Source: Monosiga brevicollis MX1
Taxonomy: Eukaryota > Opisthokonta > Choanoflagellata > Craspedida > Salpingoecidae
Direction: 5' to 3'
Assembly: GCF_000002865.3 (NCBI RefSeq)
Contig: NW_001865055.1
Location: 533,029-597,028, forward strand
Length of the DNA stretch: 64,000 nt
The notes under the pieces were generated by a model. That model was given only the letters and a program-made list of their open reading frames with translations, was not told the DNA's origin and ran no database searches. The translations under genes and the position numbers were made by a program. Position 1 is the stretch's first letter. The number at the start of each line of letters is the position of its first letter. This document shows, one piece after another, positions 1 to 64,000 of the stretch.

Positions 1-137
1 TGAGGCTGCTGATGACCAGAGGGACATGATAGCTGCTCCTTGTTGGGGTTGAATGTTGTATGAAGGCACTCGCGTGCTTCTCCCTCATCTCATCCTCTTG
101 TCTGCGTCGCTCGCTCATCCGTTGCCCGCTCATCCAG

Positions 138-2165
138 CACCAGAGGGCCCGCCACCACCGCCGCCACCGCGTTCCGAGCGGAGGTAAGCACCGATCGTGC
201 GCGCTCACCTTGGGCCCATTACCCTTGGCCGTCAAGGAACAGCCTCGCCCTGCTTTCTCCCTCACCCTCCCACGTGTCACCGCCCTCATCACGTCTTCTC
301 GGGAAACCCTGCTGGTGGTGGTCTGCTCGTCCAACTTGGGTTGCTCAATCAAATTAGGTCACCGAGCCCCGGGGCCTACTCGAGGGATCGGGACCGCGAT
401 TATGACCGTGACTATGAGCGCCGTCGCCCGCACCGTGAAGACGACTATGATCGGCGCAGCCGCGACTATGACCGGGACCGGGACCGCAGCCGCGACTATG
501 ACCGCGATCGCAGCTACGACCGAGACAGCGAGCGACGACCCAGCGAAGATGGCAGTGGAACGGAGCGCCGTCGTCGCCGCTTTGACGCTCAGCCCACTCC
601 TGAAGGCCGTGCCATTGCTCATGCCATGATGACAAACCCAGCCGCCGCCACCGCCATGGTCAATTCCATGGGTGCAGATCCATCCCAGCGCGTACGAACG
701 CCCCTCTCTTCCCTTCTCCGCTCACCGAGTCGGGTTCATGGCCTCGATGCCCCCACACCATGGCCTTCATTCACGCCGCTCCTCGCTCTCGTGTGCCCTC
801 GGCTCCCTTGTGCAGTCCATCTTGCAGCACTCGAGTGTCATGATGCAGTCCAGTGGCATGGGCGGTGACCGGAAACAACGTGAACTCTACATCGGTAACC
901 TACTGGTATGTGCAGATCTGCACCTGCTTGGGCCGCCGGCCCTTCTTACCATCAAGCACCCAGATTCTCCAGCTGCCTCCTCCTTCCGTTTCGCCCCTCA
1001 TTAATGCGCTTTGCTTGCCACATCAAGACGGGCGTTGTGACTGAGCCCGTCTTGCGGGAATTCCTCAACGCCGGCTTGAGTATCGTCTGCGCCACTCCCG
1101 AGGCAAGTGCGATGCCTTTGCGCCTGGCCGAGCTCCAACGTGTTCAGCCTCGAGGCAGCGGTCTTTCTCGCTCTCCATCTCATCCGCCATGTTCGCCTGC
1201 CCCTTATCCCCCTTACCTCCTACCCCTTACCCTCCGCCATCTCGGTTGTCCTAATTTTTAGACGACACCACCGGTGGTCAAGGTGGACATGTCAAACGAG
1301 GGTCGCTTTGCTTTCGTGGAATTTCGGACCGCAGAGCTTGCAAATGGTGCGCAGTTCTGTTCATAGGCCTGACCCTGCGCTGTGCTGTCTCTGATCATTG
1401 ATGAAATGCTTGGGTGGCCCCAACAGCTGCGCTATGTCTGGACAAGTTTGATCTCATGGGCCGCTGCATCAACGTCGGTCGTCCCAAGGGTGAGCCAATG
1501 GCTGCTTTACTGGACTGACTGTTGATGGTTGTGGTGCATACCATCTTGAAGACAGGGGCCATCAACTCAACCCATTTTCTTCGGCGCGCTGACTGCTTGG
1601 GTCGGGGTGACCGCACAGGCTACATTGCCGATGGCTACACGGCGGTTCCAGGCTTGAATGGTGGACCAGGCCGTGACCGCCCCGTGGGTCAAGGACCACC
1701 ACCAGCACCTGCAGCGGGTGGTATGGGCAACAGCATGGGTGGCAGTCGGAGCGCTGGTGGCTATGGCGGCAGCAGTAACGGTGGCGGCTATGGCGGTAGC
1801 AGCAGCGGTGGCGGCTACGGCGGTGGCAGCAGTCATAGCGGCGGACGTGGTGGCGGCCGAGGATTTTCCAACAATTCGGCCAACCTTGTCCCTCTGGGCA
1901 GTACGTCCCTTTTTTTTATTTTTATTTTTATTTTTTTCTTTCTATACCCTGTGTTGCCTCTTCCACCACCAACCCCTCCCTCACTATCGGCGCATTGCTT
2001 TCAATTCTTTTTCTTTTTTNNNNNNNNNNNNNNNNNNNNNNNNNNNNNNNNNNNNNNNNNNNNNNNNNNNNNNNNNNNNNNNNNNNNNNNNNNNNNNNNN
2101 NNNNNNNNNNNNNNNNNNNNNNNNNNNNNNNNNNNNNNNNNNATTTTTTTTATTTTTTTTTTTCC

Positions 2166-2198
<33 letters not shown>

Positions 2199-2225
2199 GC
2201 CATAGGCCGTACCGGTGCTCACTGA
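138..2225 (+). CDS. U2AF65-like RNA-binding protein (one RRM, Gly-rich C-terminus), 5' end unresolved
   Basis: Exons read at about 138-183, 358-691, 816-905, 1038-1103, 1261-1346, 1431-1491, 1618-1900 and 2206-2225 (stop TGA 2223-2225). The protein starts with a Pro run, then an Arg/Asp/Tyr-rich stretch (RDRDYDRDYERRR) in place of a classical RS domain, then one RRM: RNP2 RELYIGNL and RNP1 GRFAFVEF, with VTEPVLREFLNAGL between, ending INVGRPKGYIADGYTAVPGL. That pattern matches RRM1 of the large U2AF subunit, which binds the 3' splice-site polypyrimidine tract in the nucleus (family knowledge). The C-terminus is GGYGGSS-type repeats, and no RRM2 or RRM3 is seen. The last intron holds the sequencing gap and a poly-C run; splicing across it leaves the frame open to a short SRTGAH end. 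One intron appears to use a GC donor (after 1103). No start codon could be fixed, so the first exon may lie left of the window. Confidence 0.72.
2020..2142. other. Assembly gap (N run)
   Basis: 123 N bases inside the last intron of the U2AF-like gene. It is flanked by T-rich sequence on the left and by T-rich then about 29 C on the right, so the gap probably reflects an unreadable homopolymer tract rather than missing coding sequence. Confidence 0.95.
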
Positions 2226-2670
2226 AGTATCCTGTTGACCCACGAGACCGGTCCCATCATGGCAGCAAGCTCTCGGACCCCGCTTTGACACGTGTTGGTC
2301 CTTTGGGCTACTCATCCCTTTGCGCGCGTGTTCATCAAGATAAAGCCGCTGCTTGCCTACCTGCGGGCCTGCCCGCTTCTCCTGTCTTGTTGGTCTGTCT
2401 ACCCCGCCGTTGTATCTGTACATGTTCCGTGTGTGTAGTGACTGTGGTGAGTGTTTGGTGTTGCAAGTGCGTGCTCAGCCAAGGTGCGTCAAAAGGTGGA
2501 AGGCTACTGGTGATGAAATCAATAACAGTGACACGATGGCATATTCTGTGGGCCGGCAGCACCAATGCCAGAAAGAGAAACGTGCTGCCAAGGCACTTGC
2601 TTCAATTTTGAAGATGCGTAGGTTGACCGCTGGGCATTAAAAGTTGTCCAGAAGCATAGACACAGACACT

Positions 2671-4007
2671 CTACATTTGTGTGTCGCTTAGAATGGGAAG
2701 AACCTTGATCAAAGACAGCTTGTCCAAAAACGTCTGTCCGTTGGCCTGCAGGAGGCGCAGGACCCCTGCCAGCAACAGCTGCAGCTTGAGTCGCCGCTCC
2801 TCCACCACTCGAAACTCCTCGTCCTCGGCCGTCACCGTGACCTAAACAGCGGTAAACACAAGAAAGGCTCAACTTGTGAGAAGTTGTCACGCTCACAGCC
2901 AACGATAGCCACGTCGAGCTACACACCTTTGGGGGAAATTCAAGCTGACCAATGCCTGGCACGCGGGCGGCCAACGCTGCACAAGCCTGGCACAGTTGGC
3001 CGCAACGTCGCTTGACGGCCCACATATCCAATCCTACGGTCACGACCACTTCATACATGTGGCGATCGTCGCACAGCGGCGTGTCTTCGATCCGTCGTGC
3101 CACGGGCACGCTGACCACGGGTTGGTAGAACTTGCGCAGCAAATCCCGGGTTCCCGCCGGCACCAAGCTAGGGTCCAAGGGCCGCATGGCCGCGCCCGTC
3201 ACCAAGGCCAGTTGGAGCTGATCCCACAGCTTTTGTGTCAGCTCCACCGTCTCGTCGTACTTCTCCTGCAGATCTGCAACCTGATCGGTCAGCTCCATGA
3301 GCTCCTTGCGCACCTCGTCCTTGCTTGTCGGCTTGTTGGCTGCTGACATGGTAGCCCGTCGCATCCGTTGCTCGCTGATCAACTGCGTCTCCAATTGCAC
3401 CGTCTTGGCCTTGAACTGGTCTCGCTCGTCGCGCAGCGCAGCCAGTGCTTCGGTTTGTCGCTGTTGTTGCTCAAGCATGTCACGCTGCATACCCCCGAGC
3501 TTGGCCATAAAGTCGCTTTGCAGCGTGCTGACCTGATTCATGAGCTCTGCCTGTCGATCCATGGCCTCGTTGCGCTGACGCCGCTCCCGTTCCAACTCAT
3601 CGTTGTGCATGCGACGCATCTGCTCGAGCTGGTTACTCAACTGCTCTCGATCGCGAGCCGCATTCTGCTGCACAAATGCCAGCTGCTGACGCAACTGATG
3701 GCCGTTTTGCATCTCCATTTGGTAAGCCGCCTGCAGCGTTTGCGTGAATTGCTGTCATGTGGCAGGGTATGCCACGTGCAAAGCATAAAAGGCAAAAAAG
3801 AAAAAAAAAAAAAAAAAAAAAAAAGTAGAGCCGGTCCAGCAGAAATGAGCACAAATTAAATCCAAAAACAGTCCCGAGTCGACGTATCATCTTCGATGCG
3901 ACTGGACAAAGAACGAAGCGCCTAATATCCTTTCCCAGCCAGCTTCTTACCGCATTGCCATCAGAGCCCATCATGGGCATCATGCCACCTTGACCACCCA
4001 TCATGTT

Positions 4008-4038
<31 letters not shown>

Positions 4039-4476
4039 TTGCCCATACCGCCCATGCCACCTTGGCCACCCATCATGTTCATCCCACCCATGCCGCCCAT
4101 GGTACCCATCATACCGCCCATGGGATTCATACCGCCCATATGGTTCATGCCACTCCCCATCATGCCGGCGGCATTGTTGTTTGACATGCCCACGGCACCC
4201 ATGCCAGCGCCAGCTCCCATAGCATTTGACATTGGCGATTCCATGCCCAAGCTCGCGCCGCTGCTGTTGGCCATGCCGGCCGCGGCTTGCGGCGTCCCTG
4301 TGCTGGCATTTGTGCTCGGGCCGGGGTTGACAGCTCCATCTGCACTACCTGCCTGCGGCGAGGCATTGGCGTCGCCCATTTTTTGCAGCTGGGCCACGAC
4401 CTCTTGGTGCTCGAGCAGTGTTGCAATCTGCATGGGCTTGAACCCGCGCTAAAGCAAGAGCACCCCCATGATAAGC

Positions 4477-4538
<62 letters not shown>

Positions 4539-6999
4539 TTGAGTCGAGGCTGACCAGCACATACCACTTCGAGGTTGCACAGAGGAAGCAAATCAAAGTT
4601 TTGCGTAACGGCTTTGAGTGCCTTGAGGTTGCCGTTGACACACAACCAGTGCAGGACCGAGAAGCCCAACTGTGGATCACGATGTAAAGGTTACCTCGGC
4701 TCGACAGGAAAGGCGGATAGCCCTCGCGCAGATACCGTATCGTACCTGCTGATCCCGCAATGAGGTCGCGGCTTCTTGGTCGACCTTCTCCGCGCGGAGT
4801 TGAGTCGCAATGTCAACGGGGTCACCGCGCAAGCAAGCCAGCAAAAACTTGGACTCCGCCTCAGCCGTGAGGTGCGCTGGAACAAGCAAGTCAGGCATCA
4901 TTACCGGCGTGAGCCAAAATTCAATGCCAGCGCTGCCTCAGCAACAGCGCACCCACCATGTTTGCCAATGAGGTGCACCAGCTGTACACTTGTTTCTTTG
5001 GTTAAGGTTGAAATTCTTGAATCAGGCCAGCCGTGACGGCGTGAGAATAGCCATTAATAGTGAGGGGCAGGGTCAAAAGCAAGGGTTGAGTGACTCACTC
5101 GACGGCTTCCATGGGCGGTGTCTGAGCCAAGCCCACAGCCACGGCTCGCAAAGTCGGCACTTCAAGCTTCTTGGCCTTGATTCTGACACCAGCAAAGACA
5201 ATTGATCCCCACACGGGCAAGACGGCAGTGCGTTTCGAAGATGAGTTCAATGATATGCAGCGGTAAGGGCGGATGGGATGAGGATGGACCGCAAGTCGTG
5301 ACGCACTCGAGCGTTTTGAGGGCCTTGAGCTGGGGAAGGACGTTTGCAACGGCCAACACGGCCTTGTCCTTGACTTTGTTCTTTGATACGCTGCAAGATC
5401 GACACGGCCATCCATATCATGAACGGTGACAGGCTCAGCCCGACGCTCTAAAGGCGGGGCAGCGGCCACACGTACTCAAAGGTTTGAAGGGAGGCCGCCA
5501 CAGTCGGTAGGGCCTGAGCCAAAGCCTCCACACCTGCATCTGTCAGCAAATTGTTGTTCAGACTACACCCGATTGTCCCATGCATGCAAAGAGGTCAGTT
5601 ATTGTTTTGCGCTGGTTGGACCACACATCGCAGCGACAAGGCGGAGTCGACGCACTCAAGAAACTGCAGCTTGGGTGTGCCCACCAGGCCTTGGGCTAGG
5701 TAAGCAGCGCCCTCGTCTGTGATTTTGTTGCTGTCCAAACTAAGTGGTGATGCCCGGTTCCCCAACAAAACGCCGGTTTGCACGTATGAGTGGCCAGCGC
5801 CCAACATGAAAAGCTTGGGCTTCATCCTGGCTGACAGTGCCAACAACATGGCGAGATCAATGACATACTCGATGGATTCGAGACCCGACATGGTCTTCAT
5901 GGCTGCACCAAGGGCTTTGATGCCATTGTCCTCGATGCGATTGCCCCAAAGTCTAGGAAAGAGTCGGGCGTGTTTATTCGGGGCGGTGGTACTTTCTGAA
6001 GGATAACCGGGAGGGCATGGCCCCTGCGGGGCTAAAGCTTACTTGACAATGCGAAGCTGAGGCATTTTGGCAAAGGCATCGGCCAGATCCTTCATGCCAA
6101 TATTGCCGACACCGTTGCTGCCTAGGGTGAGGGTGTGTAGCTTCTTGCATTCAGCCAAGCTTCCAGCAATGGCGGATGCGCCGGGGTCACCGACGGTGTT
6201 GCTGCCAATGCTGAAAGATTTGGGACCAGAGCAAATATGGTCAGAGGGGGGTTCATAGGGCAATCAAGCAGAATATGGGGCGTTAGCGGTACTGTATGGC
6301 GTCTAAGCACGTACTGCAGCACTTGCAGGTCTGGAAGCTGGGGTAGTAAGAGGGCCAGCATTTTGAGGGCAGAGTTGTCAAGGACATTGGAGCGGAGGCT
6401 ATTGCAAGCAAGCAAGGGTTCAAGAAATGAGCTGCTTGGGTGGGTGCAAGTCCTGTGGGGCCAGCAGAACCCAGCAGACAAGAAAAAGGGATTGCTTACT
6501 CGAGTGACTTGACTTTGACCAGGTTCTTTGCAGCATCGAGCAGCTTCTTGATGCCCTCAGCGCCGATCTTATTGCGAGACAAACTGGAGGGCAGCAGCGC
6601 GGGGTGGCAAGCATATCAAGGTGCATGGGATCGAGATGCAAGTTCAATAGGTCGTCGATCAATCAAAGCAAGTGGGTACATATGAACAGAGGTGTGTGTG
6701 TGTGTGTGTGGGGGGGTTGGAGGGGTGAGGACGTCATCGCACTTTATCGTCTCGAGATTGGGAAGGTCGGTCAGGGCGGCGATCACTTCATCCAAATCAT
6801 TATCCGTGATGTCACCTTTGGCCAAGCTCAGGCTAGCAGCAGTGGCGTTGAACGTTATCCAGCTCGTGATCACGCGGTTTCGGGGGTGGGCGCGAACAAG
6901 AGGCGAGATGGAGCGCCACTCGTGTGGCACGGGATTGACATACGATTTCCAGAAGGATCCCTTGGAGATGGCCAGCTTGAGGTCATCGCGCCAAGCCAT
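2671..6999 (-). CDS. LRR - ankyrin - Met/Gly-rich - coiled coil - PX domain protein
   Basis: Read as one gene of roughly 950 residues from ATG 6999 to TAG 2671-2673. After an N-terminal region (exon 6743-6999) come about nine ribonuclease-inhibitor-type leucine-rich repeats, mostly one per exon (e.g. LSRNKIGAEGIKKLLDAAKN, LDSNKITDEGAAYLAQGL). Then follow a linker (LTKETSVQLVHLIGK), ankyrin-like units (GFSVLHWLCVNGNLKALKAV), a MGGM-rich tract (3963-4160), a long Gln/Arg-rich coiled coil (about 3300-3760) and a PX-like domain (MYEVVVTVGLDMWAVKRRCG ... LEFPPK, 2920-3060) with a short C-terminal tail. PX domains bind phosphoinositides, so a peripheral endosomal membrane scaffold is a reasonable inference. 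The LRR and ANK-PX halves join in frame through an 80-nt intron (4877-4956). Read as two genes, the stop and the next ATG would lie within a few bases of each other. The domain combination is unusual; individual domains are sure, the single-gene model less so. Confidence 0.68.
4478..4536. repeat. Poly-A tract (59 nt) in an intron
   Basis: Uninterrupted A run on the + strand, so poly-T on the coding strand of the LRR-ANK-PX gene. It sits in the intron before the exon starting RGFKPMQIA and may serve as an extreme polypyrimidine tract. A shorter run (about 26 A) lies near 3799-3824 in a neighbouring intron of the same gene. Confidence 0.9.
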
Positions 7000-7774
7000 G
7001 ATGAGCGAGCTAATGAATCAACGACGAGGCAGACTGCCGTTAGAAAACCAAAGCGTCACGTCCCTTTCAGAGTCATGGAACGCAGCAGGGCGTGCGGCAA
7101 CCCATCACGCGACATCATCCACAACCAGCGACACCAAGTCACCGAGCAACCCAAATGCAGGCCAACAGTAAAACAACCAAGAGATCATTGAAATGCAACA
7201 ACGACCCCTCTTATCCCCTACCCCCTCCCTGCCACCCCATCAGACTCCACACAAACGCAAAGCGCCCCCAGCGCCCCCATCGAGCGCTGCCCTTCCGACA
7301 CACACACTCACTCGGTCCGTCCGTCTCTCTCTCTCTCTCTCTTTTTGCGCGCGACGCCAGCTCATTCACTGGCAAACTGCTACGATACTGTGATTTAGCT
7401 TACACTTTACACTGAACCCCTTGCTTTCTTCTTTTTTCCGTTTTTTAAAAGTTTGAATCCTCATTTAAAACGTTAAATCCGATGTGAATTTTTATTACAA
7501 TGTCATGTAGGTGGTGTACGAATACGTTTTCCACCATTCGGACGTAAAAAAAAAATTCACAAAAAAAATTCATAATGTTATGGCTTGTTGTGATTTAAAG
7601 TTTTACATTGTTTATTTTTTTTTCTTCCTGTTCGTTCAGCTGCTGCGCGCCGCCTGTTCCCTGCTCGAGGAGCTCGGGGTTCCCTGGCCTGGTTCATCGT
7701 GGACAGCGGGTTGTTTGGTTCTGGATGAGTGCGGGGAGTGGCGGTTGTGTGGGCGTTGTGTAGGTTTTGGCAGG
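7000..7774. promoter_or_regulatory. Divergent intergenic region between LRR-ANK-PX (-) and BAR-PDZ (+) genes
   Basis: The two start codons face away from each other across about 775 bp, so both promoters should lie here. It contains a (CT)n run near 7323-7342 and an AT-rich core near 7430-7625, clearly lower in GC than the surrounding genes. No coding potential was recognised. No specific promoter element was identified. Confidence 0.45.
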
Positions 7775-10700
7775 ATGGCGCTGACGGAGGAGCAAGCGCT
7801 GCTGGACGTCCTGCGCAACCGTCTCCATGAAGGTGAGTTGACGCACACTGCGGGGCGCTCGGGCCACCGCTCCTGTTTGCCGCACGGCCTTTCCTTCAAG
7901 GGGGCTTTTGTTGATGTGCGCTCACCATGGTTCGCTAGGTGTCGATCCCAATCCAAGTGACTCGAGTGACTTGTATCACAGTAGCAGTCCCTTGCGCCAA
8001 GCCATGCTGCTTGAACAAGAGGTCCGCTGCGTCTCCCGCCTCAGCCTGTTCTGGTGCTCTCACCACCTCAAAGTGACACATTGCGATTCCCTTTCTCGCA
8101 ACATCGTGTGTGTGTGTGTGTGTGTGTGTGCATCGCCCCTCCTTGGCTCAAACATCCTTCTTTGTGTGACACAGGCTTTGCACCAGCAGCATCGCTGCTG
8201 CAAGCAGGTCGCCCACACCTTCAAGTGCATGCAATTGTAAGTCCATGACAATCTATCCACTGCCTTGAGCCGAATCTTGTGCTTGCTAGACAGAGCCTCA
8301 TCCAGCCTATGATTCTGCCCTCCAGGCCAGTGACAAAGGAACTGGTGTCGCAACAGGAGACGGTCAGTCGAGTTAAAAACTAGACAGGGGCCGCAGCCTG
8401 GTGCCAATCCTGGCCCAAAAAAGCTCACCTCGTGCTTTGCAACGCTTGCCTCAGCTGCAAGGCATGTCCGATGCCCTGATGCGTGTGCGGGAAGATCACC
8501 CCGTATCCGATGCCATGCAAGCCTTCTCCCTCATGACCAAGTGCGTTGACTGCTGAATGACCTGCTCTCTGCTGGCCCAGACCCAGCCGCCAGATGCAGG
8601 CACCCTGTGCTTGCGCTTTGGTCACGTATTGTGCTGCACGCGCCACCCCACTTGCTAACGCCGTCAACGGGACTCGTGCCTACACTATAGTGAAATGGTG
8701 ACGCTTCGCCGCGGCTTCAACGACAAAATTAAGCTTCTGTTCGATGTATGCCAAACCAGCTTGCAGCTTGCACACCAATCATCACCGCCCGTAGGCCACA
8801 GTCAGTCTCATCACCAACACCACGCGCAGGAACGTGTCCAAACTTGCATTGGCGGTGTCAGCCCGAACGACATGAACACGACCTTCGACAAGCTCGTGGC
8901 GACTGTCGAAGGCGCCCGTAGCAAGGTCAAGCTCCCGCACTCAGCGACCGGACATATGCGTTTCACATCGCACCGTCAAAGCCTCACGTCCGGTACTTTC
9001 AACTGACTCCACATCTTGGTCAACTAGAATGACAAGAAGAATCGCCGACTCCACGATGAGGATGCACAGCTCACCAAAACCGGCGCTACCATCTATCTCC
9101 AAGAGCAGCAGGTAGAACCCTGACACTCACCTTCAGAGCCCGCATTGCTTGCTCACTCCCCGCGACCAATCAGCACCTACTCATCGCGGGTGGCACCGAC
9201 AACCTTTGCTCCGCGCAGACGGCGCTGGCAGCTTGCCGCTATGCAAAGAATGCGATGCAAGTTCGCGAGCGCCGAGAGGTCGGTCCTTGCATTCATCAAA
9301 CATGTCACCACTCAACTCCGTCGCCTCATCTGACCAAGCCTGCCTGTCGACGACCTGTCAGATCATGATGGCGGAGATTTTGATGGAGACGTTCGAAACC
9401 TATCTACAACACCTCAATCAGAGCGTCGAGATTCTCACCTCTCTTGCCCCAGACTTTGAACTGCTGCGCGAAGCGCTCCAAAAGGTGCGTTCTAGACCGA
9501 CGCAGCTTGCTCTGCTCAGGAAGCCGCGTGCCCAATACCTTGCTTGCATCACTGACCGCCTACTTGTGACTGCCGTCAAGGACTCGAGCATGATTGCCGA
9601 TCGTATGGCTGAGGTAGAAGATGTCGAGCAACAATTTGCCGCCTCAGTCACCGATGCTGAGATGTTGTTGAAGGAAGCCACCGAACGCGAGCAACTTCAG
9701 GTTGAGCATAAATTTGCTGCATTGTCATCTGCTGGTAGCGAGCTGTTCGCGTCGTCACTTCATTGCCGATACCATAGAAGCAAAATAAGAAAAAGTTTTT
9801 TGGCAAGAGCAACAGCAGCGCTAATTTTACCGTTCGTCTCTGCATCCTGCGCAACACCTTGGCCGGGCTTAGTTTTGCCATTGCATCCCTTGAGCCTGGT
9901 CCGCGCCGCTCATGATCTGTCTCTCTGTCTCTCTGTCTCTCTGTCTCTCTCTCTGTCTCTCCCTGTGTCTCTCTCTCGCTCTCTCACTCTCCAGGTGTCC
10001 ATGCAATCACCGGCTGACGTTGCTGCCAATGCTGGCCCCGTACGGAGTACCTCTCATCATGGCAACGCGAGCAATGGATCTGCGCCACCCAACAAACCAG
10101 TGCCTGCACCCCCAGCCACTGTCTCGCCTTGTACGTGGCCATCAGATATGGTCCTGTGCTATCGATCCTTAAAGCCGTGTCAATGTGCACAGGACAAAGC
10201 TTCCCTCACTGGACAAGCCTCCTCTCCCCGTCCCGCCCTAGTCTCGTCTCCGCAAGTCACACGCAAAGCACCGCCACCACCATCGGGAGCCGTCCCAATG
10301 CCGCCGTCCAAGTGCGTCCAAGGCTGATTGTTACACCCGCCGTGGCCTGGACGTGCTCACTAACTTGCGAATACCTCTCTACTCTGTGCATGTGTGCATG
10401 TGTGCGTGTGTGCGTGCTAGTGCTAGTCAAGCGGCAGGAAGTGATGCACTCAATGCCCCAAATCAACCTGCCAAGCCCCCTCGGTGAGTCTGCTTTCTTG
10501 CGTGCGGAATGCATGGTGTTCAGCAGCATTGCCTGCGGCACCCGACGCTGTTCGGGCAAAGACGATACAGAAACAATTCCATCTGATGTTCTGAATGCCT
10601 CATCCCACCTCATCACGCCATGACCGCCCCATGCCGCTGTGCCGCCTGCGCAGTCGCACTCGGCCCGCACCCTCTGCAAGCGAGGAGCCCTCTGAGATTT

Positions 10701-11385
10701 CTGCTGTCCATCAGCACGAAACAATACCTGAGGCATCACCAGCTTCTACACCCACGCCGGCTCCCAAGCCCCGTCCGAAGCCCCGTCCGCGAGCAACCAC
10801 GACCAGTACACCGGGCAGTGCATCAGCCTCCCCGGCCACCGCACAGCCGACGCCTCGGGCTAGACCGCGAGTGCAAACGATGGCCGCCGCACCACCCGTC
10901 AAGCCCAAGCCGCCGCCACCCCAACCCAAAAGCTACAAGATGATTTTGCAGATGCCATACGGAACAGGTGCGTGCATGCCAGAGCCACGGCAGGCCATCT
11001 GCGTCAGCCTTGCTGCGTTGCCGAGAATAGAGCTTACGTTGTAAGGATCTGCAATTGGTAGTGGCGCCGCACATGGGCGACGGCGATGTGCAACGGGCCT
11101 TGGGGTTGGAACTATCAGGGGCCATGCCTGTTACCATCACCAAGTGAGTTGCAGCTGTCATTGACTAGCGTGATTTGGGGCTGCATCTGTCCTCAGCTTG
11201 CTGATTCGGGTGGTGTGTTGCGTGTTTATAGAGTCATAGATGGCTCGGTGGCGGCAGTGGCGGGTTGTCAGCCCAATTACAAAATTGTTGAAGCCAACGC
11301 CGTGGACGTCCGCAATGCCACTATCCCGTTTGTGTGCGCCATCTTCAAGCAGAGCCAGGATGAACTGCATCTGGAAATTGCCTGA
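7775..11385 (+). CDS. BAR-like helical domain, proline-rich linker, C-terminal PDZ domain protein
   Basis: ATG 7775 opens MALTEEQALLDVLRNRLHEG; stop TGA 11383-11385. At least a dozen small exons up to about 9700 encode a charged, mostly helical region (e.g. LQGMSDALMRVREDHPVSDA, EMVTLRRGFNDKIKLLFD, LMETFETYLQHLNQSVEIL, MAEVEDVEQQFAASVTDAEM) that looks like a BAR-superfamily dimerisation/membrane-curvature domain. Exons between about 9990 and 10970 encode a Pro/Ala/Thr-rich linker with PxxP runs (PPVKPKPPPPQPK), possible SH3 ligands. The last two exons give a PDZ-like domain (LRVYRVIDGSVAAVAG ... YKIVEANAVDV), in which the usual GD before the I-x-x-N strand is replaced by NY. A cytoplasmic membrane-scaffold role is inference. 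The intron at 8107-8131 carries a GT repeat. Some exon edges (after 9700, near 11045) lack perfect splice signals and are uncertain. Confidence 0.65.
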
Positions 11386-11636
11386 GGCAACCCTGATTGT
11401 TGCCTTTTCAGCCTTTTGGCGCTGCGCGCAAGGCCGAGAGACCACACGGGCAAAGGCCTCATGATATTTTGTGGCATGGCTTCTCCTGTACATTTCAGCT
11501 TGCCATCGCACAAATTGATCGATTCGATACCACATGTCAATTTTGTACACGCAAACACCCGCCAATTAGGACCATTGTCCGGTGAAGTGACTCAAACATG
11601 AGCGTACATGTCCACTGAAATTGCCTTGACGAAAAA
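11386..11636. other. Convergent 3' intergenic spacer
   Basis: About 250 bp between the stop codons of the BAR-PDZ gene (+) and TRMO (-). I see no gene; it should hold both 3' UTRs and poly-A sites. Confidence 0.5.
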
Positions 11637-13624
11637 TTACCAGTCGCGTTCGGGTAGCTGGAGGCTTTCGTCGAGCATGTCACTCAGATGACCAGCAATA
11701 CGCTCGCGCTTGGGGACATAACGCTTGATGCGCAAGACTACGGCGCGGGCGATATAATGGGTGCCTTGTTCATCGGAAGATCCGTCGTGTCCAGCCACAG
11801 CGGGGTTAGCAGCCGCGGGGTCTGCGGGGAGACCCCCAGCGGCTGCCGGGGTGTCGTCGTTGCGGGGCCGTGAAGCCGACAAGGGTGCGGTGGCGTTGAA
11901 CGCAGCCTCGTCAAAGACTTCACCAGGGTTCAAAAAGCGTACCCAAACATCTGACTCATCCAAGGTGAATGCGTAATCGCGATCTGCACACTTTTCGCGC
12001 CGATAATTGCTACGAGGATCTGCTCACAGTCAAGCAGAGGCATAAAAAAATAAGACATCACACTCACAAGCGAATGACAAGCAAGGACACAAGAAAAACT
12101 GAGGCAAAGAACCAAAGACGAGCCAACCCAAACTAGAAAGACCTACCAGCGGCCAAGATGCTGCTTACGGCCTCTTTGTATTCGTCAATTGATTCAAAGT
12201 ACTGCAGGTGCGGAGCTGGGGGCACACGCAGGCGCATCAAAGTCAGCGAGGACAGGACGCCGAGATTCAAAGGGAGGGAGCAGGTCAAGAAAGGAAAACG
12301 ACGACACAGCGGGGTGGAGCGGAGCGTACCGACGTCCTGAAGTTGCTGCTCGGCAGCGCTGGTGTATTGAACCTGCAGCTCCGTGCGTTTTGCCTCTGTT
12401 ACCCAGGGAGCGATGCGCACTTCGTCGACAGGGCGATCAAAAAACGGCAGATAGGGCTTGACATCGAGGACGGGCGTGCCATCGACCAGATCAATGCCAG
12501 CCAGAATGATGGTGTCGCCTTCAATGCGATGCACTTTGCAGAGGCTGAGACCAATGGGGTTGGGGCGATGTGGCGATCGGGTGGCCATGACGCCAACACG
12601 CAAGCCACCGGCTTTGGGAGGACGAATCTAACATGCAGCAGGCAAGCCACGTCGCCCTCGATCAAGACGCATGGAGACTGACGGGACAGGCTCAAGACAG
12701 GACACAATACCTTGGGCTTGACGGCCACGTTGTCATTGAGATGGAAAAGAAAGATGATCCACACATGGGAGTAGTGATGCAGCCCTTCCAATGCTGGATG
12801 ATTGTCATTGAAGCAGCGCAATCTGAGTTTGGCCCGAGACATGGGGCAGAGGTTGGGTTGCCGCGGGGTTCCGTTCTAGGTGGTGCGAGAAAGGCATCCG
12901 CTTCATCAGCAAAGAGGGGCGCACATCTTCGAAGGTGTATGACGCTTTCCAAAAGTGCTTGTCCTACCTTGCGTTTGAAACATGACTCGATGTAACCGAT
13001 GGGCTTCAAAGCTTCGTTCCAGTCGGCTCGCTCGTGAATGTCAGCTGGAGACGGGATCGATTCCACGGGTCAAAACAAGCTATGGTTAAAGCGAGGGCGG
13101 AAATGGCGCACAAAGGTAGCGGTGCACCTGGTAGCGATGCATCGGGCTGAGAAGCGCCATGGGCGGAGCCCTTGTCCTCGCGTGCGTTGAGTCGATTGGC
13201 CACGAGGAAGCGCAGGTGTTCCATCTGCAGATGGTGCACTGCGGGTCATCAAAAGTGCAGCGGAATGTGCCGGGGGGCTGCAAGCCTCCCAGAGACCAGG
13301 AAACCTTGAAGAATAAGCCTCACCTGTTTCTCATGCTTGCGCATCATGTCCTTAAATTGCCGGTTGGCGCGCTGGAGTTCCAGCTTGTTGGCCTGCGTTC
13401 CAGCATTCAAGATTCACAGCGTCAGCTCAATGATGCGTGCGGTTGTGGTCGCCACGTTCAGCCATGTGTTGTTGTCCACATGCAACACGCACTTTGAGCA
13501 ATCCTTCAAGCCCGCGAATTTGATCTTGCAGCCGCTGCTTCTCGGATTTGGCAGCCCGTTCCCCCTGAACCGCCTCCAACGACACCGCCGCTCCCGCTGT
13601 CGTCATCGCGCTGTCGTCCGTCAT
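11637..13624 (-). CDS. TRMO: tRNA (adenine(37)-N6)-methyltransferase, TrmO/TsaA family
   Basis: ATG at 13624 (MTDDSAMTTAG); stop TAA 11637-11639. An N-terminal coiled segment (KSEKQRLQDQIRGLEGLLK, then LVANRLNARED) resembles the animal form. The TsaA/YaeB core follows: KPIGYIESCFKRK, MSRAKLRLRCFNDNHPALEG, YSHVWIIFLFHLNDN, then the SAM-site signature MATRSPHRPNPIGLSL and PVLDVKPYLPFFD. A C-terminal extension (RAVVLRIKRYVPKRERI) ends the protein. Family members use S-adenosylmethionine to N6-methylate t6A37 of certain threonine tRNAs. The gene has about six or seven exons with typical GT-AG introns. All signature residues are present, so it should be active. A very long GT microsatellite lies just upstream of the start. 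Confidence 0.92.
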
Positions 13625-13663
13625 TTTTTTTTTTCAAGCAAAATGTCAGAAGAACCACGTGCT

Positions 13664-13811
<148 letters not shown>

Positions 13812-14112
13812 TTCATTTTGTTCTTGTCGCACTGGTTCGGGTTGACCCTCGAGGCCTCTGCCTGGTCTGTCTGTCTCACTCACCTTGCCTCTGTCTCTCA
13901 ACAACGTTGAGGTAACGATGCCAGTGAGGTTGAGAAGAGAGAATGGTGTGGCGGGCAAGGGGTAGCAGTCGTCAAAGTACCTCAACAACATCCAGATTGA
14001 CATGATGTGCGTGCCAAAAACAATTTGCCAGATAACATAATAATTGTTATGGGTGAACCCTCTAAAGCGTAATCATATAAAAACGGAAGGGCGGCTCCTA
14101 AGGCGTGGTTTC

Positions 14113-17100
14113 CTAGAGTGCCGTTTCGTCGTTGATGGAATTAAGAGCGTGCAGTGAGCTTTCCACTACCCCAAAGTCCGGCCGCGCTTCGGGGTCACTG
14201 CTCCAAAGCCGTTCACAGAGACTGCGTGCAAACCACCCGCCACCAAGGATGTTGGGTGGTCAGTCGAAAAGGCTGCCCAAGAAAACATGTTGCTTGAGAC
14301 CAATGGATCGATACGAACCGGCAAACATCTGGTGGGCAAGAGTCTGGCATGGTCAGGCGGCCACCATTCCGAATGAATGCTATGACCGCGGCTGCTGGTA
14401 CACCTGCGTACGGCAGATCCCCACCGCTGAATAGCTCAAACAGCAAAACGCCAAAGCTCCTGCCAAAACACAAGACACATGACACATGACACAGGTGTAA
14501 GGGTACAGCGATATTTGGTGCGCTTGAAAGACCAACGCGCGCCGCATACCAAGCGTCGCTTTTGGGTCCAAATCGTCGAGCCATCACGGCTTCAGGGGCC
14601 ATCCACCTAAACGTATACTCGTTGAAGATGAGGCGTACAAAAAAATATTCTGTTGTTCTTTTTGTTCCCAATTCCACGGTGTGCAAACACAGACCGGAGC
14701 GGCAGTTCCTCATTGCGCAGGCTGCGATAGTAGTCTTGTGACATGTTCAAGACTCGTGCCACTGTGAAAGCAAAGCCCGCGAGCGACGGCAAGTGTGAGA
14801 AATGGCAGATAAAGACGAGATAAATAAAAAAAAAGCAGACGTCAACAATCGGCCTAAAAGGAGCAAGGCGCGCACAGCCAAAATCCGAGAGCTTGACATA
14901 TAGCCGGGGTGTATCAGCAAACACCAGCACATTCTAAAGGAGTCGGACCCAATACATGCATGAGTGGCCACCACGACCAGGACCTGTCCCACAGGCCAGC
15001 CGCTGGGGCCACATGCTTATCGTGCTGACATACACGAGCGGCCAGATCACGATGAACAAGCCCTCGTCGCGATACGAAGACCATGGCCGAGGCCAGCTAT
15101 GGAACACACGAGAAAAAAAAAACAAATGGCAACATGAGCCGCCAGCTTTTTATGAGGCGCAAACAGAAGACCGATGAGCAAGTGCAGTCTCTCGTTTTCA
15201 GCATACCTGCGCTGCAGCATCTGTCATGACGGCCCGGCCTAGATCCCCACGATTCTGGGTCAAATAGCGACGCAAGCTACCATGTGGAGCAAATTCAAAT
15301 ACCAAGGCCATCGAATTTTGATTGATACTAGAGTTAGGAGCCGCGAGAGGTGAGAGGGGTGATGGTGGGTAAAAAGCATGCTGATGGTCGGTTACGCGGC
15401 GAGACAGGCGGGGTGTCAGGGTTCTCGTGACAGAGACCGGGCAAGACCAACACTGTAGGTAAAATCCCAAAGAAAGTGGTGATGTGGGGATGTTCACCCA
15501 CGCGCAACAAGGCACAAAGCTCAGCGAGCATTTCTTCGCGCCAGCGAGGCATATCCTATGGGGCATACCACGGCACCGGCACCAGCGCACCTGGCGAACA
15601 TGAGTCATCGCCCTGGCCTTGCGCTTTCTTGGCTCCAACGATGGTATTGTCTTGCATACCAGGTCGTTGATGGTCTTGACGACAACGCTCGTCGTCACGC
15701 CACCCGGTCTTCTCCACTGAGCTTGTACCACGCGACCAAAGTGCCCGGCCCCAACCACTCCGCCAAGGGTGATGTCCTCCCTGCACACGACAACCAGTTC
15801 CCGAGGACGGTGCAAGCTGCATGTGAGGTCTGCCCAACCATGACCTACGCGTGACCTTGCAGCAACAAAATTTAATGTACAACAACGGATGTTGTCACAA
15901 GCCACATACGTGTTGATCAGACGGACGGCATTGTCATCAAGCTCCATGGAGAGCATAAGACTTTGCCAATCGGCCTTGAGATCTTGCCGTGAGCTGACAA
16001 ATCGCTGCTGGCGGCGGCGCCATAACAAAGCTGCGCCAAGTGCCAACCCAAGCATGCAGAGGCTTACGACGACCGAGACGATGATGACCTGCGCCGAATC
16101 GGCCCTGTTGGTAGCCATTGCGGGCGCTTCATTGGTCAAAGGTTTCAAGCTCGTGGCGCCAGTGGTTGCTGCTTGTAAGTCCTCTCGTGAATCAAATACG
16201 GAGTCAGCCCACAACGCATCAAAATTTGCCAGGAAGGCCTCAGCCTCGGCCGTGGTTGGAGCCGGCTCAGAAGTTGATGCTTCGGCCGAAACGCCCAAGA
16301 TTGAACCATTGAGGACACGAAGGATGCCGTACTGATCGGAAAAGTTGAGGCCAGCTCCACTGCCAGGCATGCGGAAGAAGACGCGTACAAACACAAAGGG
16401 GCGATTTCCAAAAGGCACGGCACTGATCAAGGCCGAGCAATATGGTGGTAATTTAAGGCATACAAGGGGCATGGCGTGGGAAGGGGATACGCATCAAGTC
16501 GAGTGGTGAGACCGGGCAACTGTTGTCGAGGAAGCGAGGTTGGGCGGGCAAATGCGTTTTCGTGAGGTGACGGTGGGCACGGACCGAAAGACTGAGGTGT
16601 ATTGAATGCCTTCGACAGCGCCAGTGGCACGCACGACGCCAAAGCCATCGTGACACGAGTAATTTCGCCCTTGCGTTGGGTCATATGCGGTGTGCACGGA
16701 AGGGTCGATGCGAATGCGCACGGTGCCTCGCCGCAGTTGAACCTGAGAGAGGGAATAGCAAGGTAGATTGGCAAAGACAGGCGAAAGCAGGGCGGTATCC
16801 ACCACGGCCTGACAGCTGGCTTCGTCACTGCCGTCAGGGCAGTCTTGCACGCCATCGCAAATTTGCGTGACACTGTGAGGTTGTCCACCCGGACAAACCT
16901 GGGGTGCGGCGTATGGACAGTGGGAAGCCCCTTGGTAGGGCGGGTCAACGCAGGTGCAGTTGAGCATGACATCGGTGAAGACGACCGCGTTCGACGCGGG
17001 AAAGGCGCAGCTGAATGCGCCAACGGTGGTCACGGTGATGGCAGACTCAGACAGCACACCAGAAGTCCATGCTTGCATGACGCCTTGCCAGTTGACGGCA

Positions 17101-18014
17101 CGCATGAGGGAGAAGACACCCATGTAGCGTATGTTATCACCGCTGACATAGAGATAGAGATCGGTGATGCTTGACCAGCTAGGCAGCGCCACTTGGTCTA
17201 GATTGACCGGGGTATCTCGCAAGAAGATGGCGATTCGGGTCAAGGCACTTTCGCCCGAGGCGGTCAAGAAAGAGTTTTGCCAAAAGTTGGCAGGGAGGCT
17301 GTTAGAGCTGACCGGGCTGATCACAAACTCTCGGATGGTGGCAAACGCGCCTTGCGGTAGGCCGGCCGTCACGACAGTTTTTACAGGCCATGTCGTGCGC
17401 GTACCGAGCACCAGCGTGCCAACGAGCGGCGCTTGATAGAAGGCGGTTAGGTTTGGGAAGCGCTCGTGAATCAAGGTCATGTTGATTACATCCAGCCGTA
17501 CGTCCAGCAACTTGAATTGTGTAAGTGTGGGTAGGTAGGGCAAGTTGTCCACGTTGTCCAGCTCGACTTCGCTGAAAGTGAGGTAAGACAGCTCGAGTTT
17601 GCTCAAAGCCGGTATTGAGGCCCGTAGAGCACTTGGCGTTGGGGTGCTGACTGACGTATCAAAGTTCAGAAAAAGGAACTTGGTTTGTACGGGAATACCC
17701 TCGGGCACGGGGCCAGTCAGGTCGTCGCAATCGAGTCGATAGCTCACAGAACAGTCACAGAGCGTGCAAATGACATCTGTACAGTCCTCGCCCACCCAAG
17801 CGCCATCAACACAGGTGTAGTTGTGCGTGACCGTGGCAGAGCATGGCAAGTGACACTCCCCCGTGCTGGGGTCAATGCGATCCGCCGTGCACCTGCTCAC
17901 AAACCCTGGCACGGGGGTGTTAGCCGTACAGTCATTGTCCCCTGCTGCGCCAAAGGCCAGGCACAGCAGCAGTAGAGTCAACGCCCCAGCGACCAAATGG
18001 AATGAAGGCGCCAT
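14113..18014 (-). CDS. Receptor tyrosine kinase with LDLa-type extracellular module
   Basis: Start chosen at 18014 because MAPSFHLVAGALTLLLLCLA is a good signal peptide; an in-frame Met lies 57 nt upstream. The first large exon (to about 16590) encodes a Cys-containing ectodomain with spaced Leu-rich segments and one LDL-receptor class A motif (CDGVQDCPDGSDEASC). A transmembrane helix follows (VIIVSVVVSLCMLGLALGAA) with a basic stop-transfer RRRQQR. The kinase domain is spread over several exons: glycine loop GAGHFG, lysine VVVKTI, gatekeeper area ALVFEFAPHGSL, catalytic loop HRDLAARN (split at the R/N junction by an intron), DFG, and RWMAPEAV. HRDLAARN plus RWMAPE is the tyrosine-kinase signature, and all catalytic residues are present. 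The C-terminal tail is very short and ends -ETAL, a possible class I PDZ ligand. Ligand unknown. It lies upstream in the same orientation as an SH2-bearing receptor. Confidence 0.88.
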
Positions 18015-18118
18015 CCTCCGCCACCGCCCGCCCCTCACCACAAGACGACGACGACGATGATGACAGCACAACCACGAGCGAGTCGAATGTCAAAAAATGA
18101 CAAAAACAAATGAAAAAT

Positions 18119-18121
<3 letters not shown>

Positions 18122-18170
<49 letters not shown>
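18122..18170. repeat. (CA)n microsatellite
   Basis: About 24 CA units roughly 110 bp upstream (5') of the receptor tyrosine kinase start codon, which is on the minus strand. Confidence 0.95.
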
Positions 18171-18175
<5 letters not shown>

Positions 18176-18246
18176 CGCACCCACAATTGTTGGCTCTCCC
18201 TAAAGTATACGGAGTCTTTCGTATCATGCCCACCTGCTTGTTCTTC

Positions 18247-18318
18247 TGTGGCTCTGTGGCTCTGTGGCTCTGTGGCTCTGTGGCTCTGTGGCTCTGTGGC
18301 TCTGTGGCTCTGTGGCTC
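18247..18318. repeat. Minisatellite: nine perfect copies of an 8-bp unit
   Basis: Unit TGTGGCTC repeated nine times without change over 72 bp, between the kinase receptor gene and the SH2 receptor gene. Because 8 is not a multiple of 3 it gives readable open frames on both strands, but these are not genes. Confidence 0.95.
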
Positions 18319-18552
18319 TGTTTCTTGAGAGCATCGTTGCTGTGCCTCTGTGTGGGGTCTGATGCCGAGAATAAGAGAAAAGAAGCCAGCTGGGCTGGCT
18401 GCAGGCAAACATGATGGTGTCAAACTTGCTGTCAACTATCAGACTTTTGCTTATGTCTTGTCGAATAGCAGCCTCTAAACTGCTCCATGGTGTCTAATGT
18501 GCTCCATTGCATTCCCTAAAGTTGATATCACATCGCGAGTTGATCGACCAGC

Positions 18553-21500
18553 TCAGGCCTGACTTAAACCAGGACCTGCAGTACAGGCGCGTTCGAGGTG
18601 GCAGGGCAACGTCGAGCTTTTATACTTGAGGTGCTCAACCACGTGCTCCAGGGTCGCCAGGGTGTCGGGCAGCGGTGCCTCATTGAGTGAAAACCCCTAT
18701 CGCGCCCACACACCATCAAAATAGGCTTGTGAGCCGGACACACTAGCAGGGCTCTCTGAATCGCCCATGGTACCTTGGCACCTACCGTTGCATCTTGCTG
18801 AAGCAAATGGTGAGAAATATGCCCTCGATGGGCCAAGGTGATGACCCATTGTTGAACTCCCTTATCCCGCACCACAAACAAACCGTCCGTCGCGCCCTAA
18901 CGCACAATCAAAGAGTACCCGACCGTTTCCCAAAGTGGTGAGTGCATCTTTGTTTTTGAACAGACGAAAACCTGCTGCTGGTAGCGCCAAGCCCGATCGA
19001 GCAAGCGAGGAAAATGAAACGGTAAGACGAGCACCACCAACCGCGCTGACAAGCATTTGCTCGGCATCGGCTCGCCCGAGCCCAAGGTGCAACCAGCTTG
19101 GATTCCCATGATTTGGCTCCTCCAGCGATTCATCTGGAACGTCGGACACATCCGTGTACTCGTACAACGCATCCTCGCCCTGTGTTCCCGCTCGTTCTAG
19201 ATCAGCAAAATCACACAGTTACACGTCACGTCGTGCTTTGAACACCTTCACATGCCAACCGATGAGACGCGTCGTACCAGGCAACTCGTAGTCTTGGCCG
19301 GCATCCATGTGCATGGTTGCGCCGTACAGATGTGAGGAACGTCGCTGCTGACGACCAGGCAGCCGTGCTCGCGACACCACGGTAGACCCGGATGGTTTGG
19401 CCGACGCGTACAAGGCACCCGTCTTGGTCGTGTCACTAGTAATAAGCGGAGGCATATCATTGGCTTGATCCACGCCCGGCACCATGTATTCACCCATGGT
19501 TGTCGGGTCCTATTCTCGGCACCAAAGTCAGTGAGTGGAACTGTCGCTGCCCTGAAGATTCGCACTGAAACACAAGCTAGACCTGTGACCGCGTTGCACT
19601 GTGCTGCCACTCTAGAGTTTGCAAAGTTATAGCTTGAAATTTACCTCGGGAGCCGAATAATACACGCGCGGAGCTGTTGCAGTTGCTGTGGCCTCAACAT
19701 CAGCATAGCTATACTCGGGCGGTTGCTCGGCCACCATGGGCTCAGCATAACTCCCAATGTTGTGAACAAAGGGCTCCAGGTACCCATTGTCGGGCGCGAT
19801 GGTAACTGCTGAGAGCTGAGGTTCTACACACCCCAGGGAGAATTTGGTCAAAAAAGAAAAAAAAAAAAAAAACCCCCCAAACAGACATGCGACACAGGCT
19901 TACCACTCGAACGGGATGAGGCGCTCAGCTTGTACATGGGGTTGTCAATCAACATGCCCTTTCCTGACAAGCTTGAATCGCCATGCCGAGCACCCCAGTC
20001 GAGTCCTGGAGACGTGACAGGCTGTTGGGCCGGCTGCACGCGCTTGCGCTGAACCATGATGATGACCAAAGTAATTAACAACACACCGCACACCATGGCG
20101 GCCACCAGGCCGGCAATGAGTGCAACCTCCTGCTTTGACGTCCCACTGCTCTCGCCGCTGCCGCCGCCATTGCCAACGGGATTGGTGCCTGTGGCCATAA
20201 ATGGCACCGTGCTCGAAGACCAAGGTTCCTTCCCACCGTTGCTGACTGTCCAGATGGCGCGCCGCAGGTCGGTGAGCAGCGTAGCTGTGTCAACATGGGC
20301 ATCGGCAGCGGACACGTATGCGCCGTTGACAGTGTCATAAAGCGCAAAGCGCAGATCAAAAGTTCGCTCCACTTGGTTAACCTCCGAGCGACGGCGACGA
20401 CCGTCGCCATCGTCGATCAAAGTGACGCTGACAGATCGCGGGGAGACGCCATCAGGCAGGCGGTCGACCAATAGCTGCTGCAAGAGCGCTTGCAATTCCA
20501 CGGCGCTGATGCTCGCGTTGGTCGTCACCGTTAGGTCAATCCAATACGGAAGCGTCCCATTGGGTGCAAAGGATGAGGATGTCGTGGCATTATCGTGGGC
20601 CAGGTTCCAGTAAATGGCAATGACTTCAGCCTCTCGACAAGACGCTACAACGTCCAAGCTCCCGTCCTTGTCAAAGTCCATAAACCGCACCCCTTCAACG
20701 CCTTCGGCATTGGTATCCAAGAGAAATGGGGCGGTGAATCCGGCAGTGCCGCCCAGATTCAGAAACACCGCCACGGTGTTGGCGTTGTTGCTGGCGCTCA
20801 CCACATCCAAATCGCCATCATCGTCTACATCCGCCAGGTCCAGGTCCATTACACCGTACACCAACTCCGCCAGCACTCGTGGATCTTCAAACTGGTGTGC
20901 AGCCCCTTGGCGATACCAGGTGATGCTGTTGTTGTCATAGTTGCCCGTTACCAAATCGGGAAGCCCGTCGCCATCGACGTCACCCACTCGAACGACGGCG
21001 GCAGCCCCCGTGTGCCCCTGGATCAAGTTCTCTGTGGTCACGCTGAAATTGGCGCTGTCAAAGAGGCTAAGCTGAATGCTGCTATCTAACACGTTGCAAT
21101 GGACCAGTTGGATCCGAGTGTCTGAAAGCAGCTTGACTTCGACGGCTCCGAGAGGCCCAAGCCCGGTAGATGAGTGTGCGACGGCGCTGAGTGCTCCAGA
21201 CTCCTGGCGCAAGTACCATGTCATGTTGCCACTCTGAAAGTCCGTCACGACCAGGTCTGTACGCCCGTCTTCGTTGAGATCTACCGGTGTCAGGCTGCTG
21301 GCCCCGGGAATGCCACTTTGGATGACCGTGGGCGCTCCAAACGTGGTTGCATTGAGGCGTGGATAGAGTGCCACGTTGCCCGTAACGAGAGAGGCTGAGA
21401 CGACATCTGGCCAGGCATGATCTGTTCGGAACAGGGCACGAGCATCGAGCACGCCCGGGGCAGACTGGGAGACTGTGAGGGGACGTGTGACGGCGCGGCC

Positions 21501-23634
21501 GCCAAGATTCGCATACCACAAGATGCTGGCATCAAAGGCAGCAGCACTGAGAATATCAACAAGGCCGTCGGCATTCATATCCACCATCTCAACAGCACCG
21601 GCGCCACCCGATACATCATCTACATTGCTACGCTGAAAGCGCAATGCAGCACAGGGTGCACCGCACGGCGCTGCGGTGGGCCGATTCGTCGTAGTTGTAC
21701 TCGTCGTTGTGGTTACAATAGGCTCAGTGGTCGGCAGACTGGAATCCGTGGTGCTTACCCCAAATGTGGTTGCGACCGACGATGAAGGCACGGTTGTGGC
21801 TGCAACACTCGTAGTAGGAGCGGCAGTTGTCAACGTCGTGGCTGATGGAGAAACAACAGAGGTTGAACTCAAAGTGGGTGAGGTGTGGCGTGCCGTGGTC
21901 GTGGTCGTGGTCGTGGTCGTGGCTACATGCTGCTCGCACATGGTTCCAACGTAATCTTCAGGGCAAGTACAGGTGTACCCTTGGGAGGCGAGCACACAGG
22001 TGGCCCCGTTCTGACAAGCGTGTTGGTCACAGTAAGAGTTGGCACAGGTTGTGCCAGTATAGCCCAGGTCACAAGTGCACTGATATCCACCCCACGTGTT
22101 GGTACAGGATCCATGGCCACTGCATGGCTCCGCAAGGGCTGTGCACTCATCGACATCGTTGTTGCAGGATTTGCCGGTAAAGGTGGGCGGACAGTTGTCG
22201 CAGCGATAGTCTTGGCCATGGCGGAGCGAGGTCCAAACAATGATGATGAGCAATGTGTCATGGGTGCATTGCAAAGTGTCGCGAGGCATATTTCGTACTT
22301 ACCGGCGTAGTTGTTGATATTGACGCAGGAGGCACCATTGCTACACGTGCGCAGCGTGCATGGCTCGGCGACGCACCCAAGGAATTTATCGTGGTAATAG
22401 CCACTCAAGCACCCATACGTGTTTAAATCCCCTGCGCATCGGGGCACATGAGTTTCTCAAGACAAGCGCAAGATATGGCATAGCATACAGAGCAAAACAA
22501 AGGAGGGGAGGGGCATGAGTTCGCACAGCCTTCGTATTCCACTAGGATATCAAGAGTATCACTGCAGGCTCGGTCATCCCAGCTGCCGTCTGGATCCCAA
22601 GCCACACAGTCCGCTGCGAGTACGACCAGCGTTTTGCAAAGGCATTCAAAGAATGGTTTGTGTATGAGGTGGAGGGGAGTCGCCAAAGAACGGAAGAGGC
22701 TGATGCTTTTGCAGTTCAGGGGCCAGACACGTACAGCGCCACCAGGATACGGAAAAGGGCTCGCAGAAAAGGTCATTGAGACAAGTGACTTGACCGTTCC
22801 AACGGTTACCAGAGCCAAATTGCATGCCTTTTTCTGGCCCCTCTACCCAAGTGTAGGTGCCAGCGCTGCTAGCATCGGACCCGCCGAGCCAAAGGGGCGC
22901 TACGCATGGTTGCATGGTGCAAGGTGAGGCTGTCATCCAGCACCCTTTAAACAGGCCCAAATCGCACATCACACAAGCGTGCGAGCAAAGAACCAATCAA
23001 CAAAAACTTGCAAGTAATGGCAAGGTTGGCAGCAATAAAGTTGTATTCTTCCGCGGTTCTGCGAAATCGCAAGGTGAGGGCAGGCAGGTGCGTGAGCGAC
23101 CGTGGCTTTGAGGGTTGGGGTGGGCAGGCCGCGAATGACAAACGTAATTGTCGCGAGATGGCCGCGGAAAAAGGTTTCGGGGCCTTCTGAAATCATGAGC
23201 TGCTCTGCATATCCGTCTGAAGTCCAGAAACTGCTATCAATCTGTCATCCAGGTTCACAATTCATTCAGATCAATTCGGCCCTGCCTGGCGCCGCACGAG
23301 TTGGCGGAGATGTTTCCGACACAATACCTTGATGATGTCATAGGAATGGCCGTTTCTCGGCCAAAAGACAATCCCGGCGGCATGGCCTAGAAAGTACAGG
23401 GACATGGAGGGCAAAGGCAAGGGGAAGGAGAAGGAGGCGGAGGAGGCGGCGGAGGAGAAGGAGGAAGAGGAGGAGGAGGAGGAGGAGCGGCGTGAGCCAA
23501 CGCTCGAGAGGGAAAAATGGAGGGGCCATTCATGAGGAAAACGCTATTTTCATACCACAAAGCCACAAGGCAGCCAAGAGCACCCGCCAGGACCTGGACC
23601 TGAACCCCAGGCCCGGTGCTGAGCAACGCGACAT
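18553..23634 (-). CDS. Transmembrane receptor: C-type lectin, EGF, FG-GAP repeats, Tyr-rich tail and cytoplasmic SH2
   Basis: Proposed start 23634 (signal peptide RVLLAALWLCG). Exons then build a C-type lectin domain: NGHSYDIIK, FWTSDGYAEQLMISEGPETF, GHLATIT, PLWLGGSDASSAGTYTWVEG, CVAWDPDGSWDDRAC. EGF modules follow (CTLRTCSNGASC; calcium-binding type NDVDECTALAEPCSGHGSC; CDQHACQNGATC), then a Thr/Ser-rich stalk and about five FG-GAP/VCBS-like calcium repeats (DVDGDGLPDLV, DVDDDGDLDVV, DFDKDGSLDVV). Next come a region before the membrane and a single helix (VALIAGLVAAMVCGVLLITL) with QRKR. The cytoplasmic tail has many tyrosine motifs (DNPMYKL, NGYLEPF, GEYMVPG, QDYELPG, LYEYTDV), then an SH2 domain (PSWLHLGLGRADAEQML, GLFVVRDKG with the phosphotyrosine-binding Arg, HISHHLL, LEHVVEHL). 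Stop TGA 18553-18555. Inferred role: cell-surface receptor feeding tyrosine-kinase signalling. N-terminal exons and the exon between the lectin pieces (about 22650-22790) are least certain. Confidence 0.75.
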
Positions 23635-24294
23635 GAACGTTGCCTGAGGTTTGGCCCTGCACTGGTCTTGGTCGATCCGCCAGCGCAACCAGACTTGAGC
23701 TCGCTTTTCACAACTCGGCGAAGGAACAGGATGGCGAAAGGGGGGGCGCAGTAAAGCAGAAAAGAATGCAGTCAAGAGGAAGAAGAAGGACGAGGAGGAG
23801 GAGAAGGAGGAGGAGGAGGAGGAGGAGGAGGAGGAGGAAGGAGGAGGAAGGTGCAGCAGCACAAGCACAGGTCGGTGTCAGGAGAAACAAACAAATGGGC
23901 CAGTCGGGTTTTCTTCGTCTCTCTGTTTGATCATGGGCTTCGGACCAAGTCTCTGGCGCAATAGTTGTTTTCGCTTATCTTTGCCGCTCTTCCGTCTCTG
24001 TTGCAGTCTCTATCTCTGGCGCCGGCTCTGGTTTGGCCGCTTGTCTCTGCAACGTTGTGGTGGATGTCACGCACATTTGGAGGTTGCGCGTGCGGCGCGT
24101 GCCACGATCATGCCCAATGTCAGATTATACAACTGCATTATGTGTGTTTTACTAACCATTAACTGCGTTGTATTTATAGTGTACTCTCCATTGTATTTCC
24201 AGACCGACTGCAATAACTTGATGAAAAACAACAAAAACCTCTACTGCCCTTGGCGCTGCTTTGGCTGCGCTTTGAGCCAGCTGAGCCAGCTGGC
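23635..24294. other. Intergenic region between SH2 receptor and MFS transporter
   Basis: About 660 bp holding the promoter of the SH2 receptor and the 3' UTR of the transporter, both on the minus strand. Apart from the purine tract and an AT-rich stretch near 24120-24240, I see nothing gene-like. Confidence 0.5.
23790..23850. repeat. (GGA/GAA)n purine-rich low-complexity tract
   Basis: Trinucleotide purine tract on the + strand, with a second one near 23415-23490. The first lies just 5' of the SH2-receptor start. The second falls in its first intron, where it reads as a CT-rich polypyrimidine stretch on the coding strand. Confidence 0.8.
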
Positions 24295-26411
24295 TCACTT
24301 GGCGGGGGCGCGACCAAAGTCGAGGCGCCGAGTCACCGTTGTCGTTGCATCAAGAAGTTGACCGCGTGGAATCGGGTCTGATGTCCCGAGAAACCAATAC
24401 GCCAAACCCCCCGTGGCGTACACCATGGCGACCAAGGCGAAAACGGCCTGCCACGTCCCAAAGGCTGCATTGATGTAGGCCGCCACCGGCACGCCCACAA
24501 CCCCAGAGAGCGCCGCAAGACTGTTACTGATGCCCTGCAATAGTCCCACAAACTCGGTGGGCGCCACGTCCAACTTGGCTGCCTCGTGACCTACCACCCA
24601 AGCTGGGGTCAGAGACAAGCCGCGTCCACTGGCCCAGACACGATGTCAGCCGCGGGTCAATTTGCATACCGTTGGTTGAGAGGCCGGACATGCCAATGGA
24701 AAAGGAGAGCAGGGCCGTGGTCAAACCGCCCTGGGGTAGAAGCAGTACCAGCAGCATGGCCCCGGCTGCCAAGCCATAGCTAATGGCCTCACAGAGGCGT
24801 CGAACCCCTGAGTTTTGCAACCATGCGCGATCCGGTGAGCCGACGCCAATGTCGATGTCGACGCCGACGGTTCAAACTCGGGCCAACACAGTCACAAGAG
24901 CAGTCCCGTCGGCGTCGGTCGATGGTCCCGCGATACGTACGTGACTTGTCCACGCCGGCTCGGACGAAGTGATCAGCGACAAAGGCCCCTCCCATGCTCG
25001 TGCTCATCATGATGATGTAAGGTGCCATGAGCTGCGAGGCATGGGAACGATGCCCCGTCGGGCCGGCCGACACCTAGAACAGGGATAGCAAGGTGGGCAT
25101 GATAAATGAGCGCTGGGCTCGGCCACGGGTTCACGTCATTGACGTTTTTTTTTTTTTTTTGTTTCTGGTCCAAAAACACACCCCGGCGTCGAGCTCGTCG
25201 TAGTAGGTGGGAAGCCAGGACAAAGCCAAAAAATGACAAAAGGCGTGGGCAAAGTGCCCAACAAAGATGGCACGGCAGTTTGGATGCAAAAACAAGCGCC
25301 AGGCGATCCGGGCCTGCAAGCGCCAATCCTCGCCGGCCACTGTAGCACCAGGCGTCCCAGCACGGGTCACTGGTGGCGATCCTGGGCTTTGGCGAACCAC
25401 CAACAGCCATACGACCAGCCAAACCAAACCCCAGCTACCAAAGAGATGAAAGATAAAAGGCCAAGGCCGCGATGCCAGCAAATGCTCACTGAATGCCAGT
25501 GTAAAGACGGTGCCTGCCAGGCGCCAGGGTCAGGAGCACGGGATATGTGAGCGCTGCTGCAGGCACGTCACACGCTCTGCATAGCATGTGGGGCGTGGTG
25601 TGTGGCATGGGGTAGCTGACACTGATGTTGCGCTGCAAGACAAACCGAAGAAGGTGGCCGTGGTTTGTAGGCTGATGTTGCGCGAGCGCAGCTCGGGATG
25701 GGAGGCACTGAGAATGTCATAGACACATGGAAAACACATGCCCTCAAAGACGCCCAAGATGACGCGGACGCCGTAAATGACCGTCTCGCCCTCTTCTGCT
25801 GCCGTGGGTGTCCAGATGGTCAGAACAGACCATCCCAACGCCGCCACGGCCAAGACGCGGCGGGCTCCAAATCGAAGGGCCAGCATTGACCTGTACACCA
25901 TCAGACGTCAGAGGACTCACCTGACTGGCTCGGCACAAACCCTATCCAACACCACTGACCCAAGAAGCTGGCTCGTCAGGTACCCGATGAAGAAGGCGCC
26001 CATGATATGCCCCACTTGGATCTGGTGTGCACAGCAACTTGATTTTAGCTCGGACGACTGCAGCAACTGTCATTGCCATGCCTGGCCCAAACAAGCAGCA
26101 ATGGCTCTTCAATAGCAATGCAATGTACCTTGGACCAGCCAAAATCATCCTTCATGGCAAGCACGGCCACGGAAATGTTGACACCTAGACACCGCGCCGA
26201 AATGAGCCGAAATGAGCCACACGCTGCGAGTGAGTCGGCACGCCGGCACAGGGCGGCTCGGCGGCAACTTACGATCGCAGTAGTTGATAAACATGATCAC
26301 GGCACACAACCAGACGATATGGCGGGGAACCCCAGGCCCAGACCCAGCCATGCTCTTGGCCCCAGCCCCCAACCCCGCCCCCATACCTGCCATTTCTACA
26401 GCCACCGTCAT
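24295..26411 (-). CDS. MFS transporter of the SLC17 / PHT4 anion transporter type
   Basis: Starts at 26411 (MTVAVEMAGMG) or at the second Met, 26393; stop TGA 24295-24297. Recognisable membrane segments in order: VWLCAVIMFINYCDR (TM1 with the family NYxDR motif), SVAVLAMKDDFGWSK, GHIMGAFFIGYLTSQLLGS, RFGARRVLAVAALGWSVLTI, GVRVILGVFEGMCFPCVYDI, WPFIFHLFGSWGLVWLVVWL, FVGHFAHAFCHFLALSWLPT (FxHFxxxxxxxxLSWLPTYY is typical), then C-terminal half helices including APYIIMMSTSMGGAFVADH and QAVFALVAMVYATGGLAYWF. Family members move organic anions or phosphate with Na+ or H+ across plasma or organelle membranes; the substrate cannot be read here. About seven to nine exons. A GT microsatellite lies immediately upstream of the start. 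Confidence 0.87.
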
Positions 26412-26454
26412 CCTCGCCGTACCGCCCCCTCCCCTCGCCTGCTCGCGTCCGCAA

Positions 26455-26456
<2 letters not shown>

Positions 26457-26538
<82 letters not shown>
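26457..26538. repeat. (GT)n microsatellite
   Basis: About 41 GT units beginning about 45 bp upstream of the transporter start (CA on its coding strand), followed by (CT)n near 26650-26680. Confidence 0.97.
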
Positions 26539-26539
<1 letters not shown>

Positions 26540-26646
26540 CTCTCTTTCTCTCTTTTATTACATGTGGTAGTTGTGCTATTCCTCTGTGTTGTTCTCAAAC
26601 CAATTCACTCCCTTTCTCTCTCTCGTGTGTGTCTTTGCTCTCTCCC

Positions 26647-26683
<37 letters not shown>

Positions 26684-27304
26684 ATTACTTGGGGTAGTTG
26701 TGCTGGTCTTGTGTCTCTCATGATCGCTGACGGTTTCCTTGGATTTTTGGGGCGAGAGAATGTCGTGGCGTGGCCGAGCATGGCGTCATCTTCCGACCGA
26801 GTGAGCTTGCACGATGGGTCTGCTGTGCCTGTGTATCCCAAGGCTTCTTCACTTGCGCCGACAGGCACCTGTTTGCCAAGATGGAGCCAGCTCTTTTGAG
26901 AATCAGAACACAGAATCATCTTTGATAACCTTCATTAACCTCTTGCCTCCCCACCGCTCCATAACAGCCACGCGATCGCCGAGGACGCATGAACGCGCTG
27001 TGAGGCGGAAGAAGTGTCAGAGCACGCTTTTACTCGCTCAGGCGCAAGACTGCAGCAACATGATATTTACCAAGCGTGTCGGTATAAGGCCACAAGTCAT
27101 AACGGCCGGTTCCGTCACTTCTAGGCAAACCTTGGAGCCGAGGCGAGCTGGAGCAGCTATGGCCACATGATTAAAAACCAGCGTGCACGAGTCGCAGATA
27201 TTATGAGAACTTGCGAGCCAAACTCCACGATTGATGGTGCCCGATGCAAGGCATCCCATGTGTGGCAGGCATTCATGGGTGTTGCAGCCGTCTGATATGC
27301 TGAG
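26539..27304. other. Intergenic region with CT repeats, no supported gene
   Basis: About 770 bp between the transporter's 5' end and the next minus-strand reading frame. Short open frames occur on both strands but show no domain or consistent exon structure. Confidence 0.45.
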
Positions 27305-27901
27305 CTAAAACTTGAACAAGAGCTTTTGTGGACAACAGCAATGCCTGTTAGGGCTTGCAAGTGGTGGTGGGCAGTTCGTGTGTTGTGTCAGATTGCCCGC
27401 CACGAACAACAAGGGAGAATCCGCGGTTATCGTGACAGAGTCGTTCACAAACTTTAGACTTTTAAACCTCGGATGCACATCACGCTGACGGAAGACTTCC
27501 AGCTCACACCAGAGTAGGCATGCCTTGATGGCAGGCCGGTCTAGACACTCATCTTGCGCCACACCGAGATCTTCCAGCAAGGTATCAAACCACTGAAGCA
27601 GTCCATGGGGAGGTGCGGCGTAATGAGGGTACCAACGCTTGGAAAAGACAGTTCGAGGTAGTGAGCACCACCTCGGCTCCTGACGCGGAAAAGCATCAAC
27701 CCTCATTGCAAAGACGGTTGTGGCAATCGCGTCTTGGCACCAGCCGATTGCGTTGGCGACGAGGGCAAGTAGGGCCGGGAATACCATGATGGTGAAGCGC
27801 ACGCAGGCTGTAACCAGCGTCTGGCATAAACACTGGGACGCTGCCAAACAAGGAATCATTTTGAGATTCAAACCCTTACTCGCTGCTTTTTGACCCATCA
27901 A
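27305..27901 (-). CDS. Hypothetical protein, intronless, possible membrane segment
   Basis: A 198-residue uninterrupted reading frame from ATG 27901. It has a hydrophobic stretch (FTIMVFPALLALVANAIG) near residues 36-54 and a more ordinary soluble part (LPRTVFSKRWYPHY, LQWFDTLLEDLGVAQDECLD, ACLLWCELEVFRQRDVHPRF). No family recognised. It lies head to head with the next gene at 101 bp, which supports a shared promoter. Codon use looks like neighbouring genes, but absence of introns and of homology keeps this tentative; it could also be a fragment of a longer gene. Confidence 0.38.
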   Translation of the reverse strand: MMGQKAASKGLNLKMIPCLAASQCLCQTLVTACVRFTIMVFPALLALVANAIGWCQDAIATTVFAMRVDAFPRQEPRWCSLPRTVFSKRWYPHYAAPPHGLLQWFDTLLEDLGVAQDECLDRPAIKACLLWCELEVFRQRDVHPRFKSLKFVNDSVTITADSPLLFVAGNLTQHTNCPPPLASPNRHCCCPQKLLFKF

Positions 27902-28002
27902 ACTTCCACGAAGCGATACAAGCCACGTTCGTCTCGGAAGCTGTTGCTCTCACTGACCTCCCCCAAGCTCCCCTGGCGGCGCCTCTCCTTCAACCAGGCG
28001 AC

Positions 28003-28743
28003 ATGGACCCATCATTGAAGGATCAGCCATTGAAGGAAATTCTGAAGGACCCGGCCTATGCTCGCTTCAAGCCCCTGGAGAAAATCATCGGGGACCTGAA
28101 TGTGCGTGACTGGGCCAGTCAGACCCTGCCCTCCTTGCTGGACTGCACCCCTGACGATCTCAAGATGCACGTTTCGGCTTTTTACCGCGTGCTGGAGCGT
28201 GAAGGCAAGTTTTTGGATGCACTGCAAGGTGACACACGAATGCTTGACCTGAGCATGGGTATGGTGACCAGCGTCGGCTTTGGCCTTCAGAACTCCTTGA
28301 AGCACGTTCTTGAGAACTTGCGCTTGGATGCGCTCGATGGCATCAGTGTAATCAACCTGAGCTACAATAATCTGCTCGACCAAGATGGCGGCTTGCTTTT
28401 GAGGCTCGCGGACAGGATGGCAGAACGCAAGCCGCCGCAGCCAAAGGTGGAGTTTCGGCTAACTGGCAATCGCTTCACGCCAAACTTTTTGGTTGAGACT
28501 GCCTTGCCCCTTTGCCAGATGGACCACATTTCGTACGTCGTTGTGCCGGATCTGGGGAGGAGTGACGCGACTGCTGCCTTGGCTCACATGCATGATAAAA
28601 GCGCGCTCGTTTTCAACAAGCTCATCTTCATTCGAGAAATGCACTTGCCTGGCGGGCATTGGCAAGAGATCTTGCCCCCCGGTGTTGTCCCTCATGTGGT
28701 TCGAGAGACACACGACAAATACTACTTGCAGGCACGAGCGTGA
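28003..28743 (+). CDS. Hypothetical intronless protein with a leucine-rich-repeat-like segment
   Basis: A 246-residue frame from ATG 28003 (MDPSLKDQPLKEILKDPAYA) to TGA 28741-28743, uninterrupted in an intron-rich region. Residues about 115-160 contain an LRR-like pattern (ISVINLSYNNLLDQDGGLLL ... FRLTGNRFTPN) similar to NOD/ribonuclease-inhibitor repeats. The rest is mixed helix and strand with a tryptophan-containing end (PGGHWQEILPPGVVPHVV). No signal peptide or membrane helix. Function not recognised. The composition and ordered hydrophobic pattern argue for a real gene. Confidence 0.68.
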   Translation: MDPSLKDQPLKEILKDPAYARFKPLEKIIGDLNVRDWASQTLPSLLDCTPDDLKMHVSAFYRVLEREGKFLDALQGDTRMLDLSMGMVTSVGFGLQNSLKHVLENLRLDALDGISVINLSYNNLLDQDGGLLLRLADRMAERKPPQPKVEFRLTGNRFTPNFLVETALPLCQMDHISYVVVPDLGRSDATAALAHMHDKSALVFNKLIFIREMHLPGGHWQEILPPGVVPHVVRETHDKYYLQARA

Positions 28744-29765
28744 GCAGATCGCACCTTTCATTTTCTCGCTTTCTCGCTGGTGCCATTTTTTGTTGTTGTC
28801 GTGAAATGGATGGATGGTTTAGAGTGTGCGATGATTGATCTGGGCCTGACGCCGTCTGGCTACAAGGGTCACTTGTTGATCCGCTCCACAATCAAACTCT
28901 CAAACCGACACCAGCCATGACCTTTTTCGACGCGCTGCTTCTTCCGTGCTACGTCGCAAAACATTGGCAATTGTGAGGCTGCGGGTCAGCCACCACCTTC
29001 ATTTGCTGCGCACCATTTGCCCAACAGCCCAAGCTGCTGTTCTCCGACCCATCATGGCGCACGCTTGTGATTAACAAGAAAAATTAATGCATGAATGCGT
29101 GCCTCAGTACAAGGCTGCTCGGCCTGCGCCAGCGCACAGCACGAGGCTGGTGCCACGGTACTCCTCGTGGTTCTGCCTGCGTCACAGGTTGTGAAGAGGT
29201 CGACCAATTCATTCTCTCCCCACACTCTTTTTGCTGGTGGTGTGCGAGTCCATCTGGGTGATCAACTACCAGAGACACGGTAGAATAGGACGCGCGCGAC
29301 ATGGCACAAATGCATCATCATGTAATCAATTTGAAGCATGAAGAAGCCCAAGAATGAGAGCAGGTGCCCTCTGCAAGGACAACACTATAATGTTCACGCG
29401 ATGGTGTAGAGAGTGCTAAAAAAAAAAAGGAGAAGAGGACCCAAGGGTATCGTCCGCGATCCAGACTCAAAGAGGGTCGCGCGCATAACATGTGACAACA
29501 ATGGACGATGCCACTCAGACATAATATTATGTATATAAAAAAATCAAGGAACCAAGAAAAACAGCATGGAAGAAAGGAAGAGGAAGGGAAAGTAAAATCA
29601 CGAGAGGATAATAACATGGGCGTCGACGTGAATGGTGCAATGCGCATGAAAACAAATGGCAATCGCTCTTGACATGGAAAGGAGAGCTCGGCTCTAACAA
29701 AACGGGGGAAGAAGTAAAAAACGTTGACCATCAAGACGCAGCCGTCAAATCTGCTTGAATCAGCA
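28744..29765. other. Convergent intergenic region, no gene seen
   Basis: About 1 kb between two stop codons facing each other. The last 450 bp are AT-richer (near 29520-29600) and probably hold the 3' UTR of the F-box/WD40 gene. Open frames here are short and unconvincing. Confidence 0.45.
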
Positions 29766-32700
29766 TTAAAAGTTGAGGCGCGAGGCGCTGCTGGCACGAC
29801 GCATGGAGCTGGAATGGGGGATATTCAACTTGGACGAAGCAAACAGCGTTGGAGTAAAGCTGCGGGCTTGCGTCAAATCAGCAGAAGCACTGGGGCGCCG
29901 GCGGCGATCAAGAGCACTCTGCGACGAGGGCTCATCTATCGTCACCGCTTCCATTCGAAGGCTACCACGTAGGGAACCATTGGGCGTGGCCAGCTCCAAG
30001 CGCGACATGCGGCGCTGTGGTAAAGCCATACTGCCGCGACGAGCAGAACCTGGTGGCTGCGCCATACTGCCACGGCGAACAGAGCCTGGTGGTTGCAGTG
30101 AGGAGTCGCGCGAAGCTGAGCCAGGTCGAGAATTCGGTTGGGTCTGTAGGACTGGGGTGTGACGTCCCAAGAGCATGCTGCCTCGTCGACGGTTTGGACG
30201 CCGGCGCGCAAATGCCAGTGACACTGATTGGCGACGGCGAGACCGGCGCGAACGAGATGGACAGTCATCGTCGTTATCGTCGTCGTCGTCGTCATCGTCA
30301 TCATCACCATTATCATCGCGATGGTAGTGGCCATCATGGTCGTCTCCCGAATCGTCGGAATCCCGGAGGTCATCAAGGTCTGAATCAGATGCGACTTCGA
30401 GATGAAGGCGGTGGCGTGAATGGCTATGTCTGAGCTCGTCCGAGTCGTGTCGACTCTGTTGGCGACTACCCTGACTAGATGCGGCGTTGGACAAAGAGTC
30501 AGCATCTTCGCTGTGGCTGCTGAGACTGAATCCACGCTGGTCCTGCTTGGAAAAGGACAGGATGCCCAACGTTTCAGACGTGCTGATGATCATGCGATCC
30601 GCGTTGCCAAAGGCAAAGTCGTTGATGGCAAAGCAATTGGCATTGCCTCGGAAGATACGAACGCAATGCCCTGTTCGAGCCACCCATACACGCATCTTGC
30701 CGTCGGTACATGAGGTGATGACCCGACCATCGGCTAGGCGACACGCAGTGACAGCCTGAAGATGCCGCAGCGTTTTCATGGGCCCAAGAACACGCGAGTG
30801 TTTGGCCCAAATGTGGCAAGCGCCATCCTCACCCGCGCTAATGGCAAGGTACTCTGTCAAATGGACATCGCGCACCATGCCATCGTGTGCTTGAACGGTG
30901 AAGACCTCCTGCACGGCAACCGGATCGATCAGATGGCTCTTAAAGGGTGCTCGACCAGCGTGAGCAGCAGCATTGCTAGCACCACCCATATGTGGCCGAA
31001 CAGCGACGTGGCTGTCTTGACGCTTAGCGAGACCCTCCCCTGGGGCCGCGCTGCCGTGGCTCGGTCTTGCGCCAGATCGAATGAGCTGCAGGAGCGTGAG
31101 GGTACCATCTTCGCAGGCAAACAACACGTGGTCACACATGATACGACAAGTGGTGATGGGTGCAGAGGTGTGGCGCGTGTGCAACGCCGCACCGGTGCGG
31201 AGGGACCAGATGATAAGGCAGCGGTCACGACCGCCCGAGGCAACCAGGAGCGCCTCCTCACAGATGCTGACGGTGACGACGGTGGACTTGTGCCCACGAA
31301 AGACGGTGATGCAGCTGCGATCCGCCATGGACCACACACGAACGGAGGTGTCGTAAGAGCCGGAAACGACAATGTTGAGGGAATCGCTCATGGCAATACC
31401 ACGAATGGAGCCGGCGTGTCCGCTGATGGTTTGCACGACCCGACCCGTGGAGGCGTTGTAGACACGAATGAGCTTGTCAGCGGATCCGGTGACAAAGTGC
31501 TCGCCTCCGCGAAAATCCAAGACGCGGGCAATGTTTTTGGAAATGTCGCTGACGAGGAGGACGGAGTAGAGGCCGCAGAAGATGTCAGTCTCAAATTGCG
31601 TAATGGTCAGCGAGCCATGTTCCGTGGGCACCTCGAGCTGGACAAGGTTTGTGTTTTGAGCGCGGGCGTGGTTCTTGCGTAGATCCAAGATTAGGTCGTC
31701 GGCATCACGGCGATGAGTTTGATCTTCCATGACCTGCACGGCGATATCGCGCCAAGCAACTGAGACCTTGGCAGCCACTTGGAGGTCACGAAAGGTGAAA
31801 AAACCCATGAGATACTTGGAAAGTGGTGGAGGTAGCAGCTTGATGATGTCGCATTTGGCGGTACCCTCGTCGGGCCCGCTCTCACGGAGGCGCTCTTCGG
31901 CATAATTGACGAGCGGTCGGAGGAGGTCCACGCCAGCAAACCGGTGGAGACGTTGAAAGGCGGCCAGGCGACACCAATGGGTGGTCATGGCAAACCAGGC
32001 GAGGGCGCTGCGCATTTCATAGCTCTCATCCTGAGCGGCCAGGCCGGGCAGAAACGTGCGGGGCACGCCAACTTGGAGACCGGTTTCACCCATGCGGCGA
32101 TTGACGGTGGCGGCTAGCGCGGCATGGGAGCGACGGCGGCCCTTTGCAGGTAGGCTCGCTGAGTTGTTACTGGTGGCGAAGCTTGAAGAAACAGAACCAT
32201 AAGGGGGCGATGTGGGGTGCAGGGAAGCACTGACGGAGCGCGAAGCCACGGGCCCACTCGTGCCGCTTTGATTGGGGGATGGGCGGCGACGGCGAGCGCT
32301 GGAGGGTGGGGTGGCGCGACGTAGCTGAGACTGTGAACTCGCGGTTGGTGGAGAACTCTGGGGAGTGCTTGGGTTGGCGGAGCGAACGCGGGCTGTTCGG
32401 GCGCTGCGGGCTGATCGGGCACTGCGGCGAATGGCGGTGAGACTTGAAGATGAGTTGGGAAGGGATTTGTGACCCCCGGGCTGCACAAGGCGGGACCGCT
32501 GGGTCAAACGGGTATTGTCAGCTTCGTGGAGGCTGGAGAGCAAGACTTCGGCTTTGGCGCCATCGGTGACACCCTTGGTATTATGAAGGGCGTAAAGCGT
32601 GTCTCGATGCTTCAGAGGTTGCAAGAGGTTGACAATATACTGAAGAAAAGGCACGGGAGCGGCGTCGATGAGGCGAAAGAGGAAGCGGCGCTGGTGGGTT

Positions 32701-32993
32701 CCGGGAAGCTGGCCAAACCAGACTTCATTGTTCAGCATGTGACGTTGCACCTCGCAGCTCTGGCAACGAGAGCAGATGATGGGCAAGCCGGTCACGTCGC
32801 AGCGAAACTCAAAGTCGTTGTGATGCCGCGGCGGGGATTGACCCGAGGCCGTGCCCGGCTGCCGAGGGCCACCCAGTGTGTGCCGCATGATCGTCGACGT
32901 CATGTCGGACAGACGATGCTTGCGGCGGTGGTCGCCCCAGAGGCAAGGGCAGGGAAGAGTGCCGTGGCCAAAGATTGATGCTTGAGCTGGCAC
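29766..32993 (-). CDS. F-box and WD40 repeat protein (FBXW10/CDRT1-like), intronless
   Basis: One open frame of 1075 residues, ATG 32993 (or the internal Met at 32903, MTSTIMRHTL) to TAA 29766-29768, with no intron. The N-terminus has a Cys-bearing segment (LPIICSRCQSCEVQRHML) followed by LFRLIDAAPVPFLQYIVNLL, like the N-terminal region of FBXW10. A Ser/Arg/Pro-rich linker, then an F-box (KLLPPPLSKYLMGFFTFRDL ... VSVAWRDIA) and a WD40 propeller (GEHFVTGSADKLIRVYNAST, SGSYDTSVRVWS, ASGGRDRCLIIWS, SAGEDGACHIWA, TSCTDGKMRVWVA). The C-terminal quarter is low complexity: an Asp run (about 30270-30330), RRGSM repeats, Ser/Arg. F-box proteins recruit substrates to SCF ubiquitin ligases through Skp1; the WD40 propeller would bind the substrate. 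Substrate unknown. Intronlessness could mean retroposition. Confidence 0.85.
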   Translation of the reverse strand: MPAQASIFGHGTLPCPCLWGDHRRKHRLSDMTSTIMRHTLGGPRQPGTASGQSPPRHHNDFEFRCDVTGLPIICSRCQSCEVQRHMLNNEVWFGQLPGTHQRRFLFRLIDAAPVPFLQYIVNLLQPLKHRDTLYALHNTKGVTDGAKAEVLLSSLHEADNTRLTQRSRLVQPGGHKSLPNSSSSLTAIRRSARSARSARTARVRSANPSTPQSSPPTASSQSQLRRATPPSSARRRRPSPNQSGTSGPVASRSVSASLHPTSPPYGSVSSSFATSNNSASLPAKGRRRSHAALAATVNRRMGETGLQVGVPRTFLPGLAAQDESYEMRSALAWFAMTTHWCRLAAFQRLHRFAGVDLLRPLVNYAEERLRESGPDEGTAKCDIIKLLPPPLSKYLMGFFTFRDLQVAAKVSVAWRDIAVQVMEDQTHRRDADDLILDLRKNHARAQNTNLVQLEVPTEHGSLTITQFETDIFCGLYSVLLVSDISKNIARVLDFRGGEHFVTGSADKLIRVYNASTGRVVQTISGHAGSIRGIAMSDSLNIVVSGSYDTSVRVWSMADRSCITVFRGHKSTVVTVSICEEALLVASGGRDRCLIIWSLRTGAALHTRHTSAPITTCRIMCDHVLFACEDGTLTLLQLIRSGARPSHGSAAPGEGLAKRQDSHVAVRPHMGGASNAAAHAGRAPFKSHLIDPVAVQEVFTVQAHDGMVRDVHLTEYLAISAGEDGACHIWAKHSRVLGPMKTLRHLQAVTACRLADGRVITSCTDGKMRVWVARTGHCVRIFRGNANCFAINDFAFGNADRMIISTSETLGILSFSKQDQRGFSLSSHSEDADSLSNAASSQGSRQQSRHDSDELRHSHSRHRLHLEVASDSDLDDLRDSDDSGDDHDGHYHRDDNGDDDDDDDDDDNDDDCPSRSRRSRRRQSVSLAFARRRPNRRRGSMLLGRHTPVLQTQPNSRPGSASRDSSLQPPGSVRRGSMAQPPGSARRGSMALPQRRMSRLELATPNGSLRGSLRMEAVTIDEPSSQSALDRRRRPSASADLTQARSFTPTLFASSKLNIPHSSSMRRASSASRLNF

Positions 32994-35753
32994 ATGGATG
33001 GAGCGCCGAAGAAAAAGTCGAGGGTAAAAGGGAAGGGCAGGGCAGAAAGAACGAAGAGGCGGAGGCGCCCAAGCAAGCTGTGCTTGCTAGGCGAGGGCCA
33101 CCTGCGCGCTATCGGCAGGCGGAAGGAGAGGGAAGGCGCCCGTCCAAAGGAAAGACCAGCAGAGTAGAAAAGGCGAAAGGAGCAAGGGACGTGAGGCAAG
33201 AAGAGCAGCGCTGTGAGGCAATGGCGAAAGTCGTCGCTCAGCTGACTGGCTCGGGTGAACGAGAGAGAGAGAGAGAGGGGGGGGGGGACGTCGAGACCAC
33301 TCATACCTCGTTCGTTCGTGTTCCCAAGTTCTTCAAGGTAGAAGGGGGTCGTGATGGTTGGGCCAGAAGCTGGCCAACAAAGAGCAAGATCAACGACCAA
33401 AGCAAAAGGCCTGGTCGCCACTGCCGAGTAAATTACTTGGGGAGGGGAGAAGGCTGCTTCCCTAGACTCGATCATCAGCGCGCACCAACACACCCGCGAG
33501 GCACAAAAAAAGTACGTCACATGAGTTGAACGTCGTTACCGACCAAACACACCGATAACAAACTCTCTCGCAAACTCTCTCTCTCTCACACAAACTCTCT
33601 CAAACTCTCTCTCTCTGTTTGTCTCTTTGTCTATTTGTCCTCTCTTTCTCCGTCTTCAATGAAAGTGCATCCAAGGTATGACAAACAGCAAGGTTGGGGA
33701 CGGGGGGGTTGGGAGCCAGGCAATGTGCGATATATGCGATGTGCGATGTGTGCGATGCGCGACGTTGAAGAGAACAAGAACAAGAGGATGAACAAGGCAG
33801 AGAGATTGGGGATGTGCATCAAGACCAAGACGCAGACGGCCTTGTGGAGTGACCATGAAAAGGATTCTTGAGTCAGTGTGTGGTCGCGAGAGGTTGGGGA
33901 TGTGCCAGTCACACGAGACAGGGCAAGACACAGCGCAGAGAGGAGGTGGAAGGGTGGGAGTTTAATTGTGTTGACCAAGCGGGGGCATCAACTGTGCTTT
34001 TGTCTCCCAAGTTCGCGCTGCCAGTTGGCATGAGGAACAGATCTTACCGTGCAGGACAGCCAAGAGAAAAAAAAAATGAGCAGCGGAACTCAATTGCATG
34101 AGAAACCTCTGGCTACGGCTGCGACAGAGAGGGGGTTTGGACCGAGGTCACACTCAGAGAGAATGGTATAATCTTGTTCAGAAAACAGGAAAAAGTCAAA
34201 GGCAAAGCAGAGATGTGGGAATTCATGAACAGGCGCCCAGAGATGTGTCATGAGGAGCCGAACAGTGGCACTGCAATGGACACAGCCGTTTGGTCCCTTT
34301 GGACAAAACGTGGGCGTGGGCATTGCAGCTATTTGTGAACCCATGAAAGTGTGACGTCAGGACCCACAAACCCATGGTTTCTTTTGTTTGATATTGAGGG
34401 ATGTTCACGCTTTTCCTGTCCGGTTGGTGTGTGTTGCGTTGCACCTGGTGTTTTGTGGCGTTGGGTCCACGCCGTGCGATCTTATGGATCGGGACGAGTC
34501 GCTCTGCAATCAAACATGGTGTAAGTCTAGGGAACCGTTGTGGCAGTGCGCCGACGCAGAAGTGGTCAGACAGGAAAGAAGGGGGGGGGTGTCTGAAAAG
34601 AAAGAAGACCTCCATGTTAGTACATGTAGTTTTCATTCCCAGCAGCGGCGCCGGCGCTTGGGATCAAGATCTAAGTGAAGTGTTTGTCATTCATCGCCAT
34701 CCACGCGACATTACATTTGCATGATGGTAGCAGCCTTGGTTGGGCGCTGTCACTGCCCCAAGCACGTGTGAATGTGACCCGAGGGTCGCGTGTGTTGGTG
34801 ATAGGAGGACAATGTGTCCTTGGTGTCCTCGGTTCGTCGGGAAACATGGCGCTGCTTGACCGGAACGCGCCCGGCACGGTCAGCGGACATAACCGGATGG
34901 AATGGAGTAGAAAAATCAGCCACAGCGTGGCCAGACCAGCTACAACAAGACATCCGATGCTGCCAGAGTCGACGACCACGGCAAAATTGGCTGTCTTGCA
35001 GTCGATCAGAATGACTTTGGGGGGATGGCACAAAAGGGCGCGGCGCGTGGGCGCCTGTACCAAGTTAATGTCCCCACTTGGGCCCTGGTGGTCTCTGGAG
35101 CATACTGTACCAACACCCGGCCAACGGTGGACTCAAAGTAGGTGACCCAGCCGATCTTTTTTTTTTTTTTGACGGTCCAAAGCCCGACGCGCGACTGAAG
35201 AGATCAACCACGTCGGTCGCCTTTCACCCCCCCCTATCTCGTGGCCCATTCCTAATCCCATCTTCATGCGCAAGCAAGGCCTGGAGCTCCGGGTTCAGTG
35301 GGGTCAATCCTGCCTATATCACGATGTCGTCTGTCTCTCCGATTTTGTCTCCCGCTTGTTCCTCCCCCCCCGCTATTCTCTTTCTCTTCTCTCCCTTACC
35401 TTCTGGCGCTCGCGCGGCCCCTCACCTGTGTGTTTTTTCCTCAGTACCGACCCATCTTTTTGTCAAAAAACACCTGCATCCTACACACGCTACCAGCAAG
35501 TTTAACTGAATCAACATTCCGAGGGTGTGTTTACTTTAGTATTGTCAGATAATGTGTGTGAATGACAGTTGGTTGGCCTCGCCTTGGCAACCAGTTTTTC
35601 ACTCCTTCACCGCTACTGCTGCTGCTGCTGCTGCTGAGACCTGCTCTGCCCCCCCTTGCTGTCTACTCCCTGGCTCTCTGCTCGCTTGCTTGCTGTGCTT
35701 CCCTGCCGCGAATCGTTCCTGGGTTGATAGCTGAACGGTACATAGCCGACACA
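32994..35753. other. Long divergent intergenic region without a supported gene
   Basis: About 2.76 kb between the F-box/WD40 gene start and the calaxin start. Contains a (GA)n-G run (33261-33287), CT-rich runs (33560-33645), a T run near 35158-35170 and a (CTG)n run near 35620. Several open frames of 100-200 codons exist on both strands, but none shows domains or matching splice sites, and I do not call them. Confidence 0.4.
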
Positions 35754-37018
35754 ATGGCGCATCGCAGTGAAAAGCTCAAGCTGCTCGAGGAGCTGACCGA
35801 GTCAACGCACTGTACGTGTGTGAGCGCGTGATTTCGCTCTACAGCGCCCCCTCCGTCCCTGCCAGTGCCCACTCACCTGCTCGGACCACATGCATGCATC
35901 CCGGCGACGTCTACAGTCTCATTGGACGAAATCAATGCACTCCATCGCATGTTCAAGTCACTCACGGACACCGAAACGGTGAGATCACCCAGACTCAAGC
36001 CCCGCTGCGCCCCGCCCTGTCTCCCTTGCTCACTGCCGGCGCTGACCCTCTGGCTCAGATGGCCAAGCCAGTTTTTCGCGAGCTGCTGCACGACTACTTT
36101 AGCTTTACTGACGATCAGATGATGGACAAGAGTATGCGTCCCGCCATCCCCACAATGCCGCCGAGCCTTTGACCATGGAACCCACGACGCTCACATGTCG
36201 TGCTCCTCGCATTGACCAGTTTTCAAGGCCTTTGCCAAGACGGAAAATGTTCTGTCCTTCGAGACGTTTGTCACCGGCCTGTCCACCTTTTTGCGCGGCA
36301 CGGTGGAGGAACAAGTCGAGCGTATGTCGTTTTTTTTTTCTCTATCCTTCGCCCAAACCTGCATTGCGTTGCCCGCTCAGAGATGCAAAGGGTTTCCCCT
36401 CTCAGCCACACGCCCCCACCGCCTCTTCCGGCTCTAGTTGTGTTCAACATCTATACTCGAGGCTCCATGGAAGCCATCAACCGCGATGATATGTGCCTTC
36501 TTTTGAAGAAGAGTATCGTCAAGGTATTGCCCACAACACCCCGATATTACTCATGTTGCTCGTTGGCTGGCCTTTACCCTCATTCACAACCTGCCAAATC
36601 ACACAGCCGGCGAGTGAGGAGGAGCGCGACGAAGGCATCCGCGATCTTGTGGACATGCTTCTTCGCAAAATGGTCAGTCAATCTGCCTTTGATGGGCCGT
36701 GCGTCTTAAATTCGCTTGGTCATGACGCATGACGCTCAACCCTGCCCCTGTCTGCCCTCACCCAGGATAAGGATGGTGATCATCTGCTTTCCCTCGAGGA
36801 TTATAAAAAGTCTGTTGCGGAAGACAAGCTTCTTCTCGAAGCCCTGGGCCCATGCCTGCCCAACGGCAAGGTCTGCCCTCCTGTTTTCTTCCACTCATGG
36901 GGTCTGCCACTCTCCATGGCCGCAGCTTGCCTCAACTCAGCTCTGGCTCAACTGACATTGGTTCAAATAGGATGTCAAGGAGTTTTTGGCTGCAGCAGAA
37001 GTCTTGCCTCGCATCTGA
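35754..37018 (+). CDS. EFCAB1: Calaxin / EF-hand domain protein of outer-arm dynein
   Basis: ATG 35754 (MAHRSEKLKLLEELTESTH) to TGA 37016-37018, about eight small exons. It aligns by eye along its whole length with calaxin: FSLDEINALHRMFKSL, KPVFRELLHDYFSFTDDQMM, VLSFETFVTGLSTFLRGTVE, EEERDEGIRDLVDMLLRKM, then DKDGDHLLSLEDY and LLLEALGPCLPNGK. Calaxin is the calcium sensor that binds outer-arm dynein and tunes the flagellar waveform; here it would act in the choanoflagellate flagellum. Only the third EF-hand loop (DKDGDHLLSLED) keeps its acidic calcium ligands. The first (AKTENVLSFETF) and second (YTRGSMEAINRDD) have lost most of them. Expression is expected with other ciliary genes, but no RFX-type site was looked for in detail. 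Confidence 0.9.
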
Positions 37019-37612
37019 GTCTCACCAACCCCCACCCAACTGGAGCGGCATTCGTTCGCCTGCCTGTTGCTTGGCCTGCAAGCCACGTCAGAATCTAGAA
37101 ATAACAAGGGTATTGTAGAATGGGTCCGGGGCCCCTGGATCTGGCGTGTCACCTGCATGGCGCTGGCAGTGGTCCCATGAAGAACATGAGCACCACAAAC
37201 AACAGTTTTCAATCTAGTGTTTCCCTTTTTTTTTTTTTCTTTTTCCATCTCTGCCCCTCTTGTTTTCTGACGCCGTGTTGAAAAGCCTTGGAACCCACTG
37301 CTTTTTTCCGTGGACCACCAACATTTGTAATTTTTTTTTTCTTTGATCCTTGGTTGATGTTTGGCAACAAGATCTTTCGTGGGCAGGCCAACATTGCGGT
37401 TATGACGGCGAAAACAACCATATTGGGGCCCGAGATGTGGTGTGAGGCGGACGTGTTGCCGAGACGGGGTCAATCATATCATGCTTGGTTTGAAGCAGTC
37501 ACTCTGACGGATGGAGACCACCACCAGCAAGGAGCCGCACAGCGGCTTTGAAAGGCTGAAACAAGTGGCATGGGCCTGTCAACGCCCATCCACGTCAAAA
37601 CTACAAGAGTGG
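37019..37612. other. Convergent 3' spacer
   Basis: About 590 bp between calaxin and the RG-rich gene, with T runs near 37230 and 37330. No gene seen. Confidence 0.45.
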
Positions 37613-38536
37613 CTACTTTTTGTTGTCCTGTTGCAGCTTGCTCAGCATGGCTGACACGGCATAGTTGAGCTTTGGTTGACCTCTACTCGTGTGGACCAAA
37701 GAGAAAAGGGGGGTTGGGGGCGTTGGCCCAAGATGAGAATGCAAGTCTGTACAGTCTGGGATGGCGACAATTTTCAGACAGAACAAAACACCGCGGTCAA
37801 AGTGTGTTTGTCGCACGCACTTGCTGTTGGTGGCCGAGCGACGAAAATATTCTGCGCGGCGCTGTTCCTGGCGCTTGGCTTGCAACTGACGCTTCTCATC
37901 CCTGGTCATGCCAGGGTCACCAGACCCGGGATCCACGCGCGACGTGGGACGCGTCTATGTTTGTGTATCATGTGGTGGTTCGGTTAGACGTACCGCAGCC
38001 AAGTTTTGACGAAAACGAACAACCTGTGAAAGTTTGGGGCAGAACCATGGCGGTGAATTACCTTTGTCTGGTCTTGATCTGGCTCCAGCCCTCGGGCCCG
38101 CTCGTCCTGCTGGGCGGCTGCCTCGGCAGCCAAAGCTTTCTCTAGGGCGCTCTGGTTATCATTACCCTCCTTGGCCATCTTGCCTTTGAGTCTTTTGAGC
38201 TTGTAATTGAGGCCCACCTGTTGTTGCTGCTGGGCTTGCTCTACCCAGACAAGGGCAGGCAGCCAAGCAGGCCCGACGTTAAGCAAGAGCAGGAAGAAGC
38301 AAGCGTGCAGTTTTCCTGATGAGTTGACGGCAAAACGTACTAATAGCTGACACGGTGTGAGCCGGCTGAGCCCTTGACCGGCCTCGCGCACCACGACCAG
38401 CGCCACGACCAGCGCCACGACCAGCGCCTCGACCAGCGCTTCTACCAGCGCCTCTACCAGCGCCACGCGCGCGACCCCGTGTCCCGCCACCGCGTGCACG
38501 ACCACCACTGCCACCCCGACCACCGATCCGAGCCAT
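37613..38536 (-). CDS. Small Arg/Gly-rich protein with charged helical C-terminus
   Basis: Start ATG 38536 (MARIGGRGGSGGRARGGGTR); stop TAG 37613-37615. Four exons are proposed: the RG-rich N-terminus (about 38345-38536), an exon with LNYKLKRLKGKMAKEGNDNQ and ALEKALAAEAAAQQDERARG, one with MTRDEKRQLQAKRQEQRRAE, and the last with LNYAVSAMLSKLQQDNKK. RGG tracts of this kind bind RNA and are targets of arginine methylation, so a nuclear or RNP role is a guess. The N-terminal RGAG motif is encoded by a 12-bp tandem repeat (38391-38462). No family recognised. The splice joins fit phase only approximately at the first intron. Confidence 0.5.
38391..38462. repeat. 12-bp tandem repeat coding for RGAG units
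   Basis: Six 12-bp units (ccacgaccagcg and variants) inside the RG-rich reading frame on the minus strand. Unit length is a multiple of three, so copy-number change would keep the frame. Confidence 0.85.
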
Positions 38537-38575
38537 TGTCTATTCGTCCACCCAGCGTCGGCATGAGCACCATCA

Positions 38576-38700
<125 letters not shown>

Positions 38701-39279
38701 GCCACCGCCACCGCCACCGCCACCGCCACACAGCGCTACCGACAGCGAGAAGGGAGAGAGAAGGGAGAGAGAGAAATACGAGAGAGCAGCAAGAGAGAGA
38801 GAGAGAGAGAGATCAACTCGTGGGTGGCAGGCAGCAGGAATTATCTGACATTCAAGAAACCAAGAGCAACTCACTGTTTTCGCCTTTTTCCACAAAACGC
38901 TTTTCTCTCTCTGTGCGCGCATGTGTGTTATTTTTTATTTTTTTTTTTCAAAGGTACGACGGTGGCGGCGGGTTTGTGGCAGTGGCAGCGGCAGTGGCAG
39001 TGATGTTGGTAGAGACGGGTAGTGGAAGGGGTGGTGGAGGGTGGGGTTTGGGCAGCGTGAGGGCGGGAATAGAGGGGACCTTTGAATTCGGCGCCTTCTC
39101 CTTCGTCTCATCAGGATGGTGTGTGTGTTTCTCGCATCTGAAAGGCAGCAGCTTTCTAGGCAGGGGGTAGTTCAATGGATCACCGTCGTTGTCAGTGAGA
39201 GGCAGTGGGTCCGCAACGGCAGGCGGATCGCCGCAGCAGTGGTTCGGAACGTCAAACGCCCTTCTCGAGCCTGGACAAG

Positions 39280-42200
39280 ATGGGCGCCCGCGTTCGGCTT
39301 CAAGTATGTTCCTGTAGCTCCCGGCGCCCCAGCCTCGATTCCGTGGTTGGTCTTGACTCACCGGCGCGTCCCCTGCTCTGCAGCACCAGGATGTCGCCCT
39401 TTCCCTGGACTTACAGCGCCGGTTTGTCAAGGTACTACCGCCTTTGGCCACGAACATGCCTGCACATGCCCACACGGCCGTTTTCCTTTCTCACGCCTCC
39501 TTGTTTGTCGCCCCCTCCGACCTCTCGGCCCGTCCTTTCTTGAATGCTACGCATCATGCAGGGCTCGACCACGCTGACTTTGGTCGGATCTGACACCACA
39601 GCGCCCTCCAACCTATCCATCATCGATGGCTCCCGCCTCTTCTTGAACGTGGGCCCAACCGTGCGCATCGCTCGGGTCCTCGTCAACAACGAGCCCGCCA
39701 AGTACACAACCGAATTCCCTCTGGTCCGCCTGTTTCCCGAATCAAGGTCAGTGACGGGCATGTTCTTGAAACTCTACATCAGGAACCCGCCATCATTTTC
39801 ACCACTATCACCACTACCACTTCCAAGCACATCTTCACTCAATCCGACGCCCCTTCCGCCCCCCGCCCTCCCACTAGCGACCGAGTGCCCGCTGCACAAA
39901 TTCAGAGCGCTTATGGTGCTCGTGCAAAACAAGCCCAGGCTGGCGAACTCTGCATCACCCTGCCCAAAGCCCCCAGCCCAGGTACCATGCCCATCCCAAC
40001 GCCCCATCTTGCACACCTAGCCAGTCGTGGCCCCGGCATCGCTCTCTCTCTCCCCTGCCATCGCCCCATCACGCATGGACCTTCACTTCCGGACCTCACC
40101 TGCCCAGCTGAAACCATCACTGTGACCGTACTCTTTGGTTTGACCGACGACAATCCGGCCTTGACCTTTGCCTCCAACGGAGCCACTGACAACCCTGCTC
40201 ACTCCGTTTACACCTCGGGCCAGGCCAAGGTGTGGCGTTCCCTCCTTCACCTTCATCGCTGAACGGACCGCCGTTGCTCATTCACCCGCGCTCACCCCTC
40301 CGCTACCCGCTTCCCTCCTCTTCCTCCTTCCTCCTCACCTGCTGCTCTTTGCCATTCCAGGACTGGCTACCTTGTTTGCTGCGCCCTGATGCGCGCTGCA
40401 GCTGGCGCTTCGCCCTGTCTGTGCCCAACACGACCAACCTCCGAGCCATCACGCTGGGCGAGCTGCAAACGGAGAGCCAGCTCTTGTCCAAAACCGACCC
40501 CACCCGTGCCGTCTTTGAGTACTACATGAGCGATAAAGGTGACGGTGGCGCCTCGGCATGGTCCATTGGCTTTTACGTCGGGTTCGTGGCTGCCCCGCCC
40601 TGCCCTTTGCCTTTCGTCGCTTTCTTTTTTTCCTCGCGCTCCCTCTATCCATTACACAATTCTCAAATCCCCTCACTTCACATCTTTGCATCATGGCCCT
40701 CGCATTGGCCATGTTGCGCCCCATCCCACCCTTGTAGAGTCCTGACTAGCTTGGAGCTCGAAAGCGGCATGGCCTGGAGCCACCCAGATCTTACCAATCT
40801 CCTTCCGTCCACATGCCGTTGCATGGACCGAGTGAGTTTTTTTTTTTTTCCCCACATTGTTTTTACTCTGAAGCTCCAGGCACCCACCATCAACCCACTC
40901 TGCTCATGCACACGCATCATTGTCGACCTCGGATCCTTCAGATTGCCGATCTCGCTTCAACGGGCCAAACTATTGCCATCCCCATACCGCATGAGCATTA
41001 CAACATTGTATTTGCTGATCAAGTGCCCCTCAACATGCTCTCCTATTCCTGTCTCACCATCATCAGGTATCGTCAAGATTCAGTTTTGGCACGGCAAATC
41101 CACTTTGTACACCACCCTTTTCGTACCTCGGTGCTCATCACCCGGTCTCATGCACGCTCCTTCCGCCTCAGCAATGAGCTTCTTTACTCGGACGGCATCA
41201 TCGATGCTGCCTTTGTCACCCCCTTGCAGCTAGCTGAAGCCTACGCTCGCCAACTCTACAATCACTATCTCGCCCCCGCCGGCAGGTGAGTCGCTTTCGC
41301 CAGCCAGCTCCACGCACTTGAAAATCTGCGCTCATTTCCCCGCCACACACACCTTCTACAACGACATAGCGACCACATGTGGCTCTCCGAGGGATTGGTC
41401 CACCACTTTGTGGCCAAATTCCGCGCTCAATTCTATGGCATTAATGAAGCCACTTATGACTTGCACAAGGTCTGAATCAGCTGTTTTCGACCGCCGATGG
41501 TTTGACAATGCAATGCCCAGCGATAAAAGGGTGCCTCACCACTTGCCCGTGTTTGCTCTTTTTCTGCACTTGGCTGTTGCAGACGCTGCAACGGGTCTGC
41601 GAGTTTGATGACAGTTACCCTGCCCTCATGTCAGACGAGTACCACCTCTTCTTCAGTACGTGTCATTCCAGTGGTCACAGTGTACACACATGCTCCAAGG
41701 ATCCATCACAATCACAGGCACAAGTATTCTCTGGCTCACTGTCTCTCATTAACGCACAGGCCGTTACGACGACTTTTTGCGCCTCAAGTCACGCCTTGTC
41801 ATGAACTTTATCGAGAGCGAGCTTGGCATGGAAAACTTGGCCGAGGTGTGTGACTCCCCCCTTTTCCATTCGTGCCCTTCCAGACATACACTGTGCTCCG
41901 TTGTGATTTGGATTGAGCATGACATTCGCCACGTTAAACCGAAATGGGCCCTGGACTATTGACAGTTTATCCAAACGCAACTCTCGGCCGCCGATGAAGC
42001 GGACACCTTTAACGTGAACAACCACTTGCTGGTCGCCAAGGAGGTACAGCCCCGCAGCAAGCATCGTGCGTTTTGTGCGACTGTCCCTCGACGTCTCCTG
42101 ATGAGCCTACCCCGAACACCCTCCTCTGTTTCAGTTTTTTGCGACGGCATACTCCTCGTATAATCGCGAGTTGACAAGAGTGACGGCCCGCCTACTGGAA

Positions 42201-43811
42201 GCCAAGCGGCTTCCACGGCTCAAAGTCAACTATGAGTGGATTCAGCCGAGCAAAATTCGCATCACTGTCGAACAAGAACCGCCCTTCCTCGAGGTATACC
42301 CACCACGCTGCCACGTTTTGGGCGCCGGGCAGCTTTGATTCAACAACCAGTACTAATATGATTGCATCTCCCGCCTCCCCGTCCGGGCGCCTTCTAGATG
42401 CCTCTTCACATCGGCGTACAATCGGTTGAGTGTTACGAAGTGCATAAAATCAACATGAGTGGACCCAAACATGAAGCCATCTTCAATGTCATCGGCACGC
42501 ACCGCTCGTAGGTGTTCCGCACCCAACCCGTTACCGTTGTAGCTTTACACTTTGGTTGTCCCTGCCAGCGTCAGGCCGAGTGCACAAAAACACCCCTCAC
42601 ATGCCCATGCGTCGTGTCGAACAGGGCTCGCCGCAAAAAGATCAAGCTGCGAACCAACGACGAAGTCGATGTGCTGCTCGACCATCGCAGGTTTGTCCCC
42701 CCTTCAAATTGGCCTCTTCCCTTGTGCGCACGGTGCACTGTTCGCCAGAGTCTTAGCCATCTCACCTGGCATGGGCGTCAATAGCACCAAGAGCACTATC
42801 ATGTGGGTGCAGGCAGATGTCAACATGAAATGGATGGCCCGCGTTGAGATGAAGCAGGAATGGTGGGCCTGGGGCTATGCTGCCGAGCATGAGCGCCATG
42901 TTGGCTGGCAGGTGGATGTACGTTAAAGTTTGCAGTTGCACGAGTGGGGTTGAGCCGAACTTGGGGCTGAAAACGACATTGCTAGGACTCCTCACATCAT
43001 GCTGGTCTCTCTCAACCGGGAACTTGATAGGCTATTCATGCGCTGCGGCAATTCAAGGACAAAGATGCCATCAAATTGCTGGATGAGATTGCTGCCAACG
43101 AACGCTACTATCACCGGGCTCGCCGCCAAGCCATCCTTTCACTGGCCCAGATGAGTGATGCGCCCGTCAAGGAGCGCTTTCAGTACCTTGTCAAGTATCT
43201 GCGGAAGTACGTGAGAGTGCAGTAGCATAACATAGTCCCAACCGGCTACTCTCATGAACGCAAATGATCCGTGGATGCATCTGCTCGACTAAAGGCGTTA
43301 TTGTGCGCCGCCGTCAATGGAGCTTATTCGGGCCGGCAAGACGGAGATTCCAGTCATTCCCATGGAAAATGACTTTAAAGACATCCGCAACTACCTCGTC
43401 CTTCGGGTATGGCGCGTTGCACAAAGCTCCCGGAAGTGTTTGCTTATTGGCAAATCAGGCCTGTGAATGACACCTATTGATTTATACAATTTTGACTCCA
43501 CCAGGACCTGGCGGTCGCGCTTGGGCAGCTCGTTGAGACGCCAAACAAGACTTGCGAAGACGCCCTGCAAGTATTGATTGATATGTTGCAATACTCCGAC
43601 AACTCGGACAACATGGTACGCTTCCACGATTTCGTGTGCTTGCACACGCACACGCAGAAGGGATGAGTGGCAGACCTCGAGCCTTGCGATTCGAGCAAAA
43701 CTTATTTTTCTGATGTTCTGCTTGCCAGTTTGACGACGGCGAGTACCGTGCCGAAATCATCAACGCCATGGTCAACGTTTTATTACGGTCCTGGTACGTA
43801 GCACGCGCGCA

Positions 43812-43866
<55 letters not shown>

Positions 43867-45895
43867 CATGTTTGATTTTGGTCTAAACGACTTCCGGATG
43901 TTGCACGCAGGCGTATGCCCAGCGGCAGTCGTATCATGACCGAGGAGGTGAGTGTTTGTTGTCTTCAAATCGAGGCTGGTTGCTTTCCGGTAGAGCTCAC
44001 GACCACGCTCGGCGGCCCATTAGCAATTGTGCGAGAAAACCGAGACGGTGATTCAGTTACTCGTGCACCAGCTGAGCTATGACACCGTCGATCCGTCTTA
44101 CAACCAGCCTGTTACTGCGCGGTTGGTATTCATCTTTGTACCGAACCTGCAATGTGCAAGTCGACCTTCTGCAATGCTGAGTTGACTAATTGCGAGCTTC
44201 ATCTTCAGGTGTTTGAAATGCCTCAAGCTACTGATGTTGTCCGGTCTGTTGCAAAGTGATGACTCCATTTTTGAAGCATATCTCAAGTACGCGGTTTGCG
44301 CCTTGCGCCAGCTAGCTCTTTCCCGCTTGGGACTGCTGTGCTCGCCCACCGTGGCTGTGAGGCTTCTGTCATATTCACCGATTGGCGCTGGTTCGGTGAC
44401 AGACACCCCAATCCGCTCAACGTGCGCTTGGAAGCAGCCAAGTCATCCTTTTGGCCCCTGCCTTCAGAAAAGCTCGACGCATTCATGGACTTTTGTCTTT
44501 CAACGGATCGGGCGCTGCGGTATGCAACATTGCAAAAGCGCGCTGCATGGCAAGCGTGGAATGGGCGCTACCATTTGCCCTCGGCTTTATAAAGTGGCTA
44601 CCGCAATTGCGTGTTTGCGTGCTTGCCGTGATGATGCTGTTTTGCGCTCTTTGTAGGCTCGAGTTACTTGTCTGGCTGCAAGAGCGTGTGCCAAAGCTGA
44701 AGACGGATACGTTGTTGCCCCTGCTCAAGCTCTTGTGGCGCCACCAACAAGAGTTGCCCTGTGTAGATGAGCATTGGCGCCTTGCCTTGCTGCGTGTGTA
44801 CACTGCTGTCGACGAACGTACGTCCAGAGTAGTCGCTCTTGTTGCATAGTCGTTAGGCGCAGACAGGTGCATGAATATGCAAGCTTGCGCTCACTTGTGG
44901 CGACTCGCGATAACGCAGGTGCTCAACAGGAAGTTCCAAACAAAGCGATTATTGGGCAAGCTCGCTCGTCCGAAGGCCTGCCGCCCACCAAAGTGAGTCT
45001 GCTCTGGCGTGCTGCGTCCCGCGCTGCAAAAGTAAAAACCGTGTACCTGACCAGCTCCTACCTGCCTGTAGCTGGCCAAAACGCACATGCGCATGAACAC
45101 GACCAAGCCACCCTTGCCTCCAAAGCCGAGCACCCTCAATATTCGCCCTTTGTCCAAGGATGGTGCCGGTCCGTCGGGCAGAACGGGCATGCCGGAAAAG
45201 GCCCCCGAGACCCCGACTCTTCTGCGCAATGCTAAAAAAGCCAAGCAGCAACTTCGCGAGTCGACCATCTCGTCCGCTTCCATGTACGTACTCACAGAAA
45301 CTCCATTGCGCCCAGAGTATGAGTCTGTCATCATATGTGCTTGCCATTGCTGCGCGTTTCTGAAGGATGCCATCGTTGGGAAGCAGCCTCAAGCAAGACG
45401 CACACGCAGCCCCGCGAGCCAAGAGCACCGTGGCTGGCGGGAGCAGCAGCGTGAGCGGTAGTGCCTCCGCCGTCTCCAAGTTCCTCGACGCGCCGCAGGT
45501 GGGAAACTGGAGGCCTCTCTGCATGCCAGTCAAAGCACTATGATCCGGTCTAACAAATCGCCTCATCGACTTGTGGTTTCCGGATTGGATGCATTTGCAG
45601 GCTAAACCAAGCGAGCGCAAGGATGCACCGCCTCGGCTGACCATGAAGCTGAACGTGCCGGGCAGTGCTCGACAACCTTCAGAAACGGTTCCCAAGACCG
45701 CTGCAGCCAGCCCGGCCACGAGTCGACCCACACCTCCCACGGTATGCTTATGCTGCCTTATGGATCCACACGCGCGGCTCGGTCGTATTGGTCGTTGCTG
45801 GAACTCAGCTTCACTGCCTTCGAATCAATGGGTGGGCACGGCAGGCGCCAGCTTATGCTGACGATGACAGCGATGAGGGCGATGCGCCGTTTTGA
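39280..45895 (+). CDS. TAF2: TFIID subunit TAF2 (M1 aminopeptidase-like)
   Basis: ATG 39280 opens MGARVRLQ, split by an intron from HQDVALSLDLQRRFVKG, the same start as animal TAF2. About 25 exons follow. Recognisable stretches: LPCLLRPDARCSWRFALSVP, ASAWSIGFYVG, HYNIVFADQVPLNMLSYSCL, LSNELLYSDGIIDAAFVTPL, LAEAYARQLYNHYL (site of the peptidase zinc motif, here without HExxH), DHMWLSEGLVHHFVAKFRAQ, MSDEYHLFFS, MENDFKDIRNYLVL, then HEAT-like C-terminal helices (RLKVNYEWIQPSKI, AIHALRQFKDKDAIKLLDEI, EALQVLID-type). The end is disordered and acidic (AYADDDSDEGDAPF, stop TGA 45893-45895). TAF2 is part of TFIID and helps recognise promoter DNA around the initiator; the peptidase fold is non-catalytic. 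One intron holds a CA repeat (43814-43863). Confidence 0.92.
43814..43863. repeat. (CA)n microsatellite in TAF2 intron
   Basis: About 25 CA units in the intron between the exon ending AEIINAMVNVLLRSW and the next short exon (RMPSGSRIMTEE). Confidence 0.95.
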
Positions 45896-46262
45896 GTTGG
45901 ACCGCTTGCCATCCCACCACACTGTCGTTTGATTTGAAGCGGTTTGTGTTGCGTTGACAGCAGGGACAGGAGTCCCGTGTGGTATGATGCACCTGTACCA
46001 CATGATGATGATGATGATGATGCAGATGTTGAGTGTTCGTTTGCCAAGAACTGTCGCGCTGTGCGTGCATTCTTGGGCGATTTTGAGTAGCAAGGTCTCC
46101 ACGATTTACATGCGACCTATCAAAATGGATGGAGAATGGTTTGTTTGCTCCTTGCTTTTGTACCTATTTTTTCGTTTCATTCTAAATTGAAATGAGTTGC
46201 TTGCCACGGAGAAAGAACAAAACAGAGACGCTTAGCGTCAGAAACATCGAGCCAATTGACTT
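45896..46262. other. Convergent 3' spacer
   Basis: About 370 bp between TAF2 and SUMF1 stop codons. Contains a (ATG)n run near 46003-46023. No gene seen. Confidence 0.5.
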
Positions 46263-48141
46263 TTATGGACTGACGTCGGCAGCACACCGAAATCCGACGT
46301 TGGCAGCACTCGAGTCCGGGGTGAGGGGCATGCGAGCCGAATTGCGATATCGATAGCATGTGAAGATGTTGCACATGAACGACCCGCCTTTCTTGACCTT
46401 CTTGTCACCCGCGGGCGGACCGCGAGGATCAACGACAAAGTCTGGGCTATGCACTCGGGTGTGCCAATCATTGGTCCATTCCCACACGTTCCCCACGGTA
46501 TTGTACAGGCCAAACTTGTTGGGTTTGTAGCTGTCGACAGGAGCGGTCAGCTGGAACCCATCCTCGGCCGTGTTCTTGGCACTACTCAAAGAGGCACCCG
46601 AAAAAGAAAACGAAGAAAAAATGCCAGACGTATCGTGAAAACCAGAATCGAGACGCATAGCTTAAGTTGATGACATGTCAGCAAAGGCGGGGTACAAAAC
46701 GCTTGGGAGAGGAGCCAAACGCGTGAAGATACCTGTAATAGGCATGACCATCGTGGATGGGCAGAAAGCTGTGCTTGAAAACATTGGCGTCTGTAGGAAT
46801 TTTCATTTCAGACTGCCAAGTGTTCATCCGAAACTCACCCTTGGGTTGCATTTTGTTGCCCCAAGGAAAAAGACGGTGCTGCAGGGGCACACATGAGTCG
46901 GGGTGCAGTGTGAGCGCGAATGCGGCATTGTGCAGCAAGAGCGGTGGAACAGCAAGGAAACCAAGGCCAAACCTCAAGGCCACCGCGCGCGGCAAACTCC
47001 CATTCGGCTTCAGTGGGTAGGCGCCCACGTGGATGAGACCAGCGGCAAAAGGCCTGGGTGCACAGTTTGTTGCTTAACAGTCGTGCGTGGAACAGAATAG
47101 CGGAATGCAGGCGGGGCGGATCACAGGCGTACATTCGCGTCATTCCAGGAGATGTGCACGGCAGGATGATCGGCACGTCCCGAAATATTAGTATCTGGTC
47201 CCTCGGGGTGCGCCCAATCAGCACCATCCACGGGCAACCACCAAGGGGCGGCAGCCTATGAAGGGTCCTCCCGGCACAATGGGCACAGGATCAGAGGGTC
47301 GAGAGCAGAAGGAGATACAAATAAATGGATGAAGAACAGGAGGAGTCAGTGGGCGCTGAGCCATGCATGGTCGTGTGTGAACGCAAAACCAAAGGCCGTA
47401 CCACCGCCGAAGATATTTGCGCAGATATACGGGGGGAAATGAACTGCTCGACGACAAAACTGTTGCCAAATCGCTCAGCTTCGGTGCGATATCCAGTGGC
47501 AGCGACAAAGGCAGCAAATCGAGCATTGCTGACTTCGTGGGCCCCAATCAAAAAGGGTGACACTTGCACCTAAAGGATGCAGGGCTAATCATGAGGGCGG
47601 TGGGCAACGACTTGAGAGCGCTCTTCAGGGTCGGCTCAGAAACTCCGAATGCTCGGTACGGACCTTGCGCGCTGGGCCTTCACCGTCATCGGGAAAAAAG
47701 CCATCATCACTGCCCATGGTAAACACACCACCGGATAAGTGTAAAAGCGCAGCTTGCTCCTCCGATTCTCCATGGCCATTGGCCTGAGCAGCGTATTTGT
47801 CCACTGCATGGAGCAGCATCCGTGGGCCATGAGCCTTTTTGGTGCATGAGACCAACCAGAACAGCTCGAATCAACCTACCGTCATGCGCCGACTCGGCTT
47901 GAGCGGAGAGATCGTCTGAATTTGGATCACCAGAAGGCTCACGGTTAAGAGCGCCACAGCCACAGGAACCTCCGCCCTCTTCAGCAGCTCCAAAGGCGGG
48001 ATCGGCACCGCAGCCCGTCGCCCCGTCGTCTGGCGTGAGCTCCGTCGGAGCCGGATCCACCATCGCCTCCACAAGACATGACGCCAACAGCAACCCGACC
48101 AGTGCCCACCCCACAACTTTAAAACACCTCAGCCCACCCAT
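46263..48141 (-). CDS. SUMF1: Formylglycine-generating enzyme (sulfatase-modifying factor 1)
   Basis: Start 48141 gives a signal peptide ([20 protein letters not shown]); stop TGA 46263-46265. An N-terminal Cys-bearing segment ([13 protein letters not shown]) resembles the N-terminal extension of SUMF1. The enzyme fold follows: [125 protein letters not shown], and [20 protein letters not shown], ending [12 protein letters not shown]. The two active-site cysteines (MCxxxxCYRYR) are conserved. In the endoplasmic reticulum the enzyme oxidises a cysteine of newly made sulfatases to formylglycine, using oxygen and copper. About seven exons. A few exon edges (46650-46750 and 46900-47000) are approximate. 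Confidence 0.93.
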
Positions 48142-48396
48142 ATCCTCTCGATCACATGGCCGCACTCGCGCGGAGCAACGCGCTCTGACGGCTGCCATCG
48201 CGCTGCCGTTTGCCAGTTCACTGCGTCCAAGTCCGTGAAAATGAAAGGTTATCGCCACTGTGTTCGCCAATCCCGCGACGAGTTGTCTCTCACTGTTTTC
48301 ATTAAACTCCGAGGGTTACTTGTTACTTTCGTTTGGACGTTGTTGTTGTTGTTGCAAAATTTTGAGGAAAAAAAACTCAAAAAAAAAAAAAAAAAA
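48142..48396. promoter_or_regulatory. Compact bidirectional promoter region SUMF1 / TEX9
   Basis: Only 255 bp separate the two start codons, which point away from each other. The TEX9 side ends in an A-rich run (about 18 A, interrupted upstream) touching its ATG. No further element was identified. Confidence 0.5.
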
Positions 48397-50500
<2,104 letters not shown>

Positions 50501-50899
50501 AAGGCAGCAAGGTGCGGGCTCTGTTCTGCGCGGCCTGCGAGGTACCAGCCAGCTCCCATCGACTTGAAGCTGAGCAAACTGTGCACTGGCTTCAAAAACC
50601 TGCCTCTCGCCTGATTTTCTCGACTTGAATGGATACATGATCGGGCTACGTTGTTTTTCTGTTTTTTTCCAACGTGTCATAACATACCTATCAGCGTTCA
50701 TGAGGAATCATGGGAATGGGTTTTGTCAAAGTGGATCGTCAATTTGTGTAAAGTACCAGAATTGGCACAAAAGAACGAGCCCCGACGGCTAGGAGACACG
50801 GTCGGGGGCAAGAGGAAAAGAGGGGAAGAATGAAGCCACTCGGGTTGAACCACATCATCTACTCTGACCGAAAAGCACAGAGGCAACTACTTGTTGCAT
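50501..50899. other. Convergent 3' spacer
   Basis: About 400 bp between TEX9 and SNU13 stop codons; no gene seen. Confidence 0.5.
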
Positions 50900-51401
50900 T
50901 TAGATCAAGAGCTTCTCGATGCTGAGCTTGATGGCCTCAATCTGGCTCTTGAGCTGAGAAGAGTCATTGACGGTGACGGAGGCGGAGATGACGGGGCGGG
51001 TCACGCCGCAGGCGCGGCCGAGGGCCTGCTTGGAGGGCACAAAGACATAGGGGACGTTCTTGTCCTCACAGAGGAGCGGAAGGTGCAGCAGGATCTCAAG
51101 GGGCTCGGTGTCGGCAGCCATGATGATAAACTCGCTGATACCACGGTTCAGGGTCTTGGTGGCCTCGTTGGCGCCCTTCTTGAGCTGCTTGTAGTGGCTG
51201 GCCTGCTGGACCAGATCCAGAATCTGCTTGGTCAAGGCCGAGTCGGCCAGGGGGTAAGCCTTGGGGTTGACCTCAGACTGCAAAGATTCACATACGAGCA
51301 TTCCATGGCAATGAGATGTATAGACGCGTGGGAACAAGGGGACGTGTTCAAGGCCAAAAGGCAGGCGCTTTAATGCTTGGGCGAGCATTGACACGCACCA
51401 T
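50900..51401 (-). CDS. SNU13: SNU13 / 15.5K kink-turn RNA-binding protein
   Basis: Two exons. The first codes for the initiator Met alone (ATG 51401-51399, followed at once by the donor GTGCGT). The second starts [20 protein letters not shown] at about 51280 and ends at TAA 50900-50902. The protein (about 126 residues) is almost the textbook family sequence: [60 protein letters not shown]. It belongs to the L7Ae/L30e family and binds the kink-turn of U4 snRNA and of box C/D snoRNAs, so it serves both pre-mRNA splicing and rRNA modification. The start is set by the phase match between the one-codon exon and the second exon. Confidence 0.96.
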
Positions 51402-51963
51402 GATTCCGTTTCAAGAAGATGAGTGGAGAAAGAGAGATGGGTAGACGATGCCTTGCTGTCAGCCTTCACGACGGCAAATCGCACATGCGGCACTACAAGA
51501 AAAGACATGCGTCGACCGGGGGTGGGGATGAGTTGACGATGGTCTCTCATCCCCACGTGTACGGGCGCACGGGGGGTGAACGGGAGAAATGAAGGGCTGC
51601 GGCAACTCACCTCAAAGACAGCGAGAAAAGGAGCTTTGAAAAGCCAAAAAAAATGTCTTCAAAGACGTCTATGAAAGTGGATAAAACCGTTTGCATGAGC
51701 AAAGACACATGAGACGAGAGCCGACGGTAGCACTGCCAGCGAGCAGGGCGCACAGGGTTTTCAGCCTGGTCTTGACGATACAAACACGCAACCAGAACAA
51801 TTCACCGCCCCTCCACCCCTGGAGGTTCTTCTCAACGCGATACCCAAAACATCCCACGCCCACCATCTCACCCTCACTGCCACGCCCATGACCCCTATAG
51901 CCCGCCCCGTCCCCCCGTCCCCCGCTGCCATCGACGCGCGTCTGCATTTTTTTTTTTTTTTCG

Positions 51964-51966
<3 letters not shown>

Positions 51967-52012
<46 letters not shown>
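51967..52012. repeat. (CA)n microsatellite
   Basis: About 23 CA units preceded by about 16 T, upstream of SNU13 on the minus strand and of PSMD2 on the plus strand. Confidence 0.95.
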
Positions 52013-52014
<2 letters not shown>

Positions 52015-52278
52015 CGGTTGGTGCTTACAGTCGAAAAATACAATGACCCCCAAGAAAACCCAGTGACTGACTGACGTGGATCGAGTGTGTCTATATGGCA
52101 GCCAGGTGAGAGCCACCGCAGAGCAAGCCGATAAGTAAAATCCTCGAGGCAGGCTGGCATCCTGGCCCCTGCTAGACGCTTCAACACCTCGTAATTCCCT
52201 ACCCGGCAGCTCTCCGCCAAAACTGTCTCTTGGCCTTACCCTTTCACTCTCTGACTTTATCTTTTCTCTCTTTTCTCT

Positions 52279-52282
<4 letters not shown>

Positions 52283-52364
<82 letters not shown>
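52283..52364. repeat. (CT)n microsatellite
   Basis: About 40 CT units with one interruption, within a longer CT-rich region 52260-52510 upstream of PSMD2. Confidence 0.95.
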
Positions 52365-52367
<3 letters not shown>

Positions 52368-52954
52368 GAGTCTCTGTGTCTCTTCATCTCTTCTCTCTCT
52401 CTCTCCTCTCACACTCTCTGACAACAGCCAGCACTTTGTCAGTCAGTCACTGAACACTGTGTGTGTTTCTCTCTCTCTCTTCTCTCTCTCTCTTCCGTCT
52501 CTCTCTGTGTTCTTTATCGCAACGCTTGTTGGCGCTTGGTTGAGGACAACGGCAGCCGGACGTGCGTGCGACGACGTGACGTGGCGGGTGTATTCACTGA
52601 CGCCACTACCTGTGCTTGAGGTGAGCTTGCTGTTTTTGGACCTTGGCTTGGCCTCTTCCTTTAGTTGTGCGAGTGTATCATCAGCGTGAGAAGGAAAAAG
52701 CCTCCTGGTCTTGTTGCGGGCACTGGATTGTGGCGACACCCACCGGCTTTGCCTGCTCGTTGCCTGGTCCCCACTGCACCCGTCCCCGTGCTTGCTCTCC
52801 CTCTCTCCCTCCCTCCCTCTCTGTGGTCCCGTCTTCTTCTTCTTCTTTTTGCTTTCTGCATTTGACACGTTACCGCCGCTGCCGCTCGCCAAGATTCATC
52901 CTGCTCTCTCTTTCTGCGGAACAAAAATCAGTGTGTTTCAGTTTGCCGTTCGCC

Positions 52955-55900
52955 ATGGATACCTCGACGGACCCCGTTCCCCCGACGCAGAACGGTCAAG
53001 ACAAGGACAAGGAAGAGTCCAAGACCACGGAAGAAACCATTGATGGCGTTCCTGAAGTCAAGGACGAGGACTTGGTATGCCCATCTGCCCGTTTGGACCC
53101 CCACGCACTGGTCTGCCCATTTGCCACCTCACTGATGTGTGTTATTTTTTTTTTTTTTTCACTTGCTTGCGTTGTTCAGTCGGACGACGACCGTCAGCTG
53201 AAGCAGGACCTTGAGCTTTTGGTGGACCGTCTTGAGGTGGGCCTTGCTGCCACATCGCTTTATATTGCTACCTCCACGCCGTTTGGTGGCCGGTCTTCTC
53301 TGACTGCCACTGTCAACAGGATGCCGATACAAGCCTGCACCGGCCTGCGCTGGAGGCCTTGCGTACCCACATCCGGTCTTCCACAAGCTCCATGACCTCG
53401 GTGCCCAAGCCTCTCAAGTTCTTGCGCCCCCACTTTGCCCGTATCAAAGCCATTCACGCCAACATCTCCGACCCGGAGAACAAGGTGCGCCCCCTCGTCG
53501 CTTGCTGGATGCCGCCGCGTGGCTTGGGACAGACTGGTGCTATTTGCTCACTGCAGCTACCTGAACACCCCAAATTGAATTCTGATGCTTATTCGCGTAG
53601 AAATTTGCGGCCGACGTGGCCTCTCTGATGGCCATGACATTTGACGACGACAGCCGCGAGTGCCTGCAGTACCGTTTCCTCGGCTCCAACGAAGCCCTCG
53701 CATCATGGGGCCACGAATACGTCAAGTACGGACCCCACTGTTTGAGCGGCGCCCATGTGCAAGCAGCTGGCTTGAACCCAACTAACCCTCCCTCTCTTTC
53801 TCCCCCTCACCCACACTTGCTCAGGCACCTGCAGGCGGAGGTCTCTGCCGAGTACAAGGTTCGCGTTACCGCCGAACCTCCCGCAGCCGTCGACGATCTG
53901 ATCGTCCTCGTGGAGGAGATTGTGCCATACTTTTTGCAACACAACGGCGAACCCGATGCCTGTGACTTGCTCATGGAGGTTTGTTTGCAACAAGCTCGCT
54001 TCCTGCGTCCATGTACAGCATGCTCGAGTGGGACCAGCCATCCACACCTAGTCTTCTCCTTGCCTCGCGGCTCGCCGCTCGTTTTTCCTCATGCCGTCTC
54101 GTGGCTCTCAGGTGGATCGCCTGGACCTGCTCGAACGATTCGTGGACGAGAATGGTCACCAACGTGTTTGCCTGTACCTCCTGAGCTGCGTGCCCTACGT
54201 TGCAGGTCCGTTCTCTCTCTCAGTGTTTGAGGCCCCGTGACCATGTCTTTGTTTCCGCCATCATCTCCTCCCCATGGTCTGCTCTCACCCGTCACATTGG
54301 TATCCGCGGTGGTTGTTGTTGTTGTTGTTGTTGTTATTATCGCTACTACCACTGCCGCCATTGCCACTATCTATAGAGCCCGAGGATCAAGTGCTGATGG
54401 AGACGGCTCTCAAGGTCTACCTCAAATACAAGCAGTGGCCCCAGGCCATGCAGATGGCCCTCAAGCTCAATGTCACGGAAACGATCCGGGGCGTATTCAA
54501 GCAGTGCGACTCAAAGTATGCAGATAACAACATGCGCCTGTGAACCCACGCAGACTGATGCCCTGCCACGCACTCACTCGCCTCGGTCCATGCCTCTTAT
54601 CAACCCGTGGCAGGTTGATGCGACGACAGCTGGCCTTTATGCTTGGTCGGCAACAATACTACTTTGACGTGGAGGAAGAGCTTGACGGCATCGAGGATGA
54701 TGACGACGAGCTTGAAAAGCTGCGCGATCTCATGGCCAATGTGGGTATTTCTGGGCATGACCGCATGCGCGCCCATCTGGAGACGAAGCAGCAAGAGCCA
54801 ACTCGCTGTGCTTCGATTAGGCTTGAGTGTGCTCACGAGTTGCTGTTGGTTTGCTGCTCCATCTTTCCAATAGACCTTTTTGAACGAAAGCTTCCTGGCG
54901 CTCGGCCGTGAACTGGACATTATCGAGGCGAAATCGCCCGATGACGTCTACAAGACCACTGCTGATGGAGGTATGTGCGCTTCCAGGCCTTTGCACTGTC
55001 CTTTTATGCTTTTCTCGGCCACCGCCCCGTCTGATCATGTGCCTCTCGCCTTTTTTTTTTTTTTTTTTTTTTCCTTTCCTGCGTGCCTTGACCTTTGGGT
55101 CACCCAGCGGCCGGTGTGGCCAACTCGGCCCGCGCCAACCTTGCCTCCACCTACGTCAACGGCTTTGTCAACGCCGGTGCGTGCTGTTTGTCGTCTCCGC
55201 TTGCCCTATACCCCTTGCCGTGCCGATTTCTCATCCCTCGACGGTGACGCTCCAGGCTTTGGCATGGATAAGCTGATCCTGGGCTCGGAAGAGGGCGCAC
55301 ACTGGATGTACCGCAACAAGGACCGTGGCATCATGGCTGCGGCGGCCAGCTTGGGCTTGGTCCTGCTCTGGGATGTGGATGGCGGCTTGACCCGCATCGA
55401 CCCATACATTGAGTCAGACAACGAATACATCAAGGCTGGCGCGCTCCTAGCCGTCGGGTTGGTCAACTCAACCGTACGCAACGAGCACGAGCCGGCACTT
55501 GCTCTCTTGCAAGGTCGGTAGTACCATGCTCGGTTGTTTTCTTGCGTGTTTGTTTGTTGACTGGTCTGTGCATTTATGATCTTCCTCCGCGCGTTGGCTC
55601 ACATTACTATTGGACTTGCACGACCAGACTATATCACCGACAAAAAGTCCATTTATCAGGTCGGTGCCATCCAGGGTTTGGGTCTGGCCTACGCCGGTAC
55701 AGCCCACGAGTATGTGACAGAGCTGTTGATGCCTGTGCTCGAATCAACCGATAACAACATGGAGGTGCTGGCCACCACTGCTCTGGCTTTGGGCCAGATT
55801 CATGCCGGCACAGCCAACGGCGATGTCAGTGAAGCTATTGTACAGTGCATGCTCCTCCAGGAGGGCCCCAAACTGCTCAAGGAGACCTATGCCCGTTTCC

Positions 55901-57491
55901 TTCCCCTGGCCCTTGGCCTCATCTACCTGGGCAAGCAGCAGGATGCTGAGGTGAGCCCGGGAGCCTGACACACAACGCCGCCTTCTTGATCTGCCTGTTG
56001 CTGGCTTTGGCCACTCTGTATGACCTCGGTATGGGTGGTTGATATAGGTCGTCTTGGCGACGCTGGAGACGTTGGAAGGTCCTTTCGGCAAGGTGGCACA
56101 GATTGTGGTGGAGGCATGTGCCTACACGGGCACGGCCAACGTGCTGAAGGTGCAAAAGATGCTTCATGTCTGCTCTGAACACTTTGACACGAGCAAAGAG
56201 GGTGCCGAAAAGGACGATTTGCATCAAGCCTATGCCGTGGTTGCCATCAGCATGATTGTCATGGGCGAGGAGGTTTCGGTGGAAATGGCGCTGCGCACCA
56301 TGCAGCACCTTCTCCAATACGGCGAGCCCGTCATCCGCCGGTAGGTGCCAGTGACGCCGCGCCAAGACTCGTCGCTTCTGTCGACGTTTAGCCAGTCGTG
56401 ATGCTGTTTCCAAGCTCATTGCTTTTGCCAACGCCCGACGCTTCTTTCTGTGGCCACTCTCCGTCAGAGCGGTGCCGGTGGCCATGGCCCTGATGTGTGC
56501 CTCCAACCCCGACCTGGCTGTCTTGGACATTCTCAGCAAGCTTAGCCACGACGCTGATGCCGAGACAGCTTACAACGCCATCATGGCCATGGGCATTGTT
56601 GGCGCCGGTACCAACCACGCCCGCATCGCAGACTTGCTTCGCCACCTTGCACAGTACTACAGCAAGGATGCGGACGTCCTCTTCATTGTTCGCACTGCAC
56701 AGGTACGACGAGGTACCTTTCCATCGGGACAGATGGAAGTATCCGGTTTCACCAATTTTTTTGGTTTTGTTTTGTTTTGTTTTTTCCTTTGAGTAGGGTC
56801 TGCTTTACACGGGCAAGGGCAGCATTACCGTGTCGCCCGTCCACACGGAGCGCACGCTGGTCTCACCCCCCGCCGTGGCTGGCCTCTTGACCTTCTTGCT
56901 CGGCCTTCTCGATGCGAAAAATGGTGAGTGTTCCGGCTACCCGCGCGACCACCGCCCTTTGTCTGCGATTCGAGGTGGCCGTTGGTGGAAGGGTGGGCCT
57001 TTGTACATTGAGCATTGAGAACCGTACGTGGTTGGTGGCTAACTGCAATGTTCATCTGCTGAACGCACAGTCTTTTTGAAGGATGGCCACTGCATGATGT
57101 ACAGTTTGGCTCTGGCCATGTACCCGCGCATTCTCAGCACCTTTGACGAGGAGCTCAACCCGCTCAACATTTCTGTGCGCGTCGGCCAAGCCGTTGATGT
57201 TGTTGGCCAAGCCGGTACGTCTCGCGCCTCTTGTCGATTTATGATGTTGCTAGACGGCGAGTGCGCTCTGCCTGGCATCCCTCTCTCACGGACACGCCTC
57301 GATTGATCACGTTTTACAAACTAATAGGCAAACCCAAGACCATCACTGGTTTTACGACGAACAACACGCCCGTGCTCCTGGGCTATGGCGAGCGTGCGCA
57401 GCTGGCCACAGAGGAGTACAAGGCCATCACGCCCATTTTGGAGGGCTTTGTCATTGTGCAAAAGGCTGCCGAAGATACGCAAACGGCGTAA
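52955..57491 (+). CDS. PSMD2: 26S proteasome non-ATPase regulatory subunit 2 (RPN1)
   Basis: ATG 52955 ([20 protein letters not shown]) to TAA 57489-57491, about 17 exons of typical size. Landmarks: [130 protein letters not shown], then the proteasome/cyclosome repeats (GAALAVGL-type: [76 protein letters not shown]) and the C-terminal [23 protein letters not shown]1 sits at the base of the 19S particle and docks ubiquitin-like shuttle receptors and the deubiquitinase Ubp6/USP14. Length and repeat order match the family; no damage seen. Confidence 0.96.
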
Positions 57492-57830
57492 ATTGAAGTT
57501 GTGTTTTTTTTTTTTTGCTTGAAGCCAATGTTTCCATCAATGTTGACATTTCAATTCCTCCTGCTCGGCAGGATCGTGAGGTTGGGATGATAGGGTACAG
57601 GCACCACAAGTGACAGGGATACGGCCGAGCAAACGCGTGGGCGGCCTACGACGTAACGGGCTGGTCTGGCGGTTGAAACAATCTTTGGCGCACGACCGCT
57701 GCCAAACACCAAGAGCAAGTCAGGTGAGCGCAGGACACGTCTCTCACATAGCCAGGCAGTGAGAAAAGTGGAACGAGTCCGAGACATGAAGGAGGACAAG
57801 AGCTTTGTAGCAGTTCGGGTCTTACCCATT

Positions 57831-60232
57831 TCACCCGCCACGTGCCGGACCAATGGTTGTTTGTTGGGCGTGTGCCGAGCTGAGGCAATGACCTTGAGCT
57901 GCCATGGTCGGGCAGGTGGGGCACGCGACGACGGCGATGAGAACGATTGTGAAAGCATGCCAGTCGATGTGCTCACAAGGTGCGGGGCAAGACGAAGCAA
58001 TTGGGATGCAGGAATTGTGTCGATGACGTACAGCGCGCAGGGTGGCGGGCGAGGTAGTAGAGTCCTGCTGGCCGGGCTGGTTGTCTTGAGGTTCATACCC
58101 CAGCTTCTCTCGCGACACGTTGAGCTCGCTGGCCAAAAGGATAGCCTCGTCACTTAGGTCTTCATCGGATGGGGTCGTTGTCTTGTGCCAGAACTGGGGC
58201 CCCATCACAATGGACAGCGGCTCATGGTCAAGCACTGCTTCTGTCCATGGAGGGTCTACACGCACGTGATCGCCCGCGCTGCGCATTTGGGCTTGTGAGA
58301 AGCAGGCGCAACTGAGTAGATGACGAGGCCAAGCATCAGGACAGAGATGCCGAGTATTTGACATACGTCAAGGCAGCAGCGCGGGGGTCACCGTGGGCAA
58401 AGACGACTGAAACTTCACTGTCAGGGTGCCCTGACAGCACCCGAGCATGCGCTGAGAGGACACCACAGCGGGTTTGCACCGCCTCCAGTTGTAGGCAAAG
58501 ATAGCGCTCGTCCGGCAATTCTTGCTGCCGACAAAATGGCAGACGCACATAAAAAAGTGAAAGCCTGTTGTATGACCAGCGTACCAAGGTGACACGGATT
58601 CAAAGGAGCGGGGTTTGTACCTGGCGGAGGAGGTGAAGGTAGAGGTTGGTTTCGGCCGCAAGGTAGGCCATGAGCTGAGTACATTGTTCAGCTAGACCGC
58701 CTCGCTGAAGACGACGGTTCTTGCGACCATGCTCCGAGCTTGGCACGGGCGCTGGAGGCAGAGCAGCTGCAGAGAGGTCCAGTTGAGCCAAGATAGGGTT
58801 CATGCTTTTGGTGCTGGCCTGAGCGCTGCCGGGACCAGAGGCACGCAAAGTGCTAGAAGCCCCTGGTGCCGTGCCTTCGAAAATACGACGCCGCTCGGCA
58901 ACATTATCATTTTCTCCCAAAAGACCTCCCGATGAACCGTCGCTGGGGAATAGTGTCTACAGCCATGGACAGGAATGCATGTATCGGGGATGAACTGACC
59001 CCGACTGTAATCAACAACAAACATGATGGCGAGTCGAAGGAGGTGCATGAGCAATGTGCTGCGTACGCGCAAGTCAGTCCGGGCCGGGGCACGGCTGTGG
59101 CCGGCGTTGGGGGTGACGAAATGGGTAGCAGTAATCAAAGTTGAGGTCATTGCTGAATTCTCCTCGAAATCGTCATCCGACTCGATGGTATCCGCCTCCC
59201 TGGGGCCAGAACAACACGCCGGGGTCAGGATGTGTAGCGAGCGCAGCAAGGCAAAGAAATTGATGGGCATCGATGGGCATCACTTGGAAGCGGGTAGCAC
59301 GTACGGAGATGTAGCAGCTGTCGGGGTGGCCACGGCGGTGCTGCGAACTTCAAACAAAGGTTGGGACGCGCTGGAAAACGAGGTATCGAGACAAACAGTA
59401 CGCGTGAGCGTGCAGGCACACGCGATCCGGGGAAGATGCGCCAGGTGAGGGTGAGAGCGCGAGCGTGAAACGAAGCACGAGCCTCGGACCTGGGGGCGCG
59501 AGGAGCCCGAGGATTTGACCAGGTGGACCACCAAGGGGGGGCATCTTGAACAGGAGCGCCGCGGGGGGGGCGATGAAGGGGGGTGGAAATGGTGCTTGTG
59601 CGAGATTTTGCAGGGCGATAAGGAGCGTGGTGCGGGGTGACGGCTTCGATGTGATGAGTTTTCCGCGCAGAAGCTGGAATCGGTCCGGCGACGAGAAGCG
59701 CGTGGGCGGGCGACGGGTTGACCATGGGCACAAGATCAGGCCCGGGCGTTGCAACCAACCCCGAATGAGTTCCGTCTGGGCTTTTGGAGTTGCCGCTCCA
59801 GGGTGAGGAGGAGCGGTTGGCGTACGGCGATGTGGGAGTCATGTTCTCAATGTCATCGTCACTTGAGAGGTCGTCGCCATCATTGACACCTTCCACGCAG
59901 CCATTGCTGATACTACTGCGGTGCCGGGTTGAATCGGGGCGGGTGCTGGGCCGCGGCTCCGCCGGCGGTGCGTCTAGGACTGCTGTATTTGGCGGCGCAG
60001 TGGCGTTTGCGGGCACGGGTGTGTGTTTTTCAGTCGGTGCCAAGGCGGGTGTTGCGCGTCGCTTGCGGCGCGGGCGGCGCTGAAAGGTGGGACTGGACGC
60101 CCGCTCAGGCTCGAGTTTGGGTGAGACCAGGGGCTCGTCTGGGGCGGCGACGTGCTTGACGCGCTTGGTGGCGGGTTTGGCTTGTTCTGCGGTGCCCTGC
60201 ATCTCAGCGTTGCGTGCGGGCCAATCAGACAT
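57831..60232 (-). CDS. Unrecognised Ser/Pro-rich, probably nuclear protein
   Basis: Start ATG 60232 (MSDWPARNAEMQGTAEQAKP). The N-terminal exon is basic and disordered with likely nuclear-localisation clusters (RRPRRKRR) and an acidic patch (DGDDLSSDDDIENM). Later exons in consistent frames: ADTIESDDDFEENSAMTSTL with LRVRSTLLMHLLRLAIMFV; RRRIFEGTAPGASSTLR through LAEQCTQLMAYLAAETNLYL; ELPDERYLCLQLEAVQTRCG with SEVSVVFAHGDPRAAALT; and RVDPPWTEAVLDHEPLSIVM with DEDLSDEAILLASELNVSRE. The C-terminal end is uncertain: an open frame runs to 57831, but a splice donor after KLG could lead to another exon (LLVFGSGRAPKIVS) ending near 57551. No family recognised, and intron positions between 59000 and 59500 are not resolved. 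The gene is convergent with PSMD2. Confidence 0.5.
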
Positions 60233-61405
<1,173 letters not shown>

Positions 61406-62004
61406 ATGGCGCGGCCCAAGAACCCCATGATCACGCTGAACGACGGGCATCAGCTGCTGGGGACCTCGGAAGACGACGCTCTGCCTCCGCAGCCGTCCCC
61501 TGCCACCGCCGCTGCACCGGCTTCACCCCCTCACGCTGCCATCACCACCACCGGGGCTCGGGCAGCCTACGACCTTCTCACTGAATCCCCACCCCCATCT
61601 CCGGCTGGCAATCGCCCGCGTTCCCACAGCGGGCCGCAAGTGCGCAATGCCAGTGAATCCCCGCCTCGCCGCCAATCGGACTCGGCCCGCGCCTCGCTCC
61701 GCCGGCAACGCTCCAGCGCCTCGGAGAGCGACGTTCGCCTCCGCTCCTACTCCTTTGACCGCTCTGGCAGCGTTCCGTATCCAGCTACACGCCCCAACGA
61801 GCCGTCTCAAAGCCCAATCCCTCGGCACTGGCAGCAACTCGGATACCTCTGCTTTCAGCTCTGACCAATTGGCCACCTCGCCCGAATCCCCCACCACCCG
61901 CACCCCTGAGCAAATAGCCCTTCAACAAGCCGACATTGCCGCTTGTCAACAACGCTACGCGTACGTGCCTGCGGTCCTAGATCACTCACACATGCGCGCT
62001 CGCG

Positions 62005-62079
<75 letters not shown>

Positions 62080-63728
62080 TAAAGTAACGTAGATGCGTCC
62101 AAGGCTGCTCATGATCGCTGCGGTGTCCTCTTGCTTTCTTTTACATTTAGGCGCTTCTTGAGCGATGTGACCTGCTACGACATCATGCCTCCCAGCGTCA
62201 AAATGGTTGTCTTTGACATTGACCTCAAGGTGCGGTGGTTGACACTCCAGAGCGCCGGTGGTGTTTGGTTCATTTGACCTCATGCCTGCCCCATGCCTCC
62301 TCGCTGGAACGCCCCTGCGGCAATGAGCAGGTCAAAAAGGCATTTTTCGCCTTGGTCCAAAACGGCATTCGCAGCGCCCCACTATGGGATAGTCGCCGAC
62401 AGCAGTTTGTGGGCATGATTACCGTCACGGGTACGTGTCACACACACGCACATATTTGCACACACGCGCATGTGCGCGTCATTTGCTGCTCGTCCCCGTC
62501 AGTGGCATGTTCTAGCTACCGGTTCACGTACCAACTGTTTCCTGAATATATAGACTTTATCAAGATTCTCCGCCGATACTACGTGTCCCCGCAAACACAA
62601 ATGATCGAACTGGAGGAGCATCGCATTCGCAGCTGGCGTGGTGCGTCACCCGCACACCCACAACGGCCATCACGTGCTCCCTTTTTCATAATGCCTTGCC
62701 ATTTTTTTTTGAATATATAGAAATGTCACGACGCCACCGACCCGACGTCCTTGTCTGCGTTGACCCCATGATCAGGTCAGATCCCGATGGCATCTATCTG
62801 TGGCTGTGTCTGTGGATCTGAATCCCTAGCTGTTGCTGTGATTGTCCGCCCATCGGCCTGGCTGCACGCTTGCCACACGGCCTTGCTCACTTTCCTCTGT
62901 ATTGCTCATTTTTAGCTTGCACACCGCTACAAGACTACTCCTGGAGGAGAAAATTCATCGCCTGCCCGTCATCGACTCCCTCACAGGCAATGCGCTATCT
63001 GTCCTGACCCACAAGCGCATCCTGCACTTTATCCATGCCAATGTATGTCCCTGCTACAGATAACCTCGTTGACATGTGTCCGAGTTACAGGCGTGTGGTA
63101 TTTATGCTGGCCTCTTTGGATTGCGTCTGCCCCAAACCGGTTTGGCCGATTCTGTAGATGCACAATGAGCATCGACCATCCATGCTGTCCATCAAGCTAG
63201 GTGATTTGATGATTGGCACCTACAAAAACATTGCCACGGTGAGTTGTGTCGCGCGGGTCTCTTTGCTATTGTTACCGGCTTTTGAATCTTAGGAATTTCA
63301 GTTTTGGCGTTGTCCTATGCTCCCGTTGTGGGACATGTCCGTGACTCATGTCTGGGGCTGGTGTCATGTAGCTCAAGCCCGATGACCCGATTATCCGAGC
63401 GCTGGAGCTTTTCGTCGAGAAGCGCGTGTCGGCTCTTCCCGTTCTCAATGCGGAGGGCCAAGTTACGGACATTTATGCCAAACACGACGTCATCAACTTG
63501 GCCCGTGAAGGCACATACGACAACCTCGACATTAGCGTCAGCTCAGGCCTGCAACACCGACAGCAGGGCTTTGAGGGGGTCAAGACATGCAAGCTGTCAC
63601 ATAGTATGGGCCAGATTATTGATCGCATCGTCAATGCCAACGTCCACCGCCTCGTCGTGGTGGATGATGACATGCACCTCCTCGGCATCCTCAGCCTCTC
63701 GGATGTCCTCAAGTATCTCCTCGGCTAG
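61406..63728 (+). CDS. PRKAG: AMP-activated protein kinase gamma subunit
   Basis: ATG 61406 ([20 protein letters not shown]) to TAG 63726-63728. A Ser/Pro/Arg-rich N-terminal extension of about 150 residues ends at an 82-nt intron (61777-61858) that restores frame into [10 protein letters not shown]. The four CBS repeats follow: [124 protein letters not shown]. The adenine-nucleotide contacts of the family (HRLPVID, THKRIL, LSLSDVL) are in place, so the subunit should sense AMP/ADP/ATP and regulate the kinase heterotrimer. The extension resembles the long isoforms of animal gamma subunits in position, not in sequence. A CA microsatellite fills part of one intron (62007-62077). Confidence 0.95.
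62007..62077. repeat. (CA)n microsatellite in AMPK gamma intron
   Basis: About 35 CA units in the intron between the exons ending CQQRYA and starting [10 protein letters not shown]. Confidence 0.96.
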
Positions 63729-63949
63729 TTTTGCTGATCTGTTTCTGGAGAAAGTGCTTTTGCTTGCGTGCAGCCTGTACCACGGGGCCCGAGCCGCCCC
63801 GACCGGGCCGCGTGCTTGCCTTGATACAATCCGTGTGTTATTATCCCTTATCAATGCCACCACGCACGTGTGCCTCGGTGTTTGCGTTGGACCTCACCTT
63901 TGCCAGACTGTGAGTGGTTTACTTTATGTCTCTGGGTGTTGACAGCTTT

Positions 63950-64000
<51 letters not shown>
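63729..64000. other. 3' flank of AMPK gamma, ending in a (GT)n repeat
   Basis: Probable 3' UTR. A (GT)n tract (63955-63999) runs to the window edge, so its full length is not visible. Confidence 0.6.

Follow-up and report, generated by a model that had tools for sequence, protein, structure and literature searches.

We investigated a minus-strand gene in a 64,000-nucleotide stretch of the Monosiga brevicollis MX1 genome (contig NW_001865055.1; hereafter, the window). The gene model runs from an ATG at 23634 to a stop codon ending at 18553 (Table 1), and comprises 13 exons whose frame is open throughout, encoding 1242 amino acids, with GT-AG ends in 12 of 12 introns. Its limits are exactly those of the single minus-strand gene proposed by the first-pass annotation, and these limits were already known when the N-terminus was modelled. 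Initial models with another start and at least one non-GT donor were replaced by this one, and an alternative start at 23529 (MAPPFF...) was rejected in favor of the ATG at 23634, which a GT-AG intron connects in phase. A codon-usage model built from seven other loci favored the model frame in 11 of the 13 exons and failed for exons 1 and 2, which carry the signal peptide and the start of the lectin-like region.

Table 1. Features of the receptor gene, in positions of the window
Feature	Position	Strand	Content and evidence
Exon 1	23556..23634	(-)	Signal-peptide-like start MSRC...WRVLLAALWLCG; ORF, GT donor; codon usage unsupportive; N-terminus least certain
Exons 2-6	23386-23323, 23230-23144, 23058-22994, 22899-22810, 22613-22527	(-)	Divergent C-type-lectin-like region; GT-AG, open frame
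Exon 7	22303..22431	(-)	First part of EGF modules; Pfam EGF, spliced piece
Exon 8	19904..22210	(-)	EGF modules, Thr/Ser-rich linker, FG-GAP, juxtamembrane RRRR, membrane helix, tail start; Pfam, hydropathy, one open frame
FG-GAP repeats	20532..21626 (limits estimated)	(-)	Six Pfam FG-GAP_3 stretches; five D-x-D/N-x-D-G-type loops
RRRRS	20385..20399	(-)	Possible furin-like site outside the membrane; sequence
Membrane helix LIAGLVAAMVCGVLLITLVIIMV	20052..20120	(-)	Hydropathy
NPMY motif	19932..19943	(-)	Candidate PTB docking site; NPx[YF] in 6/8 tails compared
Exon 9	19645..19823	(-)	Tail: YLEP, YAEP, PPEYSYADV, YSAP; codon usage supports
Exon 10	19278..19509	(-)	Tail: YMVP, YELP; codon usage supports
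Exon 11	19042..19196	(-)	LYEYTDV and SH2 beginning (alphaA Arg)
Exon 12	18786..18896	(-)	SH2 core: GLFVVRD (betaB5 Arg), SHHLL (betaD4 His)
Exon 13	18553..18696	(-)	SH2 end and stop codon

The predicted ectodomain consists, in order, of a signal-peptide-like start, a divergent C-type-lectin-like region, three EGF modules, and FG-GAP repeats. EGF, EGF_CA, FG-GAP, and FG-GAP_3 reached the Pfam cut-offs, bearing out the EGF modules and FG-GAP repeats that had been read from the sequence. Conversely, the Pfam listing up to E 10 held no lectin family, including C-type lectin (PF00059), a negative weakened by the HMMER filters, which remove most matches above E ~0.1. A phmmer search of PDB with the lectin-like region gave 65 matches (best E 0.0011), and the 60 of them that were listed are, judging by name, presumably all proteins containing C-type-lectin-like domains. 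Both searches were run on an earlier N-terminus (MSLY...). At the exon 5/6 junction, the stretch that normally forms the middle of a C-type-lectin-like domain is missing, the NCBIfam search gave no lectin match, and Lectin_C had 16 matches in the genome and none in the window. The C-type lectin originally claimed thus fell short of the Pfam cut-off and kept its likeness to PDB entries; the Pfam search proposed for checking the architecture recovered SH2, EGF, and FG-GAP, but not Lectin_C. A genome search with the lectin part returned 6 matches, all within the gene itself, and hence no paralogs. The FG-GAP part had 142 matches, including three relatives (L010-L012) whose frames show no helix downstream of the repeats and from which no SH2 was collected.

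Hydropathy showed one strong hydrophobic helix (aa 898-920; Kyte-Doolittle maximum 3.08), in agreement with the single membrane helix expected. A SEA-like domain common to paralogs was suspected around the RRRR stretch from an alignment and was dropped after a profile test: in leave-one-out searches, a juxtamembrane profile from six paralogs found five at E <=1.5e-4 and L059 at just 0.016, and the window ORF was absent among the matches listed, down to E ~29. The claim of juxtamembrane homology was therefore abandoned, and the polybasic site alone is noted. The cytoplasmic tail has 219 residues and 13 tyrosines ahead of the SH2 domain, in line with the minimum of eight given previously. YxxP occurs 5 times in this tail against 1.31 expected (p=0.004), and NPx[YF] lies on the inner side of the membrane in 6 of 8 tails, compared with <=2 in 20,000 shuffles and 3 of 534 control windows; both motifs were picked after the tails had been read. 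The first-pass annotation mentioned likely phospho-motifs but passed over the five YxxP and the NPMY, which are the most telling features of the tail.

The SH2 domain was absent in Pfam scans of the unspliced frames and passed once the exons were spliced (PF00017, 27.6 bits vs a cut-off of 21; profile positions 1-73 of 77); it covers approximately aa 1139-1230. Its phosphotyrosine-binding Arg is retained, as had been predicted for a C-terminal SH2. Two Arg and one His of the phosphotyrosine pocket (R11, R31, and H50, which we take to be alphaA2 Arg, betaB5 Arg, and betaD4 His) are invariant across 11 of 11 rows of an alignment made up of this SH2 and ten related ones from the same genome, two of them with no helix seen. 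Position betaD5, usually Tyr in SH2 domains, is His. The best PDB matches were ZAP-70 tandem SH2 chains (57.8 bits with both domains summed, 35.1 for the better single one). ZAP-70 and SYK, whose SH2s are the best solved-structure sequence matches, carry tandem SH2s in a soluble kinase, whereas no kinase family was listed for the receptor gene in scans of three unspliced frames of 18001-24300 and four spliced pieces. A tyrosine-kinase gene, putatively the neighboring kinase receptor noted earlier, does lie downstream on the same strand, with PF07714 pieces at 13.5-18.1 kb and a candidate start codon at 18014, 539 bases beyond the receptor gene stop. As judged from its sequence, the gene most likely encodes a cell-surface receptor of M. 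brevicollis with its own phosphotyrosine-reading SH2 domain. The original interpretation holds in part: one membrane receptor, its own C-terminal SH2 with the Arg kept, a tyrosine-rich tail, and an adjacent tyrosine-kinase gene.

We found a membrane helix, a tail, and an SH2 in one uninterrupted frame at seven paralogous loci, and a cadherin-type locus (L064) is the eighth with helix and SH2 in one frame, among 31 SH2 places examined. Two SH2s are present in 5 of the 7 paralogs. In a tree of 30 near-full-coverage domains kept from 51 collected, the membrane-type SH2s cluster (none of 500 shuffles needed so few changes), and the receptor SH2 pairs with that of L059 with support of 94/89, slightly below the star mark of the tool. 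The YxxP rule is not universal, because the L059 tail has 25 tyrosines and one YxxP, and L056 has zero tyrosines from the helix to its first SH2. NPx[YF] is missing in the tails of L057 and L061. Tails of paralogs also contain YDQPNA repeats. The SH2 frames of L007 (2.11), L029 (2.19), and L027 (a poly-Phe run beyond the SH2) have weaker hydrophobic stretches and were left out of the receptor count.

The decisive point of the earlier reading, that similar membrane SH2 proteins are found in choanoflagellates, agrees with two papers describing such layouts. One (2016; PMC5043372) presents membrane proteins that combine YxxP repeats with an SH2-like domain at the C-terminus, namely M. brevicollis A9VAL3 and A9V449 and S. 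rosetta PTSG_05573; the other (2011; PMC3082566) presents an M. brevicollis cadherin-SH2 membrane protein. The architecture of the window gene is therefore not unique, and its sequence indicates that it is most likely a new member of this small published class. It shares with the pre-metazoan TM-YxxP-SH2 proteins a membrane helix, several cytosolic YxxP, and a C-terminal SH2-like domain, whereas the ectodomains of A9VAL3, A9V449, and PTSG_05573 bear TSP1, Cys-rich GFR, and DUF5011 (PMC5043372) instead of lectin-like, EGF, and FG-GAP parts. The YxxP docking array also resembles that of BCAR1/p130Cas, of the type bound by the Crk SH2 (PMC5043372); unlike BCAR1/p130Cas, the window gene has a membrane helix and an SH2, and neither an N-terminal SH3 nor a FAT-like domain appears in its Pfam listings. 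A literature search found no paper joining FG-GAP, SH2, and choanoflagellate, a result of little weight since supplements were outside its scope.

Two readings would dissolve the single gene. A membrane receptor could end shortly past 19645, followed by a separate gene for a soluble SH2 protein whose first residue would be the exon 10 methionine (GACAACCATGGGTG). This methionine opens the exon in a context that is good by the rule for start codons, and read-through of the exon 9 donor reaches a stop after 15 bases. However, exon 9 continues in phase into exon 10 through a GT-AG intron of 135 bases whose best frame scores non-coding (-0.11, codon usage), YxxP motifs lie on either side of the join, NPMY is in the membrane exon itself, and in the tree this SH2 falls among the membrane-type ones. 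The one-gene reading gains further support because eight other loci hold helix and SH2 in one frame, and we regard two genes as highly improbable. A pseudogene, or a misassembled joining of unrelated exons, would fit the divergent lectin part with no Pfam listing, but is scarcely credible given a 1242-codon open chain, its codon usage, and the preserved phosphotyrosine-pocket residues.

Regarding function, we give roughly even chances to a single-pass, kinase-less phosphotyrosine docking receptor that is phosphorylated by other kinases and recruits Crk-type adaptors, with its SH2 cross-linking phosphorylated receptors. Ligand binding or clustering would bring a tyrosine kinase to the receptor, which may be an HMTK-kind PTB-kinase docking on NPMY, a kinase of the Src type, or the product of the adjacent kinase gene, and the recruited kinase would phosphorylate the tail. 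Phospho-YxxP sites may then bring in Crk-type adaptors, and the SH2 may bind phosphotyrosine of adjacent receptors or kinases, so that phosphorylated receptors would cluster. In published work, the M. brevicollis Crka1 SH2 binds phospho-YxxP peptides (PMC5043372), and an NPVpY peptide targets an HMTK1 PTB-kinase construct (PMC3082566). Instead of linking receptors, the SH2 might act mainly in cis, switching the receptor off by folding onto a phosphorylated tyrosine in the same tail; an SH2 and 13 tyrosines in one chain with a 219-residue tail would permit this, but 5 of 7 paralogs carry a pair of SH2s and L056 lacks tyrosines ahead of its first SH2, and we consider it unlikely. Capture of a phosphorylated kinase as a dedicated catalytic partner, for example that encoded by the next gene on the same strand with its candidate start 539 bases past the stop, is a doubtful alternative and quite improbable, as gene neighborhood is weak evidence in eukaryotes.

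Extending the docking-receptor reading to the paralogs, we tentatively propose, as a somewhat unlikely but possible scheme, a kinase-less receptor family whose members would each offer phosphotyrosine and read it with the same chain: NPx[YF] would recruit a PTB-kinase, the tail would be phosphorylated, and HH-type SH2s would link neighboring tails into a lattice beside the Crk-docking array. If true, the family would follow a two-way phosphotyrosine receptor logic, and its ectodomains would be exchangeable (lectin/EGF/FG-GAP, TNFR-like, bacterial-Ig-like, and cadherin). Such a logic is not known from animals, whose SH2 domains normally sit in soluble proteins recruited to receptors. The M. brevicollis gene set appears to build the SH2 reader into the receptor, mostly with YxxP arrays of the kind that the Crka1 SH2 binds in phosphopeptide form (PMC5043372), and would allow a direct test of how adhesion-linked Crk signalling arose, in a single-celled organism closely related to animals. 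Members of the receptor family can be collected by a concrete pair of features, NPx[YF] and HH-SH2.

The cadherin-type locus corresponds to gene model 11339, whose FSNPMYA adjoins an SH2 in the genome. Together with an exact match, at two places, to the gene-specific part of a published RTKC8 primer, this identifies the genome as that of M. brevicollis. Like the window gene, it has a membrane helix, NPx[YF] motifs, and an SH2 in one frame; unlike the window gene, it has a cadherin ectodomain (PMC3082566) and an SH2 without the HH motif. Additionally, the frame of another locus (L005) contains an SH2 best matched by CRKL and an SH3 recognised by eye, and no second Crk-like frame was seen within the 1.5 kb flanks searched. 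The L005 SH2 scored only 73.9 bits against 2RVF, which is M. brevicollis Crka1 (PMC5043372), a value that at first argued against this species as the source, and L005 may be crka2.

We joined thirteen exons by hand into a single open frame of 1242 codons, the start being picked with the coordinate of the first-pass annotation already known. All 12 introns are GT-AG (80–196 bases), in line with the one minus-strand gene proposed there. In a codon-usage test trained on seven other loci (L056–L062, paralogs encoding a membrane helix, tail and SH2), the model frame was favoured in 11 of the 13 exons; the misses were exons 1 and 2, and the N-terminus is therefore the least sure portion of the model.

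Features of the SH2 receptor gene and its neighbourhood (window positions)
Feature	Position	Strand	Remark
SH2 receptor gene model	23634–18553	minus	
Tyrosine-kinase gene, in tandem downstream	13501–18150	minus	PF07714 pieces in three frames
Catalytic loop LVHRDLAAR of kinase gene	near 15054		
Candidate start of kinase gene	18014		
MFS transporter gene, upstream	24200–27500	minus	PF07690
CA repeat between receptor and kinase genes	18122–18170		
Exact 8-base repeat between receptor and kinase genes	18245–18321		9.6 copies

By Pfam cut-offs the ectodomain has three EGF and six FG-GAP_3 stretches, and one strong membrane helix follows it; modules of these kinds had been named in the first annotation. 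The C-type lectin claim stood in part: exons 2–6 resemble C-type lectins (best PDB sequence match, E 0.0011), and of 65 PDB matches the 60 that were listed carry names that we take to be those of C-type-lectin-like-domain proteins, but Pfam and NCBIfam listings gave no lectin family for the gene and the middle of the domain is absent from these exons. The predicted C-terminal SH2 scored 27.6 bits when spliced (Pfam cut-off, 21). Two introns interrupt its coding region, which is the likely reason that it was absent from a genome scan (39.47 Mb, 57 contigs) listing 114 SH2 matches. ZAP-70 chains matched it at 57.8 bits summed across both of their SH2s (35.1 bits for the better one alone). The key Arg had been recognized correctly: when 11 related SH2s of the M. 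brevicollis genome were aligned (for L026 and L035 no helix was seen), both pocket Arg and one His proved invariant, with another His directly after the latter in 10 of 11 rows. This HH sits in strand D, where Src-type SH2 domains have H-Y.

Good, indirect evidence that the helix and SH2 belong to one gene comes from paralogous loci. A strong helix and an SH2 share a single uninterrupted frame in 8 of the 31 SH2 places examined out of the 114 matches (11 plus-strand, 19 further and L064), a lower bound for these places, most being viewed with 1.5 kb flanks only. These eight are L056–L062 and the cadherin-type locus L064; the helix of L060–L062 was visible only after extension, and L063, extended likewise, showed none in its SH2 frame. 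Membrane-type SH2s group together on a 30-row tree: none of 500 shuffles scored as low, although just 2 of the 27 inner branches carry a star. There the window SH2 pairs with that of L059 (L036_501; support 94/89, just short of the star mark), while the SH2 most identical to it is L023_501, at 37%. Additionally, NPx[YF], picked as a motif after the tails had been read, occurs within 60 residues past the helix in six of eight tails (window gene and L056–L062; none in L057 and L061), compared with no more than 2 among 20,000 shuffles and 3 among 534 control windows. The window instance, NPMY, lies in the membrane exon and so ties that exon to the paralogs independently of splice joins. Counting against this tie, the window gene's juxtamembrane region was not among the matches listed for the paralogs' juxtamembrane profile. 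Targeting of HMTK1 by an NPVpY peptide, a sequence other than those of these tails, is reported in PMC3082566.

The tail holds 13 tyrosines, where at least eight in likely phospho-motifs had been anticipated. Five are YxxP (YLEP, YAEP, YSAP, YMVP, YELP; 1.31 expected, p = 0.004, an enrichment noticed first and tested afterwards), with Pro at +1 to +6 counted 0, 0, 5, 1, 1 and 1 times. Between helix and first SH2, L056 to L062 have 0, 5, 3, 1, 15, 8 and 14 YxxP (shuffle p ≤ 0.0132 in five of seven); L059 has its one among 25 tyrosines. Membrane SH2 proteins had been mentioned for choanoflagellates, and PMC5043372 (2016) indeed describes a helix, YxxP tail and C-terminal SH2 in three proteins, two from M. 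brevicollis and one from S. rosetta. The predicted window protein fits this class, sharing its layout, whereas the published ectodomains differ from its lectin-like/EGF/FG-GAP one, which it adds.

The architecture is legible in the gene model; from it we infer a mode of action in which another kinase would phosphorylate the tail, Crk-type adaptors would dock onto YxxP sites, and the SH2 would read phosphotyrosine on neighbours. Phospho-YxxP peptides, of sequences other than the window gene's, are reported to be bound by the M. brevicollis Crka1 SH2 (PMC5043372). A Crk-like SH2 of the genome differs from the Crka1 structure sequence, a mismatch that at first cast doubt on M. brevicollis as the source; the genome was assigned to this species on the exact RTKC8 primer matches given below and on the FSNPMYA motif of gene model 11339, which lies beside an SH2 in L064, a frame that has a helix too. 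Alternatively, the receptor's SH2 may act by cis-inhibition or may capture a kinase. A kinase gene does lie beside the receptor gene, as initially read; it is on the same strand and has a sub-threshold LDL-A match.

Elsewhere, L056 (C54:137900-147600) has an uninterrupted frame of 2987 aa with 19 TNFR Cys-rich stretches, ephrin-receptor-like Cys repeats, one helix and two C-terminal SH2s. The ectodomains of L057–L062 are of the bacterial-surface Ig-like type, with HYR present at some of these loci; the SH2 is single or double, and several of the loci carry tyrosine repeats of the YDQPNA or YEEPV type. Long repeats in tandem that bear tyrosines (DVYDGVE, ELYLAQGK) occur in the SH2 frame of L026 (C30:265681-268938), in which no helix was seen. 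A published primer for M. brevicollis RTKC8 (PMC10263333) has a 22-base gene-specific part that matches exactly twice, at C21:294549 and C21:304881, each beside a kinase match; RTKC8 has thus apparently either been duplicated recently or been repeated in the assembly.
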